NCBI RefSeq assembly: GCF_025770765.1
Contig: NZ_JANZKY010000002.1
Span: 62,001 to 126,000 of the forward strand
Origin: Propionivibrio soli
GTDB taxonomy: Bacteria > Pseudomonadota > Gammaproteobacteria > Burkholderiales > Rhodocyclaceae
Direction of reading: 5' to 3'
DNA: 64,000 nt
The notes under the pieces were generated by a model, which was not told the origin of the DNA, did no database searches, and worked only from the letters and a program-made list of their open reading frames with translations. Below are positions 1 to 64,000 of this stretch, in pieces; the first letter of the stretch is position 1; every line of letters starts with the position of its first letter. Made by a program: the position numbers and the translations under genes.

Positions 1-1472
1 ACGTACCGTACAAGTTCAGCGAAAGCGGCGGCGCCATCCTGATTCCCTCGGGCCGTGTCAATGAAGTCCGCCTGCGGCTCGCGACGCAAGGTCTTCCGAA
101 AGGAGGCGGCGTCGGCTTTGAATTGATGGAAAACCAGAAGTTCGGCATCAGTCAGTTTGCCGAGCAGATCAACTACCAGCGCGGCCTCGAAGGCGAACTC
201 GCGCGCACGATCCAGTCGATTGGTGCCGTACAGGCCGCTCGTGTGCACCTTGCCATCCCCAAACCGACGGTTTTCGTGCGCGAGGAGATGAAGCCGTCGG
301 CCTCGGTCCTGCTCAATCTCTACGCAGGACGCACACTCGATCCGGCACAGATCGCCGGCATTCAGAACCTTGTTGCTGCCAGCGTCCCCAATCTCGCGGC
401 AAGTAGCGTCACCCTGCTCGACCAGACGGGAACGATGCTTTCCCATCTGAAGAGCAAGTTGATGGAGGCCGGGCTTGATCCCACACAGGTCAAATACGTG
501 CAGGAAATCGAAGCCGGCGCCATCAAGCGCGTGGAGGACATCCTCTCGCCGATCCTGGGTCGCGGAAACGTACGCGTGCAGGTGGCCGCTGACGTCGATT
601 TCTCTCAAAGCGAGCAGACAGCGGAAACGCATCGGCCGAACACGACGCCGCCGGACATCAGCATCCGCAGCCAGCAGACGAGCGAATCGGCAAGCACCAC
701 GCCTTCTGCGCAGGGGGTCCCTGGCGCGTTGAGCAACCAGCCTCCCGTCCCGGCGACCGCTCCGCTGACGCAACCACCGGTGGCCGGCACACCGGCCGGC
801 GCGGCGGGTACACAAGCGCCGGTACCAGGGCAGATCAACGCCGCGGGCGTACAGGCGCCGATCACGAACGTCGGACAACCCATCAATACGCGCAAAGACT
901 CGACGATCAACTACGAGGTCGACCGCACCATTCGCCACACGAAGCAATCGGTAGGGACGGTCAAACGTCTTTCGGCGGCGGTGGTAGTCAATCATCGCCG
1001 TGACGCCAAGGGTGCGATGAAGGCGCTCAGCGATACCGAATTGAAGCAGATCAACGACCTCGTCAAAGAGGCACTCGGTTTTAGTCAGGAGCGAGGAGAT
1101 TCCGTATCGGTCGCCAACGCGCCGTTCACTGCGGTCGAAACCAGCGAGTTCCAGATTCCTTTGTGGAAGGACCCGCAGGTGTTTGCGCTGATCAAGGATG
1201 TCCTTACCTATGCGGCGATCGCGGCGATCGGCTTCTACCTCGTGTTCAAAGTCATCATGCCGCTCATGAAGACGATAATGCAGCCGCCACCTGCGGCAAG
1301 CAGCAGGCATCTCGGCGGGGCTGTAGACATCGTCGACGAGGAAGAGGAACGCGGGCCGACTGCCGCAGAAGCGCTCGAAAAGAAACTCGAGCAAGCACGC
1401 GACCTTGCGCAGCAGGACCCGAAGGTCGTAGCCAACATCATCAAGGACTGGACAGGCGCGAATGCCGGCTGA
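1..1472 (+). CDS. fliF: Flagellar MS-ring protein FliF (5' end outside window)
   Basis: FliF forms the inner-membrane MS ring of the basal body, carrying the C ring and housing the export gate. The frame enters from the window edge (frame of base 3, about 489 codons seen), so the start and first membrane helix lie upstream. The stretches LIPSGRVNEVR and FGISQFAEQINYQR belong to the ring-building motif shared with YscJ proteins. A Pro/Ala/Thr-rich linker covers roughly codons 205-285 as seen here. A C-terminal membrane helix (TYAAIAAIGFYLVF) lies near codon 400, followed by a cytoplasmic tail of the kind that binds FliG. The last 11 bases overlap fliG, which implies translational coupling. Confidence 0.97.
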   Translation, partial: VPYKFSESGGAILIPSGRVNEVRLRLATQGLPKGGGVGFELMENQKFGISQFAEQINYQRGLEGELARTIQSIGAVQAARVHLAIPKPTVFVREEMKPSASVLLNLYAGRTLDPAQIAGIQNLVAASVPNLAASSVTLLDQTGTMLSHLKSKLMEAGLDPTQVKYVQEIEAGAIKRVEDILSPILGRGNVRVQVAADVDFSQSEQTAETHRPNTTPPDISIRSQQTSESASTTPSAQGVPGALSNQPPVPATAPLTQPPVAGTPAGAAGTQAPVPGQINAAGVQAPITNVGQPINTRKDSTINYEVDRTIRHTKQSVGTVKRLSAAVVVNHRRDAKGAMKALSDTELKQINDLVKEALGFSQERGDSVSVANAPFTAVETSEFQIPLWKDPQVFALIKDVLTYAAIAAIGFYLVFKVIMPLMKTIMQPPPAASSRHLGGAVDIVDEEEERGPTAAEALEKKLEQARDLAQQDPKVVANIIKDWTGANAG

Positions 1473-2460
1473 CGATGGCATTGAAAAGAGTGCGATTCTG
1501 TTGATCGCGCTCGGCGAAGACTACGCTTCGGAAGTCCTCAAGCACCTTGGGCCGAAAGAAGTGCAGAAGCTCGGCCACGCCATGGCGGCGATGAAAACGG
1601 TTCCGCGCAGCAAGGTCGAGGCCGTGCTTGGCGACTTCCAAAAGACGGCCACCGAATCGGCGGCGGTGCACGTCGATACCGAAGCCTATGTCCGTTCAGT
1701 CCTCATCAAGGCACTCGGCGATGACAAGGCGGCCAACCTCATCTCGCGAATTCTGCAGGGAGGGGATACCAACGGCATCGAAGGATTGAAGTGGCTCGAC
1801 GCCCCGACGGTCGCCGACCTCATCCGCAACGAACATCCGCAAATCATCGCCACGATCCTAGTTCATTTGGAAAAGGACCACGCGAGCGACATCCTCAACC
1901 ACTTCACCGAACGCTTGCGCAACGACGTGGTGTTGCGCATCGCCACACTTGAAGGCATCCAGCCCGAGGCGCTCAAGGAACTGAACGACGTCATGCTGCG
2001 CCTGCTGTCGGGTTCGTCGAACATCAAGAAATCGGCGATGGGCGGCGTGCGCGCCGTGGCAGAGATACTCAACTTCATGGGCACGGCGAACGAAACAACC
2101 GTCGTCGACTCGATCCGCGAGTACGACCCCGACCTCGCGCAGAAGATTCTCGACGAGATGTTCGTTTTCGAGAACCTCCTTGACCTCGATGACCGTGCGA
2201 TCCAGCTCCTCTTGCGCGAAATCCAGTCCGACTCGTTGATCCTGGCCATGAAGGGCGCCTCCGAGCCGTTGCGCGAGAAAATCTTCAAGAACATGTCGCA
2301 GCGCGCTGCCGAAATGCTGCGCGAAGACCTAGAGTCCCGCGGCCCGGTGCGCGTCTCCGAAGTCGAGAACGAACAAAAGGAAATCCTCAAGATCGTCAGG
2401 CGCCTTGCCGACGAAGGCCAGATCGTGCTCGGCAACGCCGCCGGCGACGAAATGATCTAG
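1462..2460 (+). CDS. fliG: Flagellar motor switch protein FliG
   Basis: FliG is the C-ring protein that touches the stator and generates torque and switching. It is 332 residues, the usual length. The N-terminal domain (IEKSAILLIALGEDYASEVLKHL) would pack on the FliF tail. The conserved EHPQ motif (NEHPQIIATILVHL) lies near residue 125, and the C-terminal torque helix region (DDRAIQLLLREI, then EPLREKIFKNMS) is intact with its charged residues. The ATG at 1462 lies inside the end of fliF. fliH follows after 10 bases, so the gene is mid-operon. Confidence 0.97.
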   Translation: MPADDGIEKSAILLIALGEDYASEVLKHLGPKEVQKLGHAMAAMKTVPRSKVEAVLGDFQKTATESAAVHVDTEAYVRSVLIKALGDDKAANLISRILQGGDTNGIEGLKWLDAPTVADLIRNEHPQIIATILVHLEKDHASDILNHFTERLRNDVVLRIATLEGIQPEALKELNDVMLRLLSGSSNIKKSAMGGVRAVAEILNFMGTANETTVVDSIREYDPDLAQKILDEMFVFENLLDLDDRAIQLLLREIQSDSLILAMKGASEPLREKIFKNMSQRAAEMLREDLESRGPVRVSEVENEQKEILKIVRRLADEGQIVLGNAAGDEMI

Positions 2461-2470
2461 TGCGCTCGCT

Positions 2471-3163
2471 ATGACGGGCTTCATCCCCAAGGAAAAGCTC
2501 ACTGCCTATCAGCGGTGGGAACTCGCGGCATTCGACGAGGAAGAAAAGGCGGCAAAAGCCAAGGCGGCTCAAGCGGCTGGCTCCCCTGCGCCGGAACAGG
2601 CTGCAGAAAACGCATCCGACGAACCTCCAGTCATTCTACCGACCGCTGAGGACGTCGAGCGCATCCATAACGAAGCCCATGAGCAGGGCTACACCGCCGG
2701 CTACGAAGAGGGACTGGCCGCAGCGCGCGCGGTGGGGGAGCAGATCAACGCGCTGATGGCGGGTCTGCAGCAGGCCATCAAAGAACTCGACCAGGGTGTT
2801 GCCGATCACTTGCTTGCCATGGGAATCGAGATTGCCAGTCAGGTGTTGCGCCAAAGCCTGCGCGTCAAGCCGGAGCTGCTGCTCCCGGTCGTGCGCGAGG
2901 CGATCGCCGCGCTGCACCCGAACTTCGGCCACCCGACGCTGATCGTGCACCCGGACGATGCCGCGCTCATCCGCCAGCATTTGGGCGACCATCTCGCTCA
3001 CAACAACTGGCGCATACTCGAAGACCCGGCAATAACGCGTGGCGGCTGCCGGGTTGAAGTCAGCTCCAGCGAAGTAGATGCCACGCTGGAGACACGTTGG
3101 CGGCGTGTCATCGAATCGATCGGGGTCAGCCAGGATTGGGTGAGCGACAAGGACAAGGCATGA
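2471..3163 (+). CDS. fliH: Flagellar export ATPase regulator FliH
   Basis: FliH is the peripheral stalk of the type III export ATPase; it binds and restrains FliI and docks it to FliN. It is 230 residues. An Ala/Glu/Lys-rich N-terminus is followed by the GxxxG-type helix typical of the family ([15 protein letters not shown], about residues 74-88). The C-terminal half (about 100-225) resembles V-type ATPase E-subunit stalks. Its TGA overlaps the ATG of fliI in an ATGA arrangement, which fits its stoichiometric pairing with FliI. Confidence 0.93.
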
Positions 3164-4578
3164 GCATCCCAGCGCCGAACCCTCATTGGGACGATCTGAA
3201 CGTCTTTCTGGAAGACTGCCGCAGCGCGGCCAGCATGGCCTCCCCTCTGCTCCCGACCGGCCATCTGACGCGGATCAATGGCCTGGTCATGGAGGCGGCC
3301 GGGCTCAAGCTTGCCCTCGGTAGCTCATGCCGGATCATCCCCGTGGGTGGTACACCGATCGAGGCGGAAGTCGTTGGTTTCAACGGTGAGAGACTGTTCC
3401 TGATGCCCTCCGAGGACGTATACGGCCTTTCGCCCGGCGCCAGGGTGGTCGCCCTCGAAATGCCCGCCACTCGCCCACGCGTCGGTGTTCCAGCCCCGGC
3501 GAGGCGCCGCGTCGTCGACCGCGCAAAGACGCTCCCGGTTGGAGAAGGATTGCTGGGCCGAGTCATCGACGGCGCCGGTAGACCGCTCGACCGAGGCGGT
3601 CCGGTCAATACGGATATGCTGCGTCCGCTGCAAGGTCGCCCGGTCAACCCGATGTCGCGGGCCCCGATCGATCATTCACTCGACGTCGGCATCCGCTGTA
3701 TCAACGCGTTGCTCACCGTCGGTCGCGGTCAACGCATGGGGCTCTTCGCCGGCTCGGGCGTCGGGAAAAGTGTGTTGCTCGGCATGATGGCACGATATAC
3801 CGAAGCGGAAGTCATCGTCGTGGGGCTGATCGGCGAGCGCGGCCGTGAGGTCAAGGAGTTCATCGAACAGATCCTTGGCGAAGAAGGCTTGCGGCGCTCG
3901 GTCGTCGTCGCCGCACCGGCGGACGTCAGCCCACTGATGCGCATGCAGGGCGCGGCTTACGCGACAACGATCGCAGAGTATTTCCGGGATCAGGGCCGGC
4001 ACGTGCTGTTGATCATGGATTCGCTGACCCGCTATGCCATGGCACAGCGGGAAATTGCGCTCGCGATCGGCGAACCGCCAGTCACCCGCGGCTACCCGCC
4101 CTCGGTGTTTGCCCGCCTGCCGCAACTCGTGGAGCGGGCCGGCAATGGCGCCGACGGTGGCGGATCGATCACCGCGTTCTACACTGTACTTACCGAGGGC
4201 GATGATCAACAGGACCCGATCGCCGACGCCGCGCGTGCAATCCTTGATGGCCACATCGTCCTCTCGCGGCTTTTGGCCGACGCCGGACATTATCCGGCGA
4301 TCGACATCGAACAATCGATCTCTCGTGCCATGGTCAACCTCATCACGCCGGAACACTTCGACCAGATCCGGCAATTCAAACAGCTGTATTCACGCTACCA
4401 GCGCTCGCGCGACCTGATCAGCGTCGGAGCGTATGCCGCCGGGTCGGACCCGATGCTCGATCAGGCCATCAGTTTCTACCCTTCATTTGAGCGGTTCCTG
4501 CAGCAGTCGATGGGAGAACGATCCGATTACCCGCAGAGCGTCGGGCAGCTTTATGACCTGTTTGGGGCGAGGCATTGA
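3160..4578 (+). CDS. fliI: Flagellum-specific export ATPase FliI
   Basis: FliI is the hexameric ATPase of the flagellar type III export apparatus, related to F1-beta. From the ATG at 3160, which overlaps the fliH stop, the protein has 472 residues. The Walker A motif AGSGVGKS lies near residue 197, Walker B-like [11 protein letters not shown] near 285, and the type III ATPase signature [21 protein letters not shown] near 307-327. An upstream in-frame start at 3097 was rejected because it would lie inside fliH. fliJ follows 2 bases after the stop. Confidence 0.97.
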
Positions 4579-4580
4579 CC

Positions 4581-5021
4581 ATGAAGCCCTTTGCCTTGCA
4601 AACCGTTCTGGACTTGATGCAAACCCGCGCCGACGACGCGACGAAAGAACTGGCAAGGCTGATCGCCAACGAGCGGGACGCCAAGAACAAACTCCAGATG
4701 CTGCAGAATTATCGCGACGAGTACGCCGCCCGCTTCAGCGAATCGGCGAAAAACGGCCTGAGCCAGCGCGAATGGCACAATTACCAGAGCTTTCTCAATC
4801 GTCTTGACGAAGCCATCGACGCCCAGAGGAAGACCGTCGCCGCGCAGGTAAACCGGACGGCCGCCGGCCAAGTTCAATGGCAACAGCAGCGCAAGAAACT
4901 GATGGCCTTTGACACGCTTTCAGAACGCCACTTCGCACACGAAACCGCCCGCGAGTCGAAGCGCGAGCAAAAGCTGCAAGACGAAATTGCGGCCCGGAAA
5001 TTCAGCGAAAAGGAATCCTAG
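4581..5021 (+). CDS. fliJ: Flagellar export coiled-coil protein FliJ
   Basis: FliJ is the central stalk of the export ATPase, comparable to F1-gamma. It is 146 residues and almost wholly charged and helical (KELARLIANERDAKNKLQML; later ETARESKREQKLQDEIAAR), as expected for an antiparallel coiled coil. The ATG at 4581 was chosen; a TTG two codons earlier overlaps the fliI stop and cannot be excluded. It closes the fliFGHIJ run: the next gene begins 90 bases downstream behind its own promoter. Confidence 0.92.
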   Translation: MKPFALQTVLDLMQTRADDATKELARLIANERDAKNKLQMLQNYRDEYAARFSESAKNGLSQREWHNYQSFLNRLDEAIDAQRKTVAAQVNRTAAGQVQWQQQRKKLMAFDTLSERHFAHETARESKREQKLQDEIAARKFSEKES

Positions 5022-5060
5022 TCGTTCCAGCGACGGCTATCTACAGCACGTCGTCGGCTC

Positions 5061-5076
5061 CGGCACAGACATTGCT
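5061..5076 (+). promoter_or_regulatory. Sigma-54-type promoter of fliK
   Basis: CGGCACAGACATTGCT matches the -24/-12 consensus (TGGCAC, 5 bases, TTGCW) with one mismatch and the correct GG-to-GC spacing. It ends 35 bases before the fliK ATG in the only sizeable gap of this run. It implies RpoN with a FleQ/FlrC-like activator (inference). Confidence 0.75.
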
Positions 5077-5111
5077 TAAATGAGCGGGAATTCCGTTCCT
5101 AGAGAGAAGCA

Positions 5112-6191
5112 ATGGCGATTACCGTCGTTTCCACCTTACCCCCAAGCTCGGCAACGGCTACAGCCGATGCCGTGACCGCCGACCCGGCTATCCCGGGCGA
5201 CGGTTTCGCCGATTTGCTACTTGGCAAGCTAGCGCCGGCGGCTGAAGGAGCAAGTACTGCGGCAACCATCGCCGCCCTGTTGAAAGAGGGTGACAAGGTA
5301 TCCTCGGACCCAACGAGCGACCTTACGCAGCCCACCGACCCGGCACTCCTGCTCGCCGCAATGGCTGCGGCGCAGCCGGCGCAAAGCGCCCCTCAAGTCC
5401 CGGTGCCTGTTGAATCGGAGGACGGCCCCGCGCTTTCGGGGCAGATTGCCGCAACCGGTGCGGGAAACACATCGAGCCCTCTGGCGCAAGAGAAAGGTGC
5501 GACCGCAACCGGCAACGAGCAAGCGACGGCAAGCCGACTCGGCGATACGGAATCGGCCCCGGCGGCGACAAGCAACCAAAGCACGGCAAAATTTGCCGTT
5601 GCAGGACAAGAGGTCGACGAGACGGCTGCCCCAAAAACCGAACGTACCGGGGAAAAAACAACCCGTGGGCCTGCCGCCGACATGTCCTCCGCAATTGCCA
5701 ACGCCCCGGCGCAAGCGCATTCAGTACAGCATACCCGCGGCGAAGCGGCGCTATCGGTGCCGACCGCCGTGCGCGACGCCAATTGGAATACCGATTTCGG
5801 ACAGAAAGTTGTTTGGCTTGCCAACAGCCACACGCAGTCCGCGGAACTCACCTTGAATCCACCGGACATGGGATCGATCGAGATCTCGCTCAAAGTGAGC
5901 AATGACACGGCGACGGCGACCTTCTCCTCTCCGCACTCCGAGGTTCGGGAAGCGATCGAAACGGCCTTGCCAAGGCTACGGGAAATGTTCGCCAGCGCCG
6001 GTATCGAACTCGGCCAGACGAATGTGAGTGCAGAATCGTTCAGACAGGCCACAGGGCAAGGCTTCGAAGAGAACGGCGCATCCCACGCTCGCGGCGATAA
6101 CGCTATACTTGTACCCGATTCAGGTGGGCGCGAGGCCTCCGGCAGAGTGGCCGTCCGGCAGTCTATCGGGCTCGTCGACACGTTCGTCTGA
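5112..6191 (+). CDS. fliK: Flagellar hook-length control protein FliK
   Basis: FliK is the secreted ruler that measures hook length and switches FlhB export specificity. It is 359 residues. The first ~220 are low-complexity Ala/Thr/Pro/Gln-rich, typical of the ruler part. The C-terminal hook-length domain is clear: LTLNPPDMGSIEISLKVS (about 240-257), then VREAIETALPRLREMF and AGIELGQTNVS. The ATG at 5112 follows a purine-rich AGAGAGAAG ribosome site. It heads the fliKLMNOPQR run. Confidence 0.92.
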   Translation: MAITVVSTLPPSSATATADAVTADPAIPGDGFADLLLGKLAPAAEGASTAATIAALLKEGDKVSSDPTSDLTQPTDPALLLAAMAAAQPAQSAPQVPVPVESEDGPALSGQIAATGAGNTSSPLAQEKGATATGNEQATASRLGDTESAPAATSNQSTAKFAVAGQEVDETAAPKTERTGEKTTRGPAADMSSAIANAPAQAHSVQHTRGEAALSVPTAVRDANWNTDFGQKVVWLANSHTQSAELTLNPPDMGSIEISLKVSNDTATATFSSPHSEVREAIETALPRLREMFASAGIELGQTNVSAESFRQATGQGFEENGASHARGDNAILVPDSGGREASGRVAVRQSIGLVDTFV

Positions 6192-6258
6192 CCCACGCGG
6201 AAGCGGTGAATAGCGATCTCCGCCTGGTTTCTTAGATTCGATCATTGAGGTCCCGAAG

Positions 6259-6810
6259 ATGGCCAAGGAAGCCAAGCCGGAGGCAAGCGCTGCAGAAGCA
6301 CCTCCGCCAAGAAGAAGCAAAAAGCTGATCATCATTATTGCGGCTGTGCTGGCGATCGTGCTCTTGATCGCCGCCGCCGGAGCGTTCTTTTTGATGAGAA
6401 GCCACAGCAGCGAGGACGGAGAGGACACCGAAGTCGCGACCGAACAAGCGCCGAACAAGAACGGAAAAACCAAGGGGGCAAAGGAAAGCGCGCCTACGTA
6501 CGTCCCGCTCGAAGCCTTTACCGTCAACCTGGTCCCGGAAAGCGGCGAACAGTTTGTACAGCTCGTCTTTTCGGTTGAAGTGTCCGACGCCCAAACAGCC
6601 GACAAGCTGAAAACTTTCGGCCCCAAAGTCCGCAACAATGTGATGATGCTGTTGTCCGGCAAGAAGGCGTCCGAACTGCTCACCAAGGAAGGTAAGGAAG
6701 CGCTCGCGAACGAGATTCGCGATCAGATCAACTCGATCATCGCTCCTGGAGCCAAGGCGGCCGATGGGCCGGTCCGGGAAGTGCTGTTTACGTCATTTAT
6801 CATCCAGTAA
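6259..6810 (+). CDS. fliL: Flagellar basal body-associated protein FliL
   Basis: FliL is a single-pass inner-membrane protein that surrounds stators and supports torque. It is 183 residues. A short cytoplasmic Pro/Lys-rich N-terminus is followed by one membrane helix (LIIIIAAVLAIVLLIAAA, about 27-44), an acidic linker, and the stomatin-like FliL domain from about 80 (YVPLEAFTVNLV) to the end (REVLFTSFIIQ, a typical FliL terminus). fliM starts 7 bases after the stop. Confidence 0.95.
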   Translation: MAKEAKPEASAAEAPPPRRSKKLIIIIAAVLAIVLLIAAAGAFFLMRSHSSEDGEDTEVATEQAPNKNGKTKGAKESAPTYVPLEAFTVNLVPESGEQFVQLVFSVEVSDAQTADKLKTFGPKVRNNVMMLLSGKKASELLTKEGKEALANEIRDQINSIIAPGAKAADGPVREVLFTSFIIQ

Positions 6811-6817
6811 AGAGCTC

Positions 6818-7816
6818 ATGGCCACCGATTTTCTTTCCCAGGACGAAGTCGACGCACTGCTCAAGGGCGTCACTGGGGAATCCGACGAACCGGAAGCTGC
6901 GGAGGACGCCGAAGGCAGTATCCGCAGCTATAACCTGGGAACCCAGGAACGGATCGTCCGTGGCCGCATGCCGACGCTCGAACTCATCAACGAGCGGTTC
7001 GCGCGCTACCTGCGTATCGGTTTGTTCAACTACATGCACCGTACGACCGAGATTTCGGTCGGTCCGATCCGGGTGCAGAAATACAGCGAATTCATCCGCA
7101 ACCTCGTCGTCCCGACCAACCTCAACCTCGTTTCGGCCAAACCGTTGCGCGGAACGTCGCTCTTCGTATTCGATCCCAACCTGGTGTTCCTCGTCGTCGA
7201 CAACATGTTCGGTGGCGACGGACGCTTCCACACGCGGGTCGAGGGTCGGGACTTCACGGGTACCGAACAGCGAATCATTCGCGGCCTGCTCAACGTCGTT
7301 TTCACCGAGTACGCGCGTTCGTGGAAGCCGGTCTATGCGATTTCGTTCGAGTACATCCGATCGGAGATGAACTCGCAGTTCGCCAACATCGCTACCCCGT
7401 CGGAGATCGTCATTTCCACAACGTTCTCGCTCGAGTTCGGCGGCACGGCGGCGGACATGCATATCTGCTTCCCGTATTCGATGGTCGAACCGATCCGGGA
7501 TCTGCTCTACAGCTCGATGCAAAGCGATCAGCTGTCGACGGACCAGCGCTGGATATTGATGTTGCGCAAACAGCTCAAGGATGCCGAAATCGAAATTGCC
7601 GCCGACCTCGGTACGGCCACGGTCTCGTTGCGGCAGATTCTCGAGATGCGCACCGGAGACATCATCCCGATCAATATTCCGGACAAGATCATTGCCTGTG
7701 TCGACGGTATTCCATTATGCGAATGCGCTTATGGGCAGCAGAACGGCCAATACGCATTGAAGATCGAGAAATTCGTTACTCAGGACCCCGCTGACGGTGT
7801 CCTGCCAAGGAGTTAA
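6818..7816 (+). CDS. fliM: Flagellar motor switch protein FliM
   Basis: FliM is the C-ring protein that receives CheY-P and relays it to FliG. It is 332 residues from the ATG at 6818. The N-terminal CheY-binding peptide is present (FLSQDEVDALLKG, about residues 5-17). The middle CheC-like domain contains NMFGGDGRFHTRVEGRDFT, and the C-terminal SpoA domain (VSLRQILEMRTGDIIPI) pairs with FliN. An in-frame start at 6764 was rejected because it lies inside fliL. Confidence 0.97.
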   Translation: MATDFLSQDEVDALLKGVTGESDEPEAAEDAEGSIRSYNLGTQERIVRGRMPTLELINERFARYLRIGLFNYMHRTTEISVGPIRVQKYSEFIRNLVVPTNLNLVSAKPLRGTSLFVFDPNLVFLVVDNMFGGDGRFHTRVEGRDFTGTEQRIIRGLLNVVFTEYARSWKPVYAISFEYIRSEMNSQFANIATPSEIVISTTFSLEFGGTAADMHICFPYSMVEPIRDLLYSSMQSDQLSTDQRWILMLRKQLKDAEIEIAADLGTATVSLRQILEMRTGDIIPINIPDKIIACVDGIPLCECAYGQQNGQYALKIEKFVTQDPADGVLPRS

Positions 7817-7821
7817 AACAC

Positions 7822-8244
7822 ATGGCCACCGAAGCCGATAACCACCCGCCGCCAGACTCCGAGCAAGGGATCGAGGATGATTGGGCCGCCGCGATGGCGG
7901 AGCAAACGCTGGCCGACGCCTCCGCGCAGCCGGCCCAGATATTCCCGTCGTTCGGCGAAGCCGACGGCAAAGCATCGATGATGAACGAACTCGACATGAT
8001 CCTGGACATCCCGGTCCAGATTGCCGTCGAGTTGGGCCGAACGAAGATCACGATCAAGAATCTTCTCCAGTTGGCCCACGGGTCGGTCGTTGAACTCGAC
8101 GCCATGGCCGGCGAGCCGATGAGCGTCTATGTCAACGGAACGCTCATCGCCCAAGGCGAGGTGGTCGTCGTCAACGACAAGTTCGGTATCCGGCTCACGG
8201 ATATCATCACGCCTTCCGAACGTATGCGGAAAATAGGACGCTGA
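7822..8244 (+). CDS. fliN: Flagellar motor switch protein FliN
   Basis: FliN forms the base of the C ring and the docking site for FliH/FliI. It is 140 residues: an acidic, variable N-terminus (about 1-55), then a complete SpoA domain (LDIPVQIAVELGRTKITI; GSVVELDAMAGEPMSVYVNG; VVVVNDKFGIRLTDI). A strong AAGGAG ribosome site precedes the ATG at 7822. A 120-base gap without a clear promoter separates it from fliO. Confidence 0.97.
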   Translation: MATEADNHPPPDSEQGIEDDWAAAMAEQTLADASAQPAQIFPSFGEADGKASMMNELDMILDIPVQIAVELGRTKITIKNLLQLAHGSVVELDAMAGEPMSVYVNGTLIAQGEVVVVNDKFGIRLTDIITPSERMRKIGR

Positions 8245-8364
8245 CGCTCGACCTCCATACGGCCGTGCGTCGGCGGCACGCTCTCCATTCTTCGCAGATT
8301 TCCTCCGGTCGCCTGCATCGATTAAGATAGCGGGCATTCCGCATTCGCGCATCGGGGCGTTTAA

Positions 8365-8811
8365 TTGACCAAGCCATTCCACCGCTTTGCCGCCGCGACG
8401 TTCGCCGCGGGGAGCCTGGCTCTCGCCCCGTGGCAAGTTTTCGCTCAATCCGCTGCCGTTCCCGAAACCCCGGGGGTTCCTGGTAGCGCCATGGTGCAGA
8501 TGCTTCTCGCCCTCGCCTTGATCATCGGCTTGCTGTTCCTCGGGGCCTTCTTCCTGCGCCGCATGAACGGCGGACAAAGCTTCGGCAATGCGGGACCGTT
8601 GCGCGTTGTCGGAAGGCTCATGCTTAGTCCGCGAGAGCGCATCGTTTTGCTTGAGGTCGAAGAAACCTGGGTCGTCGTCGGGATTGTTCCCGGCCAAATC
8701 AAGACACTGCTTACTCTGCCGAAGGGCGAGCTGCCGGCCGCGGGAACGGCTGACAATCGCTTTGGCCACTGGCTCAAGCAGATGACCGAACGTCATCATG
8801 GCCAAGCGTAA
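8365..8811 (+). CDS. fliO: Flagellar biosynthesis protein FliO
   Basis: FliO is a small membrane chaperone for FliP assembly in the export gate. It is 148 residues using a TTG start at 8365 (GGGGCG ribosome site 7 bases upstream). This start gives a signal-like N-terminus ending in QVFAQ, followed by the membrane helix [19 protein letters not shown]. The cytoplasmic domain carries [20 protein letters not shown], typical of FliO. No in-frame ATG could replace the TTG without losing the signal region. The end overlaps fliP by 14 bases. Confidence 0.88.
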
Positions 8812-9550
8812 ACAACTCGGCTGGCTGGCGCTGATCGCACTCGCGCTTCCGTTGCTGGCTTTCGCGCAGACAGGCGGCCTGCCCGGCTGGACCAGCACGC
8901 CTGGGCCTGGGGGCAGTCAAACGTACACGCTCTCGGTACAGACGCTGATCACCCTGACGGCGCTGACATTCATCCCCGCCGCGCTGCTGATGATGACGAG
9001 TTTCACTCGCATCATCATTGTTCTTTCGCTGCTTCGCCATGCGCTCGGCACTCAGACCTCGCCGCCGAACCAGGTGCTGGTCGGCCTGTCGCTGTTCCTC
9101 ACTTTTTTTGTCATGTCGCCGGTGTTCGAAAAAATCTACACGGACGCCTACCAGCCGCTGTCAGAAAACCGCATCACCTTTACGCAAGCTGTCGAACGGG
9201 GTTTCGTCCCTCTCCGCGCCTTTATGTTGAAACAGACGCGCGAAACAGACATCGGGCTGTTTGCCCGGCTGAGCAAGACTGCGCGCATGGAAACGCCGGA
9301 TGACGTGCCGATGCGCGTCCTGATTCCCGCGTTCGTCACGAGCGAACTAAAGACGGCATTCCAGATCGGCTTCATCATCTTCATACCGTTCCTGATCATC
9401 GACATGGTGGTCGCAAGCGTGCTGATGTCGATGGGGATGATGATGATGTCGCCCGTCATGGTGTCATTGCCGTTCAAGCTGATGCTGTTCGTTCTGGTCG
9501 ACGGCTGGAACCTGATGCTCGGCTCCCTCGTCATGAGTTTCGCCACATGA
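8798..9550 (+). CDS. fliP: Flagellar export gate protein FliP
   Basis: FliP forms the core ring of the export gate with FliQ and FliR. It is 250 residues, with a cleavable signal peptide ([15 protein letters not shown]) and hydrophobic helices. The family signatures [20 protein letters not shown] (about 68-87) and [20 protein letters not shown] are present. It overlaps fliO upstream and shares ATGA with fliQ downstream. Confidence 0.97.
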
Positions 9551-9816
9551 CGCCCGAAACCGTGATGTATCTCGGCCGGCAGGCGATCGAGGTCGCGTTG
9601 ATGCTCTCGGGACCGCTGCTGCTTTCGGCACTGGTGATCGGCCTGATCGTCAGCATCTTCCAGGCGGCAACTCAACTCAACGAAGCCACGCTTTCGTTCA
9701 TCCCCAAACTGGTCGGCACCTTTCTCGTTTTGATTCTCGCGGGGCCATGGATGATCAACATGGTCGTCGACTACATTCGCCAGCTTTTCGAGAGAATCCC
9801 GCAGCTGATCGGCTGA
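9547..9816 (+). CDS. fliQ: Flagellar export gate protein FliQ
   Basis: FliQ is the small helical-hairpin subunit of the export gate. It is 89 residues with two membrane helices ([20 protein letters not shown] and [20 protein letters not shown]) separated by the conserved [12 protein letters not shown] loop. The ATG overlaps the fliP stop, and fliR begins 5 bases after its TGA. Confidence 0.97.
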
Positions 9817-9821
9817 TCGAG

Positions 9822-10598
9822 ATGATCACGTTCACTTCGGCCGAACTGAACGCCCTGATCGCCGCGTTCGTTTTCCCCCTCGCACGCACGTTGTCGTTGC
9901 TTGTCGCCGCACCGCCCTTCAACAACGCTGGTCTGACCGGCCGCACCCGACTCATTCTCGGGCTGGCAATCACCTTTGCAATCGCCCCGGGTATCGACCA
10001 GGTGCCGGCCATCGAGCCGGCATCGGCAATGGGCCTGCTGATCATGGCGGAACAGATGCTGATCGGGTTCGCGATGGGTTTCTCGATGCGCCTTATTTTC
10101 AGCGCGGTGGATCTGGCCGGGAATATCTTCAGCACTCAGATGGGCCTCGGTTTCGCGACCAGCTACGACCCGATGTCGACCTCGCAAACCCCGGTGGTTT
10201 CTGAATTGATCGGCTTTCTGGCCCTGCTCCTCTTTCTGTCGATCGACGGGCATCTCATGGTGTTGTCGACATTGGCCGAAAGCTTCAATGTGTTGCCGAT
10301 CGGAGCCCTGCCGAAAAGCACTTCGTGGGGAAATATCGCGAACGCCGTAGCGATCGTATTCTCTGCGGGCTTGCTACTCGTACTGCCGATCATCGTCGCG
10401 CTACTGATCACCAACGTCGCGCTCGGCGTGCTCGGACGCGTCTCGCCGCAGCTCAACCTGATCGTGATTGGCTTTCCGGTGACAATTGCGCTGGGGTTCG
10501 CCGCGCTCTACGTCAGCCTGCCGTACTTGATCAATCCGTTCCTGGAGTTCTTCGAGATCGGGTTACGCTCAATGCTCGGCAACTTCGTGCTGAAGTAA
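9822..10598 (+). CDS. fliR: Flagellar export gate protein FliR
   Basis: FliR is the single-copy subunit that closes the FliPQR export channel. It is 258 residues from the ATG at 9822, with about six hydrophobic segments. Family marks include ARTLSLLVAAPPFNN near the N-terminus and FAMGFSMRLIFSAVDLAGN near residue 84. It ends the fliK-fliR run. The convergent lipoprotein gene stops only 7 bases beyond it, with no recognisable terminator hairpin between them. Confidence 0.96.
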   Translation: MITFTSAELNALIAAFVFPLARTLSLLVAAPPFNNAGLTGRTRLILGLAITFAIAPGIDQVPAIEPASAMGLLIMAEQMLIGFAMGFSMRLIFSAVDLAGNIFSTQMGLGFATSYDPMSTSQTPVVSELIGFLALLLFLSIDGHLMVLSTLAESFNVLPIGALPKSTSWGNIANAVAIVFSAGLLLVLPIIVALLITNVALGVLGRVSPQLNLIVIGFPVTIALGFAALYVSLPYLINPFLEFFEIGLRSMLGNFVLK

Positions 10599-10605
10599 GC
10601 GGTCG

Positions 10606-11124
10606 CTAACGTTCGCCACCGCGCACGAGTTGAATCGTGCCTTCCGAGACGCGATAAGGAAACGGCGTACTTGACTCGATACCTTCCGAGTAATCGAGCA
10701 GCTTATATCCCGTATAGCCTTTTTCTCGCTGCAATTGCAGAGCGCGCCGCTTCAGAATCTGATAGGCCTCCCCGTCGCCCCCGGTTCGGAAGTTCTTGGC
10801 ACGCAGTGAGAGGTGGAACGTTTCGTTCGGGAACGCGCGCTCCTTGATCGTCCAATTCGGCGCCAACGGGTCGTAAATGATATAGAGCAACGCGCTATTG
10901 GCATTGCTGAAGACTTCGCCAGGAAGCCCGAGCGCATTCACCGGGTGCCCAAATACCACCAGGGCGCCTGCCACCCCCAGCGTTTCGCCGCTGACCGATT
11001 GGTCGGGCGTCATTTTTACGGCGGGCTTGTTGTACGCGTCCCCCGATGAATCGACCGAGGTGACCGTCGTACAAGCGGCAAGTGTGTAAGCCGCCGCAGC
11101 GGTAATCAGAGCGCTTCGCGTCAT
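10606..11124 (-). CDS. Putative flagellar-associated lipoprotein coupled to flgL
   Basis: Family not recognised. It encodes 172 residues with a lipoprotein signal peptide and lipobox (TLAAC, Cys at about 18), so a lipid-anchored periplasmic or outer-membrane protein is predicted. The mature part has a Gly/Ala hydrophobic patch (GETLGVAGALVVFG), then a probable beta-rich domain (ALLYIIYDPLAPNWTIKERA; FHLSLRAKNFRTGGDGEAY) and a C-terminal VSEGTIQLVRGG. Its ATG is fused to the flgL stop as TGATG, so translation is probably coupled to flgL and a role in the flagellar envelope is likely (inference). Confidence 0.85.
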   Translation of the reverse strand: MTRSALITAAAAYTLAACTTVTSVDSSGDAYNKPAVKMTPDQSVSGETLGVAGALVVFGHPVNALGLPGEVFSNANSALLYIIYDPLAPNWTIKERAFPNETFHLSLRAKNFRTGGDGEAYQILKRRALQLQREKGYTGYKLLDYSEGIESSTPFPYRVSEGTIQLVRGGER

Positions 11125-12329
11125 CAGATGTAGTTGAACAGACTGAGTCCCATGATCTTCGCAAAGGAACTCTGCGCTGCCTCGAGTTGCAATTGCTGCT
11201 GCGAGTACTCGGAGATGGCTGCTGCATAATCGATGTCCTGCAGATCGGACAAGGTCGATTTGTATTGAAGTTCTAGCGCATCGGAGACATTGGTCAGCGA
11301 ACTCAATTCGCTGCGGCGCGAACCGATCGAGGACTGGACGGACGATACGTTCTCAAGGGCCAAGTTCAGGTTCTGCATTTCGGCATTGATGACGTTCCGT
11401 ACGGCGGCTCCAGCGGTCGGATTACCGGAGATATCGGTCGAGAATGCGGTCGCCAGATTCTGGATCGTGGTGAATAGGCTTTGTTCGGTACTCGGCTGAA
11501 CCGAGAAGGTATCGCCCGCGGCCGGCGTGCCGCTGATGGACAACGAGGTTCCGGGGATCGCCGTAATAGCGGCACCGGAGGTGTAGCTGTACGGACCAAG
11601 GACGGCCGATGTCGTCGTATCGGTCACCGTGAACTGCGTCGCGGTGGCGAAGGAAATCGAGTAATTGTGGCCCGTCCACGCCGTCGGGTTGGTTACCGAG
11701 CCTGCGCCGATTACCCCCGTGCCCGTGTTCGTGGTGCCGGCCGACATGGCGAAGGTGCCGTTTCCGGTCCGGATCGATTGAAAGATGTCGCGCCCCGAGT
11801 CGCTGACGGCAATTTGGCGGGACGCGCTAACCTGAAGCAGCCGTTGCCCGTCGTCACCAATGTACTGAACTCCGCCGCTGGAGAGCTTCTGAAATGGCTG
11901 GGTGCTGCCTTGGTATCCCGAAAACAGGTAATACCCGTTTGCGTCCTTGCTGTTTGCCACACCGAAGAGAAACTCGAACTGACTCTGCAGTGTTTGAGAG
12001 ATGAACTCGCGTTCGCTGTCGGAGTACGACGCATTGCCTCCGGCGACCGTCTCCTCCATGACGTACTGAATGCTGTCGACAACCGATTGCAGGCGGTCTT
12101 CTTCGAGAGCCAACTGGCTCGACGCATTTGCCTGATTGTCGGAGTACTGCGCGTTGACGGCCATCGACTGTTTGGTCAGAACCACTTGCGCCGCGGCGAC
12201 CGGGTCGTCTTTCGCAGACAGGAACCGCTTTCCCGATGAAAGCTGGTTTTGAATTTTGTAGAGGTTCGCCTGGCCGTCCATGATACTCGACGAACCCGAA
12301 TCGTAGATCTGGCTGGTGCTGATTCGCAT
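11124..12329 (-). CDS. flgL: Flagellar hook-filament junction protein FlgL (HAP3)
   Basis: FlgL joins the hook to the filament. It is 401 residues. The flagellin-like N-terminal helix is clear (MRISTSQIYDSGSSSI; NQLSSGKRFLSAKDDP), as is the C-terminal helix ending in KIMGLSLFNYI. Residues about 200-285 hold a Thr/Gly-rich insert (TNTGTGVIGAGSV ... ISGTPAAGDTFSV) that resembles inserts in FlgK. It lies 9 bases downstream of flgK and is coupled to the lipoprotein gene. Confidence 0.96.
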   Translation of the reverse strand: MRISTSQIYDSGSSSIMDGQANLYKIQNQLSSGKRFLSAKDDPVAAAQVVLTKQSMAVNAQYSDNQANASSQLALEEDRLQSVVDSIQYVMEETVAGGNASYSDSEREFISQTLQSQFEFLFGVANSKDANGYYLFSGYQGSTQPFQKLSSGGVQYIGDDGQRLLQVSASRQIAVSDSGRDIFQSIRTGNGTFAMSAGTTNTGTGVIGAGSVTNPTAWTGHNYSISFATATQFTVTDTTTSAVLGPYSYTSGAAITAIPGTSLSISGTPAAGDTFSVQPSTEQSLFTTIQNLATAFSTDISGNPTAGAAVRNVINAEMQNLNLALENVSSVQSSIGSRRSELSSLTNVSDALELQYKSTLSDLQDIDYAAAISEYSQQQLQLEAAQSSFAKIMGLSLFNYI

Positions 12330-12338
12330 AACGCCCCC

Positions 12339-14354
12339 TTAGGCGATTTCCAGGATCGAGTCGAAAAGCTGCGATGCGATCTGCAGAATCTTCGCTCCCG
12401 CCTGGTAAGCTTGCTGGTACTGAAGCAGGTTCACCGCTTCTTCATCCAGATTGACGGCCGATACCGAATTGCGTGAATTCTGAGCGTCCTTGAGCAGCGT
12501 CGTTTGGGCCGTAAGGATCGTATCGACCTCGTTCGCCTTGTTCCCCACCGAACTCACAACTTGAGCAAACACGGTCGCATAGCTGGCGGTATTGCCGGCC
12601 ATCGTCTTGCCCGTTTGCAGCTTCGATAACAGCAAGGCATTGCGGTTATCCTTCGTTCCGTTGGTGTTCTTTGAAATGGTGAACGTATCGCCATTCTGGA
12701 CTGCACCGCCGATCTCGAAACTCATCCCTCCAAACGTCATTGTGGCGCCGCTCGTATAGGGCACGGTTCCCGACGCGTATGAGGTAGTCACGCCGTTGGC
12801 CGTTACGGTAACAGGATAAGACGAGAAACCGGTGAAGCCGCCCCCCGCACTGCTGTAGGTCAACGTGACCGGCGATCCCGCAGCGGGGGCCGTGTAGCCG
12901 GTCGCCACACTGCCAGCCGAAATCGTCGCCGTACCCGTATTCGATGTGCCTGCCTCTGTACGAATGGGTGCCGCCGCTGCGATGTAGCGGACATCGGAAC
13001 TGATAGCGTCGTTGACGTCGATGCTCTGTGCAGTGTACCGGGTGGGCTGAATCAAGTAGCTCGAACCCGCCGCAAACGTCCCCGTGGCGGCAATCGTGAA
13101 CCCCTGTGGCCCCTGGGTGCTGGCAGCAACGGCGGCGTTAAGCGCCGCTACGTTGGCGCCGGTCCACGTTACGTTGTCCGACAGGCGAGTGAGCGTAAGC
13201 GCCGTTCCATTGTAATCGAGGCGGTAGTCGCTGCCCGTCAGATCTGTGTAGAAAGCGCCATCCGCACCGTACGAGGCGTTGGAGAAACTAGCGGAAACCT
13301 GCGCCGAGCCGGTCGGATTGCTTGTGTTGGCAATGACCGTGGGCGAACCGATGTTGAAAAAGTTGGAGACGAAACCCGCATCGCCGCTGATATTCCCAAG
13401 CAGATCTTGGCCTAACGCGTGCTGGGCATTGAATGTATAAGCGAGTGAAACCGCGATCCGTCCCAGTTCGTTTGCCGCGTCATCCAGCGTCTCGGAGCGA
13501 TACAGCAGCGTTCCGCCCAGAGCGCCTCCCGTAACGACCGATTCAGGGAGTTCAAGCGCCCCGGAAGCCGTCACAACGCCAACCGTCAATCTGGACGGAT
13601 CCGTCGAGGAGGTCACGGCCGTCAACTTGGTTGCCTGCGTCCCGACGACGAGTTGTTGTCCATTACCGAAATAAACGTTGTAGGAGCCGTTGGTATTCGT
13701 CGTCGTCTTGACGCCGATAAGCTTGTTCACCTCGGCAATAAGCTGATCGCGCTGATCGTACAGGTCGTTCGGTTGCTGATTGTTTGCCGCCTGAGCCGAA
13801 ATGATTTGCTGGTTCAGTTTGGCGATCTGATCCGCATACGAATTGATCGATCCGACATAGCTCTGGACCTGGCTGTTGATACTTTCATATTGCGCGTCGA
13901 GTTTCGAGTCGATCGTCTGAAATCGGGCGACGAGCGTTTCAGCGGCGGACACCATCGTCTGCCGGGCGGTGGTCGACGACGGGTTTGCGCTAACCGCATC
14001 AACCCCGGTAAAAAAACCGCTCAGCGCATTGGAAAGCGCGGCATCGGAATCCGAAAGCAGACTATCGAGGTTGCCGATGGCACTCGCATACGCGTCGAGC
14101 TTACTCACGGTCGACTGCGCCGAATTGACTTGGTTGGAAAGGAAGGAGCTGTAGACCCGCTCGATCGAGGTGACATGGGCCCCCTGACCGACGTATCCGG
14201 CCCCCGTCAGCGTTGCGATGTTGGCGGCCTGGAGGATGCGTTGGCGGCTGTAACCTTCAGTATTGGCGTTGGAAATGTTGTGCGACGTCGTCGCGAGCCC
14301 AAGTTGCGCGACCTGCAAGGCCGAAACGCCGACACCAAAAACTCCGGATCCCAT
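12339..14354 (-). CDS. flgK: Flagellar hook-associated protein FlgK (HAP1)
   Basis: FlgK is the first hook-filament junction protein. At 671 residues it is longer than the enteric form. The N-terminal rod/hook signature SHNISNANTEGYSRQR (about 28-43) and C-terminal NLLQYQQAYQAGAKILQIA are intact. The centre has two insert domains: one near 355-440 (YRLDYNGTALTLTRLSD ... SYLIQPTRY) and one near 465-575 (SNTGTATISAGSV ... GDTFTISKNTNG). The 79-base gap upstream holds a possible sigma-28 site. Confidence 0.96.
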   Translation of the reverse strand: MGSGVFGVGVSALQVAQLGLATTSHNISNANTEGYSRQRILQAANIATLTGAGYVGQGAHVTSIERVYSSFLSNQVNSAQSTVSKLDAYASAIGNLDSLLSDSDAALSNALSGFFTGVDAVSANPSSTTARQTMVSAAETLVARFQTIDSKLDAQYESINSQVQSYVGSINSYADQIAKLNQQIISAQAANNQQPNDLYDQRDQLIAEVNKLIGVKTTTNTNGSYNVYFGNGQQLVVGTQATKLTAVTSSTDPSRLTVGVVTASGALELPESVVTGGALGGTLLYRSETLDDAANELGRIAVSLAYTFNAQHALGQDLLGNISGDAGFVSNFFNIGSPTVIANTSNPTGSAQVSASFSNASYGADGAFYTDLTGSDYRLDYNGTALTLTRLSDNVTWTGANVAALNAAVAASTQGPQGFTIAATGTFAAGSSYLIQPTRYTAQSIDVNDAISSDVRYIAAAAPIRTEAGTSNTGTATISAGSVATGYTAPAAGSPVTLTYSSAGGGFTGFSSYPVTVTANGVTTSYASGTVPYTSGATMTFGGMSFEIGGAVQNGDTFTISKNTNGTKDNRNALLLSKLQTGKTMAGNTASYATVFAQVVSSVGNKANEVDTILTAQTTLLKDAQNSRNSVSAVNLDEEAVNLLQYQQAYQAGAKILQIASQLFDSILEIA

Positions 14355-14378
14355 GAAAGTTCTCCTTTTCCATCCTCT

Positions 14379-14405
14379 TCTACGGCATTTTTGCCGGATT
14401 ATTAA
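14379..14405 (-). promoter_or_regulatory. Possible weak sigma-28 promoter of flgK
   Basis: On the minus strand TTAATAAT, an 11-base spacer, and GCCGTAGA resemble the FliA consensus (TAAAGTTT-N11-GCCGATAA). The -35 matches only 4 of 8 bases. The region also contains the short inverted repeat CGGCA/TGCCG. Position just upstream of flgKL fits late-class expression, but the match is weak. Confidence 0.3.
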
Positions 14406-14433
14406 GGACGGCTGAGTGTAAAGACGGAAAAAA

Positions 14434-15402
14434 CTATCCGAACAAAGCCTGCCGTAACGCGGTCCCGTTAATGATCCGGTTCAACTTATCGGCATACATC
14501 GGGTCGGTCGCATAACCCGCTTGTTGCAGAGAACGTGCGAATTCAGCGCCGTTTTGCTGACCGACGACGCCTGCATAGCGCGAGTTTCCGCGCAGCAGGC
14601 TGGCATAGTCTTGGAATGCCTCGTAATACGAGTTGTAAGCCCGGAACTTCTCTTTGACCGCCTGGGCCACGCCATCAACGTACTCGGTGGTCATTACCTC
14701 CACAGAGGCCCCCGACCAACCGCGCCCCGCTTTGATACCGAAGATGTTGTATGTCGGCGAACCGTCCGCCTTGCGGATCTCGCTCTTGCCCCAGCCACTT
14801 TCGAGAGCCGAATGGGCGACGAGGAAGTGCGGCGGAACACCGAGTGTGTTGGCAGCTTCCACGGCATGCGGCCATACGCGGTTGACGAACTCCCGGCCAC
14901 TCGCCGGTACTTCCATTGGGGCCGAGTTTCCGCGATTTCCTTCGGAAGTTGTGCCGCGATAGCGTTGTGCGCCGGTACCGGCAAAGGCCGCGGCAGAAGT
15001 TGCCGGGATATCGTGAGCGAGTATTTGCTGCAGTGTTCTCTGTGGCGTGTCGATTTGTTCCAACGGATTCTTGGTCGAACCGCCACTCGGCGAAACAAGA
15101 TTGCGCCCAAGTTGCTGCTCGATCATCCGCGCGAAGCCCAGTTTTCCCTGCGAGGAAAGCGTCTGGGCCAGCTGCTGGTCGAGGATCGACGAGTAAAAGC
15201 GAGTCTGATCGCTGTCCAGCAGGCCGTCCTGCGGCGTCGCGTCGCGCATGCTCTTCATGACCATCTGCAGCAGCATGCCTTCGAATTCTCGCGCCGCTTG
15301 CTTTAGACCCGCTTGCGGGTCTTGCTTCACCTTCAGGCGCAAGTCCGCTGATGTCTTCGTATCAAGGACAAAACGATTCGCGTTAAGGGTTTCGGCTCTC
15401 AT
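14434..15402 (-). CDS. flgJ: Flagellar rod assembly muramidase FlgJ
   Basis: FlgJ caps the growing rod and opens the peptidoglycan for it. It is 322 residues with both classic parts. The N-terminal rod-binding domain is at about 35-100 (AAREFEGMLLQMVMKSMRDA; DQQLAQTLS). The C-terminal glucosaminidase-type domain runs from about 160 (GREFVNRVWPHAVEAANTLG; HSALESGWGKSEI with the catalytic-type Glu; YNIFGIKAG; FRAYNSYYEAFQDYASLL). It lies between flgI and flgK in the usual order. Confidence 0.96.
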   Translation of the reverse strand: MRAETLNANRFVLDTKTSADLRLKVKQDPQAGLKQAAREFEGMLLQMVMKSMRDATPQDGLLDSDQTRFYSSILDQQLAQTLSSQGKLGFARMIEQQLGRNLVSPSGGSTKNPLEQIDTPQRTLQQILAHDIPATSAAAFAGTGAQRYRGTTSEGNRGNSAPMEVPASGREFVNRVWPHAVEAANTLGVPPHFLVAHSALESGWGKSEIRKADGSPTYNIFGIKAGRGWSGASVEVMTTEYVDGVAQAVKEKFRAYNSYYEAFQDYASLLRGNSRYAGVVGQQNGAEFARSLQQAGYATDPMYADKLNRIINGTALRQALFG

Positions 15403-15434
15403 GAGCCCGAATCGAGCAAGTTCTGCGCCAGATG

Positions 15435-16550
15435 CTAGATGATTTCGAGATCAGCCCGCAACGCCCCTGCGGCTTTCATCGCCTGCAGAATCGAGAGCAA
15501 ATCCTGAGGGTTGGCGCCAAGGGCGTTGATCGCCTTGATCACTTCCGCGAGATTCGCGCCAGCTTTTACCGGCATCAGCGCACCGCCGCCTTGCCGAATC
15601 GAGATATCCGCCTGGGTGGTGGCCACCGTCTGCCCCGCGGATAGCGGATTCGGCTGACTAACCTGCTGTTCGGCGTTCACCACCACAGAGAGCGAGCCGT
15701 GGGCGACAGCGCAGGACTCGATGGTCACCATCTGATTCATCACCACGGACCCGGTACGCGGATTGACAATGACCTTGGCCATCGACTTCGTCGGGCGAAC
15801 CTCTAGGTTCTCGACGCGTCCCATGAACGCTACCCGGGCGTTCGCTTCTTCCGGTGCCTGCACGCGGACGACACGGCCGTCGATCGCTTCCGCGGTACCG
15901 CCGCCCATCTCGCGATTGATCGCCTCGACGACGCGCTGCGTCGTCCCGAAATCCGTGCTTTCCATTTCGTAATGCACGAACGGTCCCTGCCCTAGCAAGG
16001 TGGGAACTTCGCGCTCTACGGTGGCTCCGCCGACAATGCGGCCGGCGAGCAGGTGGTTGATGACCGCGCGGCTGCCACCCGCGGACGCGCCAGCGCCGCC
16101 GACCATCAGATTCCCTTGGGCCTGAGCGTACACCTGGCCATCGGCGCCCTTGAGCGGCGTCATGACCAACGTACCTCCCCGCAAGCTCTTGGCGTTGCCC
16201 ATTGAAGACACGGTGACATCGATCGGCTGGCCGATGCGCGCAAACGGCGGCAGGCTGGCGGTAACCATCACAGCGGCGACGTTCTTCAACTGTAACGACT
16301 GGGTTGTCGGCAGTGTTGTGCCGAGCTGGGCCAGCATGTTGATGATGCTTTGCGTCGTGAATGGCGTCTGGGTGGTTTGGTCGCCCGTCCCATCGAGGCC
16401 AACGACGAGCCCGTACCCAACAAGCTGGTTATTGCGTATTCCCTGGACCGAAGCCAGATCCTTGATGCGCTCCGCCTGCGCGCTGCCGCTGATCAGCGGC
16501 AAACTGCAACAGGCAACGATTGCCAGGAGCTTGAAGAACTTGCCGGTCAT
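15435..16550 (-). CDS. flgI: Flagellar P-ring protein FlgI
   Basis: FlgI builds the periplasmic P ring around the rod. From the ATG at 16550 it has 371 residues with a Sec signal peptide ([19 protein letters not shown], cut after SAQA) followed by [20 protein letters not shown], a hallmark FlgI mature start. [14 protein letters not shown] and the [20 protein letters not shown] region also fit the family. This start was chosen because it begins the signal peptide behind AGAGG. An alternative at 16574 would add 8 residues; longer forms would run into flgH. Confidence 0.96.
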
Positions 16551-16578
16551 ACTCGTTTCAACCTCTTTTTCCATTGGC

Positions 16579-17241
16579 TCAGAATGGCAGCACCGACATG
16601 AAGAACCGCGCCAACCAACCCATGATTTGGGCTTCACTGATCGCGCCGGTTTCCTTGTATTCGATGCGTGCATCGGCAACGTTCGCCGAACTGATCGTGT
16701 TCGCCGTGCTGACGAAGTAAGGATTCACCACCCCGGACAACCGGATGTACTCGGTGCCGTGCCCGATGGAAACCTGTTTTTCGCCGGAAACGAGCAGGTT
16801 GCCGTTCGACAAGACTTCGATGACGGTCACCGTAATGTTGCCCGTAAAGATATTGTTCGCTGCCGCATCGCCTTTGCCGGCCAACGAGTTTTCGCTTTCG
16901 GCCGACAAGCCGATACCTTGCAGCGACTTTCCAGGGAGTCCGGTGATCGTTGGGATGCTGGCACTCGCGCTCGTTGCACGGCTTACATTCGTGTTCGACT
17001 TGGTGGAGGCCGAAGTGGTCTCCGCGATGATGATCGTCAGCGTGTCGCCGACGTAGCGCGCACGGCGGTCTTCGAACAGGGAGCGCGAGGTACCCGCCTG
17101 ATAGATGCTGCCGCTAGCGACCGCACCCTCGCTCCGAGAGACCGGCCGTGCCGTCATCGGCTGATGGACGTTCGTTGGCGGCACCGTGTTGCACGCCGCC
17201 AACGTTACCGCCACCATCCCCAACCAGATAATCCTATTCAT
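16579..17241 (-). CDS. flgH: Flagellar L-ring lipoprotein FlgH
   Basis: FlgH is the outer-membrane L-ring lipoprotein. It is 220 residues with a lipoprotein signal and lipobox VTLAAC (Cys about 17). Family motifs follow: [25 protein letters not shown] (about 58-75) and [21 protein letters not shown], with the C-terminal [11 protein letters not shown]. It sits between flgG and flgI with short gaps. Confidence 0.96.
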
Positions 17242-17250
17242 AAACCGCTT

Positions 17251-18033
17251 TCACAACTGCGTCAGGCGGCCGAGCATTGCGTCTGACGTTGAAACAACCT
17301 TCGAATTGAGCTCGTACGCGCGCTGCGTCTGGATCATGCTGACCAGTTCCTCCGCGACGTTCACGTTCGAGGTTTCCACGTAGGTCTGAAGAAGCGAGCC
17401 GGCTCCGTTCGTACCCGGAGTATTCGGCGTCGGCGCGCCGCTTGAGGCCGTTTCCAGGAACAGGTTTTCGCCGATGCTTTGCAGACCGCCGACGTTGGCA
17501 AAAGTCGTTACCTGCAGCGTTCCCACTTGGGTCGGTGCTGTCTGCCCGGCCAGCACGACGCTCACCACGCCGTCCTTGGCGATCGTCACCGAAGTCGCGT
17601 TCGACGGGATCGTGATGCTTGGTTGAACCTGATAGCCGCTTTGGGTTACCAACTGCCCCTGGTTATCCCGTTGCATCGAACCATCACGTGTATAAGCAGT
17701 CGTCCCGTCCGGCAACAACACTTGCAGGAAGCCGGAGCCATCGATCGCCACGTCGAGCTCGTTGCCCGTTTGTTGCAGCGAACCTTGCGTGTGGATGCGC
17801 GCCGTGGATACCGGCCGCACGCCGGTTCCGAGTTGAAGCCCGCTGGGCAATTGCGTCGATTGCGACGATTGCGCGCCCGGCTGGCGCAGGTTCTGGTAAA
17901 GCAGGTCTTCGAAAATTGCGCGCGAACGCTTGAAGCCGTTCGTGCTGCTGTTGGCCAGGTTGTTGGCGATCACGTCCAGGCTCGTCTGCTGCGCATCGAG
18001 GCCGGTTCGGGCAATCCAAAGGGAACGAATCAT
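17251..18033 (-). CDS. flgG: Flagellar distal rod protein FlgG
   Basis: FlgG forms the distal rod. It is 260 residues, the canonical length. The N-terminus [20 protein letters not shown] and the rod signature [20 protein letters not shown] are typical, as is the C-terminal [20 protein letters not shown]. The 27-base gap to flgF shows no promoter. Confidence 0.97.
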
Positions 18034-18059
18034 CGTCGCGTTTCCTGATATGTCGAAGA

Positions 18060-18800
18060 CTAGCTCATCGAGAGAATTTGATTGGCTCGGGCAGCGTCGG
18101 TATCAGCCGTCTGCAGCATCTTGATTTGCATCTCGAACTGCCGGGAGAGGCTGATCAGGTTGACAAGCGAATCCACCGGATCAACGTTGCTGCCTTCAAG
18201 CGTTTCCGACGCCAGCTTGACGTTTTCATCGACGCCCGCCGGCTCGCCGTTGCGCGTCCGGAAAAGCCCGTCATCGCCGCGAACCAGTTCGTTCTCGGGT
18301 GGATTAACCAGCTTGATACGGCCCACGGCGTTCACGTTGTTCGGCGTACCGTACGCCGGAATGGCGGAAACGGTGCCGTCTGCGGCGATCGCGATCGTGT
18401 TGTCCGGTGGAATCGTGATCGGCCCACCGTCACTCAGTACGTTCAGGCCGCTTGCCGTCTGAAGGATGCCGTTAGCGTTGATCTGCAAATTCCCGGCCCG
18501 CGTATACGCTTCGCGTCCGTCGGCGCCCTCTACCGCGATCCATCCGGCGCCCTGTACCGCCACATCGAGCGGGCGGCCAGTAGCCATCATGGGCCCCTGG
18601 TCGAAAATATCGGCTACCGAAGCATCAACGGTAAACGCCCGCGTCGGCATACCCTCGCCACGGACGGGAACCGCCCGGAACTGGTGCTCCATCGCCCGAT
18701 ACCCGATCGTCGACGCGTTGGCGAGATTGTTCGCAATCCCGGACTGCTTGAGAAAGGCGTGCTTGGCCCCCGTCATCGCCGTGTAGATCAGTCGATCCAT
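18060..18800 (-). CDS. flgF: Flagellar proximal rod protein FlgF
   Basis: FlgF is a proximal rod subunit related to FlgG. It is 246 residues. It begins [20 protein letters not shown] and carries the rod signature [18 protein letters not shown]. The C-terminal [20 protein letters not shown] is the usual end helix. It is placed between flgE and flgG with 46- and 26-base gaps. Confidence 0.97.
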
Positions 18801-18846
18801 GCCACCTGCCCCTTGTTATCCGTTACCAACAACATGGCCCCTACGA

Positions 18847-20100
18847 TCAACGCAGATTGACCAGTGCCTGCATGATCTGGTCCTGAGTTTTGATCGTCTG
18901 CGCGTTCGCTTGGTAGTTGCGCTGCAAGGTGATCATGTTGACGAGTTCTGAGGTCAGGTCGACGTTCGATTCCTCGATTGCCGCCGCCTGTAACGCTCCG
19001 CGCGAACCGGCCTTCGGCGCGCCGTCCATTCCGCCACCCGACGTGGAAGTCGACTGATACAGGTTGTTGCCCAAATTCAGGAGGCCGTTCGAGTTCACAA
19101 AGGTCGTCAGAACGATCTGCGCCAAGTTCTTCTTCTGGCCGTTGCTGTAGTTTCCTTGAACGATCCCATCAGCGCCGATACTGATGCTCGACAACGCGCC
19201 CTGCCCATAGCCGCCTTGATACTGAGAGTTAACCGTGCTGTCGCCGGCGAAACTCGTCGAGCCGGTAAAGTCGAGCCTCCAGTTCGGTAAGCCTGACCCG
19301 AGCGGTGTGGTAGCTCCCGTAGTTATTGCCCAAGTTGTCGGCAATGAAATAGGCATCGCTGGCGTCCCGGTCAACTGGCCACCCGTGGTGAAGTTGAGGC
19401 TACCCATCGATACCGGGTTAGCACCATCCAACGTCGCGTGGACGTCCCACTGCCCTGCCGTCGACGTTTTCACGAAGTAGTAGGTGATGTTGTGTTCGAC
19501 ACCCAGCGTGTCGTAAACCGTCTGCGCCGTCGAATACGTGTACGATGAAGGGTTGCTGAAATTGAACGGCGTGACTGTCGGCAGTTTGGCGTTCGAGTCG
19601 AGGTTGAGGACCATCGTCGAATCGCCCCCCACCGCCGTGCCGGTTGCGCGCGGCGCGATATTGCTGGTATCGATCTGGATTTCCGCAGGCTGCGAGGGCA
19701 CGATCTGCCCGGTCGGCGTCGCGACGTACCCCATCAGGCGATAACCCTGGTCATTTTCGATATACCCCTGGTTACTCGTATGAAATTGACCGTTTCGGGT
19801 ATAGGCGATGATGTTGTCGCGAGAGACCTTGAAGAATCCGTTGCCGTTGATAGCGATGTCGAGCGTGTTGTTAGTCGTTGTGATGTTGCCTTGCGTGAAT
19901 TGCTGGAATACCGAGGACATCGTCGTGCCGATACCAACCTGCGATGCGCCGCTGCCACTGAGTGAAGACGCGTAAACGTCGGAAAAATGGGCTGCGGACG
20001 ATTTGTAGCCGACGGTACTGCTGTTCGCAACGTTATTGCCGACCACGTCGAGCCCTTTGGACGACGCGTTGAGACCACTAAGACCTTGTTGGAATGACAT
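18847..20100 (-). CDS. flgE: Flagellar hook protein FlgE
   Basis: FlgE polymerises into the flagellar hook. It is 417 residues. The N-terminus (SFQQGLSGLNASSKGLDVVG, then NNVANSSTVGYKSSAAHFSD) and the C-terminus (SNVDLTSELVNMITLQRNYQ) are the conserved hook/rod termini. The central part (about 150-330) is Thr/Ser/Gly-rich, as is usual for the surface-exposed hook domain. It follows flgD, which encodes the hook cap. Confidence 0.97.
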   Translation of the reverse strand: MSFQQGLSGLNASSKGLDVVGNNVANSSTVGYKSSAAHFSDVYASSLSGSGASQVGIGTTMSSVFQQFTQGNITTTNNTLDIAINGNGFFKVSRDNIIAYTRNGQFHTSNQGYIENDQGYRLMGYVATPTGQIVPSQPAEIQIDTSNIAPRATGTAVGGDSTMVLNLDSNAKLPTVTPFNFSNPSSYTYSTAQTVYDTLGVEHNITYYFVKTSTAGQWDVHATLDGANPVSMGSLNFTTGGQLTGTPAMPISLPTTWAITTGATTPLGSGLPNWRLDFTGSTSFAGDSTVNSQYQGGYGQGALSSISIGADGIVQGNYSNGQKKNLAQIVLTTFVNSNGLLNLGNNLYQSTSTSGGGMDGAPKAGSRGALQAAAIEESNVDLTSELVNMITLQRNYQANAQTIKTQDQIMQALVNLR

Positions 20101-20115
20101 TTACAGCCCCCGTCA

Positions 20116-20781
20116 CTAATAAACCTGTTGTACGTCTTCAAAATTGAAGGTGCCCAGCGAACCGAGATCGAGCACAAAATTCCCGCTCGTTGTCCGAGTA
20201 AGCGCAACAACCGTGCCAAGTTGCAGCGCTTCGGCGTCGACTGTTTTGCCGCTCTTGGTTGCCGTTACCTTGTACGTATAGGAACCGTCGGCCGCCGTCG
20301 TTCCGGCATTCGTCGAACCATCCCAGGAAAAGAGCACGTTGCCCGCGTCCTGTTTGCCGAGGTTCTGGGTCTTAATCACATTGCCGCTGCTGTCCATGAT
20401 GCTCACCGTAACCTGATCGGCGGCACTCTTCAGATTGACTCCCGCGTAGGCCGAGCTCTTCGAAAGCGTCAAATGCGACCCCGGCACCAGAACCGTCTTG
20501 CCGATCAGCGCCGACGACTGTACGGCTTGCGTGTCGCCCAGGCTCGTCACCAGCGAATTAAGCGTGGTGTTCAGATTCTCGATGCCTTGAACCGTGCTCA
20601 GCTGCGCCATTTGGCTAGTAATCTGGGCATTGTCGAGCGGATTCAGAGGATCCTGGTTCTGCAGTTGCGCGACGAGCAGTTTGAGAAAGCGGTTCTGAAC
20701 ATCCGAAGCCGTCGACGCGCTGCCGGTACCGGAAGTGGAACCTGTGCCGCCTGTCGTATTTGAGGTATTTATTGTCGTCAT
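20116..20781 (-). CDS. flgD: Flagellar hook-capping scaffold FlgD
   Basis: FlgD is the temporary cap needed for hook assembly. It is 221 residues from the ATG at 20781. A Thr/Ser/Gly-rich N-terminus precedes the conserved cap motif FLKLLVAQLQNQDPLNPLDN and AQLSTVQGIENLN. The C-terminal part is the Ig/tudor-like region (NVLFSWDGSTNAGTTAADG). A possible start at 20808 was rejected because its first residues do not look like FlgD and it would overlap flgC. Confidence 0.95.
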   Translation of the reverse strand: MTTINTSNTTGGTGSTSGTGSASTASDVQNRFLKLLVAQLQNQDPLNPLDNAQITSQMAQLSTVQGIENLNTTLNSLVTSLGDTQAVQSSALIGKTVLVPGSHLTLSKSSAYAGVNLKSAADQVTVSIMDSSGNVIKTQNLGKQDAGNVLFSWDGSTNAGTTAADGSYTYKVTATKSGKTVDAEALQLGTVVALTRTTSGNFVLDLGSLGTFNFEDVQQVY

Positions 20782-20804
20782 TCGAGTCTCCGATATACGC
20801 GATC

Positions 20805-21209
20805 TCACTGACCGATCGTCAGTGTTTTCAAGAGCATCTGCTTGGCCGTGTTCATCACCTCGGCGTTGGTTTGATACGAACGCGACGCCGAAATCATGTT
20901 CACCATTTCATCGACCACACTGACATTCGACGTCATTACGTATCCCTGCTCATTGGCGGCAGGATTCTTCGGGTCGTAAATCATCCGTCCAGGGCTGGCG
21001 TCCTCGACGACCTGCTTGACCCGGACACCGACCGTTCCTTGCCCGTCAATCGGGGTAGCCTCGAAGACGACCTGTTTCGCACGGTACGGCTTGCCATCCG
21101 GACCGACGACGCTATCTGCGTTCGCCAGATTGCTGGCCACGGCATTGAGCCGCATCGACTGCGCTGTCAGCGCACTCCCCGCGACTTGAAAGACATTGAA
21201 AATGCTCAT
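20805..21209 (-). CDS. flgC: Flagellar proximal rod protein FlgC
   Basis: FlgC is a proximal rod subunit. It is 134 residues, the canonical length. It shows [20 protein letters not shown], the signature [19 protein letters not shown], and the C-terminal [19 protein letters not shown]. Its ATG overlaps the flgB stop (ATGA). Confidence 0.97.
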
Positions 21210-21613
21210 GATTGCGTTTGAATCGCGGACTGGATCATCTTCAGTTGGTGGGAAATGAACGTAATCCCCGCCTCATACTGGATCGCGTTCTCCGAAAACG
21301 CAGAACGCTCCGCATCCATTTCGACGGTATTCCCGTCGGCGCTCGCTTGCGCCGGCGTCCGGTACATCAGGCGGACCGACTCGCTACCGGCCGTCCCTGA
21401 CATATGACCTGAATTGGTCCGATCCATGGCGAGCGCGCCGGAACTCCGTCCAGCGATTGCATCCTTTAGCGTCGCAGCGAAATCAAAATCCCGCGCCTTG
21501 TAATTTGGCGTATCGGCGTTCGCTATATTGGCGGCAAGGACTTGTTGGCGATACGCGCGTAGCCCCAGCGCCTGCTGCTGAAATGAAATAGCGTTATCGA
21601 CTTTGCTGACCAC
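21206..21613 (-). CDS. flgB: Flagellar proximal rod protein FlgB
   Basis: FlgB is the rod subunit nearest the MS ring and export gate. From a GTG at 21613 with a GGAG ribosome site 7 bases upstream it has 135 residues, the family's length. Longer in-frame starts would add over 90 unrelated residues and cross the sigma-54 site. The motif [20 protein letters not shown] is diagnostic, and the C-terminal helix [20 protein letters not shown] is intact. It is the first gene of the flgBCDEFGHIJKL run. Confidence 0.94.
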
Positions 21614-21650
21614 GGTTTCTCCAAGCGGGTAAAACTTCCGCCCGAGATAC

Positions 21651-21665
21651 GCAACTCCCATGCCA
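21651..21665 (-). promoter_or_regulatory. Sigma-54-type promoter of the flgB operon
   Basis: On the minus strand TGGCATGGGAGTTGC matches the -24/-12 consensus (TGGCAC-N5-TTGC) at all invariant positions with exact GG-to-GC spacing. The -12 element lies 37 bases from the flgB start codon, leaving a short leader with a ribosome site. Confidence 0.85.
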
Positions 21666-21817
21666 TCCTTGAAGAACGCCCTTTCCGGCCGCGACGGCCG
21701 GCACTGCGGCCAACTTGGTACCGTCAAGACGGCAATTATTGCCGCCGGCGTTCCGTACAGCGCGGTGGAATAAGGAACTCCGCCGCCGGCCTGTCTGGAT
21801 TGAGGCACAATAGCGTC

Positions 21818-22507
21818 ATGACTCGTCGATTGGCTTCTCTCGTTGCGGCCCTGTGGTTCGCGTCCTCTTTGCCCGCTTTCGCTCAAATGACGCCGAGCCG
21901 CCTTCAAGGCGTGGTCGAGGATTTTCTACGGACGCAGACGCAAGGATTACCAGGCAAAGTCGATTTCAAAGTCGCGCCTCCCGACGCGCGTACTCGGCTA
22001 GCCGATTGCGACGCTTTCGAGCCCTTCCTGCCCAGCGGTAGTCTCCCGTGGGGGAAAACGACAGTCGGTGTTCGCTGCCTCGGCCCCTCGTCCTGGACGG
22101 CCTACGTGCAGGCCCAGGTGAGCATTCGCGCCAACTACCTCGTCGCCGCCCGTACGCTGAGCGCTGGCCAGGTCCTCGACGCCAACGACATCACGACGAA
22201 AAACGGCGATCTCGGGGCTCTTCCCCAAACGGTCCTCACCGACGTCGAACAGGCTGTCGGCAAGACGGTCAAACTCGGTATCGTTTCCGGCCAGCCGGTA
22301 CGCAGTGATCAGTTAATCGCCCCTTGGGCCGTTCAACAGGGACAGACGGTCAAGACGGTTTCGCGCGGGGTCGGCTTCAGTGCAACCAGCGAAGGCCGAG
22401 CCCTGAACAATGCCCTCGAAGGACAGCTGGTGCAGGTTCGAACCCCGTCTGGACAGACCGTCAGCGGTATAGCCCGCCCGGGTGGTGTGGTGGAGATTTC
22501 CCACTGA
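21818..22507 (+). CDS. flgA: Flagellar P-ring assembly chaperone FlgA
   Basis: FlgA is a periplasmic chaperone for P-ring assembly. It is 229 residues with a signal peptide (LASLVAALWFASSLPAFAQ). The C-terminal SAF-like domain is clear (VSIRANYLVAARTLSAGQVL; GQPVRSDQLIAPWAVQQGQT; LVQVRTPSGQTVSGIARPGG). It is divergent from flgB, as is usual. The ATG at 21818 has no obvious ribosome site. A CACAAT hexamer ends only 6 bases before it, so a very short leader or leaderless transcript is possible. Confidence 0.95.
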   Translation: MTRRLASLVAALWFASSLPAFAQMTPSRLQGVVEDFLRTQTQGLPGKVDFKVAPPDARTRLADCDAFEPFLPSGSLPWGKTTVGVRCLGPSSWTAYVQAQVSIRANYLVAARTLSAGQVLDANDITTKNGDLGALPQTVLTDVEQAVGKTVKLGIVSGQPVRSDQLIAPWAVQQGQTVKTVSRGVGFSATSEGRALNNALEGQLVQVRTPSGQTVSGIARPGGVVEISH

Positions 22508-22574
22508 AGGGGAAGTAGCGGCTGGCGCTGGCCGTTTGCACGAGGGTAGCGAGCGTGTCCGTGGGAAAACATGC

Positions 22575-22601
22575 TAAAGTTAGCGACGAATGTGCCGATA
22601 G
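22575..22601 (+). promoter_or_regulatory. Sigma-28 (FliA) promoter of flgMN
   Basis: TAAAGTTA, an 11-base spacer, then GCCGATAG differs from the FliA consensus (TAAAGTTT-N11-GCCGATAA) at one base in each element. It lies 33 bases before the flgM ATG. FliA-dependent flgM transcription is a known feedback arrangement. Confidence 0.9.
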
Positions 22602-22634
22602 AACGTGCAAGCAGGAAACCCGCGAGGCATCACC

Positions 22635-22916
22635 ATGAAAATCGACCAGTCCAGCAGCGTCACTACCCCCGCCATCATCAGGGAAACCCGAAGCTCGGGC
22701 GCAAAGAAAACCGCCGCCGGGTCCGACGAGGTCCAATTGAGCAGCTTGTCGGCCCAGTTGTCCGCCTCCGACGCGGAGCCGGCTTTCGATGCCGCACGGG
22801 TAGCGGAAATCAAACAGGCGATCGCGGACGGCCGCTTTTCGATCAACGCCGAGGCCATCGCCGACCGCCTTATTGCGTCGGCCAAAGAATTGGTGGGCCG
22901 GCATCCGCAAGCGTAG
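22635..22916 (+). CDS. flgM: Anti-sigma-28 factor FlgM
   Basis: FlgM binds FliA and holds late genes off until it is exported through the finished hook. It is 93 residues. The N-terminal half is polar and probably disordered. The C-terminal sigma-binding part shows SDEVQLSSLSAQLSAS, then RVAEIKQAIADGRFSINAEA and IADRLIASAKEL, all typical. A FliA promoter lies just upstream and the target gene fliA is 2 kb away. Confidence 0.95.
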   Translation: MKIDQSSSVTTPAIIRETRSSGAKKTAAGSDEVQLSSLSAQLSASDAEPAFDAARVAEIKQAIADGRFSINAEAIADRLIASAKELVGRHPQA

Positions 22917-22936
22917 TTAGGTAGTTGGTCGCACTC

Positions 22937-23416
22937 ATGCCCACCCCCGATCTTGCGGAAACTATCAAGGCAGAGTCTGCGCTGATCGAGCGGTTCGTCG
23001 CTCTGCTGCATGAGGAACAGGAGGCGCTCTCCTCGGGCAATATTGGGGAGCTTCCTACGCTATCGCAAAAAAAAGAGTCTTTTGCAACTGAGCTGAACGC
23101 GCTGTCGAGGCTCCGCAACGAACAGTTGACGGCACTTGGTTTGGCGGAAGGTCGCGCCGGGATGGATGCTTGGCGTGCAGCGAATCCGGAAAAGAAGGCA
23201 ATTGTCGGCGCATGGGACAAAACCTTGTCGCTCGCCGCCGAGGCGCGCGAACTAAACCGGGTTAATGGGGAACTCATTCGCCTACGGATGGAGCACAACA
23301 GCAAAGCGCTTGATATTCTGGTGCGCAGCCGCGATTCCCTCGCTCTCTATGGCCCGGACGGACTTTCCACCTCCCCGGAGAAGGACGGCGACCGCCGCAT
23401 CAATGACGCGGTATAG
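22937..23416 (+). CDS. flgN: Flagellar export chaperone FlgN
   Basis: FlgN is the cytoplasmic chaperone for FlgK and FlgL. It is 159 residues, mostly helical (ESALIERFVALLHEEQEALS; LPTLSQKKESFATELNALSR), with the amphipathic C-terminal helix ELNRVNGELIRLRMEHNSKA that binds clients in this family. It lies 20 bases after flgM. The ATG at 22937 was preferred over a TTG 12 bases earlier. Confidence 0.9.
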   Translation: MPTPDLAETIKAESALIERFVALLHEEQEALSSGNIGELPTLSQKKESFATELNALSRLRNEQLTALGLAEGRAGMDAWRAANPEKKAIVGAWDKTLSLAAEARELNRVNGELIRLRMEHNSKALDILVRSRDSLALYGPDGLSTSPEKDGDRRINDAV

Positions 23417-23466
23417 CGTCGCTTGATCTGCATTCGGGCGCGGTGCGTTCGTTCGGCTTGTGCTTG

Positions 23467-24282
23467 TTATTGACCGGCTGGTGGTGTTGAAGTAGAAGCA
23501 GGAGCGGGAGCTGGCTCCAGGCCGACCTCTTTCCCCTTCTCCGGTTCGCTCGAATCGACAAGAATCGTGACGCGGCGATTTCTTGCGCGGCCATCAGCAA
23601 ACAGATTCGGCTCAACGGGTCGCGTATCGGCATAGCCGATCGCCGTGAGCCGTTCGGCAGCTACGCCTGACTCGGCAAACAAGCGCAGTACCGTCGTCGC
23701 CCGCACGGCGGACAACTCCCAGTTTGACGGAAACTGCAGCGTGTTGATCGGCACGTTGTCCGTGTGGCCCTCGATGGTAATCGGAAACTCCGTAGGGGCT
23801 AGAACCTCGGCCACCGCTCGCATCGCCTTCGCAGACGCAGGATGCAAGAGCGCTTGGCCGGGCGAGAAAAGCACGCTGTCATTGATCTCGATCGATACGC
23901 CGCGGCTCGTCTCCAGCACCCTGACCTTCCCTTGCTCGATCAGGGGAGCCATCACTTGCAGGATATCTTTGGCCACGTTACGCATCTTGTCCCGCTGGCG
24001 TTGCTTCGCCGCATCCTGCGTCCGAGCCAGGATCGCCGGTTTCGGCGCCACGCTGACCTGCGGAGCCACCGTCGCAGGTAGCTGCTGCGAAGACGTGTTC
24101 ACATGAACGTTGCGAAAGGCGCTGATCATCGATTCGCTGAGAACGCGGTATTTGCCTTCGTTCACCGTCGATAGCGCGTACATGACAACGAAAAAGGCGA
24201 ACAGCAGCGTAATGAAGTCGGCATAGGACACGAGCCAGCGCTCGTGGTTATCCCGCTCGTCCTCAATCTTGCGGCGCGCCAT
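23467..24282 (-). CDS. motD: Second stator protein MotD (MotB-like)
   Basis: MotD anchors the MotC stator to peptidoglycan. It is 271 residues. The single membrane helix contains the proton-carrying Asp (VSYADFITLLFAFFVVMYAL, Asp at 22). The C-terminal OmpA-like domain binds peptidoglycan (ITIEGHTDNVPINTLQFPSN; WELSAVRATTVLRLFAESGV). The end is Pro/Ala-rich. It lies 2 bases after motC, which gives a compact stator pair distinct from motAB. Confidence 0.94.
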   Translation of the reverse strand: MARRKIEDERDNHERWLVSYADFITLLFAFFVVMYALSTVNEGKYRVLSESMISAFRNVHVNTSSQQLPATVAPQVSVAPKPAILARTQDAAKQRQRDKMRNVAKDILQVMAPLIEQGKVRVLETSRGVSIEINDSVLFSPGQALLHPASAKAMRAVAEVLAPTEFPITIEGHTDNVPINTLQFPSNWELSAVRATTVLRLFAESGVAAERLTAIGYADTRPVEPNLFADGRARNRRVTILVDSSEPEKGKEVGLEPAPAPASTSTPPAGQ

Positions 24283-24284
24283 GT

Positions 24285-25025
24285 CTAGAACACGTATCCT
24301 TGGAGACGGCTTTCGATGATGCGCGGGTTATCGCCGTTCGCAATACCGACCAGGCCATCAACGATCATTTCACGCTGCACGATGAGGCGATTGATATGTG
24401 CCTTCAGCTTATTCGACATCGGCAAGAAGACCAGGTTGGCGAGACCGACCCCGTAGATCGTGGCGACGAAGGCCACTGCAATCCCGGCGCCCAATTTAGA
24501 AGGGTCCGAGAGGTTCTCCATGACGTGGATGAGGCCCAAAACCGCACCGAGGATACCTATCGTCGGCGAGTACCCACCCGCTGCTTCCCAGATTCGGGCG
24601 GACAGTTTCAGCTCCTGCTCGTAGGTGTTGATCTCCACTTCGAGCACTTCGCGCAAGCGCTCCGGCTCGGCGCCATCCACGAGCAACTGCAGCCCTTTAC
24701 GTGAAAAATCGTCCTTCAACTGGCTCATGACACTTTCCAGCGCCAGGAGTCCTTCCCGCCGCGATAACTGGCTCCAGGAGCAGATCTGCTTGATAAGCCG
24801 GGCGTAGTCAACCATGGGGGGGTACCAGATCCAGCGCACCATCCGCATTCCGCGCAGGAAGGTGGCGTAAGGGCTTTGCAGCATCACCGCGCCCATGGTG
24901 CCACCGAGAACGATCAGCAAAGCTGTCGGCTGCGAGAGCGAGGCTACGTGCCCGCCCTCAAGGATCTGACCTCCGACAATCGCGACAAGCCCGAGGACCA
25001 GACCGACGACGCTGATCTTATCCAT
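24285..25025 (-). CDS. motC: Second stator protein MotC (MotA-like)
   Basis: MotC is the ion-channel stator subunit paired with MotD, as known in Pseudomonas. From the ATG at 25025 it has 246 residues and about four membrane helices (ISVVGLVLGLVAIVGGQIL; PTIGILGAVLGLIHVM; GIAVAFVATIYGVGLANLVF). The cytoplasmic loop has the MotA-type charged region (LIKQICSWSQLSRREGLLAL). Its start overlaps the end of fliA by 8 bases. A longer start at 25064 would lie within fliA. Confidence 0.94.
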   Translation of the reverse strand: MDKISVVGLVLGLVAIVGGQILEGGHVASLSQPTALLIVLGGTMGAVMLQSPYATFLRGMRMVRWIWYPPMVDYARLIKQICSWSQLSRREGLLALESVMSQLKDDFSRKGLQLLVDGAEPERLREVLEVEINTYEQELKLSARIWEAAGGYSPTIGILGAVLGLIHVMENLSDPSKLGAGIAVAFVATIYGVGLANLVFLPMSNKLKAHINRLIVQREMIVDGLVGIANGDNPRIIESRLQGYVF

Positions 25026-25764
25026 TCCGGTCGGCTTTCTTTTTCTTCGGGGCCTCTCTGCCAAAAATCTTAGTGCGCAACCGCGCCACGGCCTGGCTAT
25101 GCAGTTGGCAAACGCGGGACTCGGTGACCCCCATCACCTCGCCAATCTCGCGCAGGTTGAGATCCTGCTCATAGTAAAGTGCCATCATCATTTTTTCCCG
25201 CTCGGGCAGCGCCTCGATCCCTTGCACCAGAAGGCGCCGAATTCCTTCTTCTTCGAGTATGCGAAGCGGGTCGCTCGAATCGTCGCGACAATGCCGCTCC
25301 AGGAAATCCTCATCCCCGTCCTCGATCATATCCTCGAAGGAAATGAGTTGATGCCCGCGTGCATCCTGAAGCATCTTCTGGTAATCGGCAAGCGACATGT
25401 CGAGCGAATCGGCCAGTTCCTTTTCGCTTGGCGGTCTTCCGCGCTCCTGTTCGAGCTGGGCGATGGCGGCTTCAATCCGGCGGAAATCGCGCCGCATGCT
25501 GCGCGGCAGCCAATCGTTCTCGCGCAAGCCATCGAGCATGGCACCCCGTACCCGCTGCGCCGCATAGGTTTCGAACTGAGCCCCCATACCCGATTCGAAA
25601 CGGCTGATGGCATCAAGCAGGCCCATCATGCCGTTCTGGACCAAGTCGTCGACCTGGACGCTGGAAGGCAAACGAGCCATCAGATGATAGGCAATACGCT
25701 TCACGAGCGGGGCGAAGCGCTGTACCAGCTGATCCTTGTTGATCTGACCAGCAGCGTTATACAT
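25018..25764 (-). CDS. fliA: RNA polymerase sigma-28 factor FliA
   Basis: FliA directs transcription of late flagellar and chemotaxis genes. It is 248 residues. Sigma region 2 is seen as VDDLVQNGMMGLLDAISRFE and FETYAAQRVRGAMLDGLREN, region 3 as GRPPSEKELADSLDMSLADY, and region 4 (helix-turn-helix) as NLREIGEVMGVTESRVCQLH. It ends with a Lys-rich tail. It lies between flhG and motC, like the Pseudomonas flhF-fleN-fliA cluster. Confidence 0.97.
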   Translation of the reverse strand: MYNAAGQINKDQLVQRFAPLVKRIAYHLMARLPSSVQVDDLVQNGMMGLLDAISRFESGMGAQFETYAAQRVRGAMLDGLRENDWLPRSMRRDFRRIEAAIAQLEQERGRPPSEKELADSLDMSLADYQKMLQDARGHQLISFEDMIEDGDEDFLERHCRDDSSDPLRILEEEGIRRLLVQGIEALPEREKMMMALYYEQDLNLREIGEVMGVTESRVCQLHSQAVARLRTKIFGREAPKKKKADRNG

Positions 25765-25776
25765 TGATCGGATTGA

Positions 25777-26661
25777 TTAAGCGCAAATGGCTATCGGGTC
25801 GATAGGTTGGCTCAAGTGTAGCAGTTGTTTGACGAATTGTTCGAGGCCCCCGCCCTCCGCCCCGGAACCCGGCCAAGCGAGAATTTCGGTGGCGATTTTC
25901 CGATAAGCTTTGGAAGCTGCCGCCTCCGGGTACAGGCCGATCACCGGCTGGCGAACGCGAGACGCCTGTCGTACGCGCTCGTCTATTGGCACAAACCCGG
26001 CAAATTCCAATTTCGCTATCCGGCGGCTGTCAGCCACTTTGGCAATGTTCGCGTGCGCGGCAACCGCCTCATCAAGGTTGCGAGCCATGCTGACCAGAAT
26101 GCGGAATTCTTTACGCGCATAACCGAGGCTGACTTTCTTGACCAGCGCATACGAATCCTTAAGCGACTGACTCGCCGGCAAGGTGACAAACACATTCTCG
26201 TGCGCCGCCAGTCCCAGGGGGGAGAACCCTTCCGGATGATCGAGCGAGGCGTCGACAAGTATGACGTCGGCCGGGTGCTCCATGGTCGTCAAACTACCGA
26301 CCAATGCCTGTTGCTGCTCGTACGTCAGCCTGCTGAGTTTCTTGAGTGTCAACGCGGCCGGAAGCACTCGCACGCCGGGGGCGACGTACAGAAGGACCTC
26401 GGTCAATGCCTTTTCGCCGCTGATGGCGTGATACAGATCATATCGAATCAATGACCCGAAGCACGTGGCAACGTTATTGCGTGTGGTCTCGTCGAGAATC
26501 AGGACTTCTTTTCCAAGCCGAGCAAGCGCAGCCGCCACGTTCGCGATCAATTGGCTTTTGCCCACGCCATGGTTCGCAGAAGCGAAGGCAACGATCCGCG
26601 TCTGCTCGCGACCGAACAGGCGGCGCAATCCCGCCGCCTGGTCGCCGCGATAATCAGGCAC
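25777..26661 (-). CDS. flhG: FlhG/FleN-like MinD-family protein with altered ATPase motifs
   Basis: FlhG (FleN) normally limits flagellar number by acting on FlhF and FleQ. It is 294 residues from a GTG start that overlaps flhF. Position and the N-terminus (GDQAAGLRRLFG) identify it. The Walker A reads ANHGVGKSQ (29-37) rather than KGGVGKT, so the deviant signature Lys of MinD-type ATPases is missing while the second Lys is kept. The usual DADxG box is LDETTRNN. Two hydrophobic strands (VILVDASL; VFVTLPAS) keep the fold. Dimer formation on ATP may therefore be altered (inference). Confidence 0.88.
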   Translation of the reverse strand: MPDYRGDQAAGLRRLFGREQTRIVAFASANHGVGKSQLIANVAAALARLGKEVLILDETTRNNVATCFGSLIRYDLYHAISGEKALTEVLLYVAPGVRVLPAALTLKKLSRLTYEQQQALVGSLTTMEHPADVILVDASLDHPEGFSPLGLAAHENVFVTLPASQSLKDSYALVKKVSLGYARKEFRILVSMARNLDEAVAAHANIAKVADSRRIAKLEFAGFVPIDERVRQASRVRQPVIGLYPEAAASKAYRKIATEILAWPGSGAEGGGLEQFVKQLLHLSQPIDPIAICA

Positions 26662-27988
26662 GCCGTCCTCCGGCCGCTACCATCCCTTGCCCGGCGCTCG
26701 CCATCAGCAAGCCGGGTTCGACGCCATCGAGACGGTGCGGAGATAATTCTGGAACGTCCTTGAAAGCGCGATGCAACAGGTAAGCACGGTTCGGCAAATG
26801 GAGGTCTTCGGGCACACGCTGCCCGTTGGAAACATAATGCAAACGCAGGCCGTGCCGGATGATGACATCCAGCGCCGAGGCCAGGCTGGCCGCCTCGTCA
26901 ACCTTGCTCAATATGCAACCTGCGACGTCGGAGCCAACATAGGAACGCACCACGTCGTCGAGCGTGTCGCCACGGCTCGTCGCCGAAAGCAGAAGCAAGC
27001 GCTTGACCGCACTATTGCCGAACATCGCCACCTGTTCTTGAACCATGCGATCGCGTTGGCTCATGCCCATGGTGTCTATCAACACCATGTGCTTGTGCTC
27101 GAGATCGCGCAAGGTCTGGCGCAGTTCTTCCGCATCTTTCGCGAGGTGAACCGGGATACCGAGGATGCGGCCATAGATACGCAATTGCTCGTATGCACCG
27201 ATCCGGTAGCCGTCTGTCGTAATCAGGGCCACCTTGCTTGCTCCGTGCCGGAGCACACAACGCGCCGCGAGCTTCGCCGTCGTCGTCGTCTTTCCAACCC
27301 CCGTTGGCCCGACGAGGGCATAGACACCGCCCCGATCGATGATGTCGGACCCGCTATCGATCGTCAGAAAAGAGCGATCAGCACTGTTCTTCACCCAGGC
27401 CATCGCCTGCGTCGTGCTCAGTTCACGGGGAAGCTCCGCCAGCAGATCGCGCGCAAAGCGCGGAGAAAACCCGGCATCGAGCATCTGGCGCAGGATCTCC
27501 GTCTTCACGGGTTCCGAACGGGCCGTTTCCCCCCAGGCGAATCCCGCAAGATGCTGTTCTACTATCTTGCGCAACGACCGGATCTCGTCCATCACCTCGG
27601 CCGGAACGATTTCAGCGGGTGGCTTCGCCGCGCTCTGGGCTGGCCTTTCGATCTGAGGTGCGGGACGGGGTGCCAGCGGAGGCGTTTTGACAGTCGGCCG
27701 CGACGACGGAAGGCCGGCTCTCGCTGCGGCAGGCCCATTTGAAACGCCGGCGCTTGCCGCCGGCGAAAGGCGCACCGAATAATCGTCGGGCGCTTTTGGA
27801 ACATCGCGCGGAGCAGGCTGTGCCATCGGCGGCACCACTTTTTCCATCTCACTGGCGGCCACCGCCATGATTTCGACACCGCCGGGGACCGCGCGGTTTG
27901 ACAGGATGATCGCGTCGGGGCCGAGCAGATCCTTGACCTTGTGCAAGGCCTCCCGTGCCGTTGTAGCTACGAATTTCCTGACGTTCAT
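26654..27988 (-). CDS. flhF: Flagellar placement GTPase FlhF
   Basis: FlhF is an SRP-type GTPase that sets the pole as the flagellar site. It is 444 residues. The N-terminal B domain (VRKFVATTAREALHKVKDLL) is followed by a Pro-rich linker (about 70-130), then the NG domain: G1 LVGPTGVGKTTTTAKLAA (about 228-245), ITTDGYRIGAYEQL, and G3-region VLIDTMGMSQRD. It overlaps flhA by ATGA and flhG by 8 bases. Its presence suggests polar flagellation (inference). Confidence 0.96.
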   Translation of the reverse strand: MNVRKFVATTAREALHKVKDLLGPDAIILSNRAVPGGVEIMAVAASEMEKVVPPMAQPAPRDVPKAPDDYSVRLSPAASAGVSNGPAAARAGLPSSRPTVKTPPLAPRPAPQIERPAQSAAKPPAEIVPAEVMDEIRSLRKIVEQHLAGFAWGETARSEPVKTEILRQMLDAGFSPRFARDLLAELPRELSTTQAMAWVKNSADRSFLTIDSGSDIIDRGGVYALVGPTGVGKTTTTAKLAARCVLRHGASKVALITTDGYRIGAYEQLRIYGRILGIPVHLAKDAEELRQTLRDLEHKHMVLIDTMGMSQRDRMVQEQVAMFGNSAVKRLLLLSATSRGDTLDDVVRSYVGSDVAGCILSKVDEAASLASALDVIIRHGLRLHYVSNGQRVPEDLHLPNRAYLLHRAFKDVPELSPHRLDGVEPGLLMASAGQGMVAAGGRRA

Positions 27989-30069
27989 GCTTTACCTCCG
28001 ACGATCGAGGTGACTTTGATTATTTTGGTTTCGGGTACTTCCGCATGCGCGAGCACCCTCAGTTGCGGGATACCCCGGCGCAGGAAGCGCGAGAGCAACG
28101 AACGCAGGTTCCCTGAAACGAGCAGCACGGCCGGCAACCCCAGTTCTTCTTGGCGCCGTGCCGCCGCGGCCGTTTCACGAATCAGCGTATCAGCCAGGTT
28201 CGGTTCGATACTTGCGCCTTCACCGCCGCCACTGATTGCCTGCAAGAGAATGCGTTCGAGCTGTGGGTCGAGCGACATTACCTGCATCTCGTCGCCGCCT
28301 GGGTACAACTGCTGAACGATGGACCGGCCAAGCGCGGTGCGGACCTGTGCGGTGAGCACCTCCGAATCCTGCGTACGCGGCGCCGCTTCGGCAAGCGTCT
28401 CGACGATCGTCCGCATATCGCGAATGTGGATTCCCTCGTCGAGCAGGTTTTGAAGAACTTTCTGCAATATGCCAAGCGGGAGTATCTTGGGAACCAGGTC
28501 CTCGACCAGTTTTGGCATCTCCTTCGAGAGATGATCGAGTAGTGCTTGAGTTTCCTGGCGCCCCAACAGTTCGGCCGCATGCGAGACGATAAGGTGGTTA
28601 AGATGCGTAGCCGTCACCGTGCTCGCATCGACTACGGTGTAGCCGAAGGCTTGGGCTTGCTCGCGCAGCCCGGGCTCAATCCAGATGGCCGGCAACCCGA
28701 AGGCGGGGTCCTTTGTCGCAGTACCTGGCAACGGTCCGACGACCCGGCCTGGATTGATCGCTAACAGGTTCCCAGGAAAGGCTTCGCCTCGCCCGATCTC
28801 GACCCCTTTGAGCAGAATCCGATAAGCATTCGGCTTGAGTTCGAGGTTGTCACGAATGTGGACAGGAGAAACGAGGAACCCGACCTCCTGCGCGAACTTC
28901 TTCCGGATGCCACGGATCCGCTTCAGCAGTTCGCCGTCCTGGGCTTTGTCGACCAACGGAATCAGACGGTATCCCACCTCGAGTCCGAGCACGTCGAGCG
29001 GGGCTACATCGGCCCAAGAGGCTTCCTGCGTTTCGGGCGCCACGGAGGGCGCCACGGTGACAGCGACCGGTTTGGCTTCGCGCGCTTTCTTTTCCATCTG
29101 CCAAGCCAACGTCCCCAAGGCGGTCGCAAGAAGCAGGAACACGAAGTTCGGCATGCCAGGAATCAGTCCGAGCAAGCCGATGATTGCCCCCGCCAAGGCC
29201 AACACTCTCCAGTTGTTGAACACTTGCGAAAGAAACTGCTGGGAAACGTCTTCTCGATCGCCAACGCGAGTGACGACCATGCCGGCCGCAATGGAGATGA
29301 TCAGCGCGGGAATCTGTGCGACGAGTCCATCACCGATCGTCAGCAACGTATACGTACGAGCAGCGGACCCGATGTCCATGTCGTGCTGCAGCATGCCGAC
29401 GAACAGGCCACCGATCACGTTGATCAACATGATCAGGATGCCGGCCACCGCGTCGCCACGGACAAACTTCGACGCACCGTCCATCGAACCGAAGAAATTC
29501 GCTTCGTCGGCAATCGTCGCACGCCGGCGTCGCGCCTCGTCTTCAGCGATCAATCCGGCATTAAGGTCGGCGTCGATCGCCATCTGTTTTCCGGGCATCG
29601 CATCCAGCGTGAAGCGTGCGGCGACTTCCGCAACTCGACCGGCACCCTTGGTGATGACGACGAAGTTGATGATGACCAGAATCGTGAATACGACCAAGCC
29701 GACGGCATAGTTACCGCCGACAAGAAAGTGCCCGAAGGCGTCGATTACTTGCCCCGCGGCTCCCGGTCCGGTGTGCCCTTCCAGCAGAACGACGCGGGTC
29801 GAGGCCACGTTCAGTGATAACCGCAGCAACGTGGTGATCAGCAAGACGGTCGGGAAAACCGAAAAGTCCAGAGGCCGAAGGACGTTGATCGCCACGAGCA
29901 TCACGATGATCGATATCGCGATGTTGAAGGTAAAAAAGAGATCGAGGACGAATGGCGGCAACGGCAGCACCATCATCGACAGGATCAAGATGATGAGCAG
30001 CGGCCCAGCGAGCTGTTGGATGCCCATCCGGCCGAAGAAACTTTGCAGATTCGCCGTTGCGCTCGCCAT
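27985..30069 (-). CDS. flhA: Flagellar export gate protein FlhA
   Basis: FlhA is the large export-gate protein with a membrane channel and a cytoplasmic nonamer that docks chaperone-substrate complexes. It is 694 residues. Eight or so membrane helices fill about 20-320. The FHIPEP family signature is present (RVAEVAARFTLDAMPGKQMA, then IDADLNAGLI). The cytoplasmic domain runs from about 345 to the end. It directly abuts flhB (stop TAA then ATG). Confidence 0.97.
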   Translation of the reverse strand: MASATANLQSFFGRMGIQQLAGPLLIILILSMMVLPLPPFVLDLFFTFNIAISIIVMLVAINVLRPLDFSVFPTVLLITTLLRLSLNVASTRVVLLEGHTGPGAAGQVIDAFGHFLVGGNYAVGLVVFTILVIINFVVITKGAGRVAEVAARFTLDAMPGKQMAIDADLNAGLIAEDEARRRRATIADEANFFGSMDGASKFVRGDAVAGILIMLINVIGGLFVGMLQHDMDIGSAARTYTLLTIGDGLVAQIPALIISIAAGMVVTRVGDREDVSQQFLSQVFNNWRVLALAGAIIGLLGLIPGMPNFVFLLLATALGTLAWQMEKKAREAKPVAVTVAPSVAPETQEASWADVAPLDVLGLEVGYRLIPLVDKAQDGELLKRIRGIRKKFAQEVGFLVSPVHIRDNLELKPNAYRILLKGVEIGRGEAFPGNLLAINPGRVVGPLPGTATKDPAFGLPAIWIEPGLREQAQAFGYTVVDASTVTATHLNHLIVSHAAELLGRQETQALLDHLSKEMPKLVEDLVPKILPLGILQKVLQNLLDEGIHIRDMRTIVETLAEAAPRTQDSEVLTAQVRTALGRSIVQQLYPGGDEMQVMSLDPQLERILLQAISGGGEGASIEPNLADTLIRETAAAARRQEELGLPAVLLVSGNLRSLLSRFLRRGIPQLRVLAHAEVPETKIIKVTSIVGGKA

Positions 30070-31203
30070 TTAGGCTGCCTCCGGGACGAGCTCTGCCGGT
30101 ACCGCGATTTCACGCGGCGGCTGTGGGTAGTTGCCGCCGGCTTGGCGCCACTTGGAAAGCTGGTACACATAAGCCAATACTTCTGCCACGGCGGCATACA
30201 GCGTCGAAGGGATCTCCTGGTCAATCTCCGCGTGCCGATAGAGCGCGCGCGCAAGAGGAGCCGCTTCCAGCATCGGAACACCGTGCTCGGCACCGATTTC
30301 GCGTATTTTGCGCGCGATCTCGCCGGCCCCCTTCGCAAGCACTTTGGGTGCCGCCATGCCGCTCTTGTACGCCAACGCGACGGCAAAATGTGTCGGGTTG
30401 GTCACGATGACGTCAGCCGTCGGCACAGCGCCCATCATGCGGCGGCGAGCCGCCTCGCGCTGTAGCTGGCGAATCCGCGACTTGACCTCAGGACTGCCCT
30501 CCATTTCCTTGTTTTCCTGCTTGACCTCTTCTTTGGTCATTTTCAGCTTGTCGTAGTGCTGCCAGAGCTGAAACGGAACATCGATGGCGACGATCAACAA
30601 CATCGCCATCACCATCATGAGGAAGCTGGCAACAACGAGTTGTCCCGCGCTCGACAGGCCGGCCTCGATCGGCTGGCCGAACAGGGCCACCATGTCCTCG
30701 CGTCCGCGCCAAAGAACCCATATCGCCACGCCGCCAATCAACAACGCCTTGGCTATCGATTTGACGAGTTCAGCCAAACCGCTCCACGAAATCAGACGGC
30801 TGATCCCCTTGACGGGATCGAGTCGTCCCAGATCTGGACTCAACGCCTTGACGGAAAAATTCCAGCTGCCGAGGAAAAAGGGCGAAATCAGCGCAGCGAG
30901 AACAAGCCCCACAATCAAAGGGCCGAACGAAAGGAGCGCGTCGAGCGAAAGGTCGGCGAAACGTGTCAACATGAGCTGCGGCTCTCGCACCATCCGTTCG
31001 TCGATGATGAGCCCCTGGCGCATGATTCCCGCTGTGCGCTGCATCATCCACGGGCCGACGAACCAGAACGAACCCGCAGCCACCACCAGAACAAGAAAAG
31101 CACCGATCTCCCGCGAGCGAGGGACTTGCCCCTCCTCGCGCGCCTGTTCAAGCCGTCGGCTTGATGGAGCTTCTGTTCGTTCGAGATCGCTGTCTTCGGC
31201 CAT
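30070..31203 (-). CDS. flhB: Flagellar export switch protein FlhB
   Basis: FlhB sits beside the FliPQR gate and changes export specificity after self-cleavage. It is 377 residues. The N-terminus (ERTEAPSSRRLEQAREEGQV) is diagnostic, four membrane helices follow, and the autocleavage site NPTH is intact (ADVIVTNPTHFAVALAY, about 270). It is the first gene of the flhB-flhA-flhF-flhG-fliA-motC-motD run and has a TATAAT element 27 bases upstream. Confidence 0.97.
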   Translation of the reverse strand: MAEDSDLERTEAPSSRRLEQAREEGQVPRSREIGAFLVLVVAAGSFWFVGPWMMQRTAGIMRQGLIIDERMVREPQLMLTRFADLSLDALLSFGPLIVGLVLAALISPFFLGSWNFSVKALSPDLGRLDPVKGISRLISWSGLAELVKSIAKALLIGGVAIWVLWRGREDMVALFGQPIEAGLSSAGQLVVASFLMMVMAMLLIVAIDVPFQLWQHYDKLKMTKEEVKQENKEMEGSPEVKSRIRQLQREAARRRMMGAVPTADVIVTNPTHFAVALAYKSGMAAPKVLAKGAGEIARKIREIGAEHGVPMLEAAPLARALYRHAEIDQEIPSTLYAAVAEVLAYVYQLSKWRQAGGNYPQPPREIAVPAELVPEAA

Positions 31204-31229
31204 CAGCTGGTTCCGGTTTACTGCGGCCT

Positions 31230-31235
31230 ATTATA
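31230..31235 (-). promoter_or_regulatory. Probable sigma-70 -10 box upstream of flhB
   Basis: On the minus strand a perfect TATAAT lies 27 bases from the flhB ATG, within an AT-rich patch (about 31224-31300) unlike the rest of the window. The best -35 (TTTATT at 16 bases) is poor. No sigma-54 or sigma-28 match was seen here. Confidence 0.4.
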
Positions 31236-31323
31236 TGAAAAATCTTTAAAAAATAAAGCAGTATAAGATTTTATTTACACCGATTCTCGAATGGTGTACA
31301 GAAAGCCACAGCAGACCAGCCGA

Positions 31324-31359
31324 AAAGAAAAAAGGGAGCAAAAGCTCCCTTTTTTCTTT
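31324..31359 (-). terminator. Intrinsic terminator of the che operon after cheA
   Basis: A perfect 16-bp inverted repeat (AAAGAAAAAAGGGAGC / its complement) with an AAAA loop (TTTT on the minus strand) ends in a T-rich tract 17 bases beyond the cheA stop. A/T runs on both sides make it able to stop transcription in either direction. Only minus-strand genes flank it. Confidence 0.88.
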
Positions 31360-31376
31360 ACAGATCAATTTGTTAG

Positions 31377-33359
31377 CTAGATCGTCAGCTCCAGCGACTT
31401 CGAATGCCGAACACCAAGTTCGCGGTCGATATGCGCATTCAGGTCGGTAAGAAGTTCTTTCATGTCGAGAATCAGCACGATTTGGCCGTTCGAAAGTGTC
31501 GTGACACCGGCGACACCCCGCGGCCGGAAATCGTCCAGTGACTTGATCACTGCATCATCTCGGCCAGCAAAACTGTCGACCGAAAGAATGAAGCTGCGCT
31601 CGGATGTCTGCATCAACACACCGTACTCGGGCGTTTGCAGTTGCGGCCAACCGAGCAACTTGGAGAGAGCCACGACCGGCAGGACTTCGCCGCGCACGAC
31701 CAAGGTCTCCTTGCCACCGACCTCCTGCATCTTGTCTTTCTCGATCGGCAGAATCTCGCGCACCATGGAGAGCGGAAGCGCAAACGGCTGGTCTCCGAGC
31801 AGAACGAGCAACACCGGCAGGATCGCGAGCGTCAATGGCAACGAAATAATGAAAACGGACCCTTTGCCCGCTTCCGAACGAATCTCCACCGAGCCATTGA
31901 GCTTCTGGATGTTGGTCTTGACCACATCCATGCCCACACCGCGACCCGATACGGCCGACGCCTGCGACATCGTGGAGAATCCCGGAAGGAAGATCAGATT
32001 CAGGCTCTGACGGTCGTCGAGCGTGTTCGCCTCTTCTTCCTTGATGATGCCTTTTTCGATCGCCTTGGCACGGATACGCTCCGGGCTCATGCCGCGACCG
32101 TCGTCGGCAATGATCAGGACAATATGATCGCCCTCCTGGCGCGCCTCCAGCCGCACGATGCTCTTTGCCGGCTTGCCTGCGGCTAGCCGCTCCTCGGGCG
32201 ATTCGACACCATGGTCGACCGCGTTGCGCACGAGGTGGACAAGCGGATCGGCCAAATCTTCGATCATCGTCTTGTCGACTTCGGTCTCTTCGCCGACCAA
32301 CGCGAGTTCCACATCCTTGCCGAGCTGTCGGGCGAGGTCACGGGCAATGCGCGGATACTTCTGGAACAAACGGCCAATCGGCTGCATCCGCGTCTTCATG
32401 ACCGAGTTTTGCAGATCGGAAACCAGCAGATCAAGCTGGCTCACGGCCTGGTCCAGGGCGTGAAGGGTATCCGTATCATTGCGCCCCGCGAGAATATCGG
32501 CACGAAGACTCGTCAGCCTGTTTTTGGTGAGACCGATCTCGCCGGACAGGTTTAGGACTTGGTCCAGGCGAGCCGTATCCACACGAATCGTCGATTCCCG
32601 TGAAGCTATCTTCTCCTCGGCTCTGCGCCCTGTCGAGGCCCCGGATGCAATCACTCCCGGCTTGTCCGAGGCGCGGCGGCCTTCCGGCGGGAAGTGCGGC
32701 GCCATCTGTGTAGAAGTCACGTCAGAGGACGCGGGAATCACTTCGACCGACGCTTGCGCGACAGTGGCCCCCGTCACCGCTTTTTGCGCCGGCTGCCCGG
32801 TCACAGCGCTATGCAACGCCGCCCAGTCCGGTTCGCCACTCGGTCCTCCGGCTTGCGAACTCGCTTCTGCATTTATCTGCGGTTCGGCGTCCGATTCAGG
32901 CGCAAAAACTTCCGGCGACGAAACCACTGCCTCCTGTCCGCCAATCTCGGGCGCTGCCGGGTGTTCCTCGCCTTCAAGCGCGGCGCGCAACGCGGCAATC
33001 ACGTCGGGAGGGGCCGGCCGCGGCTGAACTGCTTGGTTCAGCTCACTGAACATCCCCCGCACGCACTGCGTCGCCGCCATGATGGTATCCATCAATTCCG
33101 GCGTGAGGTGCATTTCGCCGTTACGCAGTTTGTCGAAGAGGTTCTCGGTCAGATGGCAAAGTGTGACAAGCTCGGTCGCATTGAGGAAGCCGGCGCCACC
33201 TTTGATGGTATGGAAACCGCGGAAGATGTCGTTCAACAGCCGACGATCCTCGGGGTTTTTCTCCAGATCCACCAGCTTGTTATCGACATCCGAGAGAAGA
33301 TCGCTGGCTTCCTGCAGGAAATCCTGCAGGAGATCTTCCATGCCAGAAAAATCGCTCAT
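31377..33359 (-). CDS. cheA: Chemotaxis histidine kinase CheA
   Basis: CheA is the receptor-controlled kinase that phosphorylates CheY and CheV. From the ATG at 33359 it has 660 residues. The Hpt domain has FHTIKGGAGFL with phospho-His 50. A long Ala/Pro-rich linker (about 130-265) has no clear CheY-binding P2 fold. Dimerisation, ATPase and CheW-like domains follow: HLVRNAVDHGVESPEERLA (N box), IIADDGRGMSPERIRAKA (G1), GRGVGMDVVKTNIQ (G2), then a CheW-like C-terminal part (DQPFALPLSMVREILPI). It is last in the run and followed by a terminator. Confidence 0.97.
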   Translation of the reverse strand: MSDFSGMEDLLQDFLQEASDLLSDVDNKLVDLEKNPEDRRLLNDIFRGFHTIKGGAGFLNATELVTLCHLTENLFDKLRNGEMHLTPELMDTIMAATQCVRGMFSELNQAVQPRPAPPDVIAALRAALEGEEHPAAPEIGGQEAVVSSPEVFAPESDAEPQINAEASSQAGGPSGEPDWAALHSAVTGQPAQKAVTGATVAQASVEVIPASSDVTSTQMAPHFPPEGRRASDKPGVIASGASTGRRAEEKIASRESTIRVDTARLDQVLNLSGEIGLTKNRLTSLRADILAGRNDTDTLHALDQAVSQLDLLVSDLQNSVMKTRMQPIGRLFQKYPRIARDLARQLGKDVELALVGEETEVDKTMIEDLADPLVHLVRNAVDHGVESPEERLAAGKPAKSIVRLEARQEGDHIVLIIADDGRGMSPERIRAKAIEKGIIKEEEANTLDDRQSLNLIFLPGFSTMSQASAVSGRGVGMDVVKTNIQKLNGSVEIRSEAGKGSVFIISLPLTLAILPVLLVLLGDQPFALPLSMVREILPIEKDKMQEVGGKETLVVRGEVLPVVALSKLLGWPQLQTPEYGVLMQTSERSFILSVDSFAGRDDAVIKSLDDFRPRGVAGVTTLSNGQIVLILDMKELLTDLNAHIDRELGVRHSKSLELTI

Positions 33360-33369
33360 GTTGGTCCTC

Positions 33370-34269
33370 CTAGAACCCCAGGCTGTCAAGCAGTTCGTCT
33401 ACTTGTTGCTGGCTCGCGACCACGTCCGTGCGGCCTTCGGCATTGATCACCGGACCGTTCAGCAGTGTATTCACCGAGTCAGTTCGCTTGTCTCCAGGCA
33501 TTGTCTCGATCAGCACGTTCATCAGTTGCGATTCGAGGTCTTGCGCCAAACCCACGACTTTCTTGATGACCTGGCCAGTGAGATCCTGGAAATCCTGAGC
33601 CATCATGATTTCCATCAACTGTTCCTTGGTGGCCGCTGTTCTTTGCGGCACAGCGTTCTTCAGGAACGCACGGGTCTCGGAGGCAAGCAGTTTGAAATCC
33701 TCGACGCCCATCTTGTTGGCATAGAGCGCATCCCACTTGGCTCCGAGAAGCGCTGCACCGCCTTCCAGTTCTTCCTGCAGCGGGCTCGCGATATCGGTGG
33801 CGTTGAGGACCTTGCACGCCGCCTGTTCCGTCAGGTTCGCGATGTACGCCAAGCGATCCCTCGCGTCCGGGATCGCAGAAACGGTCTTCTCGATCAGCTT
33901 GTCATAGCCAAGCGCGCCCAAAGTGTCATGTAGTTGCCTAGCCATCAGACCGACCTGTTTGAACACTTTTCCTTGTACGGGCCACTGACCAGCCGCTTCG
34001 GACTTGTCGCTACCGTCAGTGGCGTCTCCACCGACATCCGAACTCCTGCTTTTCTCGGTGATTGAATCAAACAGTGCCTGGAGTTCCTGAGAATCTTCCG
34101 TCGTACCATCGCTCTCGAGCGCTTGCTGCAGCAATGAGGGGCGGGGCGCCGCGGCAGGAGCCGTTGGTGCCGGCGCAGACTCGACGGACGGCGGCTTGAC
34201 ACCGCTCGCGATACTATCGAACAGGGCTTCGAGTTCGCTCGAATCGCCTGAGGTATTCGTGTCGCTCAT
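33370..34269 (-). CDS. cheZ: CheY-P phosphatase CheZ with extended N-terminus
   Basis: CheZ dephosphorylates CheY-P. It is 299 residues, against about 214 in E. coli. The catalytic segment MMAQDFQDLTGQVIKKV is intact (Asp229 and Gln233 correspond to E. coli Asp143 and Gln147). The CheY-binding C-terminal peptide (QVDELLDSLGF, 289-299) is also intact. The extra N-terminal ~95 residues hold two copies of a similar acidic-amphipathic motif, ELEALFDSI (12-20) and ELQALFDSI (62-70), separated by Pro/Ala-rich linker. It is 10 bases upstream of cheA and follows cheY. Confidence 0.95.
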   Translation of the reverse strand: MSDTNTSGDSSELEALFDSIASGVKPPSVESAPAPTAPAAAPRPSLLQQALESDGTTEDSQELQALFDSITEKSRSSDVGGDATDGSDKSEAAGQWPVQGKVFKQVGLMARQLHDTLGALGYDKLIEKTVSAIPDARDRLAYIANLTEQAACKVLNATDIASPLQEELEGGAALLGAKWDALYANKMGVEDFKLLASETRAFLKNAVPQRTAATKEQLMEIMMAQDFQDLTGQVIKKVVGLAQDLESQLMNVLIETMPGDKRTDSVNTLLNGPVINAEGRTDVVASQQQVDELLDSLGF

Positions 34270-34270
34270 C

Positions 34271-34660
34271 TCAAGCCCCCATCTTGTCGAAGATCTTCTG
34301 CAGCTTCTCTGCCAGAGTCGCAGCAGTGAATGGCTTGACGATGTATCCGCTCGCTCCCGCTTGCGCCGCCGCGATAATGTTTTCCTTCTTCGCCTCGGCG
34401 GTGATCATCATCACCGGCAGATGTTTCAGTGTTTGGCTGGCACGGATGGCTTGCAACAACTGCAGCCCGTCCATGTTCGGCATGTTCCAGTCGGTCACGA
34501 CGAATTCGAATCCGCCCGCTTGCAGTTTTTGCAATGCGATCGCCCCATCCTCCGCCTCGTCGACGTTGGTGAAACCAAGTTCCTTGAGCAGATTGCGGAC
34601 GATGCGACGCATGGTCGAAAAGTCGTCGACAATCAAGATTCTCAATTTTGGGTCAGCCAT
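34271..34660 (-). CDS. cheY: Chemotaxis response regulator CheY
   Basis: CheY carries the phospho-signal to FliM. It is 129 residues and collinear with E. coli CheY. The acidic pair VDD is at 11-13 and the phospho-acceptor Asp57 sits in [12 protein letters not shown]. Thr87 (MMITAEA), Tyr106 and Lys109 (GYIVKPF) are all present. It is one base upstream of cheZ, so kinase target and phosphatase are translated together. Confidence 0.97.
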
Positions 34661-34684
34661 TCGTTATCACTCCTGAGTTTCTTC

Positions 34685-35629
34685 TTATCGCTCGAGCATC
34701 GGACGCAGCGTATCGGCCAGAACCTCGGCGTCGAATTTCGCTATATACGCATCAACACCGACCGCCTGCCCCATTGCCCGGTTCGCTTCTGAAGACAGCG
34801 ATGAGTGCATCACCACGGGAATACCTTCGAAGCGAGGATCGGACTTGATGTGTTTGGTGAGGACGTAACCGTCCATTTCCGGCATCTCTGCATCGACAAG
34901 GATTAGCCGGATGTCGTCCCTGAGGTTCGCGCCTGTCTGCTGAGCGTGGGCGGCGAGACCCTGCAAGCGGCTCCATGCTTCGAGACCGTTGGTGGCATGC
35001 TTGTGTTTGACGCCAAGCTTGTCGAACACCTCCGCGATCTTCCGCCGCGCGACGGTGGAGTCGTCGACAAAGAAGACGCCAATATCCTCGCTCACGTGCG
35101 CGGCGGGGATATCGACAATGATCGCTTCGCCGAATGCATTGGCCAAGATCTGCTCGACGTCTAACAATGAAACGAGCGTGCCGTTCTCCAGTTCGGTGAT
35201 CGCCGTGATCAGCCCTTGATTGGACGACAGGACGCTTTCCGGCGCCCGCACCTTCTCCCAATCGACCCGGATGATGCGATCAACCTCATGGACAAGGAAT
35301 CCCAATGTGCGCTTGGAGTATTCCGCGACCATCATCGTCTTGCCGCGCTCGACCGGCTGATCCTTGAGATCCAGGAAATTGATCAGCGAAAGGACGGGGA
35401 TGACATTCCCGCGCAGTGAAACGAGGCCCTCGACGCCACGCGGCATATTGGGCGTCTTGGTGATGTGCGGCGTACGTCCAACCTCCCGCACCTTGAATAC
35501 ATTGATCCCGAAGGTCTCCCTGGTCCCCAGCGAGAAGAGCAGGATTTCCATCTTGTTGGATCCCGCCAACCGCGTTCTCGCATCGACGCTGTCAAGCAGC
35601 GTTTTCTTTTCTACCATGTCCGTCGTCAT
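34685..35629 (-). CDS. cheV: Chemotaxis coupling protein CheV (first copy)
   Basis: CheV combines a CheW-like coupling domain with a receiver domain. It is 314 residues from the ATG at 35629 (GGAG ribosome site 7 bases upstream). The CheW domain covers about 20-165 (MEILLFSLGTRETFGINVFK; GVEGLVSLRGNVIPVLSL). The receiver domain covers about 182-312 (GVFFVDDSTVARRKIAEVF; phospho-Asp in ILVDAEMPEMDG; VVMHSSLS replacing the Thr/Ser-Lys switch region). It is adjacent to a second, clearly related cheV. Confidence 0.95.
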   Translation of the reverse strand: MTTDMVEKKTLLDSVDARTRLAGSNKMEILLFSLGTRETFGINVFKVREVGRTPHITKTPNMPRGVEGLVSLRGNVIPVLSLINFLDLKDQPVERGKTMMVAEYSKRTLGFLVHEVDRIIRVDWEKVRAPESVLSSNQGLITAITELENGTLVSLLDVEQILANAFGEAIIVDIPAAHVSEDIGVFFVDDSTVARRKIAEVFDKLGVKHKHATNGLEAWSRLQGLAAHAQQTGANLRDDIRLILVDAEMPEMDGYVLTKHIKSDPRFEGIPVVMHSSLSSEANRAMGQAVGVDAYIAKFDAEVLADTLRPMLER

Positions 35630-35655
35630 CGTCAAACTCCCACGAGGTCACTGCG

Positions 35656-36627
35656 TCAAGTCGTCGCCTGCGCCACCGGGGCAGACCCAAGCAAGCGCCG
35701 CGTAAGCGTTTCGGAGAGCTTTTGCGCTTCGAACTTGGGTACGTATTCGTCGACGCCCACCGATTTTCCAAGTTGCTGGTTCGACATACCGGATAGCGAC
35801 GAATGCATGATGACCGGCACACCCGCGAACCGCGAGTCGGTCTTGATCTTCTTCGTCAGGATGTACCCGTCCATCTCAGGCATCTCGACATCGGTCAGCA
35901 CCAGACTCACCAAGTCGGAAACGTTCTGCCCGGAAGCCTGTGCGTAACCAGCGATTTTCTCAAGCTCATTCCACGCATCACGGCCGTTGATGGTCTCGAT
36001 GTACTTGACGTTCATCGCCTCCAATGTGCGCACGATCTGGCGCCGCGCCACCACCGAATCGTCGGCGAAGAACACGGTCAGCGCGGGATTGTTGAGCGGC
36101 TTGATGTTGCGGAAGACGACGTCGTCGTCATAGTTCGTCGTTTCCGACAAGACCTTCTCGACGTCCATCATCATGACGAGGCGCCCATCCGGAAGCTCTG
36201 TTACTGCAGTGACCAGACCGCCCATTTCCGCGCGCAGCATTTCCGGCGGAACTTTCATCTGGCTCCAGTCAAGGCGGAGAATCGTATCGACGGCCTCCAC
36301 CAGGAAGCCCTGAGTATGTCCGGCATACTCGGTGACAATCATGATCGAACGCGGCGTGTCGGTTACCACTCCGGCATAACGCGCCAAGTCGACGACCGGC
36401 ACGAGGGCACCACGTAAGCTAACCATGCCCTCGACCGACGAAGGCATTTCGGGTGCCGAGGTAATCGGGGGGGTACGCATGACTTCGCGCACCTTGAAGA
36501 CGTTAATGCCAAAAGTCTCCTTGCGCCCCGTGTTCGAATTGGTACCGAGAGAGAACAGCAGGATTTCCAGCTTGTTCGTGCCGGCGAGTTTGGTCCGGGC
36601 ATCAATGCTCTTGAGTAGTTCTGACAT
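35656..36627 (-). CDS. cheV: Chemotaxis coupling protein CheV (second copy)
   Basis: This is the second CheV, 323 residues, with the same layout as its neighbour. The CheW domain covers about 18-170 (LEILLFSLGTNSNTGRKETF has a six-residue insertion; GMVSLRGALVPVVDLARYAG). The receiver has VFFADDSVVARRQIVRTLEA, phospho-Asp in LTDVEMPEMDGYIL, and VIMHSSLSGMSN. It is first in the cheV-cheV-cheY-cheZ-cheA run, 261 bases from cheB. The gap holds a short CTGCGG/CCGCAG inverted repeat but no convincing promoter. Confidence 0.95.
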   Translation of the reverse strand: MSELLKSIDARTKLAGTNKLEILLFSLGTNSNTGRKETFGINVFKVREVMRTPPITSAPEMPSSVEGMVSLRGALVPVVDLARYAGVVTDTPRSIMIVTEYAGHTQGFLVEAVDTILRLDWSQMKVPPEMLRAEMGGLVTAVTELPDGRLVMMMDVEKVLSETTNYDDDVVFRNIKPLNNPALTVFFADDSVVARRQIVRTLEAMNVKYIETINGRDAWNELEKIAGYAQASGQNVSDLVSLVLTDVEMPEMDGYILTKKIKTDSRFAGVPVIMHSSLSGMSNQQLGKSVGVDEYVPKFEAQKLSETLTRRLLGSAPVAQATT

Positions 36628-36888
36628 GCCTACATTCCCCCCTGGGAAAAACTACGCCTTGTTACCTGCATCTTAATCTATCAACCGTCATTGCACCACC
36701 TTCGGTGGCCTAAAGACAAAGCGCTGAGCCCCTTGCTGCAAGGCTTCGCGCACTGATCGTCATCGCCGTTTCATTGACTGCGGAAAAACTGGCCGCAGAC
36801 GCTGACTGCCGACTATCCTAACGCGTTTGGCTAAGCGATCCGATTTCCTTCCCGTTTCTCCATCACATGGAGCCCGTTTTTTTGAAGG

Positions 36889-37521
36889 TTAGGCCGGCGC
36901 CCTACCCAACAGCATGAGCACGCGCCGTGCCAAATCGTCGAGGTCGGCGACCTCCTCAACCGCACCGATCAAGGCGGCTTCACGGGGCATGCCATAGACA
37001 ACGCAGCTTTTCTCGCTTTGCCCGAAGGTACGCGCGCCGGCCTTGCGCATGCGAAGAAGACCAGCCGCTCCATCCTTGCCCATACCAGTGAGGATTACGC
37101 CAATCGCGTTCTTCCCAACGACATCGGCGGCGGAATCGAACAAGACATCCACCGACGGGCGATGGCGATTAACGGGCGGTGTCTTCACCAGTTCGGTCAC
37201 GTACCCCGCCCCGCCACGCTTGATCGCAAGATGGGAATGCCCTGGAGCGACATAAACCATCCCGTTGCGTAACGGCTCCCCGCCCTGCGCTTCGACGACC
37301 TTCGGCTTGCATAAGCTGTCGAGCCGGGCGGCAAACGAACCGGTGAACGACTCGGGCATATGCTGAACGACGAGGATCGGTACACAGTCAGCCGGAATCC
37401 CAAGCAGAAAGGTCTTAACGGCCTCCGTCCCACCGGTGGATGCACCAACAAATATGATTTTCCCGGAACTCGGCGGAACAGTCGCCTTTTCGGGCTCAGC
37501 GCGGCTTGTTGGCGAGTTCAT
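36889..37521 (-). CDS. cheB: Receiver-less CheB methylesterase
   Basis: CheB removes methyl groups from, and deamidates, chemoreceptors. This one is 210 residues and contains only the catalytic domain. Ser28 (GASTGG), His54 ([10 protein letters not shown]) and Asp150 ([11 protein letters not shown]) form the triad. The N-terminal receiver domain and linker of ordinary CheB are absent, so CheA control by phosphorylation is not possible in the usual way. The gene overlaps the end of cheR by 26 bases. No receiver-coding frame is present upstream, since that space is cheR itself. Confidence 0.94.
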
Positions 37522-38368
37522 AGACCGTCTTTCCTTGTGACCGGAACAGATCCGCGGCGTGGAGGAAGCTCTCGGAGTGCCCAGCGAAGAGAAGGCCGTT
37601 CTCGGCTATCAAGGGTACAAAACGGGACAAGATCTTGTACTGCGTCGGCTTATCGAAATAGATCATGACGTTCCGGCAAAACAAAGCATCGAGCGGGCCG
37701 CGCACCGGCCAGTTCGGCTCAAGCAGATTGACGCGCTGAAACGTCACCATACGGCGCAACTCGGGTCGCACGGCATAGCTCCCGGTCGCGCTCGAATCGC
37801 GGACGAAGAAGCGGCTCAGTCGTTCAGGGGAAAGCTTGTCCACCCGGTCTTGACCATATACGCCCTTGGCCGCTATCGAGAGCACATTCGTATCGAGATC
37901 CGAAGCAACGATCGATACGGGAACGTTGAAGCCGTTCAAGGCTTCAACGACGGTCATGGCGATGCTGTACGGCTCTTCGCCGGTCGAGGCTGCCGAACAC
38001 CAAATTTTGATCGACGTCTTGCCCTGCAGCTTCTTCAGATGCTCGGCGAGAATCGGAAAGTGATGCGGTTCGCGGAAGAACGAGGTGAGATTGGTCGTCA
38101 GGGAATTGACGAACTTCTCCCATTCGGCTGAGTTACCGCGTTCCAGCAACGCGAGGTACTCGCCAAACGTTTTTAGGCGGGTTTCCCGCAAGCGACGCGC
38201 AAGCCGGCTGTAGACCATGTCCTGCTTGGCGGCGGAGAGGGATATTCCGGCATGCTCGTAGATCAGCTTGCGCACGCGTTCGAAATCCGCCGTCGTAAAA
38301 ACGAACTCTCGTTCACCGATCGGGTGTGCCGGAAGCGGCGCCTGCCACGGAAACTTCGATTCAGGCAC
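37496..38368 (-). CDS. cheR: Chemoreceptor methyltransferase CheR
   Basis: CheR methylates receptor glutamates using S-adenosylmethionine. It is 290 residues from a GTG start (AGGG upstream). The N-terminal helical domain ([20 protein letters not shown]) is followed by [16 protein letters not shown], the SAM-binding motif [17 protein letters not shown] (about 123-139), and the late motif [15 protein letters not shown]. No TPR or receiver extension is present. It overlaps cheB. Confidence 0.96.
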
Positions 38369-38444
38369 TTTTCAGAACCCTCGCTTTGGTTGAAACCCTG
38401 CGCCGCGAGACACCATGGTCCGCAGCCAGCCGCAACTAGTTCGC

Positions 38445-39392
38445 CTACCCGCCTTTGGGCTCGGGAGCCACGGTGGCAGCACCCGCGTCACGTTCGACGA
38501 CGACCGGGGTATTTCCGTCTTCCTGCAGCATCGCCTCCTCGGTGCGTTTGTTGAGCACCACGATATTGATACGGCGGTTGGCCGAGTTCAACGGGTCGTT
38601 CTTGTCGAAGAGTACCGTGGACGCCAGACCAACGACGCGCAACACCTTGTTCTCATCCATGCCGCCGGCGATCATTTCACGTCGCGAGGCATTGGCCCGG
38701 TTCGCGGAAAGCTCCCAGTTCGAAAAACCTTTCTCGCCGCTGCCGTACTGCGCCGCATCGGTATGCCCAGCGAAACTCACTTTATTCGGCACCGCGTTCA
38801 GCGCCCGGCCAATTTCCCGCAGAATGACTTTCGAATACGGTTTGAGTTCGGCGCTCGCCGTATCGAACATCGGGCGATTCTGTTCGTCGATGATCTGAAT
38901 GCGCAGCCCCTCCGGGGTCACATCGATCAACAACTGGTTCTTGAACTGGCGCAGCATCGAGTTGTTTTCGATCAGCTTCTCGATGTTCTTCTTGAGCTCG
39001 TTGAGCGACTCCCGCTCGCGTTTCTCGAACTCGCGACGCAGTTCGTCGGGACGCGCTTCATTGAGGCTGCGCGTTCGGTCCTTCGACTGCACCTCGCCTT
39101 CCTTGATTTGGCCGTCGCTACGCGTCAAATCCTTGCCGCCGCCCTTGAGCACACTGGTCGCGTCACCTGCCCCGGTTCCACCCTGCATACCAACCTTGAG
39201 CGGGTTGAGGAAGAAGTCCGCTATGCCCTTCAAGTCGCCGGTCGCTGTCGACCCAAGCAGCCACATGAGCAGGAAGAACGCCATCATCGCGGTGACGAAG
39301 TCGGCGTAAGCCAGCTTCCACGCACCGCCGTGATGCCCGCCGGCCGTCTTCTTGATCCGTTTGATGACTATCGGACGGACGTCTTCGCTCAT
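38445..39392 (-). CDS. motB: Stator protein MotB
   Basis: MotB is the peptidoglycan-anchored stator subunit of the main motor. It is 315 residues. The membrane helix holds the proton-carrying Asp31 (WKLAYADFVTAMMAFFLLMW). The plug region is followed by an Arg/Glu-rich linker and the OmpA-like domain (VSFAGHTDAAQYGSGEKGFS; NWELSANRANASRREMI). The sequence is clearly distinct from MotD. It follows motA by 31 bases with a good AGGGA ribosome site. Confidence 0.96.
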   Translation of the reverse strand: MSEDVRPIVIKRIKKTAGGHHGGAWKLAYADFVTAMMAFFLLMWLLGSTATGDLKGIADFFLNPLKVGMQGGTGAGDATSVLKGGGKDLTRSDGQIKEGEVQSKDRTRSLNEARPDELRREFEKRERESLNELKKNIEKLIENNSMLRQFKNQLLIDVTPEGLRIQIIDEQNRPMFDTASAELKPYSKVILREIGRALNAVPNKVSFAGHTDAAQYGSGEKGFSNWELSANRANASRREMIAGGMDENKVLRVVGLASTVLFDKNDPLNSANRRINIVVLNKRTEEAMLQEDGNTPVVVERDAGAATVAPEPKGG

Positions 39393-39423
39393 TCAGTTTC
39401 CCTGGGAGATGCGGTGGAACTGC

Positions 39424-40281
39424 TTACTTCTTGCGGCGGGATTTGAGCTCTTCCTCGAGTTCGATGAACGAGGGTCGATCGCCCGAGAAGAGAACCTTAC
39501 GCCCGAATTCGACCGCTACCTGTGGCGCGTACCCCGACATCGAAGCTAGCAGAACCACCTTGATAACCTGATAAACCTTGGAGTCGGCATGCGCTTTCTG
39601 CTCCAGCCGGGTCGCAATCGGACTCACGAAACCGTAGGAAACGAGGATACCGAGGAAGGTTCCGACCAAGGCGCCACCGATCATCTTACCGAGTACCGGC
39701 GGCGGTTCGCCGACCGAACCCATGACGTTCACCACACCCATGACGGCGACGACGATACCGAACGCCGGCAACGCGTCTGCCGTCTTCGCCATGGCATGCC
39801 CAGGGACTTCGACTTCGTGATGATGTGTCTCGATCTCGATGTCCATCAGGTTCTCGATCTCGAGCGCATTAAGGTTGCCGCCGACCATCATGCGCAGGTA
39901 GTCGGTGATGAACTCCATCACGTGGTGGTCGTTGGCGATCGACGGATACTTGCCAAAAATTGGGCTCTCGTGCGGATTCTCGACATCGTTCTCAATCGAC
40001 ATCAGGCCTTCCTTGCGCACCTTCGCGAGCACCTCGAAAAGCATGGCCAGAAGATCGACGTACGCGGCCTGGTTGAATTTGGACCCCTTGAACAGTCCGG
40101 GCAAAGCACCGATCGTCGCCTTGATGACCGTGATGTCGTTTGAGCCCAAAAAGCTGCCGAGCGCGAGACCGACGATCGCGACGTACTCGGTCGGCATCCA
40201 GAGCGCCGCCAAGCTTCCATGAATGGCATAAGTCCCCAGCGCCGAAGCGAGGATGATGACGTAGCCGACGATTAGAAACAT
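39424..40281 (-). CDS. motA: Stator protein MotA
   Basis: MotA forms the proton channel with MotB and pushes on FliG. It is 285 residues with four membrane helices (LIVGYVIILASALGTYAIHG; AFGIVVAVMGVVNVMGSV; GALVGTFLGILVSYGFVSPI). The cytoplasmic loop carries the conserved charged residues (LFEVLAKVRKEGLMSIENDV). GGGAGGGG gives a strong ribosome site. It heads motA-motB-cheR-cheB. Confidence 0.97.
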   Translation of the reverse strand: MFLIVGYVIILASALGTYAIHGSLAALWMPTEYVAIVGLALGSFLGSNDITVIKATIGALPGLFKGSKFNQAAYVDLLAMLFEVLAKVRKEGLMSIENDVENPHESPIFGKYPSIANDHHVMEFITDYLRMMVGGNLNALEIENLMDIEIETHHHEVEVPGHAMAKTADALPAFGIVVAVMGVVNVMGSVGEPPPVLGKMIGGALVGTFLGILVSYGFVSPIATRLEQKAHADSKVYQVIKVVLLASMSGYAPQVAVEFGRKVLFSGDRPSFIELEEELKSRRKK

Positions 40282-40348
40282 CCAACCCCTCCCTGGCGTA
40301 CCCTACGACGCTATTCTGCTTGTCGATTGGCCGCCCCGTTTGAGCCAT

Positions 40349-40376
40349 ATTGTAGCGGTATGCCGCCCGGCGGCAA
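40349..40376 (-). promoter_or_regulatory. Probable sigma-70 promoter of motA
   Basis: On the minus strand TTGCCG, a 16-base spacer and TACAAT match the sigma-70 boxes at 4/6 and 5/6 positions, 68 bases from the motA ATG. No sigma-28 match was found here, although mot genes are often FliA-dependent. Confidence 0.45.
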
Positions 40377-40473
40377 CAGCACGGCGCCGGACTGACACGC
40401 GCCACAGAAGCTAACGCACGGTAGCCGGCCCGTACATCGTTTAGAATCAGCGGGTCAATCACGGATTCGGCGC

Positions 40474-41016
40474 ATGAACTACTGCTCGCATTGTGGCGGC
40501 CCGGTCGAACTCAAAATCCCGCCCGGCGACACGCTGCCCCGCCACGTTTGCCCTCGCTGCGGCGAAATCCATTACCTAAACCCCAAGCTGGTCATCGGGT
40601 GCGTCGCCGAGTGGGAGAACAGCATCCTGCTCTGCAAGCGCGCCATCGAACCCCGTTACGGCCGATGGACGCTACCGGCCGGCTTCATGGAAAACGGCGA
40701 GTCCACAACCGACGCTGCGCTTCGCGAAACTCTGGAAGAAGCCGGAGCACGCATTGCGATTGACGGCCTCTTCTCGCTGATCAACATCCCGCACATCAAC
40801 CAGGTCCATCTTTTCTACCGAGGCCGTTTGCTCGACCCCGACTTTGCTTCCGGTATCGAAAGCCTGGAGACCGCGCTCTTTGTCGAAGCCGACCTGCCCT
40901 GGTCCGAGCTCGCCTTCCGCAGCGTCACACTTTGCCTCGAAGCCTACCTCGCCGACCGGCGCGCCGGCCGATTCGGCTTCCACGAGCACACGCTGCCGCC
41001 TCCGGCCGGCTACTGA
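40474..41016 (+). CDS. Zinc-ribbon Nudix hydrolase
   Basis: This is a nucleoside-diphosphate-linked pyrophosphatase. It is 180 residues. The N-terminal zinc ribbon has two CxxC knuckles (YCSHCGG and VCPRCGE). The complete Nudix box (G x5 E x7 RE-x-x-EE-x-G) spans about residues 70-92 from GFMENGES to LEEAGA. The zinc ribbon plus Nudix layout resembles NudC-like or ADP-ribose/NADH pyrophosphatases; the substrate cannot be told from sequence. The stop overlaps the convergent TonB-like gene by 7 bases. It is unrelated to the flagellar locus. Confidence 0.93.
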   Translation: MNYCSHCGGPVELKIPPGDTLPRHVCPRCGEIHYLNPKLVIGCVAEWENSILLCKRAIEPRYGRWTLPAGFMENGESTTDAALRETLEEAGARIAIDGLFSLINIPHINQVHLFYRGRLLDPDFASGIESLETALFVEADLPWSELAFRSVTLCLEAYLADRRAGRFGFHEHTLPPPAGY

Positions 41017-41819
41017 CTGTCCTCGAGACTAAAGACGACTGGCACCTTCACCGGGAATTCGCGTCCCCGAAGGTTCTCGGGCACGATGGTCTCGCGGACC
41101 GCCTGCCTCACGGTTTCGAGCGCCTGCTCATCGAGGATGCTGCGGCCGCTCGACTGGGCCAGCGTAATTTCCGGTTGGGCAATCCTCGCGCGGAAATAAA
41201 GCGCGATTTCGACGGTACCTTCCCATTCGCGTTCCCGGGCCAGTGGCGGATAACGCTTGAAGCGCCGGGCCGCCTGCCCCAGGGTCATGCGGTACTGGGC
41301 GACATCGTTCGTGCTGACACCATCCGGCGTATTGCCCCGGCCGGCGGTTTTCGCCGGCGTTCCCGCTGACGGCGAACCGACGGCCGAAGCTAGCGGCGGC
41401 AGTGGCCGCCCTCCCTGTACCTCGATTTGCCCTCCTGAGGCCACCGACACGTTCGTACTCGGCGTAGGTTCCACGGAAGCTGCTGTTGACGGCGCGGGCT
41501 CCGGGGAGCGCGACGCGTGGATTGGGGCCTCCTTGGCGATAACGAGCTCGTGGCGTGGGGAGGGCGTAGGTTCCCGTTTTTCGACCGGACGCTCTTCGTG
41601 CCGCGACTCTTTGGGTTCCGCCGGCCTCGTTGCACGCGTTTCCGCCGCACTTTCCAGCCGGGTGGCGTGCCTATCGCCCGCCACGCTGACCACGAGCAGG
41701 TGCGCCGGCGCAGCAAGTTGCGGCGACTCAAATCCCGCCACGTCCCAGAGCAGGATCGCGTGGACCAGCAGGGAAACGGCCAGAGCCTGCAGTAACGGTC
41801 GGCGTGTGGACAAGGACAT
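41010..41819 (-). CDS. TonB-family energy-transducer-like protein
   Basis: TonB proteins link the inner-membrane proton force to outer-membrane transporters. It is 269 residues. An N-terminal membrane anchor (LLQALAVSLLVHAILLW, about 9-25) is followed by a long Pro/Glu/Ser-rich periplasmic spacer (about 60-175). The C-terminal TonB domain has YPPLAREREWEGTVEIALYF (about 190-209) and ends VKVPVVFSLEDSQ. No exbB, exbD or TonB-dependent receptor lies in the window, so its partners are elsewhere. Confidence 0.88.
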   Translation of the reverse strand: MSLSTRRPLLQALAVSLLVHAILLWDVAGFESPQLAAPAHLLVVSVAGDRHATRLESAAETRATRPAEPKESRHEERPVEKREPTPSPRHELVIAKEAPIHASRSPEPAPSTAASVEPTPSTNVSVASGGQIEVQGGRPLPPLASAVGSPSAGTPAKTAGRGNTPDGVSTNDVAQYRMTLGQAARRFKRYPPLAREREWEGTVEIALYFRARIAQPEITLAQSSGRSILDEQALETVRQAVRETIVPENLRGREFPVKVPVVFSLEDSQ

Positions 41820-42126
41820 CAGCGTTACGAAAAAACTTGCGCGAGGAAGAAAGACGACTGGAACACGAGCACATCGAGAGCAGGGATTGCCTCCAACATG
41901 CGCCGCTTCACCGGAGGCGCCTCGGCGCCATTTTGAGGGTAACCGTTTTGGTGATAAATTCCCGGCGTTCGATGCAGCGCGAGTTTACCATCTCGCCATG
42001 GCTGCCGCAGGCCCGTAAAGACCAACGAAGCGGGCGCGCGAACGGTCCGAATAGGCGCTCGCAAACGAGCCGAGCAGACGGCGTTCCCCAAAACGGACGA
42101 AGACTGGCGGGACGAGGACCGCTCCG
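41820..42126 (+). other. Intergenic region between tonB-like and CDF genes, no gene seen
   Basis: This 307-base divergent region lies between two gene starts. It contains the palindrome GAGGCGCCTC followed by another GGCGCC, but no convincing promoter boxes on either strand. Short open frames inside it lack ribosome sites and recognisable motifs. Confidence 0.5.
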
Positions 42127-43080
42127 GTGAAATTCAGCGACTTTGACGAGAACAACATGGACAGCGACCCGGCAGGGCGCGCCGCGGCCGCTTCGACCAG
42201 TACTTGGGTCAGCGCCGGCGTCAATATCGCGCTGACCATCGCCCAGATCGCGGCCGGCATCTTCGCCAAATCGCAAGGTCTCGTCGCCGACGGCATCCAT
42301 TCGCTTTCGGACCTCGTGTCGGATGTAGTGGTTCTGGTCGCCAATCGGCACAGCCACAAGGCAGCCGACGACGAGCACCCGTACGGCCACCAGCGTTTCG
42401 AGACGGCGGCCTCGCTCGTTCTCGGTGCGCTGTTGCTCGCGGTCGGGCTCGGCATGTTGTGGTCCGCCTTCCAGAAACTGGAAGCACCAGCCGGCGTGGC
42501 GACCGTCCACATCATCGCGTTATGGATCGCCGGCGGAGCGCTCGTCGTCAAGGAGCTTCTCTTTCGCTACATGCTGCGTGTTGCCAAGCGGGTGAAGTCC
42601 AGCATGCTGGTGGCGAATGCGTGGCATGCCCGGTCGGACGCGGCTTCGTCGCTCGTCGTCGCCATCGGGATCGGAGGCAACCTGATCGGGTACCCGCTGC
42701 TCGATCCGATCGCGGCGCTGATCGTCGGTTTCATGGTCAGCCGCATGGGGTGGTCCTTCGGCTGGGATGCTTTGCACGATCTCGTCGATCGTTCGGTGGA
42801 CGAAGTGGAAGTCGCCGCGATCCGCGAGACGATTCTCGAAACATCAGGCGTCCTCGGCGTGCACGACCTGCGCACGCGCAAGATGGGCGACATGATCGTC
42901 GTCGACGCGCACGTTGAAGTGGACGCGACGTTGACGGTGGAAGCGGGGCACGATATCGCCGTCGCCGCACGCGAACGCGTCCTGCAGCGGCATCGCGCAC
43001 TGGATCTGCTGGTGCACGTGGACCCGGCCGCGCGCCCGGATCGGGATCACTTGCCGCAGGTCAAAGCGGTAACGACCTGA
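42127..43080 (+). CDS. Cation diffusion facilitator (CDF) metal transporter
   Basis: CDF proteins exchange protons for divalent metals such as Zn, Fe, Co or Mn. It is 317 residues from a GTG start; an ATG 30 bases later (42157) is a possible alternative. The metal site in helix 2 is DGIHSLSDLVSD and the matching site in helix 5 is HARSDAASSLVV. The DDEHPYGHQRFE loop and cytoplasmic C-terminal domain (DMIVVDAHVEVDATLTVEAG) are typical. It lies 44 bases upstream of the FeoB-like gene, so the two may be co-transcribed. Confidence 0.93.
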   Translation: MKFSDFDENNMDSDPAGRAAAASTSTWVSAGVNIALTIAQIAAGIFAKSQGLVADGIHSLSDLVSDVVVLVANRHSHKAADDEHPYGHQRFETAASLVLGALLLAVGLGMLWSAFQKLEAPAGVATVHIIALWIAGGALVVKELLFRYMLRVAKRVKSSMLVANAWHARSDAASSLVVAIGIGGNLIGYPLLDPIAALIVGFMVSRMGWSFGWDALHDLVDRSVDEVEVAAIRETILETSGVLGVHDLRTRKMGDMIVVDAHVEVDATLTVEAGHDIAVAARERVLQRHRALDLLVHVDPAARPDRDHLPQVKAVTT

Positions 43081-43124
43081 CCCGACCAAGCTTCCACCTT
43101 CATTGATCAACCGAGCGCCTGCCG

Positions 43125-45188
43125 ATGGCCCAGCAACCGAAACCCTCGCCTTCCGTAGCCTCGATTCCGCTGCGCGGGCCATTGCTGCGCGGTCGTCGAC
43201 GCCCACGAGTGGCGCTTGTGGGCCGTTTCGGCGTCGGCAAGAGCACAATCTTCGACGATGCATCGAGCCCGGCGGTCCGCCACGAACGGCTCGCCGGGGT
43301 GGGTGCCGCCTACCAGGAATGCATCGTCGATGTCGGCCTCGACCAGATCGGGCTCGTCGATCTGCCGTCGATCGACTCGCTTCATTGTCTGAGTAAACAT
43401 GATCAGGTCGTCCTTATGTACCTGCTGTGGGGCGACCGCTGGCCGCGCATCGCGGAACACGAGACGCCGGAACAGGCGCCTGATTTCCCCGCCCCCGACG
43501 TTCTGGTACAGGTGGTCGACGCAACCGCTCTGGAAAAGGACCTCGAACTCAGCCTCGAACTCAGCCTGCTCGGCCGCCCACTCGTCATCGCGCTCAACCG
43601 GGTGGACGAGGCGCGCAAGAAAGGGCTCTACATCAACGTCAACGCGCTCAGCGAACGCCTCGGTGCGCCCGTTGTACCCACCGTCGCACACATGGGCAAG
43701 GGCATTTCGAAGCTTTTCGAAGCTGTGCTCGACGTCGCGCGGAGGAAAGCCTGCCCCCTACCGCAGGCGCCAGCCAGGCACATTGTGGAAAGCCTGCATG
43801 AACTGACCGCCGTTATCGCCCGACCGGAAATCGAGGACGTATTCCAGGTTCCCCGGGCCCTTCTCGTGTCGCAACTCGCCGAGAACGACGCCTACTTTTT
43901 ACGGGCACTCAACACACATTTCCCGGGATGCGCGCCCGGTATCGCGGCTGCCCGAGTCGCGGCGGAACGACGCCTGCCACGACCGCTTGCCGAAGAACTG
44001 CATGCCGACCGTCACCATCGAGCCGCGTCGCTGTTCGAGGACGTTACAAGCCCGCGTGGCGTCGACTCCGGCCAAGGGTGGCGGCGTTGGCTCGATCAGT
44101 TGTTCCTGCATCCGCGTTGGGGACTGTTCGGGACGTTCGTCGTCTTCGCGGCGATCCTGTTCATCGTGTTCGAGATGAGCGCCCTGCTCGACACGTGGAC
44201 GTCGGCGCGGCTCGCCGCCTGGGTGCAGCAATGGGAACCGACCTCGACCGCCGGCGTGGTGGGTCGTGCGGTGGCCGACGGCCTTGTCGGACTGGTCGGT
44301 ATCGTCGCCCCCTACATGCTGCCGCTCGTGCTGCTGCTCGTGACGTTGGAGGAATCGGGCGTGATGCACCGCGTGGCGTTCGTCGTCGACCGGGCGTTCT
44401 ATCGCGTGGGACTCCATGGCGGCGTCGCCGTGCCTCTCCTGATCGGCCTTGGCTGCAACGTGCCGGCAATCTCGGCGGCCACCGCAACCGGGTCGCGGCG
44501 AGAGCGCGTAGTGGCGGCGATCCTGATTACCTTCGTTCCCTGCTCGGCGCGCTCGGCGATCATTCTCGCCATCGGCGGCAAGTACTTGGGCGGTCTCGGC
44601 GTGGTGGCGATCTTCATGCTCACGCTGCTCACCATCGCCATGCTCGGCAAGGTCCTCTCGCATCGCTACGCGCCCACGGCGCCGGGGCTCGTGCAGGAAA
44701 TACCGCCCTACGCCGTTCCGAAGTGGAGCAAAGTGTGGCGCAAGACCTGGGCCCGCACCGAAGATATCGTGACGATCGTCACGCCGCTGCTCGTCGTCGG
44801 CAGCATCGTGCTCGCCCTGCTCAGTCATTTCGGGGCTGACGCCTTCATCAATACCGCGCTCACCCCGGTGACGACGTGGTGGCTGGGCCTGCCGGCCGTC
44901 CTCGGCGTCCCGATCCTATTCGGCGTATTGCGCAAGGAACTCTCGCTGCTCATGATCTACCAGGCGCTCGGCACGTTCGACATCATGCCGGTGCTCGACC
45001 GCACCCAGATATTCACCTTTCTGGTTTTCCTCACGTTCTACGTACCCTGCTTGTCGACGTTCGCCGTCATGCATAAGGCGTTGGGGCAAAAGGAGGCCTG
45101 GTTCTCGGCGCTGGTGTCCCTCGGCAGCGCGCTGCTCATGGCCGGCGTGGTCCGCCTCGCGCTGGCGCCTTTCGGGGTTGTCGCCTGA
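43125..45188 (+). CDS. feoB: FeoB-like ferrous iron transporter with degenerate GTPase domain
   Basis: FeoB imports Fe(II) through a membrane pore attached to a G domain. It is 687 residues. The membrane part is clear: gate motifs GLGCNVPAISAATATGSRRE and FVPCSARSAIILAIGGKYLG, and FLTFYVPCLSTFAVM near the end, with ~8-10 helices from about residue 325. The G domain (about 28-210) is eroded: G1 is GRFGVGKST, the G2 Thr region reads AGVGAAYQE, G3 is DLPS instead of DLPG, and G4 is NRVD. No feoA was found. The next gene starts 2 bases after the stop. Confidence 0.85.
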   Translation: MAQQPKPSPSVASIPLRGPLLRGRRRPRVALVGRFGVGKSTIFDDASSPAVRHERLAGVGAAYQECIVDVGLDQIGLVDLPSIDSLHCLSKHDQVVLMYLLWGDRWPRIAEHETPEQAPDFPAPDVLVQVVDATALEKDLELSLELSLLGRPLVIALNRVDEARKKGLYINVNALSERLGAPVVPTVAHMGKGISKLFEAVLDVARRKACPLPQAPARHIVESLHELTAVIARPEIEDVFQVPRALLVSQLAENDAYFLRALNTHFPGCAPGIAAARVAAERRLPRPLAEELHADRHHRAASLFEDVTSPRGVDSGQGWRRWLDQLFLHPRWGLFGTFVVFAAILFIVFEMSALLDTWTSARLAAWVQQWEPTSTAGVVGRAVADGLVGLVGIVAPYMLPLVLLLVTLEESGVMHRVAFVVDRAFYRVGLHGGVAVPLLIGLGCNVPAISAATATGSRRERVVAAILITFVPCSARSAIILAIGGKYLGGLGVVAIFMLTLLTIAMLGKVLSHRYAPTAPGLVQEIPPYAVPKWSKVWRKTWARTEDIVTIVTPLLVVGSIVLALLSHFGADAFINTALTPVTTWWLGLPAVLGVPILFGVLRKELSLLMIYQALGTFDIMPVLDRTQIFTFLVFLTFYVPCLSTFAVMHKALGQKEAWFSALVSLGSALLMAGVVRLALAPFGVVA

Positions 45189-45190
45189 TC

Positions 45191-45751
45191 ATGAATCACC
45201 TGATTCGCGACAGCGCACCGTTGGAACTCTACGTCTGGCTCGGTGCGGAGGCCGCACTGCCGGGCTGGGACGTGCTGACTGGAAACCCGTTCGGCACGCC
45301 GCTACCCGATGACCAGTTCACGACAGCGCAGAACTATTTCGCCGAGTACCATCTGGAATATTACCGGCAGCGCCTGTATACGAACTTTCCAAGCCGGCTG
45401 CACGCGCTTCTCCTTTTCGCGACCCGCGTAGACGCCGAGGCTTTCCGCGCCAAACATCCGGAGCGGGCGCAAGGTAAATCCTTGATCCACGTGCGTAGCG
45501 AAGGTTCATACGTGGTGTCGTTCCACGATTCGAGTTGGCTCGACTACCTGCGCCTGCCGCACAGTCTCGACCTGGAAATGCTGGACAGGGTCTCGAACTA
45601 CTACTGGAAGGGCGCGTTGGTCGAGGAAGTTCGACTCAGCTTTCGCGACGAGCGCTGGAACGCGCCGCCGGTGATCGAGGCGCTCTTCCAGGGGACCCTG
45701 AAACGGGTCGAGTCGCCGCCGACAATCCGCCGGTTAACGCGACCCGCCTGA
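45191..45751 (+). CDS. Unknown 186-residue protein coupled to the FeoB-like gene
   Basis: Family not recognised with confidence. It has 186 residues, no signal peptide, no membrane helix and no cysteine, so a soluble cytoplasmic protein is predicted. It is rich in Tyr, Phe, Trp, His and Arg, with segments YNYF-like AQNYFAEYHLEYYRQR, FPSRLHALLLFATRVDAEAF and SWLDYLRLPHSLDLEML. The middle is vaguely reminiscent of the ADP-ribosyltransferase-like DUF2441 proteins, but I cannot confirm this. Two bases separate it from the FeoB-like stop, so coupled translation and a shared role are likely. Confidence 0.82.
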   Translation: MNHLIRDSAPLELYVWLGAEAALPGWDVLTGNPFGTPLPDDQFTTAQNYFAEYHLEYYRQRLYTNFPSRLHALLLFATRVDAEAFRAKHPERAQGKSLIHVRSEGSYVVSFHDSSWLDYLRLPHSLDLEMLDRVSNYYWKGALVEEVRLSFRDERWNAPPVIEALFQGTLKRVESPPTIRRLTRPA

Positions 45752-45782
45752 TGGCTGTTTGCCGGCGGTCTGGCGCCAGCCC

Positions 45783-46496
45783 TTAGTCGAGTTTTTTCAT
45801 CTTCGGCTCGCGGCCAAGCCCGCTGGGCGGTGTCCCCGTTTTGCCGTTGTTCTGCGGCGGCGTCACATGGCCCGGCGGCGGCAACGGCCTTCTTGGCGTG
45901 TGGTTGAGCACCGTCGCATAACGCAAGTAGAACAGCACCGGCTCGGTGTTCATCACGACCTGCCCGCTATTGTCCACGATGCTCGCATCGACCTGCGTCA
46001 ATTGATTGGGCGGCGGCAGCGTATCGCCCCAAAACTCTGGCGGAACCATGATTTCCGTCGACGTAAACCGGCGTGCGACCGGCCGACCGTTAATGCGCAG
46101 CACGAAGGCGTGGCCATCACCGACCCGCAACGGCGGATCGACAGCGAGGCGAACGTCGAAAACCGCCGTATTGGCGACGATGCTGCCGTTGTTTTCGGGA
46201 TAGACCACCGAGAATTGACGGTACCCTGGGGGAGGTGCGTCGGGTGGCGGCACGATAGCGCCAACCGGCGGCGTAGCCGGTGCTGGGGCCGCTTCCGCGG
46301 CCGGTGCTGACGGAGCCACCTTGGGGGCCGGCATCACGGTCAGCGGCGGCAACGTCACTTCTTTGGCCCCGGGCCGCGGCTTGTCGGAAAAGACCGGGCC
46401 CTTCTCGCCCGGCGTCATATAGACCCCCTGCGCCTGGACGGTACCGGCGTGGAACGCGCAGGCGCCGAGCAGAATCGCCAAGGACAAGGATTTCAT
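45783..46496 (-). CDS. Periplasmic protein with DUF4124-like N-terminus
   Basis: It is 237 residues from the ATG at 46496, which begins a Sec signal peptide (SLSLAILLGACAFHAGTVQA). The mature start (GVYMTPGEKGPVFSDKPRPG, then AKEVTLPPL) resembles the DUF4124 pattern (short strand, 'FSD-P-GA'). A Pro/Ala linker follows (about 65-105), then an Ig-like beta domain (FSVVYPENNGSIVANTAVFD; GHAFVLRINGRPVARRF) that ends before a Pro-rich tail. Function is unknown. A longer start at 46535 lacks a signal peptide and was rejected. Confidence 0.8.
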   Translation of the reverse strand: MKSLSLAILLGACAFHAGTVQAQGVYMTPGEKGPVFSDKPRPGAKEVTLPPLTVMPAPKVAPSAPAAEAAPAPATPPVGAIVPPPDAPPPGYRQFSVVYPENNGSIVANTAVFDVRLAVDPPLRVGDGHAFVLRINGRPVARRFTSTEIMVPPEFWGDTLPPPNQLTQVDASIVDNSGQVVMNTEPVLFYLRYATVLNHTPRRPLPPPGHVTPPQNNGKTGTPPSGLGREPKMKKLD

Positions 46497-46663
46497 GGTT
46501 TCCTCCAACACTCTCGCAGAAGCCCCGTCTTTCACATCGGCGGGAAAACAATGTCATGAGAACGACGAAATGCCGGGAGTATCGGCCAGAGGAACGTCGC
46601 TGACAAGAGGCCGGGAAAAAGACGCAGGGCCGCGATTGCCAGGCGCGGACCGAGGCGCCCAGG

Positions 46664-47509
46664 CTATCCGGTGATCGATGCCACCAGGTTGAATTGATTG
46701 ATGGCGAGCAGGCTTTGCAGTGCCGTCGCACCGTTGGCACCTCCGCCACGCAGCGATTCGAGCAATAGCAGGCCCGCGAAATCCGTTGCCGTTGGTGTCG
46801 ATGCTCCCGGCGTCGTTTCTGCCGTACCGCCGAGTAGCTGCCCGGCAAGACCGAGCTGAGCCAATGTGTCGAGCGTCGCGAACGAACCGCGTGCCTGACT
46901 CGCCGTCTCGCCCGCCACCTGTTCGAACGCGCCCGCTGCTTCGGAAACGAGTGAAAACGCGCCCTCGGGATCAGCGGCATACGCGGCGCGCAGCTTATCC
47001 ATATCGACGCGCAATGCAGGTAGTCCGCTCGCATCCGGCGCCCAGCCGAGGCCGATCTGTTCGAGCCGCGTCAACGACGAGCCGCCGTTGGTGTAGCTCG
47101 CTTGCGCCCCGGTTTCCAACGCCCGCGAGAAGGAGGCGGCTAGTCCGCTACTCCCGCCGAGCGTCGACACCGTACTCGTATTCAATGCCGTCGTGCGTGC
47201 CGTGTTGAAAGCGTCCGCCAGGTACTGCGTTTTTGCCGCCAGGCTTGCGAGATCGCCGCCGAACCCCTGCCCGATACCTGTGCCGCTCGATCCACTACGG
47301 AGAGCCGCCATGCGTTCCTGAAAAATGCTGACGGCCGAGTAAAGCTGGCCGCTCGCCGAAAGCTCGACGACGGTCGATCCCTGCCCGAGAACGTTGCCGG
47401 TGAAAGCCACGGCACCGGCACCCAAGGCCGTACGCGCCGACTCTACGACGGCCGGCGCTGGAACGCTGAACACGGGGGTGCGAGTATCGATTCCTGGAAC
47501 AGTGGCCAT
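46664..47509 (-). CDS. Orphan protein with FliD-C-like segment
   Basis: It is 281 residues with no membrane helix and rich in Ala, Gly, Ser and Thr, like flagellar axial proteins. About residues 147-200 match the FliD cap C-terminal pattern: LTRLEQIGLGWAPD, then LRVDMDKLRAAYAADPEGAF and a final VSEAAGAFEQVAGE (in FliD: 'L..IGI..dG.l.lD..KL..al..dp..v..lf'). The N-terminal coiled part of true FliD and its usual length (about 450 or more) are missing. The ATG at 47509 was chosen over a TTG four codons upstream. It may be a FliD remnant, a specialised cap-like protein or a chance likeness. Confidence 0.7.
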   Translation of the reverse strand: MATVPGIDTRTPVFSVPAPAVVESARTALGAGAVAFTGNVLGQGSTVVELSASGQLYSAVSIFQERMAALRSGSSGTGIGQGFGGDLASLAAKTQYLADAFNTARTTALNTSTVSTLGGSSGLAASFSRALETGAQASYTNGGSSLTRLEQIGLGWAPDASGLPALRVDMDKLRAAYAADPEGAFSLVSEAAGAFEQVAGETASQARGSFATLDTLAQLGLAGQLLGGTAETTPGASTPTATDFAGLLLLESLRGGGANGATALQSLLAINQFNLVASITG

Positions 47510-47662
47510 AAAGGGATCCAAGATGTCGCTGATGCGCTTGTTCGTTTGAAAGCGCAGCGCGCCGCAAGTTTCCGAAACCGATCACGCGTTTTGAGAACCC
47601 CGGACGGGCCGATCTGAGCGCTCTTCGCCCGACCCGGCGCGACGGCCGCCGAGGGCCGCTGG

Positions 47663-47668
47663 TACAAT
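47663..47668 (+). promoter_or_regulatory. Possible -10 box giving a leaderless MFS transcript
   Basis: TACAAT ends 6 bases before the ATG of the MFS gene, so transcription would begin at or next to the start codon. No ribosome site and no good -35 box are seen. Confidence 0.3.
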
Positions 47669-47674
47669 GCCCGG

Positions 47675-48898
47675 ATGTCCTCCGCCCGCCTGTCCGATCT
47701 GCTCGCCCACCGTTCCTTCGTGCGTTTCTGGCTGGCCCGACTGGCGGGTACGACGGCCAACCAGATGATGATGGTGGCGCTGGCGTGGCAGATGTACGAC
47801 GTCACCAACAGCGCATGGAATCTCGGACTCGTCGGGTTGTTCCAGTTCGTTCCAGCGCTCGTAATGACCTTGCCGGCCGGCCACGTCGTCGATCGCCTGC
47901 ACCGCGGCCGCATTTTCGCCGCGTGCATGGCGGGGCAAACCGTTGTGGCTGGGTTGATGGCCGCCGCGACCATCGGCGGCTTCGTCTCGCGTGAACTGAT
48001 CCTCGGTCTATCGGTGCTTCTCGGCGTCGCCCGGGCATTCCAGATGCCTTCGCAACAAGCGTTGACGCCGCAACTCGTACCGCAGGATCTGCTGCCCAGC
48101 GCGATCGCGTTCGCCACCAGCGGCATCCAGGCGGCCATCATTTGCGGCCCTGCCCTCGGCGGCGCGCTTTATGCCGCAGGACCGAAGTGGGTGTATCTCT
48201 GCGGAGTGGTCCTGTTCGCGCTCGCGTTTGGATTCACGATATCCGTTCGATACAACCACCGCCCTTCGCATTCCGCCGCGGATTGGAAGACCGTGTTCGC
48301 CGGCGTCGCTTTCGTCTGGCAACGCAAAGTGCTGCTCGGGGCCATCTCGCTCGACCTCTTTGCGGTTCTTCTCGGCGGCGCTGTAGCGCTGTTGCCGATC
48401 TACGCTCGCGACATTCTGCGTACCGGCCCGATCGGCCTCGGCCTATTGCGCGCCGCACCGGCTGTGGGCGCTCTCGTGATGTCGATCGCGCTCGCCCGCT
48501 GGCCGTTGCAGCGCCGCATCGGCCCGCGTCTGCTCGGCGCGGTGGCCGTGTTCGGGCTCGCCACGCTGGTGTTCGGCGTATCGACGAGCCTGCCGTTGTC
48601 GCTGGTCGCGCTCGCCATTACGGGAGCCGCCGACAACGTCAGCGTCGTCACGCGACAAACGTTGATGCAGTTGGAAACACCGGACGAAATGCGCGGCCGC
48701 GTCGCCGCCGTCAATACAATCTTCATCGGCGCCTCGAATCAGCTGGGCGAATTCGAATCGGGGGCTACGGCGGCGCTCTTCGGCGCCGTGGGTTCCGTAA
48801 TCTTCGGCGGTCTCGGCACGCTCGCCGTCGCCGGCGGCTGGGTACGGCTGTTCCCGGACCTCGCTCAACGCGATCGTATGGTGCCCGAGGCGGCATGA
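47675..48898 (+). CDS. MFS transporter, EntS/MFS_3-like
   Basis: This is a predicted inner-membrane exporter of the major facilitator superfamily. It is 407 residues with about 11-12 hydrophobic segments. The N-terminus (RSFVRFWLARLAGTTANQMM) and loop 2-3 motif (LPAGHVVDRLHRGRIFAACM) resemble the enterobactin exporter EntS and related MFS_3 proteins. The loop 10 segment VTRQTLMQLETPDEMRGRVA is also typical of that group. Substrate is unknown; no siderophore genes are nearby. Confidence 0.9.
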   Translation: MSSARLSDLLAHRSFVRFWLARLAGTTANQMMMVALAWQMYDVTNSAWNLGLVGLFQFVPALVMTLPAGHVVDRLHRGRIFAACMAGQTVVAGLMAAATIGGFVSRELILGLSVLLGVARAFQMPSQQALTPQLVPQDLLPSAIAFATSGIQAAIICGPALGGALYAAGPKWVYLCGVVLFALAFGFTISVRYNHRPSHSAADWKTVFAGVAFVWQRKVLLGAISLDLFAVLLGGAVALLPIYARDILRTGPIGLGLLRAAPAVGALVMSIALARWPLQRRIGPRLLGAVAVFGLATLVFGVSTSLPLSLVALAITGAADNVSVVTRQTLMQLETPDEMRGRVAAVNTIFIGASNQLGEFESGATAALFGAVGSVIFGGLGTLAVAGGWVRLFPDLAQRDRMVPEAA

Positions 48899-48968
48899 CG
48901 CATTTATCGCTTAGCCGACGCAGAACTACACCGCTCCGGGTGATGGCGGCCGGCGGGTGGTCGCCGCC

Positions 48969-49937
48969 ATGCTGACCGGCATCCTCTACGCGCTGGCCGC
49001 CGGCCTCATGTGGGGTCTCGTATTCGTCGCGCCGCTGTTGCTCCCAGAGTATCCGCCGTTCCTGCTTTCGTTCGGGCGCTACCTGGCGTTCGGAATGATC
49101 GCCCTGCCGCTGGGCTGGATGGACCGGAAGGCGCTGGCTCAGCTGTCCCGCGCAGACTGGTGGGAGGCGGTAAAGCTCTCCGCTGTCGGCAACCTCATCT
49201 ATTACCTCTGCCTGGCCAGCGCCTTGCAGCGCGCCGGTGGTTTGGTGCCGACGATGATCATCGGCACACTGCCGGTCGTCATCGCGATTACGGCCAACGT
49301 GCGCAACCAGAAGCGTGACGGGCGGCTTCCGTGGCGTCGCCTGACACCGTCGTTGACGCTGATCGCCGCCGGCATCGCTTGCGTCAATCAGCGAGAGATC
49401 GCTTCTCTCGGCAACGGCACGACGGCCGATCTGCTTCGCTATGCGAGCGGAGCCGCGCTCGCCGTCGCGGCGCTCGCCTGCTGGACATGGTACCCGCTGC
49501 GCAACGCCGACTGGCTGCGCGCCCACCCGGGGCGCAGCCCGCGCGCCTGGGCAACGGCGCAGGGGCTGACGACGCTGCCGTTGGCCTTGTTCGGTTACGC
49601 AGCGGCGTGGATCGGAATGGACTTCCTCGACCTGCCGTTCCCAATGCCTTTCGGCCCGCGACCGCTCGCCTTTCTCGGCCTCATGTTCGCGATCGGCCTC
49701 TTCGCCTCGTGGCTGGGCACGCTTTGCTGGAACGAGGCGAGCCAGCGCCTGCCGACAACGCTCGTCGGCCAGCTCATCGTGTTCGAGACGCTGTCGGCAC
49801 TCTCGTACGCGTTCATGCTGCGTGGGAAATGGCCTGAACCGCTGATCCTTATCGGCATCGGTCTGCTTATCGGCGGCGTCGTCTGGGCGGCACGCAATCG
49901 CCCCGAACCAGCGACGGTAGGCGAACAAACGGTCTAG
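48969..49937 (+). CDS. EamA/DMT-family transporter
   Basis: It is a 322-residue inner-membrane protein with about ten short helices, matching the drug/metabolite transporter superfamily (two EamA repeats). Typical stretches are LYALAAGLMWGLVFVAPLLL at the N-terminus and FAIGLFASWLGTLCWNEASQ in the second half. The ATG at 48969 (GGTGG 8 bases upstream) was preferred to a GTG at 48957. It lies 70 bases after the MFS gene. Substrate unknown. Confidence 0.87.
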   Translation: MLTGILYALAAGLMWGLVFVAPLLLPEYPPFLLSFGRYLAFGMIALPLGWMDRKALAQLSRADWWEAVKLSAVGNLIYYLCLASALQRAGGLVPTMIIGTLPVVIAITANVRNQKRDGRLPWRRLTPSLTLIAAGIACVNQREIASLGNGTTADLLRYASGAALAVAALACWTWYPLRNADWLRAHPGRSPRAWATAQGLTTLPLALFGYAAAWIGMDFLDLPFPMPFGPRPLAFLGLMFAIGLFASWLGTLCWNEASQRLPTTLVGQLIVFETLSALSYAFMLRGKWPEPLILIGIGLLIGGVVWAARNRPEPATVGEQTV

Positions 49938-49968
49938 TAACGGCCGGCAAGGCGAAAAGAGTGGTCGC

Positions 49969-52284
49969 TCATTTCGCTGCCCGGCCTCGCAGGGCGCGAA
50001 CCTCGAACGTCGTGTTCTCAAGCTCGGCGCCGCGAGCATCGACCAACGACAGGCGGTGGCGCCCAGGCGACGGCCGCCACAGTACGCCATCCGCCGCCCG
50101 GCCGACCGGTTTGCCATCGACACGCCACATCCAACCCGAGTCCGCACGACTCGATAGTTCGAAGGCAATACGTTGCCGTTCGGGCGGGATGTCGGGATCG
50201 AGGGCAACGATGGTTCCCTGCCCCGGATAGGCGATGCGCGCCAACGCGCGACGTTCGGCCAAACGGACGACGCGGCGTTCGGTCCCGCTCACGAACCACT
50301 CCTGTCTTGCCGCTTCGCCGATTTCCGCCGCCGGCTCGAAACGCACCTGCACATGGCGAACGTCGGCCGGCGGCGTATTTGCGGGTCCGCGCGCCGGCGG
50401 ACGGCCACGGTGCAGCCAGTCCATCACCTCGCGCCAAACCGGCGCCGCGCCCGAGACGCCCGACACGTCGCGCATCGCTTCGCCAGCCGCGTTGCCGACC
50501 CAGACGGCCACGGTATATCGCGCCGAGAAACCGACGCACCAGTTGTCGCGCATATCTTTGCTCGTGCCCGTCTTCACGGCGCTCCAGTACGGCGTGGCGA
50601 GCCACGATTCGAGGCCGAAGGTACCGACGCGCGCGGCGCGATCGGACAAGATGTCATTGACGACGAACACCGGGGCGGCCGCCGCGACCCGTCGCGAGGC
50701 CCCGGCGAATACGCCTTCACAGCCCGTTTCGGCGCACCGCGGAGCCACCTTGTCGCGCGTCACACGCAAGGGCGACCACACACCGCCGTTCGCGAGCGCC
50801 CGATAGGCGTTGGCAAGCATGAGCAGCGACACGTCGGCCGAACCCAGCGCCAAGCTGAATCCATAGTAGTCGCCGCTCTGCTTCAGGCTGCGCAGTCCAA
50901 ACGCATGCAGGCGGTCGCGAAACGCGTCGGTGCCGACACGCACCAGCGTTCGTACCGCTGGCACGTTGAGCGAGCCGCCGAGCGCCGTACGTGCGCTGAC
51001 CCAGCCGCGATATTGCGGCATGTAGTTCTGCGGGACGTATAGTCCATCGCCGGTCGTCACGGCGAGCGGGGAGTCGTCGACGAGCGACGCGGCGGTCATG
51101 TCGCGCCGCTCGAATGCCAGGGCATACAGGAAAGGCTTGAGCGTGGAGCCCGCCTGCCGCAGCGCCGTGACGCCGTCGACCTCCGGCGCTTCCGACAAGC
51201 CGCCGCTGGAGCCGACCCACGCCAGAATTTCTCCCGACACGTTATCGAGGACCAGAACGCTTCCGTCCTCGGCATTCTGTCGCGCAATCTCGCGTAACTG
51301 CCGTTGCAGGGAAGCGGTCGCGAAGCGCTGCAAATCGAGGTCGAGCGTCGTGCGCCGGCGTTCGCCGGGTTCGCTCAGCAAACGTTGCGCAAGATGCGGC
51401 GCCAAGCCCGGCGATTGCTCGGCCCCCAGCCAACCGCCCGCTCGGTCGCGGAAGCCGCCCTCGAGCGCCAGCCGGGTGAAGGCGTCGATCCCTGCGCATA
51501 CTTCGTTGGCTTCCGAACCGCTGTCCCGCGTGCGGTCACTCCCGGCCGTCGCTGCACTTTTCCGCTCCGCCTGGCTGTCGCGACGCATCTCCTCCACAGC
51601 TCGGGCGACTCCGCACGCGCGGCCGGCCACTTGCGCCGTCGACGCGCCGGGGGCGCGCAGCAGTGCAGCTGCTACGGCGGCTTCGCGCGAGTCGAGGCCG
51701 TCGGGCCACTTTCCGAACAGCCCGCGACTCATCGCCGCGACGCCCACCATTTCGCCGCGAAAGCCGGCGAGGTTGAGATAAGCCTCGAGGATCTGGTCCT
51801 TCGTCCAGCGCCGTTCGAGCCACAAGGCGCGTGCCGCTTGCGAGAGCTTTTCCGGGACGCTGCGGCGCCCAGAGCGTCGGGCGTCGGCGGCAGCGAAATC
51901 GTCGAGCAGCCCGACGAGTTGCATCGTGAGCGTGCTCGCCCCGCGTGTCTTCGACGCCCACAGGTTGCGCCACGCACTCGCCGCAGCCGCGGACCAATCG
52001 ACGCCCGAATGTTGATAGAAGGCACGGTCCTCGGAAGCCAGCAGGGCGCGCAACAACGCCGGCGATACATCCTCGATGTGCGTCCAGGCCAGACGGCGCT
52101 GCGCCATGTCGATGCGCTTGCTGGCCAAAGGCCGTCCATCGCGCGCGAGCAGAACCGCGTCGGACTCGGCGTAACCCGCCCGGACTTCGTCAAACGACGG
52201 CAAGGCACGCGCGGGGAGGCTGACCAGCGCCGCGGCGACGGCCAAGATCAAAACACGCGTCGTAGGAATGCACCCGGAAGACAT
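49969..52284 (-). CDS. pbpC: Penicillin-binding protein 1C
   Basis: This is a bifunctional peptidoglycan glycosyltransferase/transpeptidase-type protein. It is 771 residues with an N-terminal membrane anchor/signal. The glycosyltransferase has catalytic Glu85 in ASEDRAFYQHSGVDW and RGASTLTMQLVGLL (114-127). The transpeptidase has Ser380 in AGSTLKPFLY, SLN at 438-440 and KTGTS at 571-575. The C-terminal ~90 residues form the extra domain found in PbpC (WRVDGKPVGRAADGVLWRPS). PbpC is often next to an alpha-2-macroglobulin gene; here that gene is about 11 kb away on the same strand. Confidence 0.95.
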   Translation of the reverse strand: MSSGCIPTTRVLILAVAAALVSLPARALPSFDEVRAGYAESDAVLLARDGRPLASKRIDMAQRRLAWTHIEDVSPALLRALLASEDRAFYQHSGVDWSAAAASAWRNLWASKTRGASTLTMQLVGLLDDFAAADARRSGRRSVPEKLSQAARALWLERRWTKDQILEAYLNLAGFRGEMVGVAAMSRGLFGKWPDGLDSREAAVAAALLRAPGASTAQVAGRACGVARAVEEMRRDSQAERKSAATAGSDRTRDSGSEANEVCAGIDAFTRLALEGGFRDRAGGWLGAEQSPGLAPHLAQRLLSEPGERRRTTLDLDLQRFATASLQRQLREIARQNAEDGSVLVLDNVSGEILAWVGSSGGLSEAPEVDGVTALRQAGSTLKPFLYALAFERRDMTAASLVDDSPLAVTTGDGLYVPQNYMPQYRGWVSARTALGGSLNVPAVRTLVRVGTDAFRDRLHAFGLRSLKQSGDYYGFSLALGSADVSLLMLANAYRALANGGVWSPLRVTRDKVAPRCAETGCEGVFAGASRRVAAAAPVFVVNDILSDRAARVGTFGLESWLATPYWSAVKTGTSKDMRDNWCVGFSARYTVAVWVGNAAGEAMRDVSGVSGAAPVWREVMDWLHRGRPPARGPANTPPADVRHVQVRFEPAAEIGEAARQEWFVSGTERRVVRLAERRALARIAYPGQGTIVALDPDIPPERQRIAFELSSRADSGWMWRVDGKPVGRAADGVLWRPSPGRHRLSLVDARGAELENTTFEVRALRGRAAK

Positions 52285-52387
52285 GCCAGCATTCTCCCGG
52301 AATTCAGTCCTCCAAAGGAAGCCGCCCTACTCCACCAGGGGATGAGGCTCTGCCGGCGCTCCATCCTCAATGTGCTGACGATCGAAA

Positions 52388-52397
52388 CGGAAACTAC
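52388..52397 (-). promoter_or_regulatory. Copy 1 of the CGGAAACTAC intergenic motif
   Basis: GTAGTTTCCG on the minus strand, 103 bases before the pbpC start. It is one of three exact copies, all between genes. Confidence 0.3.
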
Positions 52398-52423
52398 ACA
52401 GCTACGCGGCGATAGGCAGCGGT

Positions 52424-53578
52424 TCAGGAATACGCGTCAGCGGTCCGGACGGCACCCGCCTCGCCAACGCCGTTATCCCGGTAGTGTTCGGCAATTGCGT
52501 GAAACTGATCGGCGATCGAAATCATTGCGTCGAGCATCTCGGGGTCGAAGTGCCGACCGCGTTCTGCTGTCATCATTTCCATCGCCTGGTCATGCGAATA
52601 GGGTTCCTTATAGGCGCGTCGCGAAATAAGCGCGTCGTAGACGTCCGACAGGGCCATCAGGCGGGCGCACACCGGGATGTCGTCGCCCGCGATCCCGCAG
52701 GGATAGCCGGTGCCGTCCCAGCGCTCATGGTGTCCGTAGGCGATGACTTGGGCGAAACCGAGGAAGGACTCCTTGTCGCCGAGATCTCGCGAGGCCGCCG
52801 CGATCGCATTACGCCCGGCGACGCAATGCGTCTTCATGATCTCCCACTCGCTCGCATTGAGCTTGCCGGGCTTGAGCAGGATCGAATCGGGAATCGCTAC
52901 TTTGCCTACGTCATGCAAAGGTGCCGATTTGAAGATGAGGGGAATCGTCTCATCGTTCAACTCCGTCGCGAAGCGGGGATGCGAACGTAGTTCCTCGGCC
53001 AGCGCACGAACGTAATGCTGGGTGCGTTTGATGTGGTTACCCGTGTCGGTATCGCGCGCTTCGGCCAAGGTACAGAACGCCGTGATCGTCGCAGTTTGCG
53101 CAGCGATGATCTGCTGATCACGTTGCACGATCTCGCGTGTGCGTTCGGCGACGAGCTTCTCGAGTTCGTCGTTATGCAATTGGAGCTCCCGCTTGGTGCG
53201 CGCCAGCTGCAAGTGGTTGCGCACCCGCGCCAGGACGACGGCAGGGGTCACCGGCTTGTGTACGAAGTCGCCCGCGCCGAGCGAGAGGCCAAATTCCTCG
53301 TCGACGGCGCTTTCAAGGCTGGACAGGAAGATCACCGGAATATCGCATGTGGCAGGGTTGGCCTTGAGGCTCCGGCAGACTTCGAAGCCGTCGATACCGG
53401 GCATGACCACATCGAGCAGGATGAGATCGGGCAGCAGGCGCATGGCAAGATCGAGCCCTTCGGCACCATTCGATGCAAAACTGACGGCGTACTCTTGACC
53501 AAGGATAGCGCCGAGCAATTCGATGCTCCCCAGGGAATCGTCGATAATGAGCAGGCGTGGACGTACGGCGTCTTTCAT
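52424..53578 (-). CDS. Response regulator with HD-GYP phosphodiesterase output
   Basis: This is a predicted phosphorylation-controlled cyclic-di-GMP phosphodiesterase. It is 384 residues. The receiver domain covers about 8-122 ([14 protein letters not shown]; phospho-Asp56 in [21 protein letters not shown]). A helical linker (about 125-165) is followed by the HD-GYP domain: [22 protein letters not shown] at 222-223 ([13 protein letters not shown]) and GYP at 291-293 ([13 protein letters not shown]). All catalytic motifs are intact. Its ATG overlaps the kinase stop, so the kinase is its probable partner. Confidence 0.94.
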
Positions 53579-56500
53579 GATCCTCTCCGCTGTTCGCTAT
53601 CTTGCAGGTGCTCAAGCAAAGCGAGCGCAGCATCGTAGTTGAGTTCCTGGACGGCCCCCGCGATATCGTCGATTCGAGCCGACAGCGGGCCGCCACGGGC
53701 GCGCGAAATCAGTTCGCCAGTCAAACGGCGGGCGTCGAAGCTCTTGGCGCGCAGTTCATGGGCCAGCCGCTCAAGCTCGGGGGCCAACGTCGGGAAACCG
53801 GCCGCTTCGCCTTCGAGAGTCGGCTGAACCGTTTCGCCCGCCGGCTTGAGACGAGAAAGCACGGCCAGGATGGCGTCGCATTCCTTGGCCAGCGTTTCCG
53901 TGGCTTCGACCAGCGTCTCGTCCGCACCCGACTCGATGATGCGACAGACGGTATTGGCCGCGGCAGCGACGGCCGAAAACCCGAGGTTGCCGGCCTCGCC
54001 TTTGAGGTTGTGCGCCTCGCGGAAAAGCACCCGTGTACGGCCTTCGGTAAGCAGAGTGCGCACGCGGGACGCGGCATCGCGCTGGCGTTCGGCGTACGAG
54101 GCGAGCAACTTGCGATAAAGTGCCACGTTTCCGGCCATGCGCGCGAGCGCGGCGCTCACCGCCACACCGGTCAGAGCCGCTTGCAGAACCTGGACGGCCG
54201 ATTTCGGAGAGGACTCGGTGTCAGCCGCCTCGGCCGGTGGCGGCTCGACCGGCACGGCCGGTGCTACCGCACCGTCCCGCGGCTTGACCCACCGCGCAAG
54301 CGTCGTTGCGAGCTCTTGCGGATCGACGGGTTTGGCGACATGAGCATTCATCCCGGCGGCGGCACTGGCGTCTCTGTCCTGAGCCATCGCGGCCGCCGTC
54401 ATGGCGATGATCGGCAAGCCTGCACCGCGCGGCAGGGCACGAATCCGCCGCGTCGCTTCCAAGCCGTCCATGACCGGCATGTGCACATCCATCAACACCG
54501 CGTCGAAGTGCTCACGTTCGACCCATTCGACCGCTTCGAGACCGTTGGCAGCAACGGTTACGTCGAGCCCACCCTTGGCCAGGAACTCGCGCGCCACCTG
54601 CTGATTGATCTCGTTGTCCTCCACTAGCAGCACCCGGGCGCCACGGATACCGTCGAGCGTGGTGCGCGTTGCGGCGAATTGATCGGGCCCCGCTTCAGCA
54701 CGATCATGCGGCCGGTTCTGCAGGCGGATCAGCGTATCGAAGAGCAGCGACTGGGTGACCGGCTTGCCGAGTATGGCGTCGACCGCCGCAATGCCCTTCG
54801 TTTTGCGCAGTTCATCGCGGCTATACGCGGTCGCCATGACGATCATCGGCGGGTGGTCGATCTCGGGATTATCCTCGGCGATCTTGCGCACGCGGTTCGC
54901 GAGCTCCACGCCATTCATCTCCGGCATTTTCCAATCGAGCAGCAGCAAGTTAAACGGTTCGCCGTCTGCCGCAGCACGCACCAGGAGGTCGAGCGCTTTC
55001 TCGCCGGAGTCGGTCGTGGCCACGTCGAATCCCCAGCTTTCGAGGATGCGCCGCATGATCAGGAGCGACGTTTCCTGATCGTCCACAACGAGAGAGCGCA
55101 TCGGTTTCAAGTCGTGCAGACGAAGGCCTGTCTGGCGCGATTCATGGGGAACGGTGGAAACCCCGACTCGGGCGGTGAAGGTAAAGGTACTGCCACGACC
55201 GGGCTCGCTGCTTAGCCCTATTTCGCCGTGCATCAACTCAACGAGGCGCTTGCTGATGGTGAGGCCGAGCCCGGTCCCACCGAAACGCCGCGTCACCGTT
55301 GCGTCGGCTTGCACGAAGGGGCGGAACAAGCGTGCGGCCTCGTCTGGCCCGATGCCGATCCCAGTGTCGCGCACCGAAACGCGCAGAATCACCGCATCGG
55401 CAGTTTTCTCCTCAATGCCGGCACGCACGTGGATCTCGCCTCGGTCGGTGAACTTGAGTGCATTGCCGACGAGGTTGTTGATCACCTGGCTCAGGCGCAA
55501 CGGATCGCCGATCAGATAGTCCGGCACGTCGGGAGCGACGTCGATGAAAAGCTCGATGCCCTTTTCTTCGGCCCGCACCGAAAAAAGGTCGCCGGTGGCG
55601 AGCAGTATCTGCTCGAGCGAGAACTCGACCGATTCGATGTCCACGCGGCCGGCCTCGATCTTCGAGTAATCGAGAATATCGTTGAGAATCCCGAGCAGTG
55701 CCCGCGACGAACTGAGGATCTTCGCCAGATAGTCGCGCTGCTGCTCATCGAGGGACGTATCGAGAGCGAGTTGGGAGAGCCCGATGATGGCGTTCATCGG
55801 CGTACGGATTTCGTGGCTCATGTTGGCCAGGAACCCGGACTTCGCCATGTTCGCTGCATCGGCCGTTGCACGGGCCTCTTGCAATTCCGCCGTGCGTTCT
55901 TCAACCAGATGCTCAAGGCCATCCTTGTAATGCTCAAGTTCCTTCTCGGCACGCTGCCGTTCGGCGATCTCGGCGCGCATGGATTCCAGTGCACGGTTGC
56001 GCTCGCTGTCGTTGCGCATCACCGCCCGCGTTGCCCGCACGCCGACGGCGACGACGCCGGTAGCTGCCACAAGCGCGGCGGCGAGGAGGCCCCATCGGCT
56101 GAGATGGAACTGACGGTCGAGTTCCTCAACCGCGGCCTCCGTCTTGCGGTTGTTGATATCGGTGAGCTTGCGCATCGCGAGGGCCAACATCTTGTCGTTC
56201 TCGCCCTGAACTGCAAACCGCAAGTTGGCCGCGTCCGACTGCGAGGCACGCAGAGCGACGACCCGCGCCATGTCTTCACGATAGAGCCGGGCATACCCTG
56301 CGCAACTGTCGAGGAGCCTCTTTTCTTCCTCGCTCAACGGCCCAACGTCGGCATAGGAACGCAATGTGTCGTCGAGCGCCTGCATCTCGCCGGCAAAGCG
56401 GTCGGCGTCGCTGCCGCCTTCGTTCAGATAATTGGAAAAATAAAGCGCGGCATTCCCGAGATGCAGCGACCCGCGCAGCATGAGCTGGTGCCGATGCGTC

Positions 56501-56628
56501 ACGACCGTCGACAGGTGACTCCACTGCGCCGTGAGTTCGGAAAGCATGACAAACGCCAGCAGGACGACACCGAGAACGGCAACCAACGCCGCCCCGAACC
56601 CGACCGCAAGCGCCGGCTTGACCTTCAT
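53575..56628 (-). CDS. Hybrid sensor histidine kinase with two receivers and Hpt
   Basis: It is 1017 residues. Two membrane helices ([20 protein letters not shown], and about 180-197) bound a ~145-residue periplasmic helical sensor region. A coiled coil leads to the HisKA domain ([20 protein letters not shown], His272), the HATPase ([55 protein letters not shown]), receiver 1 ([13 protein letters not shown]), receiver 2 ([26 protein letters not shown]) and a C-terminal Hpt domain ([12 protein letters not shown]). This is a full BarA-like phosphorelay chain. Its start overlaps the DctP-type gene and its end overlaps the HD-GYP gene, both as ATGA. Confidence 0.95.
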
Positions 56629-57602
56629 TGGTCCGCCCGCGCCGCTTGTACGACCATTCGAACGTAGTCGCCGATCGGGCTGGCGTACCATTTGTCGTAG
56701 ATCTTGCTCGTAGCGGCGGCAAAAGGCCGCGTATCCACCTTGTCGATGCGCAATCCGCGCGCCGCGAGATCCTTGTGGGCGTTGGCTTCGGCCTGCCGCA
56801 TGACCTGACGCTGGTACCGCGTCGCATCCTCCGCCGCGGCACGAAAGATCGCCTGGTCCGCGGCCGTTAACGCATCCCAGGCTCGTTTACTCATCAGAAG
56901 CGGCGTGATTTCGTACTTGTGCCCGGTGAGCGAAACGTATTTCTGGACCTCGTACAGCTTGGCGCTGAGAATATTGGTCAGCGGATTCTCCTGGCCGTCG
57001 ACAACGCCCCGGAGCAGCGCGTTATACACGTCGGAGAACTTCATCTCCACGGGCTTGCCGCCGAGCGCGACGACCACGTCCTGCGTAACCGGGTCGGCGG
57101 GCGTACGGATGCGTAATCCCCTCACATCGCCCGGCTCGCGGATCGGGCGAGTCGCGTTGGAAAGGTGGCGAATGCCGTTATCCCAGAACCCGAGGACGAT
57201 GAGTCCCTTGGCCGCTGCCTTTTGCGCCAGCACTTGACCGGCCGGACCGTCGAGGATGCGCCATGCCGCTTCCGGCGACGCAAACAGAAAAGGCATACCG
57301 ATGGCGCTGAATTCAGGTACGACAGCAGAAACGGTTCCCTGGCTGTTGGCGGTCAGATCAAGGCTGCCGTCGGCGAGTGCCTTCATCATCGCCGCATCGT
57401 CACCGACGCTGGCGGCTCCCGCGACATCGATGACGATGCGCCCCCGGGTCCGTTCCTTGATCGTCTCCGCAAAGCGTTGCGCGGCTCGGGCACGCGGGTG
57501 CTCGGGCGGCTGAGCGTGTCCGAACGTCAGCACCATGGCGGCATAGCCAGGGGCCGAGAAAGTCAGGAAAAAGAACAGGATCGACCCGAGCAACGTGCGC
57601 AT
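56625..57602 (-). CDS. DctP-type periplasmic binding protein (orphan, no permease)
   Basis: Proteins of this family bind organic acids, normally for TRAP transporters. It is 325 residues from the ATG at 57602, which begins a signal peptide ([19 protein letters not shown]). Family marks include [20 protein letters not shown], the ligand-clamp region [20 protein letters not shown] and [20 protein letters not shown] followed by ENPLTNI. No DctQ or DctM membrane subunit is present. The gene instead overlaps a hybrid sensor kinase, so a role as a ligand-sensing partner of that kinase is likely (inference). In-frame codons upstream of 57602 lack a signal peptide. Confidence 0.92.
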
Positions 57603-57699
57603 GTCAGTTCTGGCTCTTCGAGTATGGGCGCATCCGGATTCTTCGGAATGTTCCCAGAGACGCACGCGTTTGGGCATCCGTAAAGTGCGCAACAATCGG

Positions 57700-57709
57700 C
57701 GGAAACTAC
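57700..57709 (-). promoter_or_regulatory. Copy 2 of the CGGAAACTAC intergenic motif
   Basis: GTAGTTTCCG on the minus strand, 97 bases before the DctP-type gene start, the same orientation and nearly the same distance as at pbpC. It overlaps a CTACGTAG palindrome. Confidence 0.3.
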
Positions 57710-57771
57710 GTAGACGCCCCCGGCATGACACCTGAAAAACGAGGAACTGAGTTTCGAAAAGACCCAGTTTT

Positions 57772-57799
57772 CGGCAGTGTCTTTGCTGGTACACTGCCG
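57772..57799 (+). promoter_or_regulatory. Inverted repeat with sigma-54-like match upstream of carboxyltransferase
   Basis: CGGCAGTGT, a 10-base loop and its exact complement ACACTGCCG form a 9-bp inverted repeat 57 bases before the ATG. The left half plus loop also reads CGGCAG-N5-TTGCT, a sigma-54-like -24/-12 with correct spacing, and the right half contains a TACACT -10-like box. A short T run (GCTTTTTC) follows. It could be an operator, a promoter or an attenuator; the sequence does not decide. Confidence 0.4.
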
Positions 57800-57856
57800 G
57801 CTTTTTCGCAACCGACCGTTCCAAAAGAATAGTTTCTCTAGAGGAGAGTGGCCGTT

Positions 57857-59401
57857 ATGTCTTTTACTTCAAGAATTCTCGACTTCTTCAAACGCAAATC
57901 CACCGTCTCGTTGGGTGGCGGGGAGAAGGCCATCAGCAAGCAGAAAGCAGGGGGCAAAATGACCGCGCGCGAGCGCATCGCCGCCCTGCTCGACGAAGGC
58001 TCGTTCCACGAGTACGACCTGTTCGTCGAACACAAATGCCAGGATTTCGGCATGGCCGACAAGGAGCTCGCCGCCGACGGCGTGGTTACGGGCTCAGGCA
58101 CCATCGGTGGCCGACCGGTATGCATCTACGCGCAGGACTTCACGGTGGCCGGCGGCTCGCTCGGACTGATGCACGCACGCAAGATCACCAAGGTGATGGA
58201 TCATGCGATCAAGATGGGCGTGCCGATCATCGGCATCAACGACTCCGGCGGCGCCCGTATCCAGGAAGGGGTGAATTCGCTAGCCGGTTACGGCGAGATC
58301 TTTTACCGCAACACGCTGGCGTCCGGCGTCGTACCGCAGATTTCCGTGATCCTCGGGCCGTGCGCGGGCGGTGCCGTCTATTCCCCGGCGCTGACCGACT
58401 TCGTCTTCGTGGTCGACAATATTTCGAAGATGTTCATCACCGGGCCTGAAGTCGTGAAGACTGTGCTCGGCGAGGAAATCTCGATGGAAGACCTTGGCGG
58501 CGCCCGCGTGCAGGCGGAAACTGCCGGCAATGCACATTTCTTCGCCAATTCCGAACTCGAGTGCTTCGCGCAAATCCGCAAGCTTGTCGGCTACCTGCCG
58601 AACAACAGCCGGGCCAAGGCGGCGATGATCGAGGCCAAGACGCCCAAAGCGTCGTACAAGATCGAGAACCTGATCCCGAAAGACTCGAAGATTCCCTTCG
58701 ACGTGCGCGACATCGTGCGCTCGCTCGCCGACGACTCCGAGTTCTTCGAAGTTCAGGAACTGTTCGCGCCCAACGCCATCATCGGCTTTGCCCGTATCAA
58801 TGGCGAAACGGTGGGCATCGTCGGCAACCAGGCGCTCTTCCTCGCCGGGGTGCTCGACATCGACGCCTCGGACAAGATCGCGCGCTTCATCCGCTTCTGT
58901 GACGCGTTCAGCATTCCGCTCGTGACGCTCGTCGACATCCCGGGCTATCTGCCGGGGTCCGACCAGGAACACAACGGCGTCATCCGCCACGGCGCGAAGG
59001 TGCTGTACGCCTACAGCGAAGCGACCGTGCCGAAGATCACCGTGATCCTGCGCAAAGCCTATGGCGGCGGTTACATCGCCATGTGCTCGCACCACCTGCG
59101 CGCCGACTTCGTCTTCGCCTGGCCGACCGCGGAAATCGCTGTAATGGGCCCGGAAGGCGCCGCGAACATCATCTTCCGCAGCGAGATCATGGCGGCAGCG
59201 AATCCTGAAGAAATGCGCAAGCTCAAGGTACAGGAGTACACCGACAAGTTCGCCAACCCGTACGTTGCCGCATCGAGCGGGTATGTGGATGCCGTGATCG
59301 CTCCGGAAGAGACGCGCACCTACCTTGTGCATGCCTTGCAACTCGCGCGCACCAAGGAAGAGTCGCGTCCGGATCGGAAACACGGCGTGCCGCCGTTCTA
59401 A
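57857..59401 (+). CDS. Acyl-CoA carboxylase/decarboxylase carboxyltransferase subunit
   Basis: This is the carboxyltransferase subunit of a biotin-dependent acyl-CoA enzyme (propionyl/methylmalonyl-CoA type). It is 514 residues from the ATG at 57857, with AGGAG upstream. The crotonase-fold halves are evident: KMTARERIAALLDEGSFHEY, the oxyanion-type segment NDSGGARIQEGVNSLAGYGE, and LVDIPGYLPGSDQEHNGVIR with RKAYGGGYIAMCSHHLRADF in the C-terminal half. It resembles the 12S subunit of transcarboxylase and decarboxylase alpha subunits as much as PccB, so the direction of the reaction is open. A biotin carrier gene follows. Confidence 0.9.
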   Translation: MSFTSRILDFFKRKSTVSLGGGEKAISKQKAGGKMTARERIAALLDEGSFHEYDLFVEHKCQDFGMADKELAADGVVTGSGTIGGRPVCIYAQDFTVAGGSLGLMHARKITKVMDHAIKMGVPIIGINDSGGARIQEGVNSLAGYGEIFYRNTLASGVVPQISVILGPCAGGAVYSPALTDFVFVVDNISKMFITGPEVVKTVLGEEISMEDLGGARVQAETAGNAHFFANSELECFAQIRKLVGYLPNNSRAKAAMIEAKTPKASYKIENLIPKDSKIPFDVRDIVRSLADDSEFFEVQELFAPNAIIGFARINGETVGIVGNQALFLAGVLDIDASDKIARFIRFCDAFSIPLVTLVDIPGYLPGSDQEHNGVIRHGAKVLYAYSEATVPKITVILRKAYGGGYIAMCSHHLRADFVFAWPTAEIAVMGPEGAANIIFRSEIMAAANPEEMRKLKVQEYTDKFANPYVAASSGYVDAVIAPEETRTYLVHALQLARTKEESRPDRKHGVPPF

Positions 59402-59415
59402 GGGGGAGAAGAAGC

Positions 59416-59733
59416 GTGAGTGAACAGGAACAATTCACCGAGATCGCGCTCGAGTCCGGCACCTTCGCATCGCGCACGACGAAGAAATTCGCCCAGCGCA
59501 AACTCTTCGAGAAACAGGATCCGAAGGTTATCAAAGCGAAGATTCCGGGTGCGATCGAGAGCGTCAGCGCGCAAGTCGGCATGTCGGTCTACACCGGCGA
59601 TACCTTGATGATTCTCGAAGCCATGAAGATGCACAACCGCATCAAGGCGCCGCTGTCGGGGAAGGTCAAGGTCATCCACGTGGCGCCGGGAGACAAGATC
59701 GTCAAGGGCCAGGTTCTGCTCGAGTTGGAGTAG
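59416..59733 (+). CDS. Biotin carboxyl carrier protein
   Basis: This protein carries the biotin that shuttles CO2 to or from the preceding carboxyltransferase. It is 105 residues from a GTG start with GGGGGAGAAG upstream. A charged N-terminal leader (about 1-38) is followed by one biotinyl domain (IKAKIPGAIESVSAQVGMSV). The biotinylation motif is EAMKM (Lys at about 71), and the C-terminal half-motif is GDKIVKGQVLLELE. No biotin carboxylase or membrane decarboxylase beta subunit follows; a strong terminator does. Confidence 0.95.
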   Translation: MSEQEQFTEIALESGTFASRTTKKFAQRKLFEKQDPKVIKAKIPGAIESVSAQVGMSVYTGDTLMILEAMKMHNRIKAPLSGKVKVIHVAPGDKIVKGQVLLELE

Positions 59734-59794
59734 TCGTCTCAAGCACAGGCAGGACCAGCATAATCGGCGGGTAATTCCAATTCCGCCCGACAAC

Positions 59795-59838
59795 ACGCGG
59801 CGCGGCGCGACCGATCAACGGCCGCGCCGCGTTTTTTT
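59795..59838 (+). terminator. Intrinsic terminator after the biotin carrier gene
   Basis: A perfect 12-bp GC-rich stem (ACGCGGCGCGGC and its complement) with a 14-base loop is followed directly by a T run, about 60 bases beyond the stop codon. Confidence 0.92.
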
Positions 59839-59900
59839 GTCCATATGAAGCAGGCACGTTTCCCGCTCGTTGGTTTTATCAGCATTTGCGGGCCTTTCAG

Positions 59901-59910
59901 CGGAAACTAC
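59901..59910 (+). promoter_or_regulatory. Copy 3 of the CGGAAACTAC intergenic motif
   Basis: Exact third copy, 63 bases after the end of the biotin carrier terminator and 77 bases before the doubtful small frame at 59987. Confidence 0.3.
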
Positions 59911-60225
59911 GGATACACAATCAGGCCTCGCAGTGGGAGCATGACGTCAGCAGATCAAGAAGTGCCCTTTTCAGCTCGGAGGCTCTATGACTTGCAAGCG
60001 GGGATGTGATCGACGTGTTCACCATTCCGGCCCTCCAAGTGGATGTGCAGAGCGCCGCCGCACGGGCGAGCGTCGCCGGACGGGCGTGATGGTTGCGTCA
60101 TACGAACAGTTCGAAATGCTAATGGCCGTTTTGGGCTACCGACGCCAGCGTCAGGATAACGAAAGGGATTAGTCGGGTCAGGGAGGAGCGCCGGGGCGGG
60201 TTTGGACTCCCCGCTCTGCTGGGTG

Positions 60226-60256
60226 GGCGTCGGCTCAATAAGGGGGAGCCGACGCC
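60226..60256. repeat. 11-bp inverted repeat downstream of the chemoreceptor gene
   Basis: GGCGTCGGCTC, a 9-base loop and the exact complement form a strong GC-rich hairpin about 70 bases past the chemoreceptor stop (minus strand). There is no T run, so it is not a standard terminator. It may protect or end the transcript with help from other factors. Confidence 0.5.
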
Positions 60257-60323
60257 ACTGGCGCAGCCGACGCATTCTGGTATGCCGGCAGGTTCCGGGG
60301 CGGCAAAATAAGGGCTGTCGGGA

Positions 60324-61958
60324 TCAAACGCCGTACTGCGAAACCGCCTTGTTCATCCGTTGAACGACCGCATTGAGCGTTTCGACCGTCGCCTTCGTCT
60401 GGGTCACAACGCCCACATTCTGTTCGGTCATGGTCGCCACCCGTTCGACGTTCTGCGCCATCTCGGTCATCGCCGTTTGCTGCTGTTCGGAGGCGTGCGA
60501 AATCTCATTGACCATCTGCATCGTGCTCGCCATCTCGACGTTGATCTCGCGCAGCGTTTCCTCCGCCGAGGTGACGAGCTGGACGCCTTCGGACACCTTC
60601 TGCGCACCGGCGCGCATGCTTTCGACCGCTGTCCGCGTCTCGGCCTGGATGCTCTCCGTCATCTTCCCGATCTCCTGCGTCGCACGCGTCGTACGCTCGG
60701 CAAGCTTTCTCACCTCATCAGCGACGACGGCGAAACCGCGGCCCTGCTCGCCGGCGCGCGCGGCTTCGATCGCCGCATTGAGCGCCAGGAGGTTTGTCTG
60801 CTCGGCGATTTCCTTGATCACGCTCGTCACGCGCCCGATCTCTTCGGAACGGTGGCCAAGCGATTCGACATGCTCTGCCGTTTCACGCACGGTGGCCGCC
60901 AGCGATTCGATCGTCCGGCTCGCATCGTGCGTGATTTGAGCTCCTTGCTGCGAGACGTCACCCGTCTGCGCCGCCTTCTCCTTCGTCAACTTTGCGTGCT
61001 CAGCCACTTCTCCGATCGAAACGGTGACTTCCTCAATCGCGGCCGCCGCGGCGGACGTCGCTTCGCTCTGCTGTTGCGCCGACTCATGGGATACTTTCAT
61101 GCCGCCGTCGACATCGCCTGCCGCCGAGGCAAGTTGTTTCGCGGTATCGGCGATTCCCTGCAACGTCGCCTGGACCCAGGAAGCAAATTTGTCGACCTTG
61201 CGCGCGATGCTGCCGATGATGTCGCTACGATCGATATCGAAACGTTTGTCCAAATCGCCGCTGCGTAGAACGCCCTCGATCCATTGTGACGTATCTTCGA
61301 GGTCGCGCCATGTCCTCGGTGCGTAGTAGAACAGGAAGAACAACCCGTAAACAATGGTTAGGACGGCGATCGGCACCGCCACACTGGCGGGCAAGGCCGG
61401 TCCGCCGAGTTCGCGGCTTGCCAGGTCCGCGGCCGTCAACAAGGCGGCGGCCCCGATCAAAGACATCTGCGCCTGCAAGGACATCAACCAAACCAGCCAG
61501 GCCGGCCGGTTCCGCAGCAGGCGGCCATGCTGAACGCGCAGCGACTTTTCGCCTGCGACAACCCTCTTGTAGCCGTTCTCGGCGGCGGCGATTTCCTGCC
61601 GCGACGGCCGCGAACGCACCGACTGATAACCGGTCACCCGACCGCCTTCGCGAACCGGCGAAACGTTGGCCACCACCCAGTAAAACCCGCCGTCCTTGCG
61701 CCGGTTCTTGACGATGCCACGCCAGGGCCGTCCGGCCTTCAGATCGCGCCACATATCGGCAAAGGCCTCGGGCGGCATGTCAGGGTGGCGAACGAGGTTA
61801 TGCGACTGACCGATCATCTCCTCACGCGTGTAATTGCTGACGTCGGCAAAAGCTTGGTTCGCTTCGACAATCACGCCCTTGAGGTCGGTGCTGGAATAGA
61901 TGAATTCGCCTTCGGGCAGCAGCGTTTCGGTGTTGGTTACGGGAAGATTGACTTTCAT
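60324..61958 (-). CDS. PAS-domain methyl-accepting chemotaxis protein (Aer-like)
   Basis: This chemoreceptor is likely to sense redox or energy state from inside the cell. It is 544 residues. The N-terminal PAS domain covers about 10-120 ([60 protein letters not shown]), as in Aer. Two close membrane helices (about 155-175 and 190-212) have no real periplasmic domain between them. A HAMP-like stretch and the signalling domain follow, with the conserved tip [20 protein letters not shown] and [18 protein letters not shown]. No C-terminal NWETF-type CheR tether is present. It is the only receptor in the window. No clear ribosome site precedes the ATG. Confidence 0.94.
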
Positions 61959-62047
61959 TGCGACGGGCTTTTTTTGGATTTGTGGGGTTCAGGACGATCG
62001 GAGATGGAAACGGCAAATCGAGCGGATTGTATCCGGGAAAACGGCAC

Positions 62048-62072
62048 GTTCCCGATGAACGTCACCGGGAAC
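62048..62072. repeat. 7-bp inverted repeat between DUF4126 and chemoreceptor genes
   Basis: GTTCCCG, 11 bases, CGGGAAC. It lies 43 bases beyond the DUF4126 stop and 90 bases before the chemoreceptor start. Without a T run it is only a possible transcript end or regulator site. Confidence 0.35.
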
Positions 62073-62114
62073 CTCGAGTGCACCTCAAAGATAAGAATGA
62101 CGACGGGAGGGTTT

Positions 62115-62705
62115 CTAGCTTCGGCGCCCGGTCAGCGTGCGAAAAACGCCGACAACCCCGCGGATGATCTTTGGTAGCAGCCACAGCAGAAATAACACGA
62201 AGACGCCGAGAAACACCAGGAAAAACCCTGGGAAAAATACCGCCGCCGACATTCCCGCTGCGGCCGCCACGTCTTCACCCAGCGAGACGGCGAAGTTCGA
62301 GAACGGTTCCGGCGACGTGTTGACGAGCGCCCGACCGCTCGCCTTCGCCGCGTGCATGCCGGCGGTCAACGTACCGCCGAGCAAGCCGGCCGCAAGCATC
62401 CACGCGGGATCGTGATCGCCCAATGCGAGCGCTGCGAGCAAAGCGCCTGACGGAATACGGATCAGCGTCTGCACACTGTCCCAGACTGAGTCGACCACAG
62501 GGATTTTGTCGGCCAAGAACTCGACCACCAGCAGCGTTCCAGAAAGGCCAAGAACCCAAGGATTCTCCAGCGCCTGCAAGGTCGAAGGCAAGTCGAGATA
62601 TCCGAGCCGGCCGAGGAGTCCGGCTGCGAACACCACGGCGTAGAGCCGCATCCCGCTGGCCCATGCCATGCCGCCCGCCAGGGCCAGGGATTGCAAGACG
62701 TCCAT
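62115..62705 (-). CDS. DUF4126-family membrane protein
   Basis: It is 196 residues with four or more hydrophobic helices (SLALAGGMAWASGMRLYAVV; AALALGDHDPAWMLAAGLLG; FFLVFLGVFVLFLLWLL). SGMRLYAVVFAAGLLGRLG and the EFLADKIPVVDSVWDSVQTL loop recall the DUF4126 family of inner-membrane proteins. The family's function is unknown to me. The gene lies 33 bases after the GlsB/YeaQ-type gene, so they may share a transcript. Confidence 0.8.
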   Translation of the reverse strand: MDVLQSLALAGGMAWASGMRLYAVVFAAGLLGRLGYLDLPSTLQALENPWVLGLSGTLLVVEFLADKIPVVDSVWDSVQTLIRIPSGALLAALALGDHDPAWMLAAGLLGGTLTAGMHAAKASGRALVNTSPEPFSNFAVSLGEDVAAAAGMSAAVFFPGFFLVFLGVFVLFLLWLLPKIIRGVVGVFRTLTGRRS

Positions 62706-62738
62706 GGGGCGAGATACTGATGGGTCCGACTCTAGACT

Positions 62739-62987
62739 CTACGGACGTTGGCGCAACTTGCCGTAGATGACGAGCAGGATGATGGCCGCGATCACCGACG
62801 CGATGAAGCCGGCCCCTTCGCCCGCGCGGTACCACCCAAGCATCTGACCGGCGATGCCAGCGGTGAACGATCCGGCAATGCCGAGGAGGATCGTCGCTAG
62901 AAACCCCATGTTCTCCTTGCCCGGGTGCAACAGCTTGGCGAACACGCCGATGACGAAACCGAGAACGAGCGTCCAGATGATTCCCAT
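62739..62987 (-). CDS. GlsB/YeaQ/YmgE-family stress membrane protein
   Basis: It is an 82-residue protein with three Gly-rich membrane helices (IIWTLVLGFVIGVFAKLL; FLATILLGIAGSFTAGIAGQ; FIASVIAAIILLVIYGKL), the pattern of the transglycosylase-associated GlsB/YeaQ family linked to envelope stress. The catalytic role implied by the old name is unproven. It lies in the same orientation as DUF4126. Confidence 0.88.
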   Translation of the reverse strand: MGIIWTLVLGFVIGVFAKLLHPGKENMGFLATILLGIAGSFTAGIAGQMLGWYRAGEGAGFIASVIAAIILLVIYGKLRQRP

Positions 62988-63111
62988 CTTCAGGTCTCCT
63001 TGCTTTGCGTGTGGCCTATTTGACGCCGGTTGCGCCGAGGACGCAACTGTCGATCCGGCAGCTTAGAAAAGCGTTCGTCAATGTTGAATGATCGATGTTC
63101 CACGTTGCCCC

Positions 63112-64000
63112 TCACTCGCTCACGACGATCGCCTTGTTCGGCACCTCCCCGAACACCTCCGGCGCATACATCGCTTCGGCCCGGGTGGCTGGCAGAGCGA
63201 ACTCGCCGGCGTTGCTCAGACGCACAGTGTATTCGACGGTGAACTTCCCCCGCGGCACATAGCTGTAGTACGCACGGAAGGCGTCGAACGTACGCTCGAC
63301 ATACGCCGGCCAGGCATGATTTTCCGGGCGTTCGGCACGCTTTGTACCGGGCTCCTCGCTACCGGGCATGGTGGCGATACGCGAGTCGCGCCCATCGCCT
63401 TCGCCGAGGATGCGTGCGCCCGACGGAATCGGATCATTCACCACCACCCAGCTCATTTCCTGCTCAGAGTCGACGGTGAGGCGCACCCGCCAAACGTCGC
63501 CGCGCGAAGCCTTGCCAGGTACTTTCTCCTGCACCGGGAAGACTTCTCGCTTGACGCTGAAGCCGTTACTGCGCGCCTCCTTCACCGCCACCGCCGCCAG
63601 CACCTGGATCGCTGCCCACGGCTTGCCCTCACCCGCATGCGCGACGCTCAGCGTTTGCGCGTTCGCGGCGGCCGCATTCGCGGGCCATGGGACGAGCACG
63701 CGGTTCGCGGATTCGGGCTCGGCCTTCGTTGGCCACGCGAAGTTCTGTATCGGAGTCGGGCCTAGAGCAACACTCGTCGTCCCGTTCACTTCATCGGCCT
63801 CGAAGGAATGCCCGAAGCGGTCGAGCGCGATCGTCGCCCACACGTTCGCTACGGTCGTCAGCCAACGCCCGCGCTGCTGGCGCAACATGGCGCCCTGCAA
63901 TACCGCCGGTAGATCCTCCTTCCAGGCCGGATCGTCGATCACCGCCTCGATCAGCCGGAAGGCATTGGCGTCTCCGTTGACCATCAACCACCACCAGTAG
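63112..64000 (-). CDS. Alpha-2-macroglobulin family protein, C-terminal part (start outside window)
   Basis: The frame is open to the window edge, where it begins YWWWLMVNGDANAF; about 295 residues are seen. The visible part matches the C-terminal region of bacterial YfhM-type alpha-2-macroglobulins: AVLQGAMLRQQRGRWLTTVA, ANVWATIALDRFGHSF, WVVVNDPIPSGARILGEG, and near the end YYSYVPRGKFTVEYTVRLSN and ATRAEAMYAPEVFGE. These periplasmic proteins trap proteases and usually work with PBP1C, encoded here at 49969-52284. The thioester region, if present, is outside the window. Confidence 0.92.
   Translation of the reverse strand, partial: YWWWLMVNGDANAFRLIEAVIDDPAWKEDLPAVLQGAMLRQQRGRWLTTVANVWATIALDRFGHSFEADEVNGTTSVALGPTPIQNFAWPTKAEPESANRVLVPWPANAAAANAQTLSVAHAGEGKPWAAIQVLAAVAVKEARSNGFSVKREVFPVQEKVPGKASRGDVWRVRLTVDSEQEMSWVVVNDPIPSGARILGEGDGRDSRIATMPGSEEPGTKRAERPENHAWPAYVERTFDAFRAYYSYVPRGKFTVEYTVRLSNAGEFALPATRAEAMYAPEVFGEVPNKAIVVSE

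Follow-up and report, generated by a model that had tools for sequence, protein, structure and literature searches.

The locus lies in a 64,000-nucleotide stretch of DNA from Propionivibrio soli (the window) and comprises three genes on the minus strand: a gene for an orphan TRAP-type solute-binding protein, DctP (56625-57602, 325 aa), a hybrid sensor histidine kinase gene (53575-56628, 1017 aa) and a REC-HD-GYP gene (52424-53578, 384 aa). As the preliminary description held, the three genes are joined by two overlaps, and both joints read ATGA on the minus strand, one where the DctP stop meets the kinase start (56625-56628) and one where the kinase stop meets the HD-GYP start (53575-53578). 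The span of 53575-57602 given there omits the HD-GYP gene, and the full unit is 52424-57602. Neither predicted promoters (0, against a mean of 1.3 in shuffled sequences) nor predicted terminators (4, against 5.2) at the locus rose above the shuffled level. The placement of the unit next to a large flagellar locus was loose, since the flagellar and motor genes, as named from a reading of their translations, stop at ~40.3 kb, which is ~12 kb from the unit. At the remaining kinase loci, whose gene tables were read by eye from a non-systematic annotation, no flagellar cluster was seen; with the flagellar locus ending that far off and none seen elsewhere, the motility link drawn through it is unsupported.

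The binding protein belongs to the DctP family, with a full-length match to PF03480 (E = 2.7e-80; 270.2 bits, cut-off 23.4) and a TIGR00787 score of 265 bits, above the cut-off of 175.05. A hydrophobic stretch at residues 8-26 is read as a signal peptide. All 12 aligned rows carry Arg166, and we take it, through its motif, to be the equivalent of Arg147 in SiaP. The SiaP residue is described as the conserved carboxylate-binding arginine of TRAP binding proteins (PMC4646407). Because the ligand arginine is invariant, a small carboxylate is a plausible ligand of DctP. The structure model of DctP was of low confidence (pLDDT 58) and was set aside, and therefore no fold-based call on the ligand is made. 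The absence of a TRAP permease beside DctP, claimed earlier, was borne out: one query each for DctQ and DctM, run across the 18 kb that surround the unit (locus L035), gave no match, in a scan that a very divergent DctQ could escape. Contig C12 carries none of the 24 DctM matches in the genome. Among the 31 DctP matches in the genome, 11 have no DctM within 5 kb (one of these at a contig end), and thus orphan DctPs are common in this genome.

The kinase is arranged as TM-helical sensor-TM-HisKA-HATPase_c-REC-REC-Hpt. Its periplasmic helical-bundle sensor occupies approximately residues 30-178, limits that we infer (56095-56541, minus strand), and is followed on the same strand by HisKA (residues 262-327) and HATPase_c (374-487) from the domain search (55168-55845), by two receivers seen as two Response_reg stretches (~507-633 and 666-777; 54298-55101) and by an Hpt domain (841-921; 53866-54108; PF01627, 3.4e-7). 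A PF24896 match at residues 507-633 fell under its cut-off. Among NCBIfam models the TorS equivalog TIGR02956 matches the kinase best, at 493.1 bits and below its cut-off of 676.5, and the BarA equivalog NF008318/PRK11107 scored 467.3 bits against a cut-off of 890. The likeness to BarA is one of domain layout only.

An AlphaFold2 model of the sensor (pLDDT 80, pTM 0.57) matched four-helix sensors in Foldseek, none of them at E <= 0.001. Compared with LytS from the XylFII-LytS complex, the model gave a TM score of 0.84 by target and 0.46 by query (rmsd 2.0 over 120 columns), a weak structural match of the kind that helical bundles, which easily look alike, can produce. PF12729 (4HB_MCP_1) matched weakly at E <= 1 in six of the ten kinases with this sensor described below (best E 4.3e-4), with no match in the sensor of the window kinase. 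These results point weakly to a divergent chemoreceptor-type helical bundle.

The third protein carries the receiver aspartate and, by pattern search, both HD.GK and HHE..DG.GYP, which we take to be the signature motifs of HD-GYP proteins. It falls in the REC-HD-GYP class and is a predicted c-di-GMP phosphodiesterase.

Among 395 sampled genomes of the window's family, ten kinases carry this sensor. An intact DctP gene lies directly upstream at eight of the ten loci, with a DctP remnant at one and none at one, and an ATGA overlap joins DctP and kinase in seven of the eight intact cases; DctP-sensor adjacency therefore exceeds chance. The pair occurs in three genera, namely the window's genus, Zoogloea and Methyloversatilis. 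The prospect, raised earlier, that relatives carry dctQM at this position was not realized in the ten loci read: neither DctQ nor DctM was found at any of them (at L134 and L138 only ~1.3-1.5 kb was readable upstream of DctP), whereas DctM adjoins DctP at all eight transporter-type comparators, which were the eight nearest such DctPs selected from the DctP search. The parts behind the sensor differ among loci, with at least three output arrangements: the HD-GYP relay, a short hybrid kinase, and a PAS kinase beside a sigma-54 regulator. An HD-GYP gene adjoins the sensor kinase in four of the ten loci, which are all four kinases of the window's genus and none elsewhere, and the sensor itself is found in only 4 of 20 listed genomes of that genus. 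The three-gene unit of the preliminary description thus stands in part. Its DctP-kinase pairing recurs without dctQM, but with the HD-GYP gene adjacent in so few loci the three genes are not a conserved unit; the conserved unit is DctP plus the sensor, and the three-gene arrangement is one genus's version of it.

The history of the binding protein is consistent with this pairing. In a tree of 64 DctP rows (48 further loci were tried, L081 yielding none), all eight kinase-linked DctPs fall into a single clade, placed among the DctPs of ordinary transporters (bootstrap 99, SH-aLRT 92), and the clade recurs in 98% of 200 bootstrap trees. A tree of the sensors gave no resolution. DctP is under purifying selection, with dN/dS values of 0.084 and 0.110 in two pairs from the genus Zoogloea, below those of the sensor and of the rest of the kinase there. 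Between the window and its congener G663, DctP dN/dS (0.22) is above that of the sensor (0.155), with dS near saturation. Ten positions separate kinase-linked from transporter-linked DctPs; they have no structural placement and carry no weight as evidence.

Two members of the window's genus have the kinase but no intact DctP. In G495 the kinase and HD-GYP frames are open and DctP is only a broken remnant; in G530 the kinase and HD-GYP genes are present and DctP is absent. The proposal that an orphan DctP acts in sensing holds in so far as DctP is without a permease and tied to the kinase by descent, but these two kinases persist without an intact partner. The G495 sensor looks to be still constrained despite the DctP remnant (dN/dS 0.046 against G663). 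The G530 sensor changes seven columns that are invariant in the other nine, and the DctP-bearing G540 changes 17, so the column count alone is uninformative on partner loss; five of the seven changed G530 columns cluster at 147-167, which we keep as a hint.

The most probable explanation, by analogy with XylFII-LytS and TorT-TorS, is that a TRAP binding protein has been recruited as a periplasmic co-sensor that here feeds a c-di-GMP phosphodiesterase. DctP, its transporter lost, would bind a small carboxylate and, through physical contact, present its loaded or empty state to the kinase's helical-bundle sensor. Phosphate would then run His-Asp-His-Asp, from HisKA to receiver to Hpt to the receiver of REC-HD-GYP, and phosphorylation of the latter would alter c-di-GMP breakdown in the window's genus. 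A broader proposal, to which we give even odds, is that DctP and the helical sensor form an exchangeable input cassette, recruited once in one family and then joined to different outputs. Relative to the window, the kinase core, sensor and DctP are 72%, 52% and 44% identical in the congener G663 and 52%, 53% and 58% identical in G707 of the genus Zoogloea, and these contrasting identities fit separate histories of the input and output modules.

A different account, which we regard as unlikely, is that DctP is an orphan transport protein serving a distant DctQM while the kinase directly detects the ligand of DctP or a different one, the operon merely coordinating expression. The genome-wide DctM and orphan DctP counts given above are in keeping with it, as is the persistence of the G495 and G530 kinases. 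The same broad sensor type is also used by chemoreceptors without DctP. An order-level search with the sensor gave matches in 7 of 399 genomes, its own included; the six others, considered as kinase-DctP units, were rejected as chemoreceptors by eye, with no kinase or DctP match in their loci. At class level there were four weak matches in 368 genomes besides its own, of which L140-L142 were likewise rejected, having chemoreceptor domains instead, and L143 (42 bits) is a distant kinase with no DctP in the stretch read. Since this sensor type occurs without DctP in the chemoreceptors and in L143, the kinase sensor may bind a ligand directly. Against the account of a transport orphan, however, DctP stays paired with one particular sensor across several genomic settings in which the remainder differs, and the kinase-linked DctPs group in a single clade separate from those linked to permeases. 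In a separate search, DctP-holding long frames from other genomes (L096-L104, L074, L076 and L079) were rejected as DctP-kinase fusions, as they hold no kinase domain; they look like unbroken frames of GC-rich DNA.

It is also possible, if improbable, that DctP and the kinase cooperate while the HD-GYP protein is a mere neighbour and the kinase acts mainly through another regulator; on the input side this overlaps the co-sensor explanation. The HD-GYP gene is not adjacent in six of the ten loci, and among 16 loci with similar HD-GYP genes, a hybrid kinase that bears a different sensor adjoins HD-GYP in four, the automatic gene tables showing no hybrid kinase directly beside HD-GYP in the remaining loci. 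Weighing against a mere neighbour, the kinase-HD-GYP order is kept in all four loci of the genus, where the kinase cores are 70-76% identical to that of the window and the HD-GYP proteins of G495 and G530 are 59% and 71% identical to its own; the kinase probably controls c-di-GMP breakdown in this genus. That the adjacency of DctP and kinase is an accident of operon shuffling with no functional link is very improbable, since the one relative without DctP and the one with a remnant have to be set against pairing in eight of ten loci across three genera, overlapping frames and purifying selection on DctP.

If the co-sensor explanation is true, an extracellular compound is linked to c-di-GMP, and the locus offers a concrete case for orphan DctPs, one in which the kinase is a clear candidate partner for the binding protein. 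Should the cassette proposal also be true, DctP would join the binding-protein families that act in transmembrane signalling. Natural variants are at hand for comparison, G663 with DctP versus G495 and G530 without an intact one. The surprise is limited because a binding protein that activates a kinase is already known in principle.

XylFII is a sugar-binding protein outside the DctP family, and its partner LytS has a kinase architecture and output that we take to be unlike those of the window kinase; TorT presumably also belongs to a different binding-protein family from the window DctP. No DctP protein serving as a kinase partner was found in the partly surveyed literature on binding proteins in signalling. 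In P. aeruginosa, the sensor domain of the kinase AgtS was not bound by two binding proteins whose genes lie near its own (PMC11113362), and adjacency alone is therefore no proof of contact between DctP and the kinase. DctPQM and SiaPQM share with the locus a binding protein of the same family with the invariant arginine at the expected place (PMC4646407), but their Q and M subunits were not found here and the locus does not make up such a transporter. The four-helix sensor of Tar/Tsr-type chemoreceptors is able to accept a binding protein (PMC6321045); the window protein is similar in sensor type but has a kinase output rather than a chemotaxis signalling domain. In the BctC-BctE system of Bordetella, a sensor kinase likewise receives its signal from the binding protein of a TTT, a tripartite secondary transporter (PMC5812351, PMC9602780), but BctC is of the TctC family and continues to work with its own permease, BctBA, the transporter that the system regulates. 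TorT-TorS also pairs a binding protein with a hybrid kinase (PMC6321045), although the window kinase lies below the TorS cut-off. In XylFII-LytS, the histidine kinase LytS is contacted on its extracytoplasmic domain by a separate D-xylose binding protein (PMC6321045), and it is LytS in that complex that the window sensor model resembles, the contact in the window system being putative. As in XylFII-LytS and TorT-TorS, the binding-protein gene lies next to the kinase sensor and is inherited together with it, here in eight of ten loci, and the locus appears to be a further example of this known type of partnership, its binding protein, of a kind that ordinarily supplies a transporter, now apparently serving as the dedicated antenna of a kinase.

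We consider it fairly probable that a TRAP binding protein has been turned into a periplasmic co-sensor of the kinase, with output through a receiver-HD-GYP protein in the window's genus. The unit lies on the minus strand (52424-57602) and consists of a 325-aa DctP-family binding protein (56625-57602; Pfam DctP, E = 2.7e-80), a 1017-aa hybrid histidine kinase (53575-56628; Pfam HisKA, HATPase_c, two receivers and Hpt) and a 384-aa receiver-HD-GYP protein (52424-53578). The preliminary description gave the unit as 53575-57602, which holds for the first two genes but leaves out the third; the two ATGA overlaps that it reported are both present, at 56625-56628 (DctP/kinase) and 53575-53578 (kinase/HD-GYP). 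Since hydrophobic stretches occur at the N-terminal start of the kinase and at residues 179-197, about 150 residues should be extracytoplasmic, and this outer region matched nothing in Pfam above the cut-off.

The DctP-sensor pair recurs within the family. Scanning genome_contigs (84,980 species) for two short patterns picked out three loci, in two Zoogloea MAGs and Methyloversatilis thermotolerans; the scan was narrow, since a later profile search returned more. In that search, 395 genomes sampled from the family (handle f1, which we take to be GTDB's Rhodocyclaceae) yielded ten kinases scoring at least 235 bits: four from the window's genus (carried by 4 of the 20 genomes listed for it), five from the genus handle holding the Zoogloea MAGs and one from Methyloversatilis. 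The remaining 14 matches scored 92 bits or less, and at 13 of these loci the same open frame or the next one encodes a chemoreceptor signalling domain; the annotation of one low-scoring locus, L124, showed no such domain. An intact DctP gene lies immediately upstream of eight of the ten kinases, with the ATGA overlap in seven pairs and a 46-base gap in Methyloversatilis. The proposed co-occurrence of three genes without dctQM thus stands for the DctP-kinase pair but not for the HD-GYP gene, which is directly downstream in only four of ten, every one in the window's genus.

The permease subunits were indeed absent from the window locus, as first described: neither DctQ nor DctM was found within 18 kb, and the contig holds none of the genome's 24 DctM matches. 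Nor was either found in any of the ten kinase stretches, where an inserted dctQM had been named as a finding that would refute the proposal (for L134 and L138 the upstream part of the stretch is short). In the genome as a whole, 11 of 31 DctP matches have no DctM match inside 5 kb, including one at a contig end, one within a chemoreceptor and one adjoining a MatC-type carrier. The eight kinase-linked DctPs group as a single clade in a tree of 64 rows (99/92; recovered in 98% of 200 bootstrap trees). Sister to this clade is a DctP of the window's genome that stands alone (C1:210347; 99/84), and DctPs of ordinary transporters branch next; DctM adjoins DctP in 8/8 transporter-type cases examined. 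The lone sister (L036:6339-7313, minus strand) has no permease or kinase match within the 14 kb read. DctP dN/dS is 0.084 and 0.110 in two Zoogloea-genus pairs.

What the sensor feeds varies. Kinases of the Zoogloea genus measure 644-653 aa and have one recognised receiver; that of Methyloversatilis has one receiver and an extra PAS, with a sigma-54 regulator encoded upstream; and G718 has a different HD-GYP gene about 2.5 kb upstream. Identity between the window and its congener G663 is 72% in the kinase core, 52% in the sensor and 44% in DctP, versus 52%, 53% and 58% with G707 of the Zoogloea genus, which fits an exchange of input and output modules. The sensor tree is poorly supported, with the window's genus a single group in 18% of bootstrap trees. 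Among 16 fetched loci of the best HD-GYP matches, a hybrid kinase with a different sensor adjoins in four.

An AlphaFold2 model of the sensor, built from four sequences (pLDDT 80, pTM 0.57), is helical, and its top Foldseek matches were the kinase sensor 4k0d, Tsr/Tar and Vc1313, none with E ≤ 0.001. PF12729 (4HB_MCP_1) matched weakly in six of ten relatives' sensors. In the order sample the sensor matched in 7 of 399 genomes, the window's own among them; the six others read as chemoreceptors, and none of these six loci had a kinase or DctP match.

As to the ligand, Arg166 of DctP is invariant in all 12 aligned rows and, judged by its motif, presumably corresponds to the SiaP arginine that is reported to select carboxylates (PMC4646407). 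Upstream neighbours include a 3-hydroxyacyl-CoA dehydrogenase (G647), a CoA-transferase and short-chain fatty acid transporter (G495), a thiolase (G663) and, in the window, a divergent carboxyltransferase; these are weak hints of short-chain hydroxy or keto acids. The transporter-type DctP nearest in G495 adjoins transketolase, dihydroxyacetone kinase and a short-chain dehydrogenase, which points in a different direction.

Counting against DctP as partner, the kinase and HD-GYP genes stay open in two congeners, G495 and G530, despite the lack of an intact DctP. In G495 only a remnant of DctP is left, carrying stops and a deletion (L137:7158-7616, plus strand, ahead of the open genes), and the sensor looks constrained (dN/dS 0.046 versus G663). 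About 63 kb from this remnant lies a DctPQM set whose DctP is 54% identical to the window's. G530 has a CreA-family gene instead of DctP, and its sensor is changed at seven columns invariant in the nine others, five of them within columns 147-167. This stretch is at most a hint of a candidate contact face because the DctP-bearing Methyloversatilis sensor alters 17 columns, two inside it. Viewed by eye, the window (43125-46535) and G530 (L139:11514-14900) each have, near the kinase/HD-GYP genes, one gene for a large GTP-binding protein and one for a small secreted protein, and both genes resemble their counterparts in the other genome. No DctP turned up in the stretch read around L143, a distant kinase whose sensor is weakly similar. 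In Pseudomonas aeruginosa, binding proteins encoded near AgtS are reported not to bind its sensor domain (PMC11113362), and therefore gene adjacency by itself is no proof of contact. This result, together with window/G663 dN/dS values that are higher for DctP (0.22) than for the sensor (0.155), with dS near saturation, slightly lowers our confidence in the co-sensor explanation, with two rival readings gaining marginally.

DctP also occurs in other settings. In a chemoreceptor on contig C31 of the window's genome (L038:6793-8958, minus strand), a DctP domain comes after the MCP signalling domain, at the C-terminus, and is predicted to be cytoplasmic because of that position. The frames read at six further loci, in five other genomes (G530, G511 twice, G409, G411, G466) of three genus handles, have the same architecture, for which a literature search returned nothing; two hydrophobic stretches lie near the start in the C31 protein and L191-L194 and one in L199, and the start of L195 is cut off. 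On contig C33 of the window's genome, the gene of a DctP that lacks a hydrophobic start (L040:6074-7180, plus strand; its start codon is uncertain) overlaps that of a PAS-HisKA-HATPase kinase in which no hydrophobic stretches are seen (L040:7093-8451, plus strand), possibly a cytoplasmic DctP-kinase pair. On two other contigs of this genome, C4 (23440-43468) and C13 (67188-87216), the kinase, DctP and DctM matches agree in score and in spacing; either some 20 kb or more of DNA is duplicated, or the assembly includes one region twice.

The principle of a binding protein contacting a kinase is already known. It is described for XylFII-LytS, TorT-TorS and LuxP-LuxQ (PMC6321045) and, with a binding protein from a tripartite transporter, for BctC-BctE (PMC5812351, PMC9602780). 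LytS of the XylFII-LytS complex was itself the rank 13 Foldseek match to the window sensor model (E > 0.001; TM 0.84 by target and 0.46 by query, rmsd 2.0).
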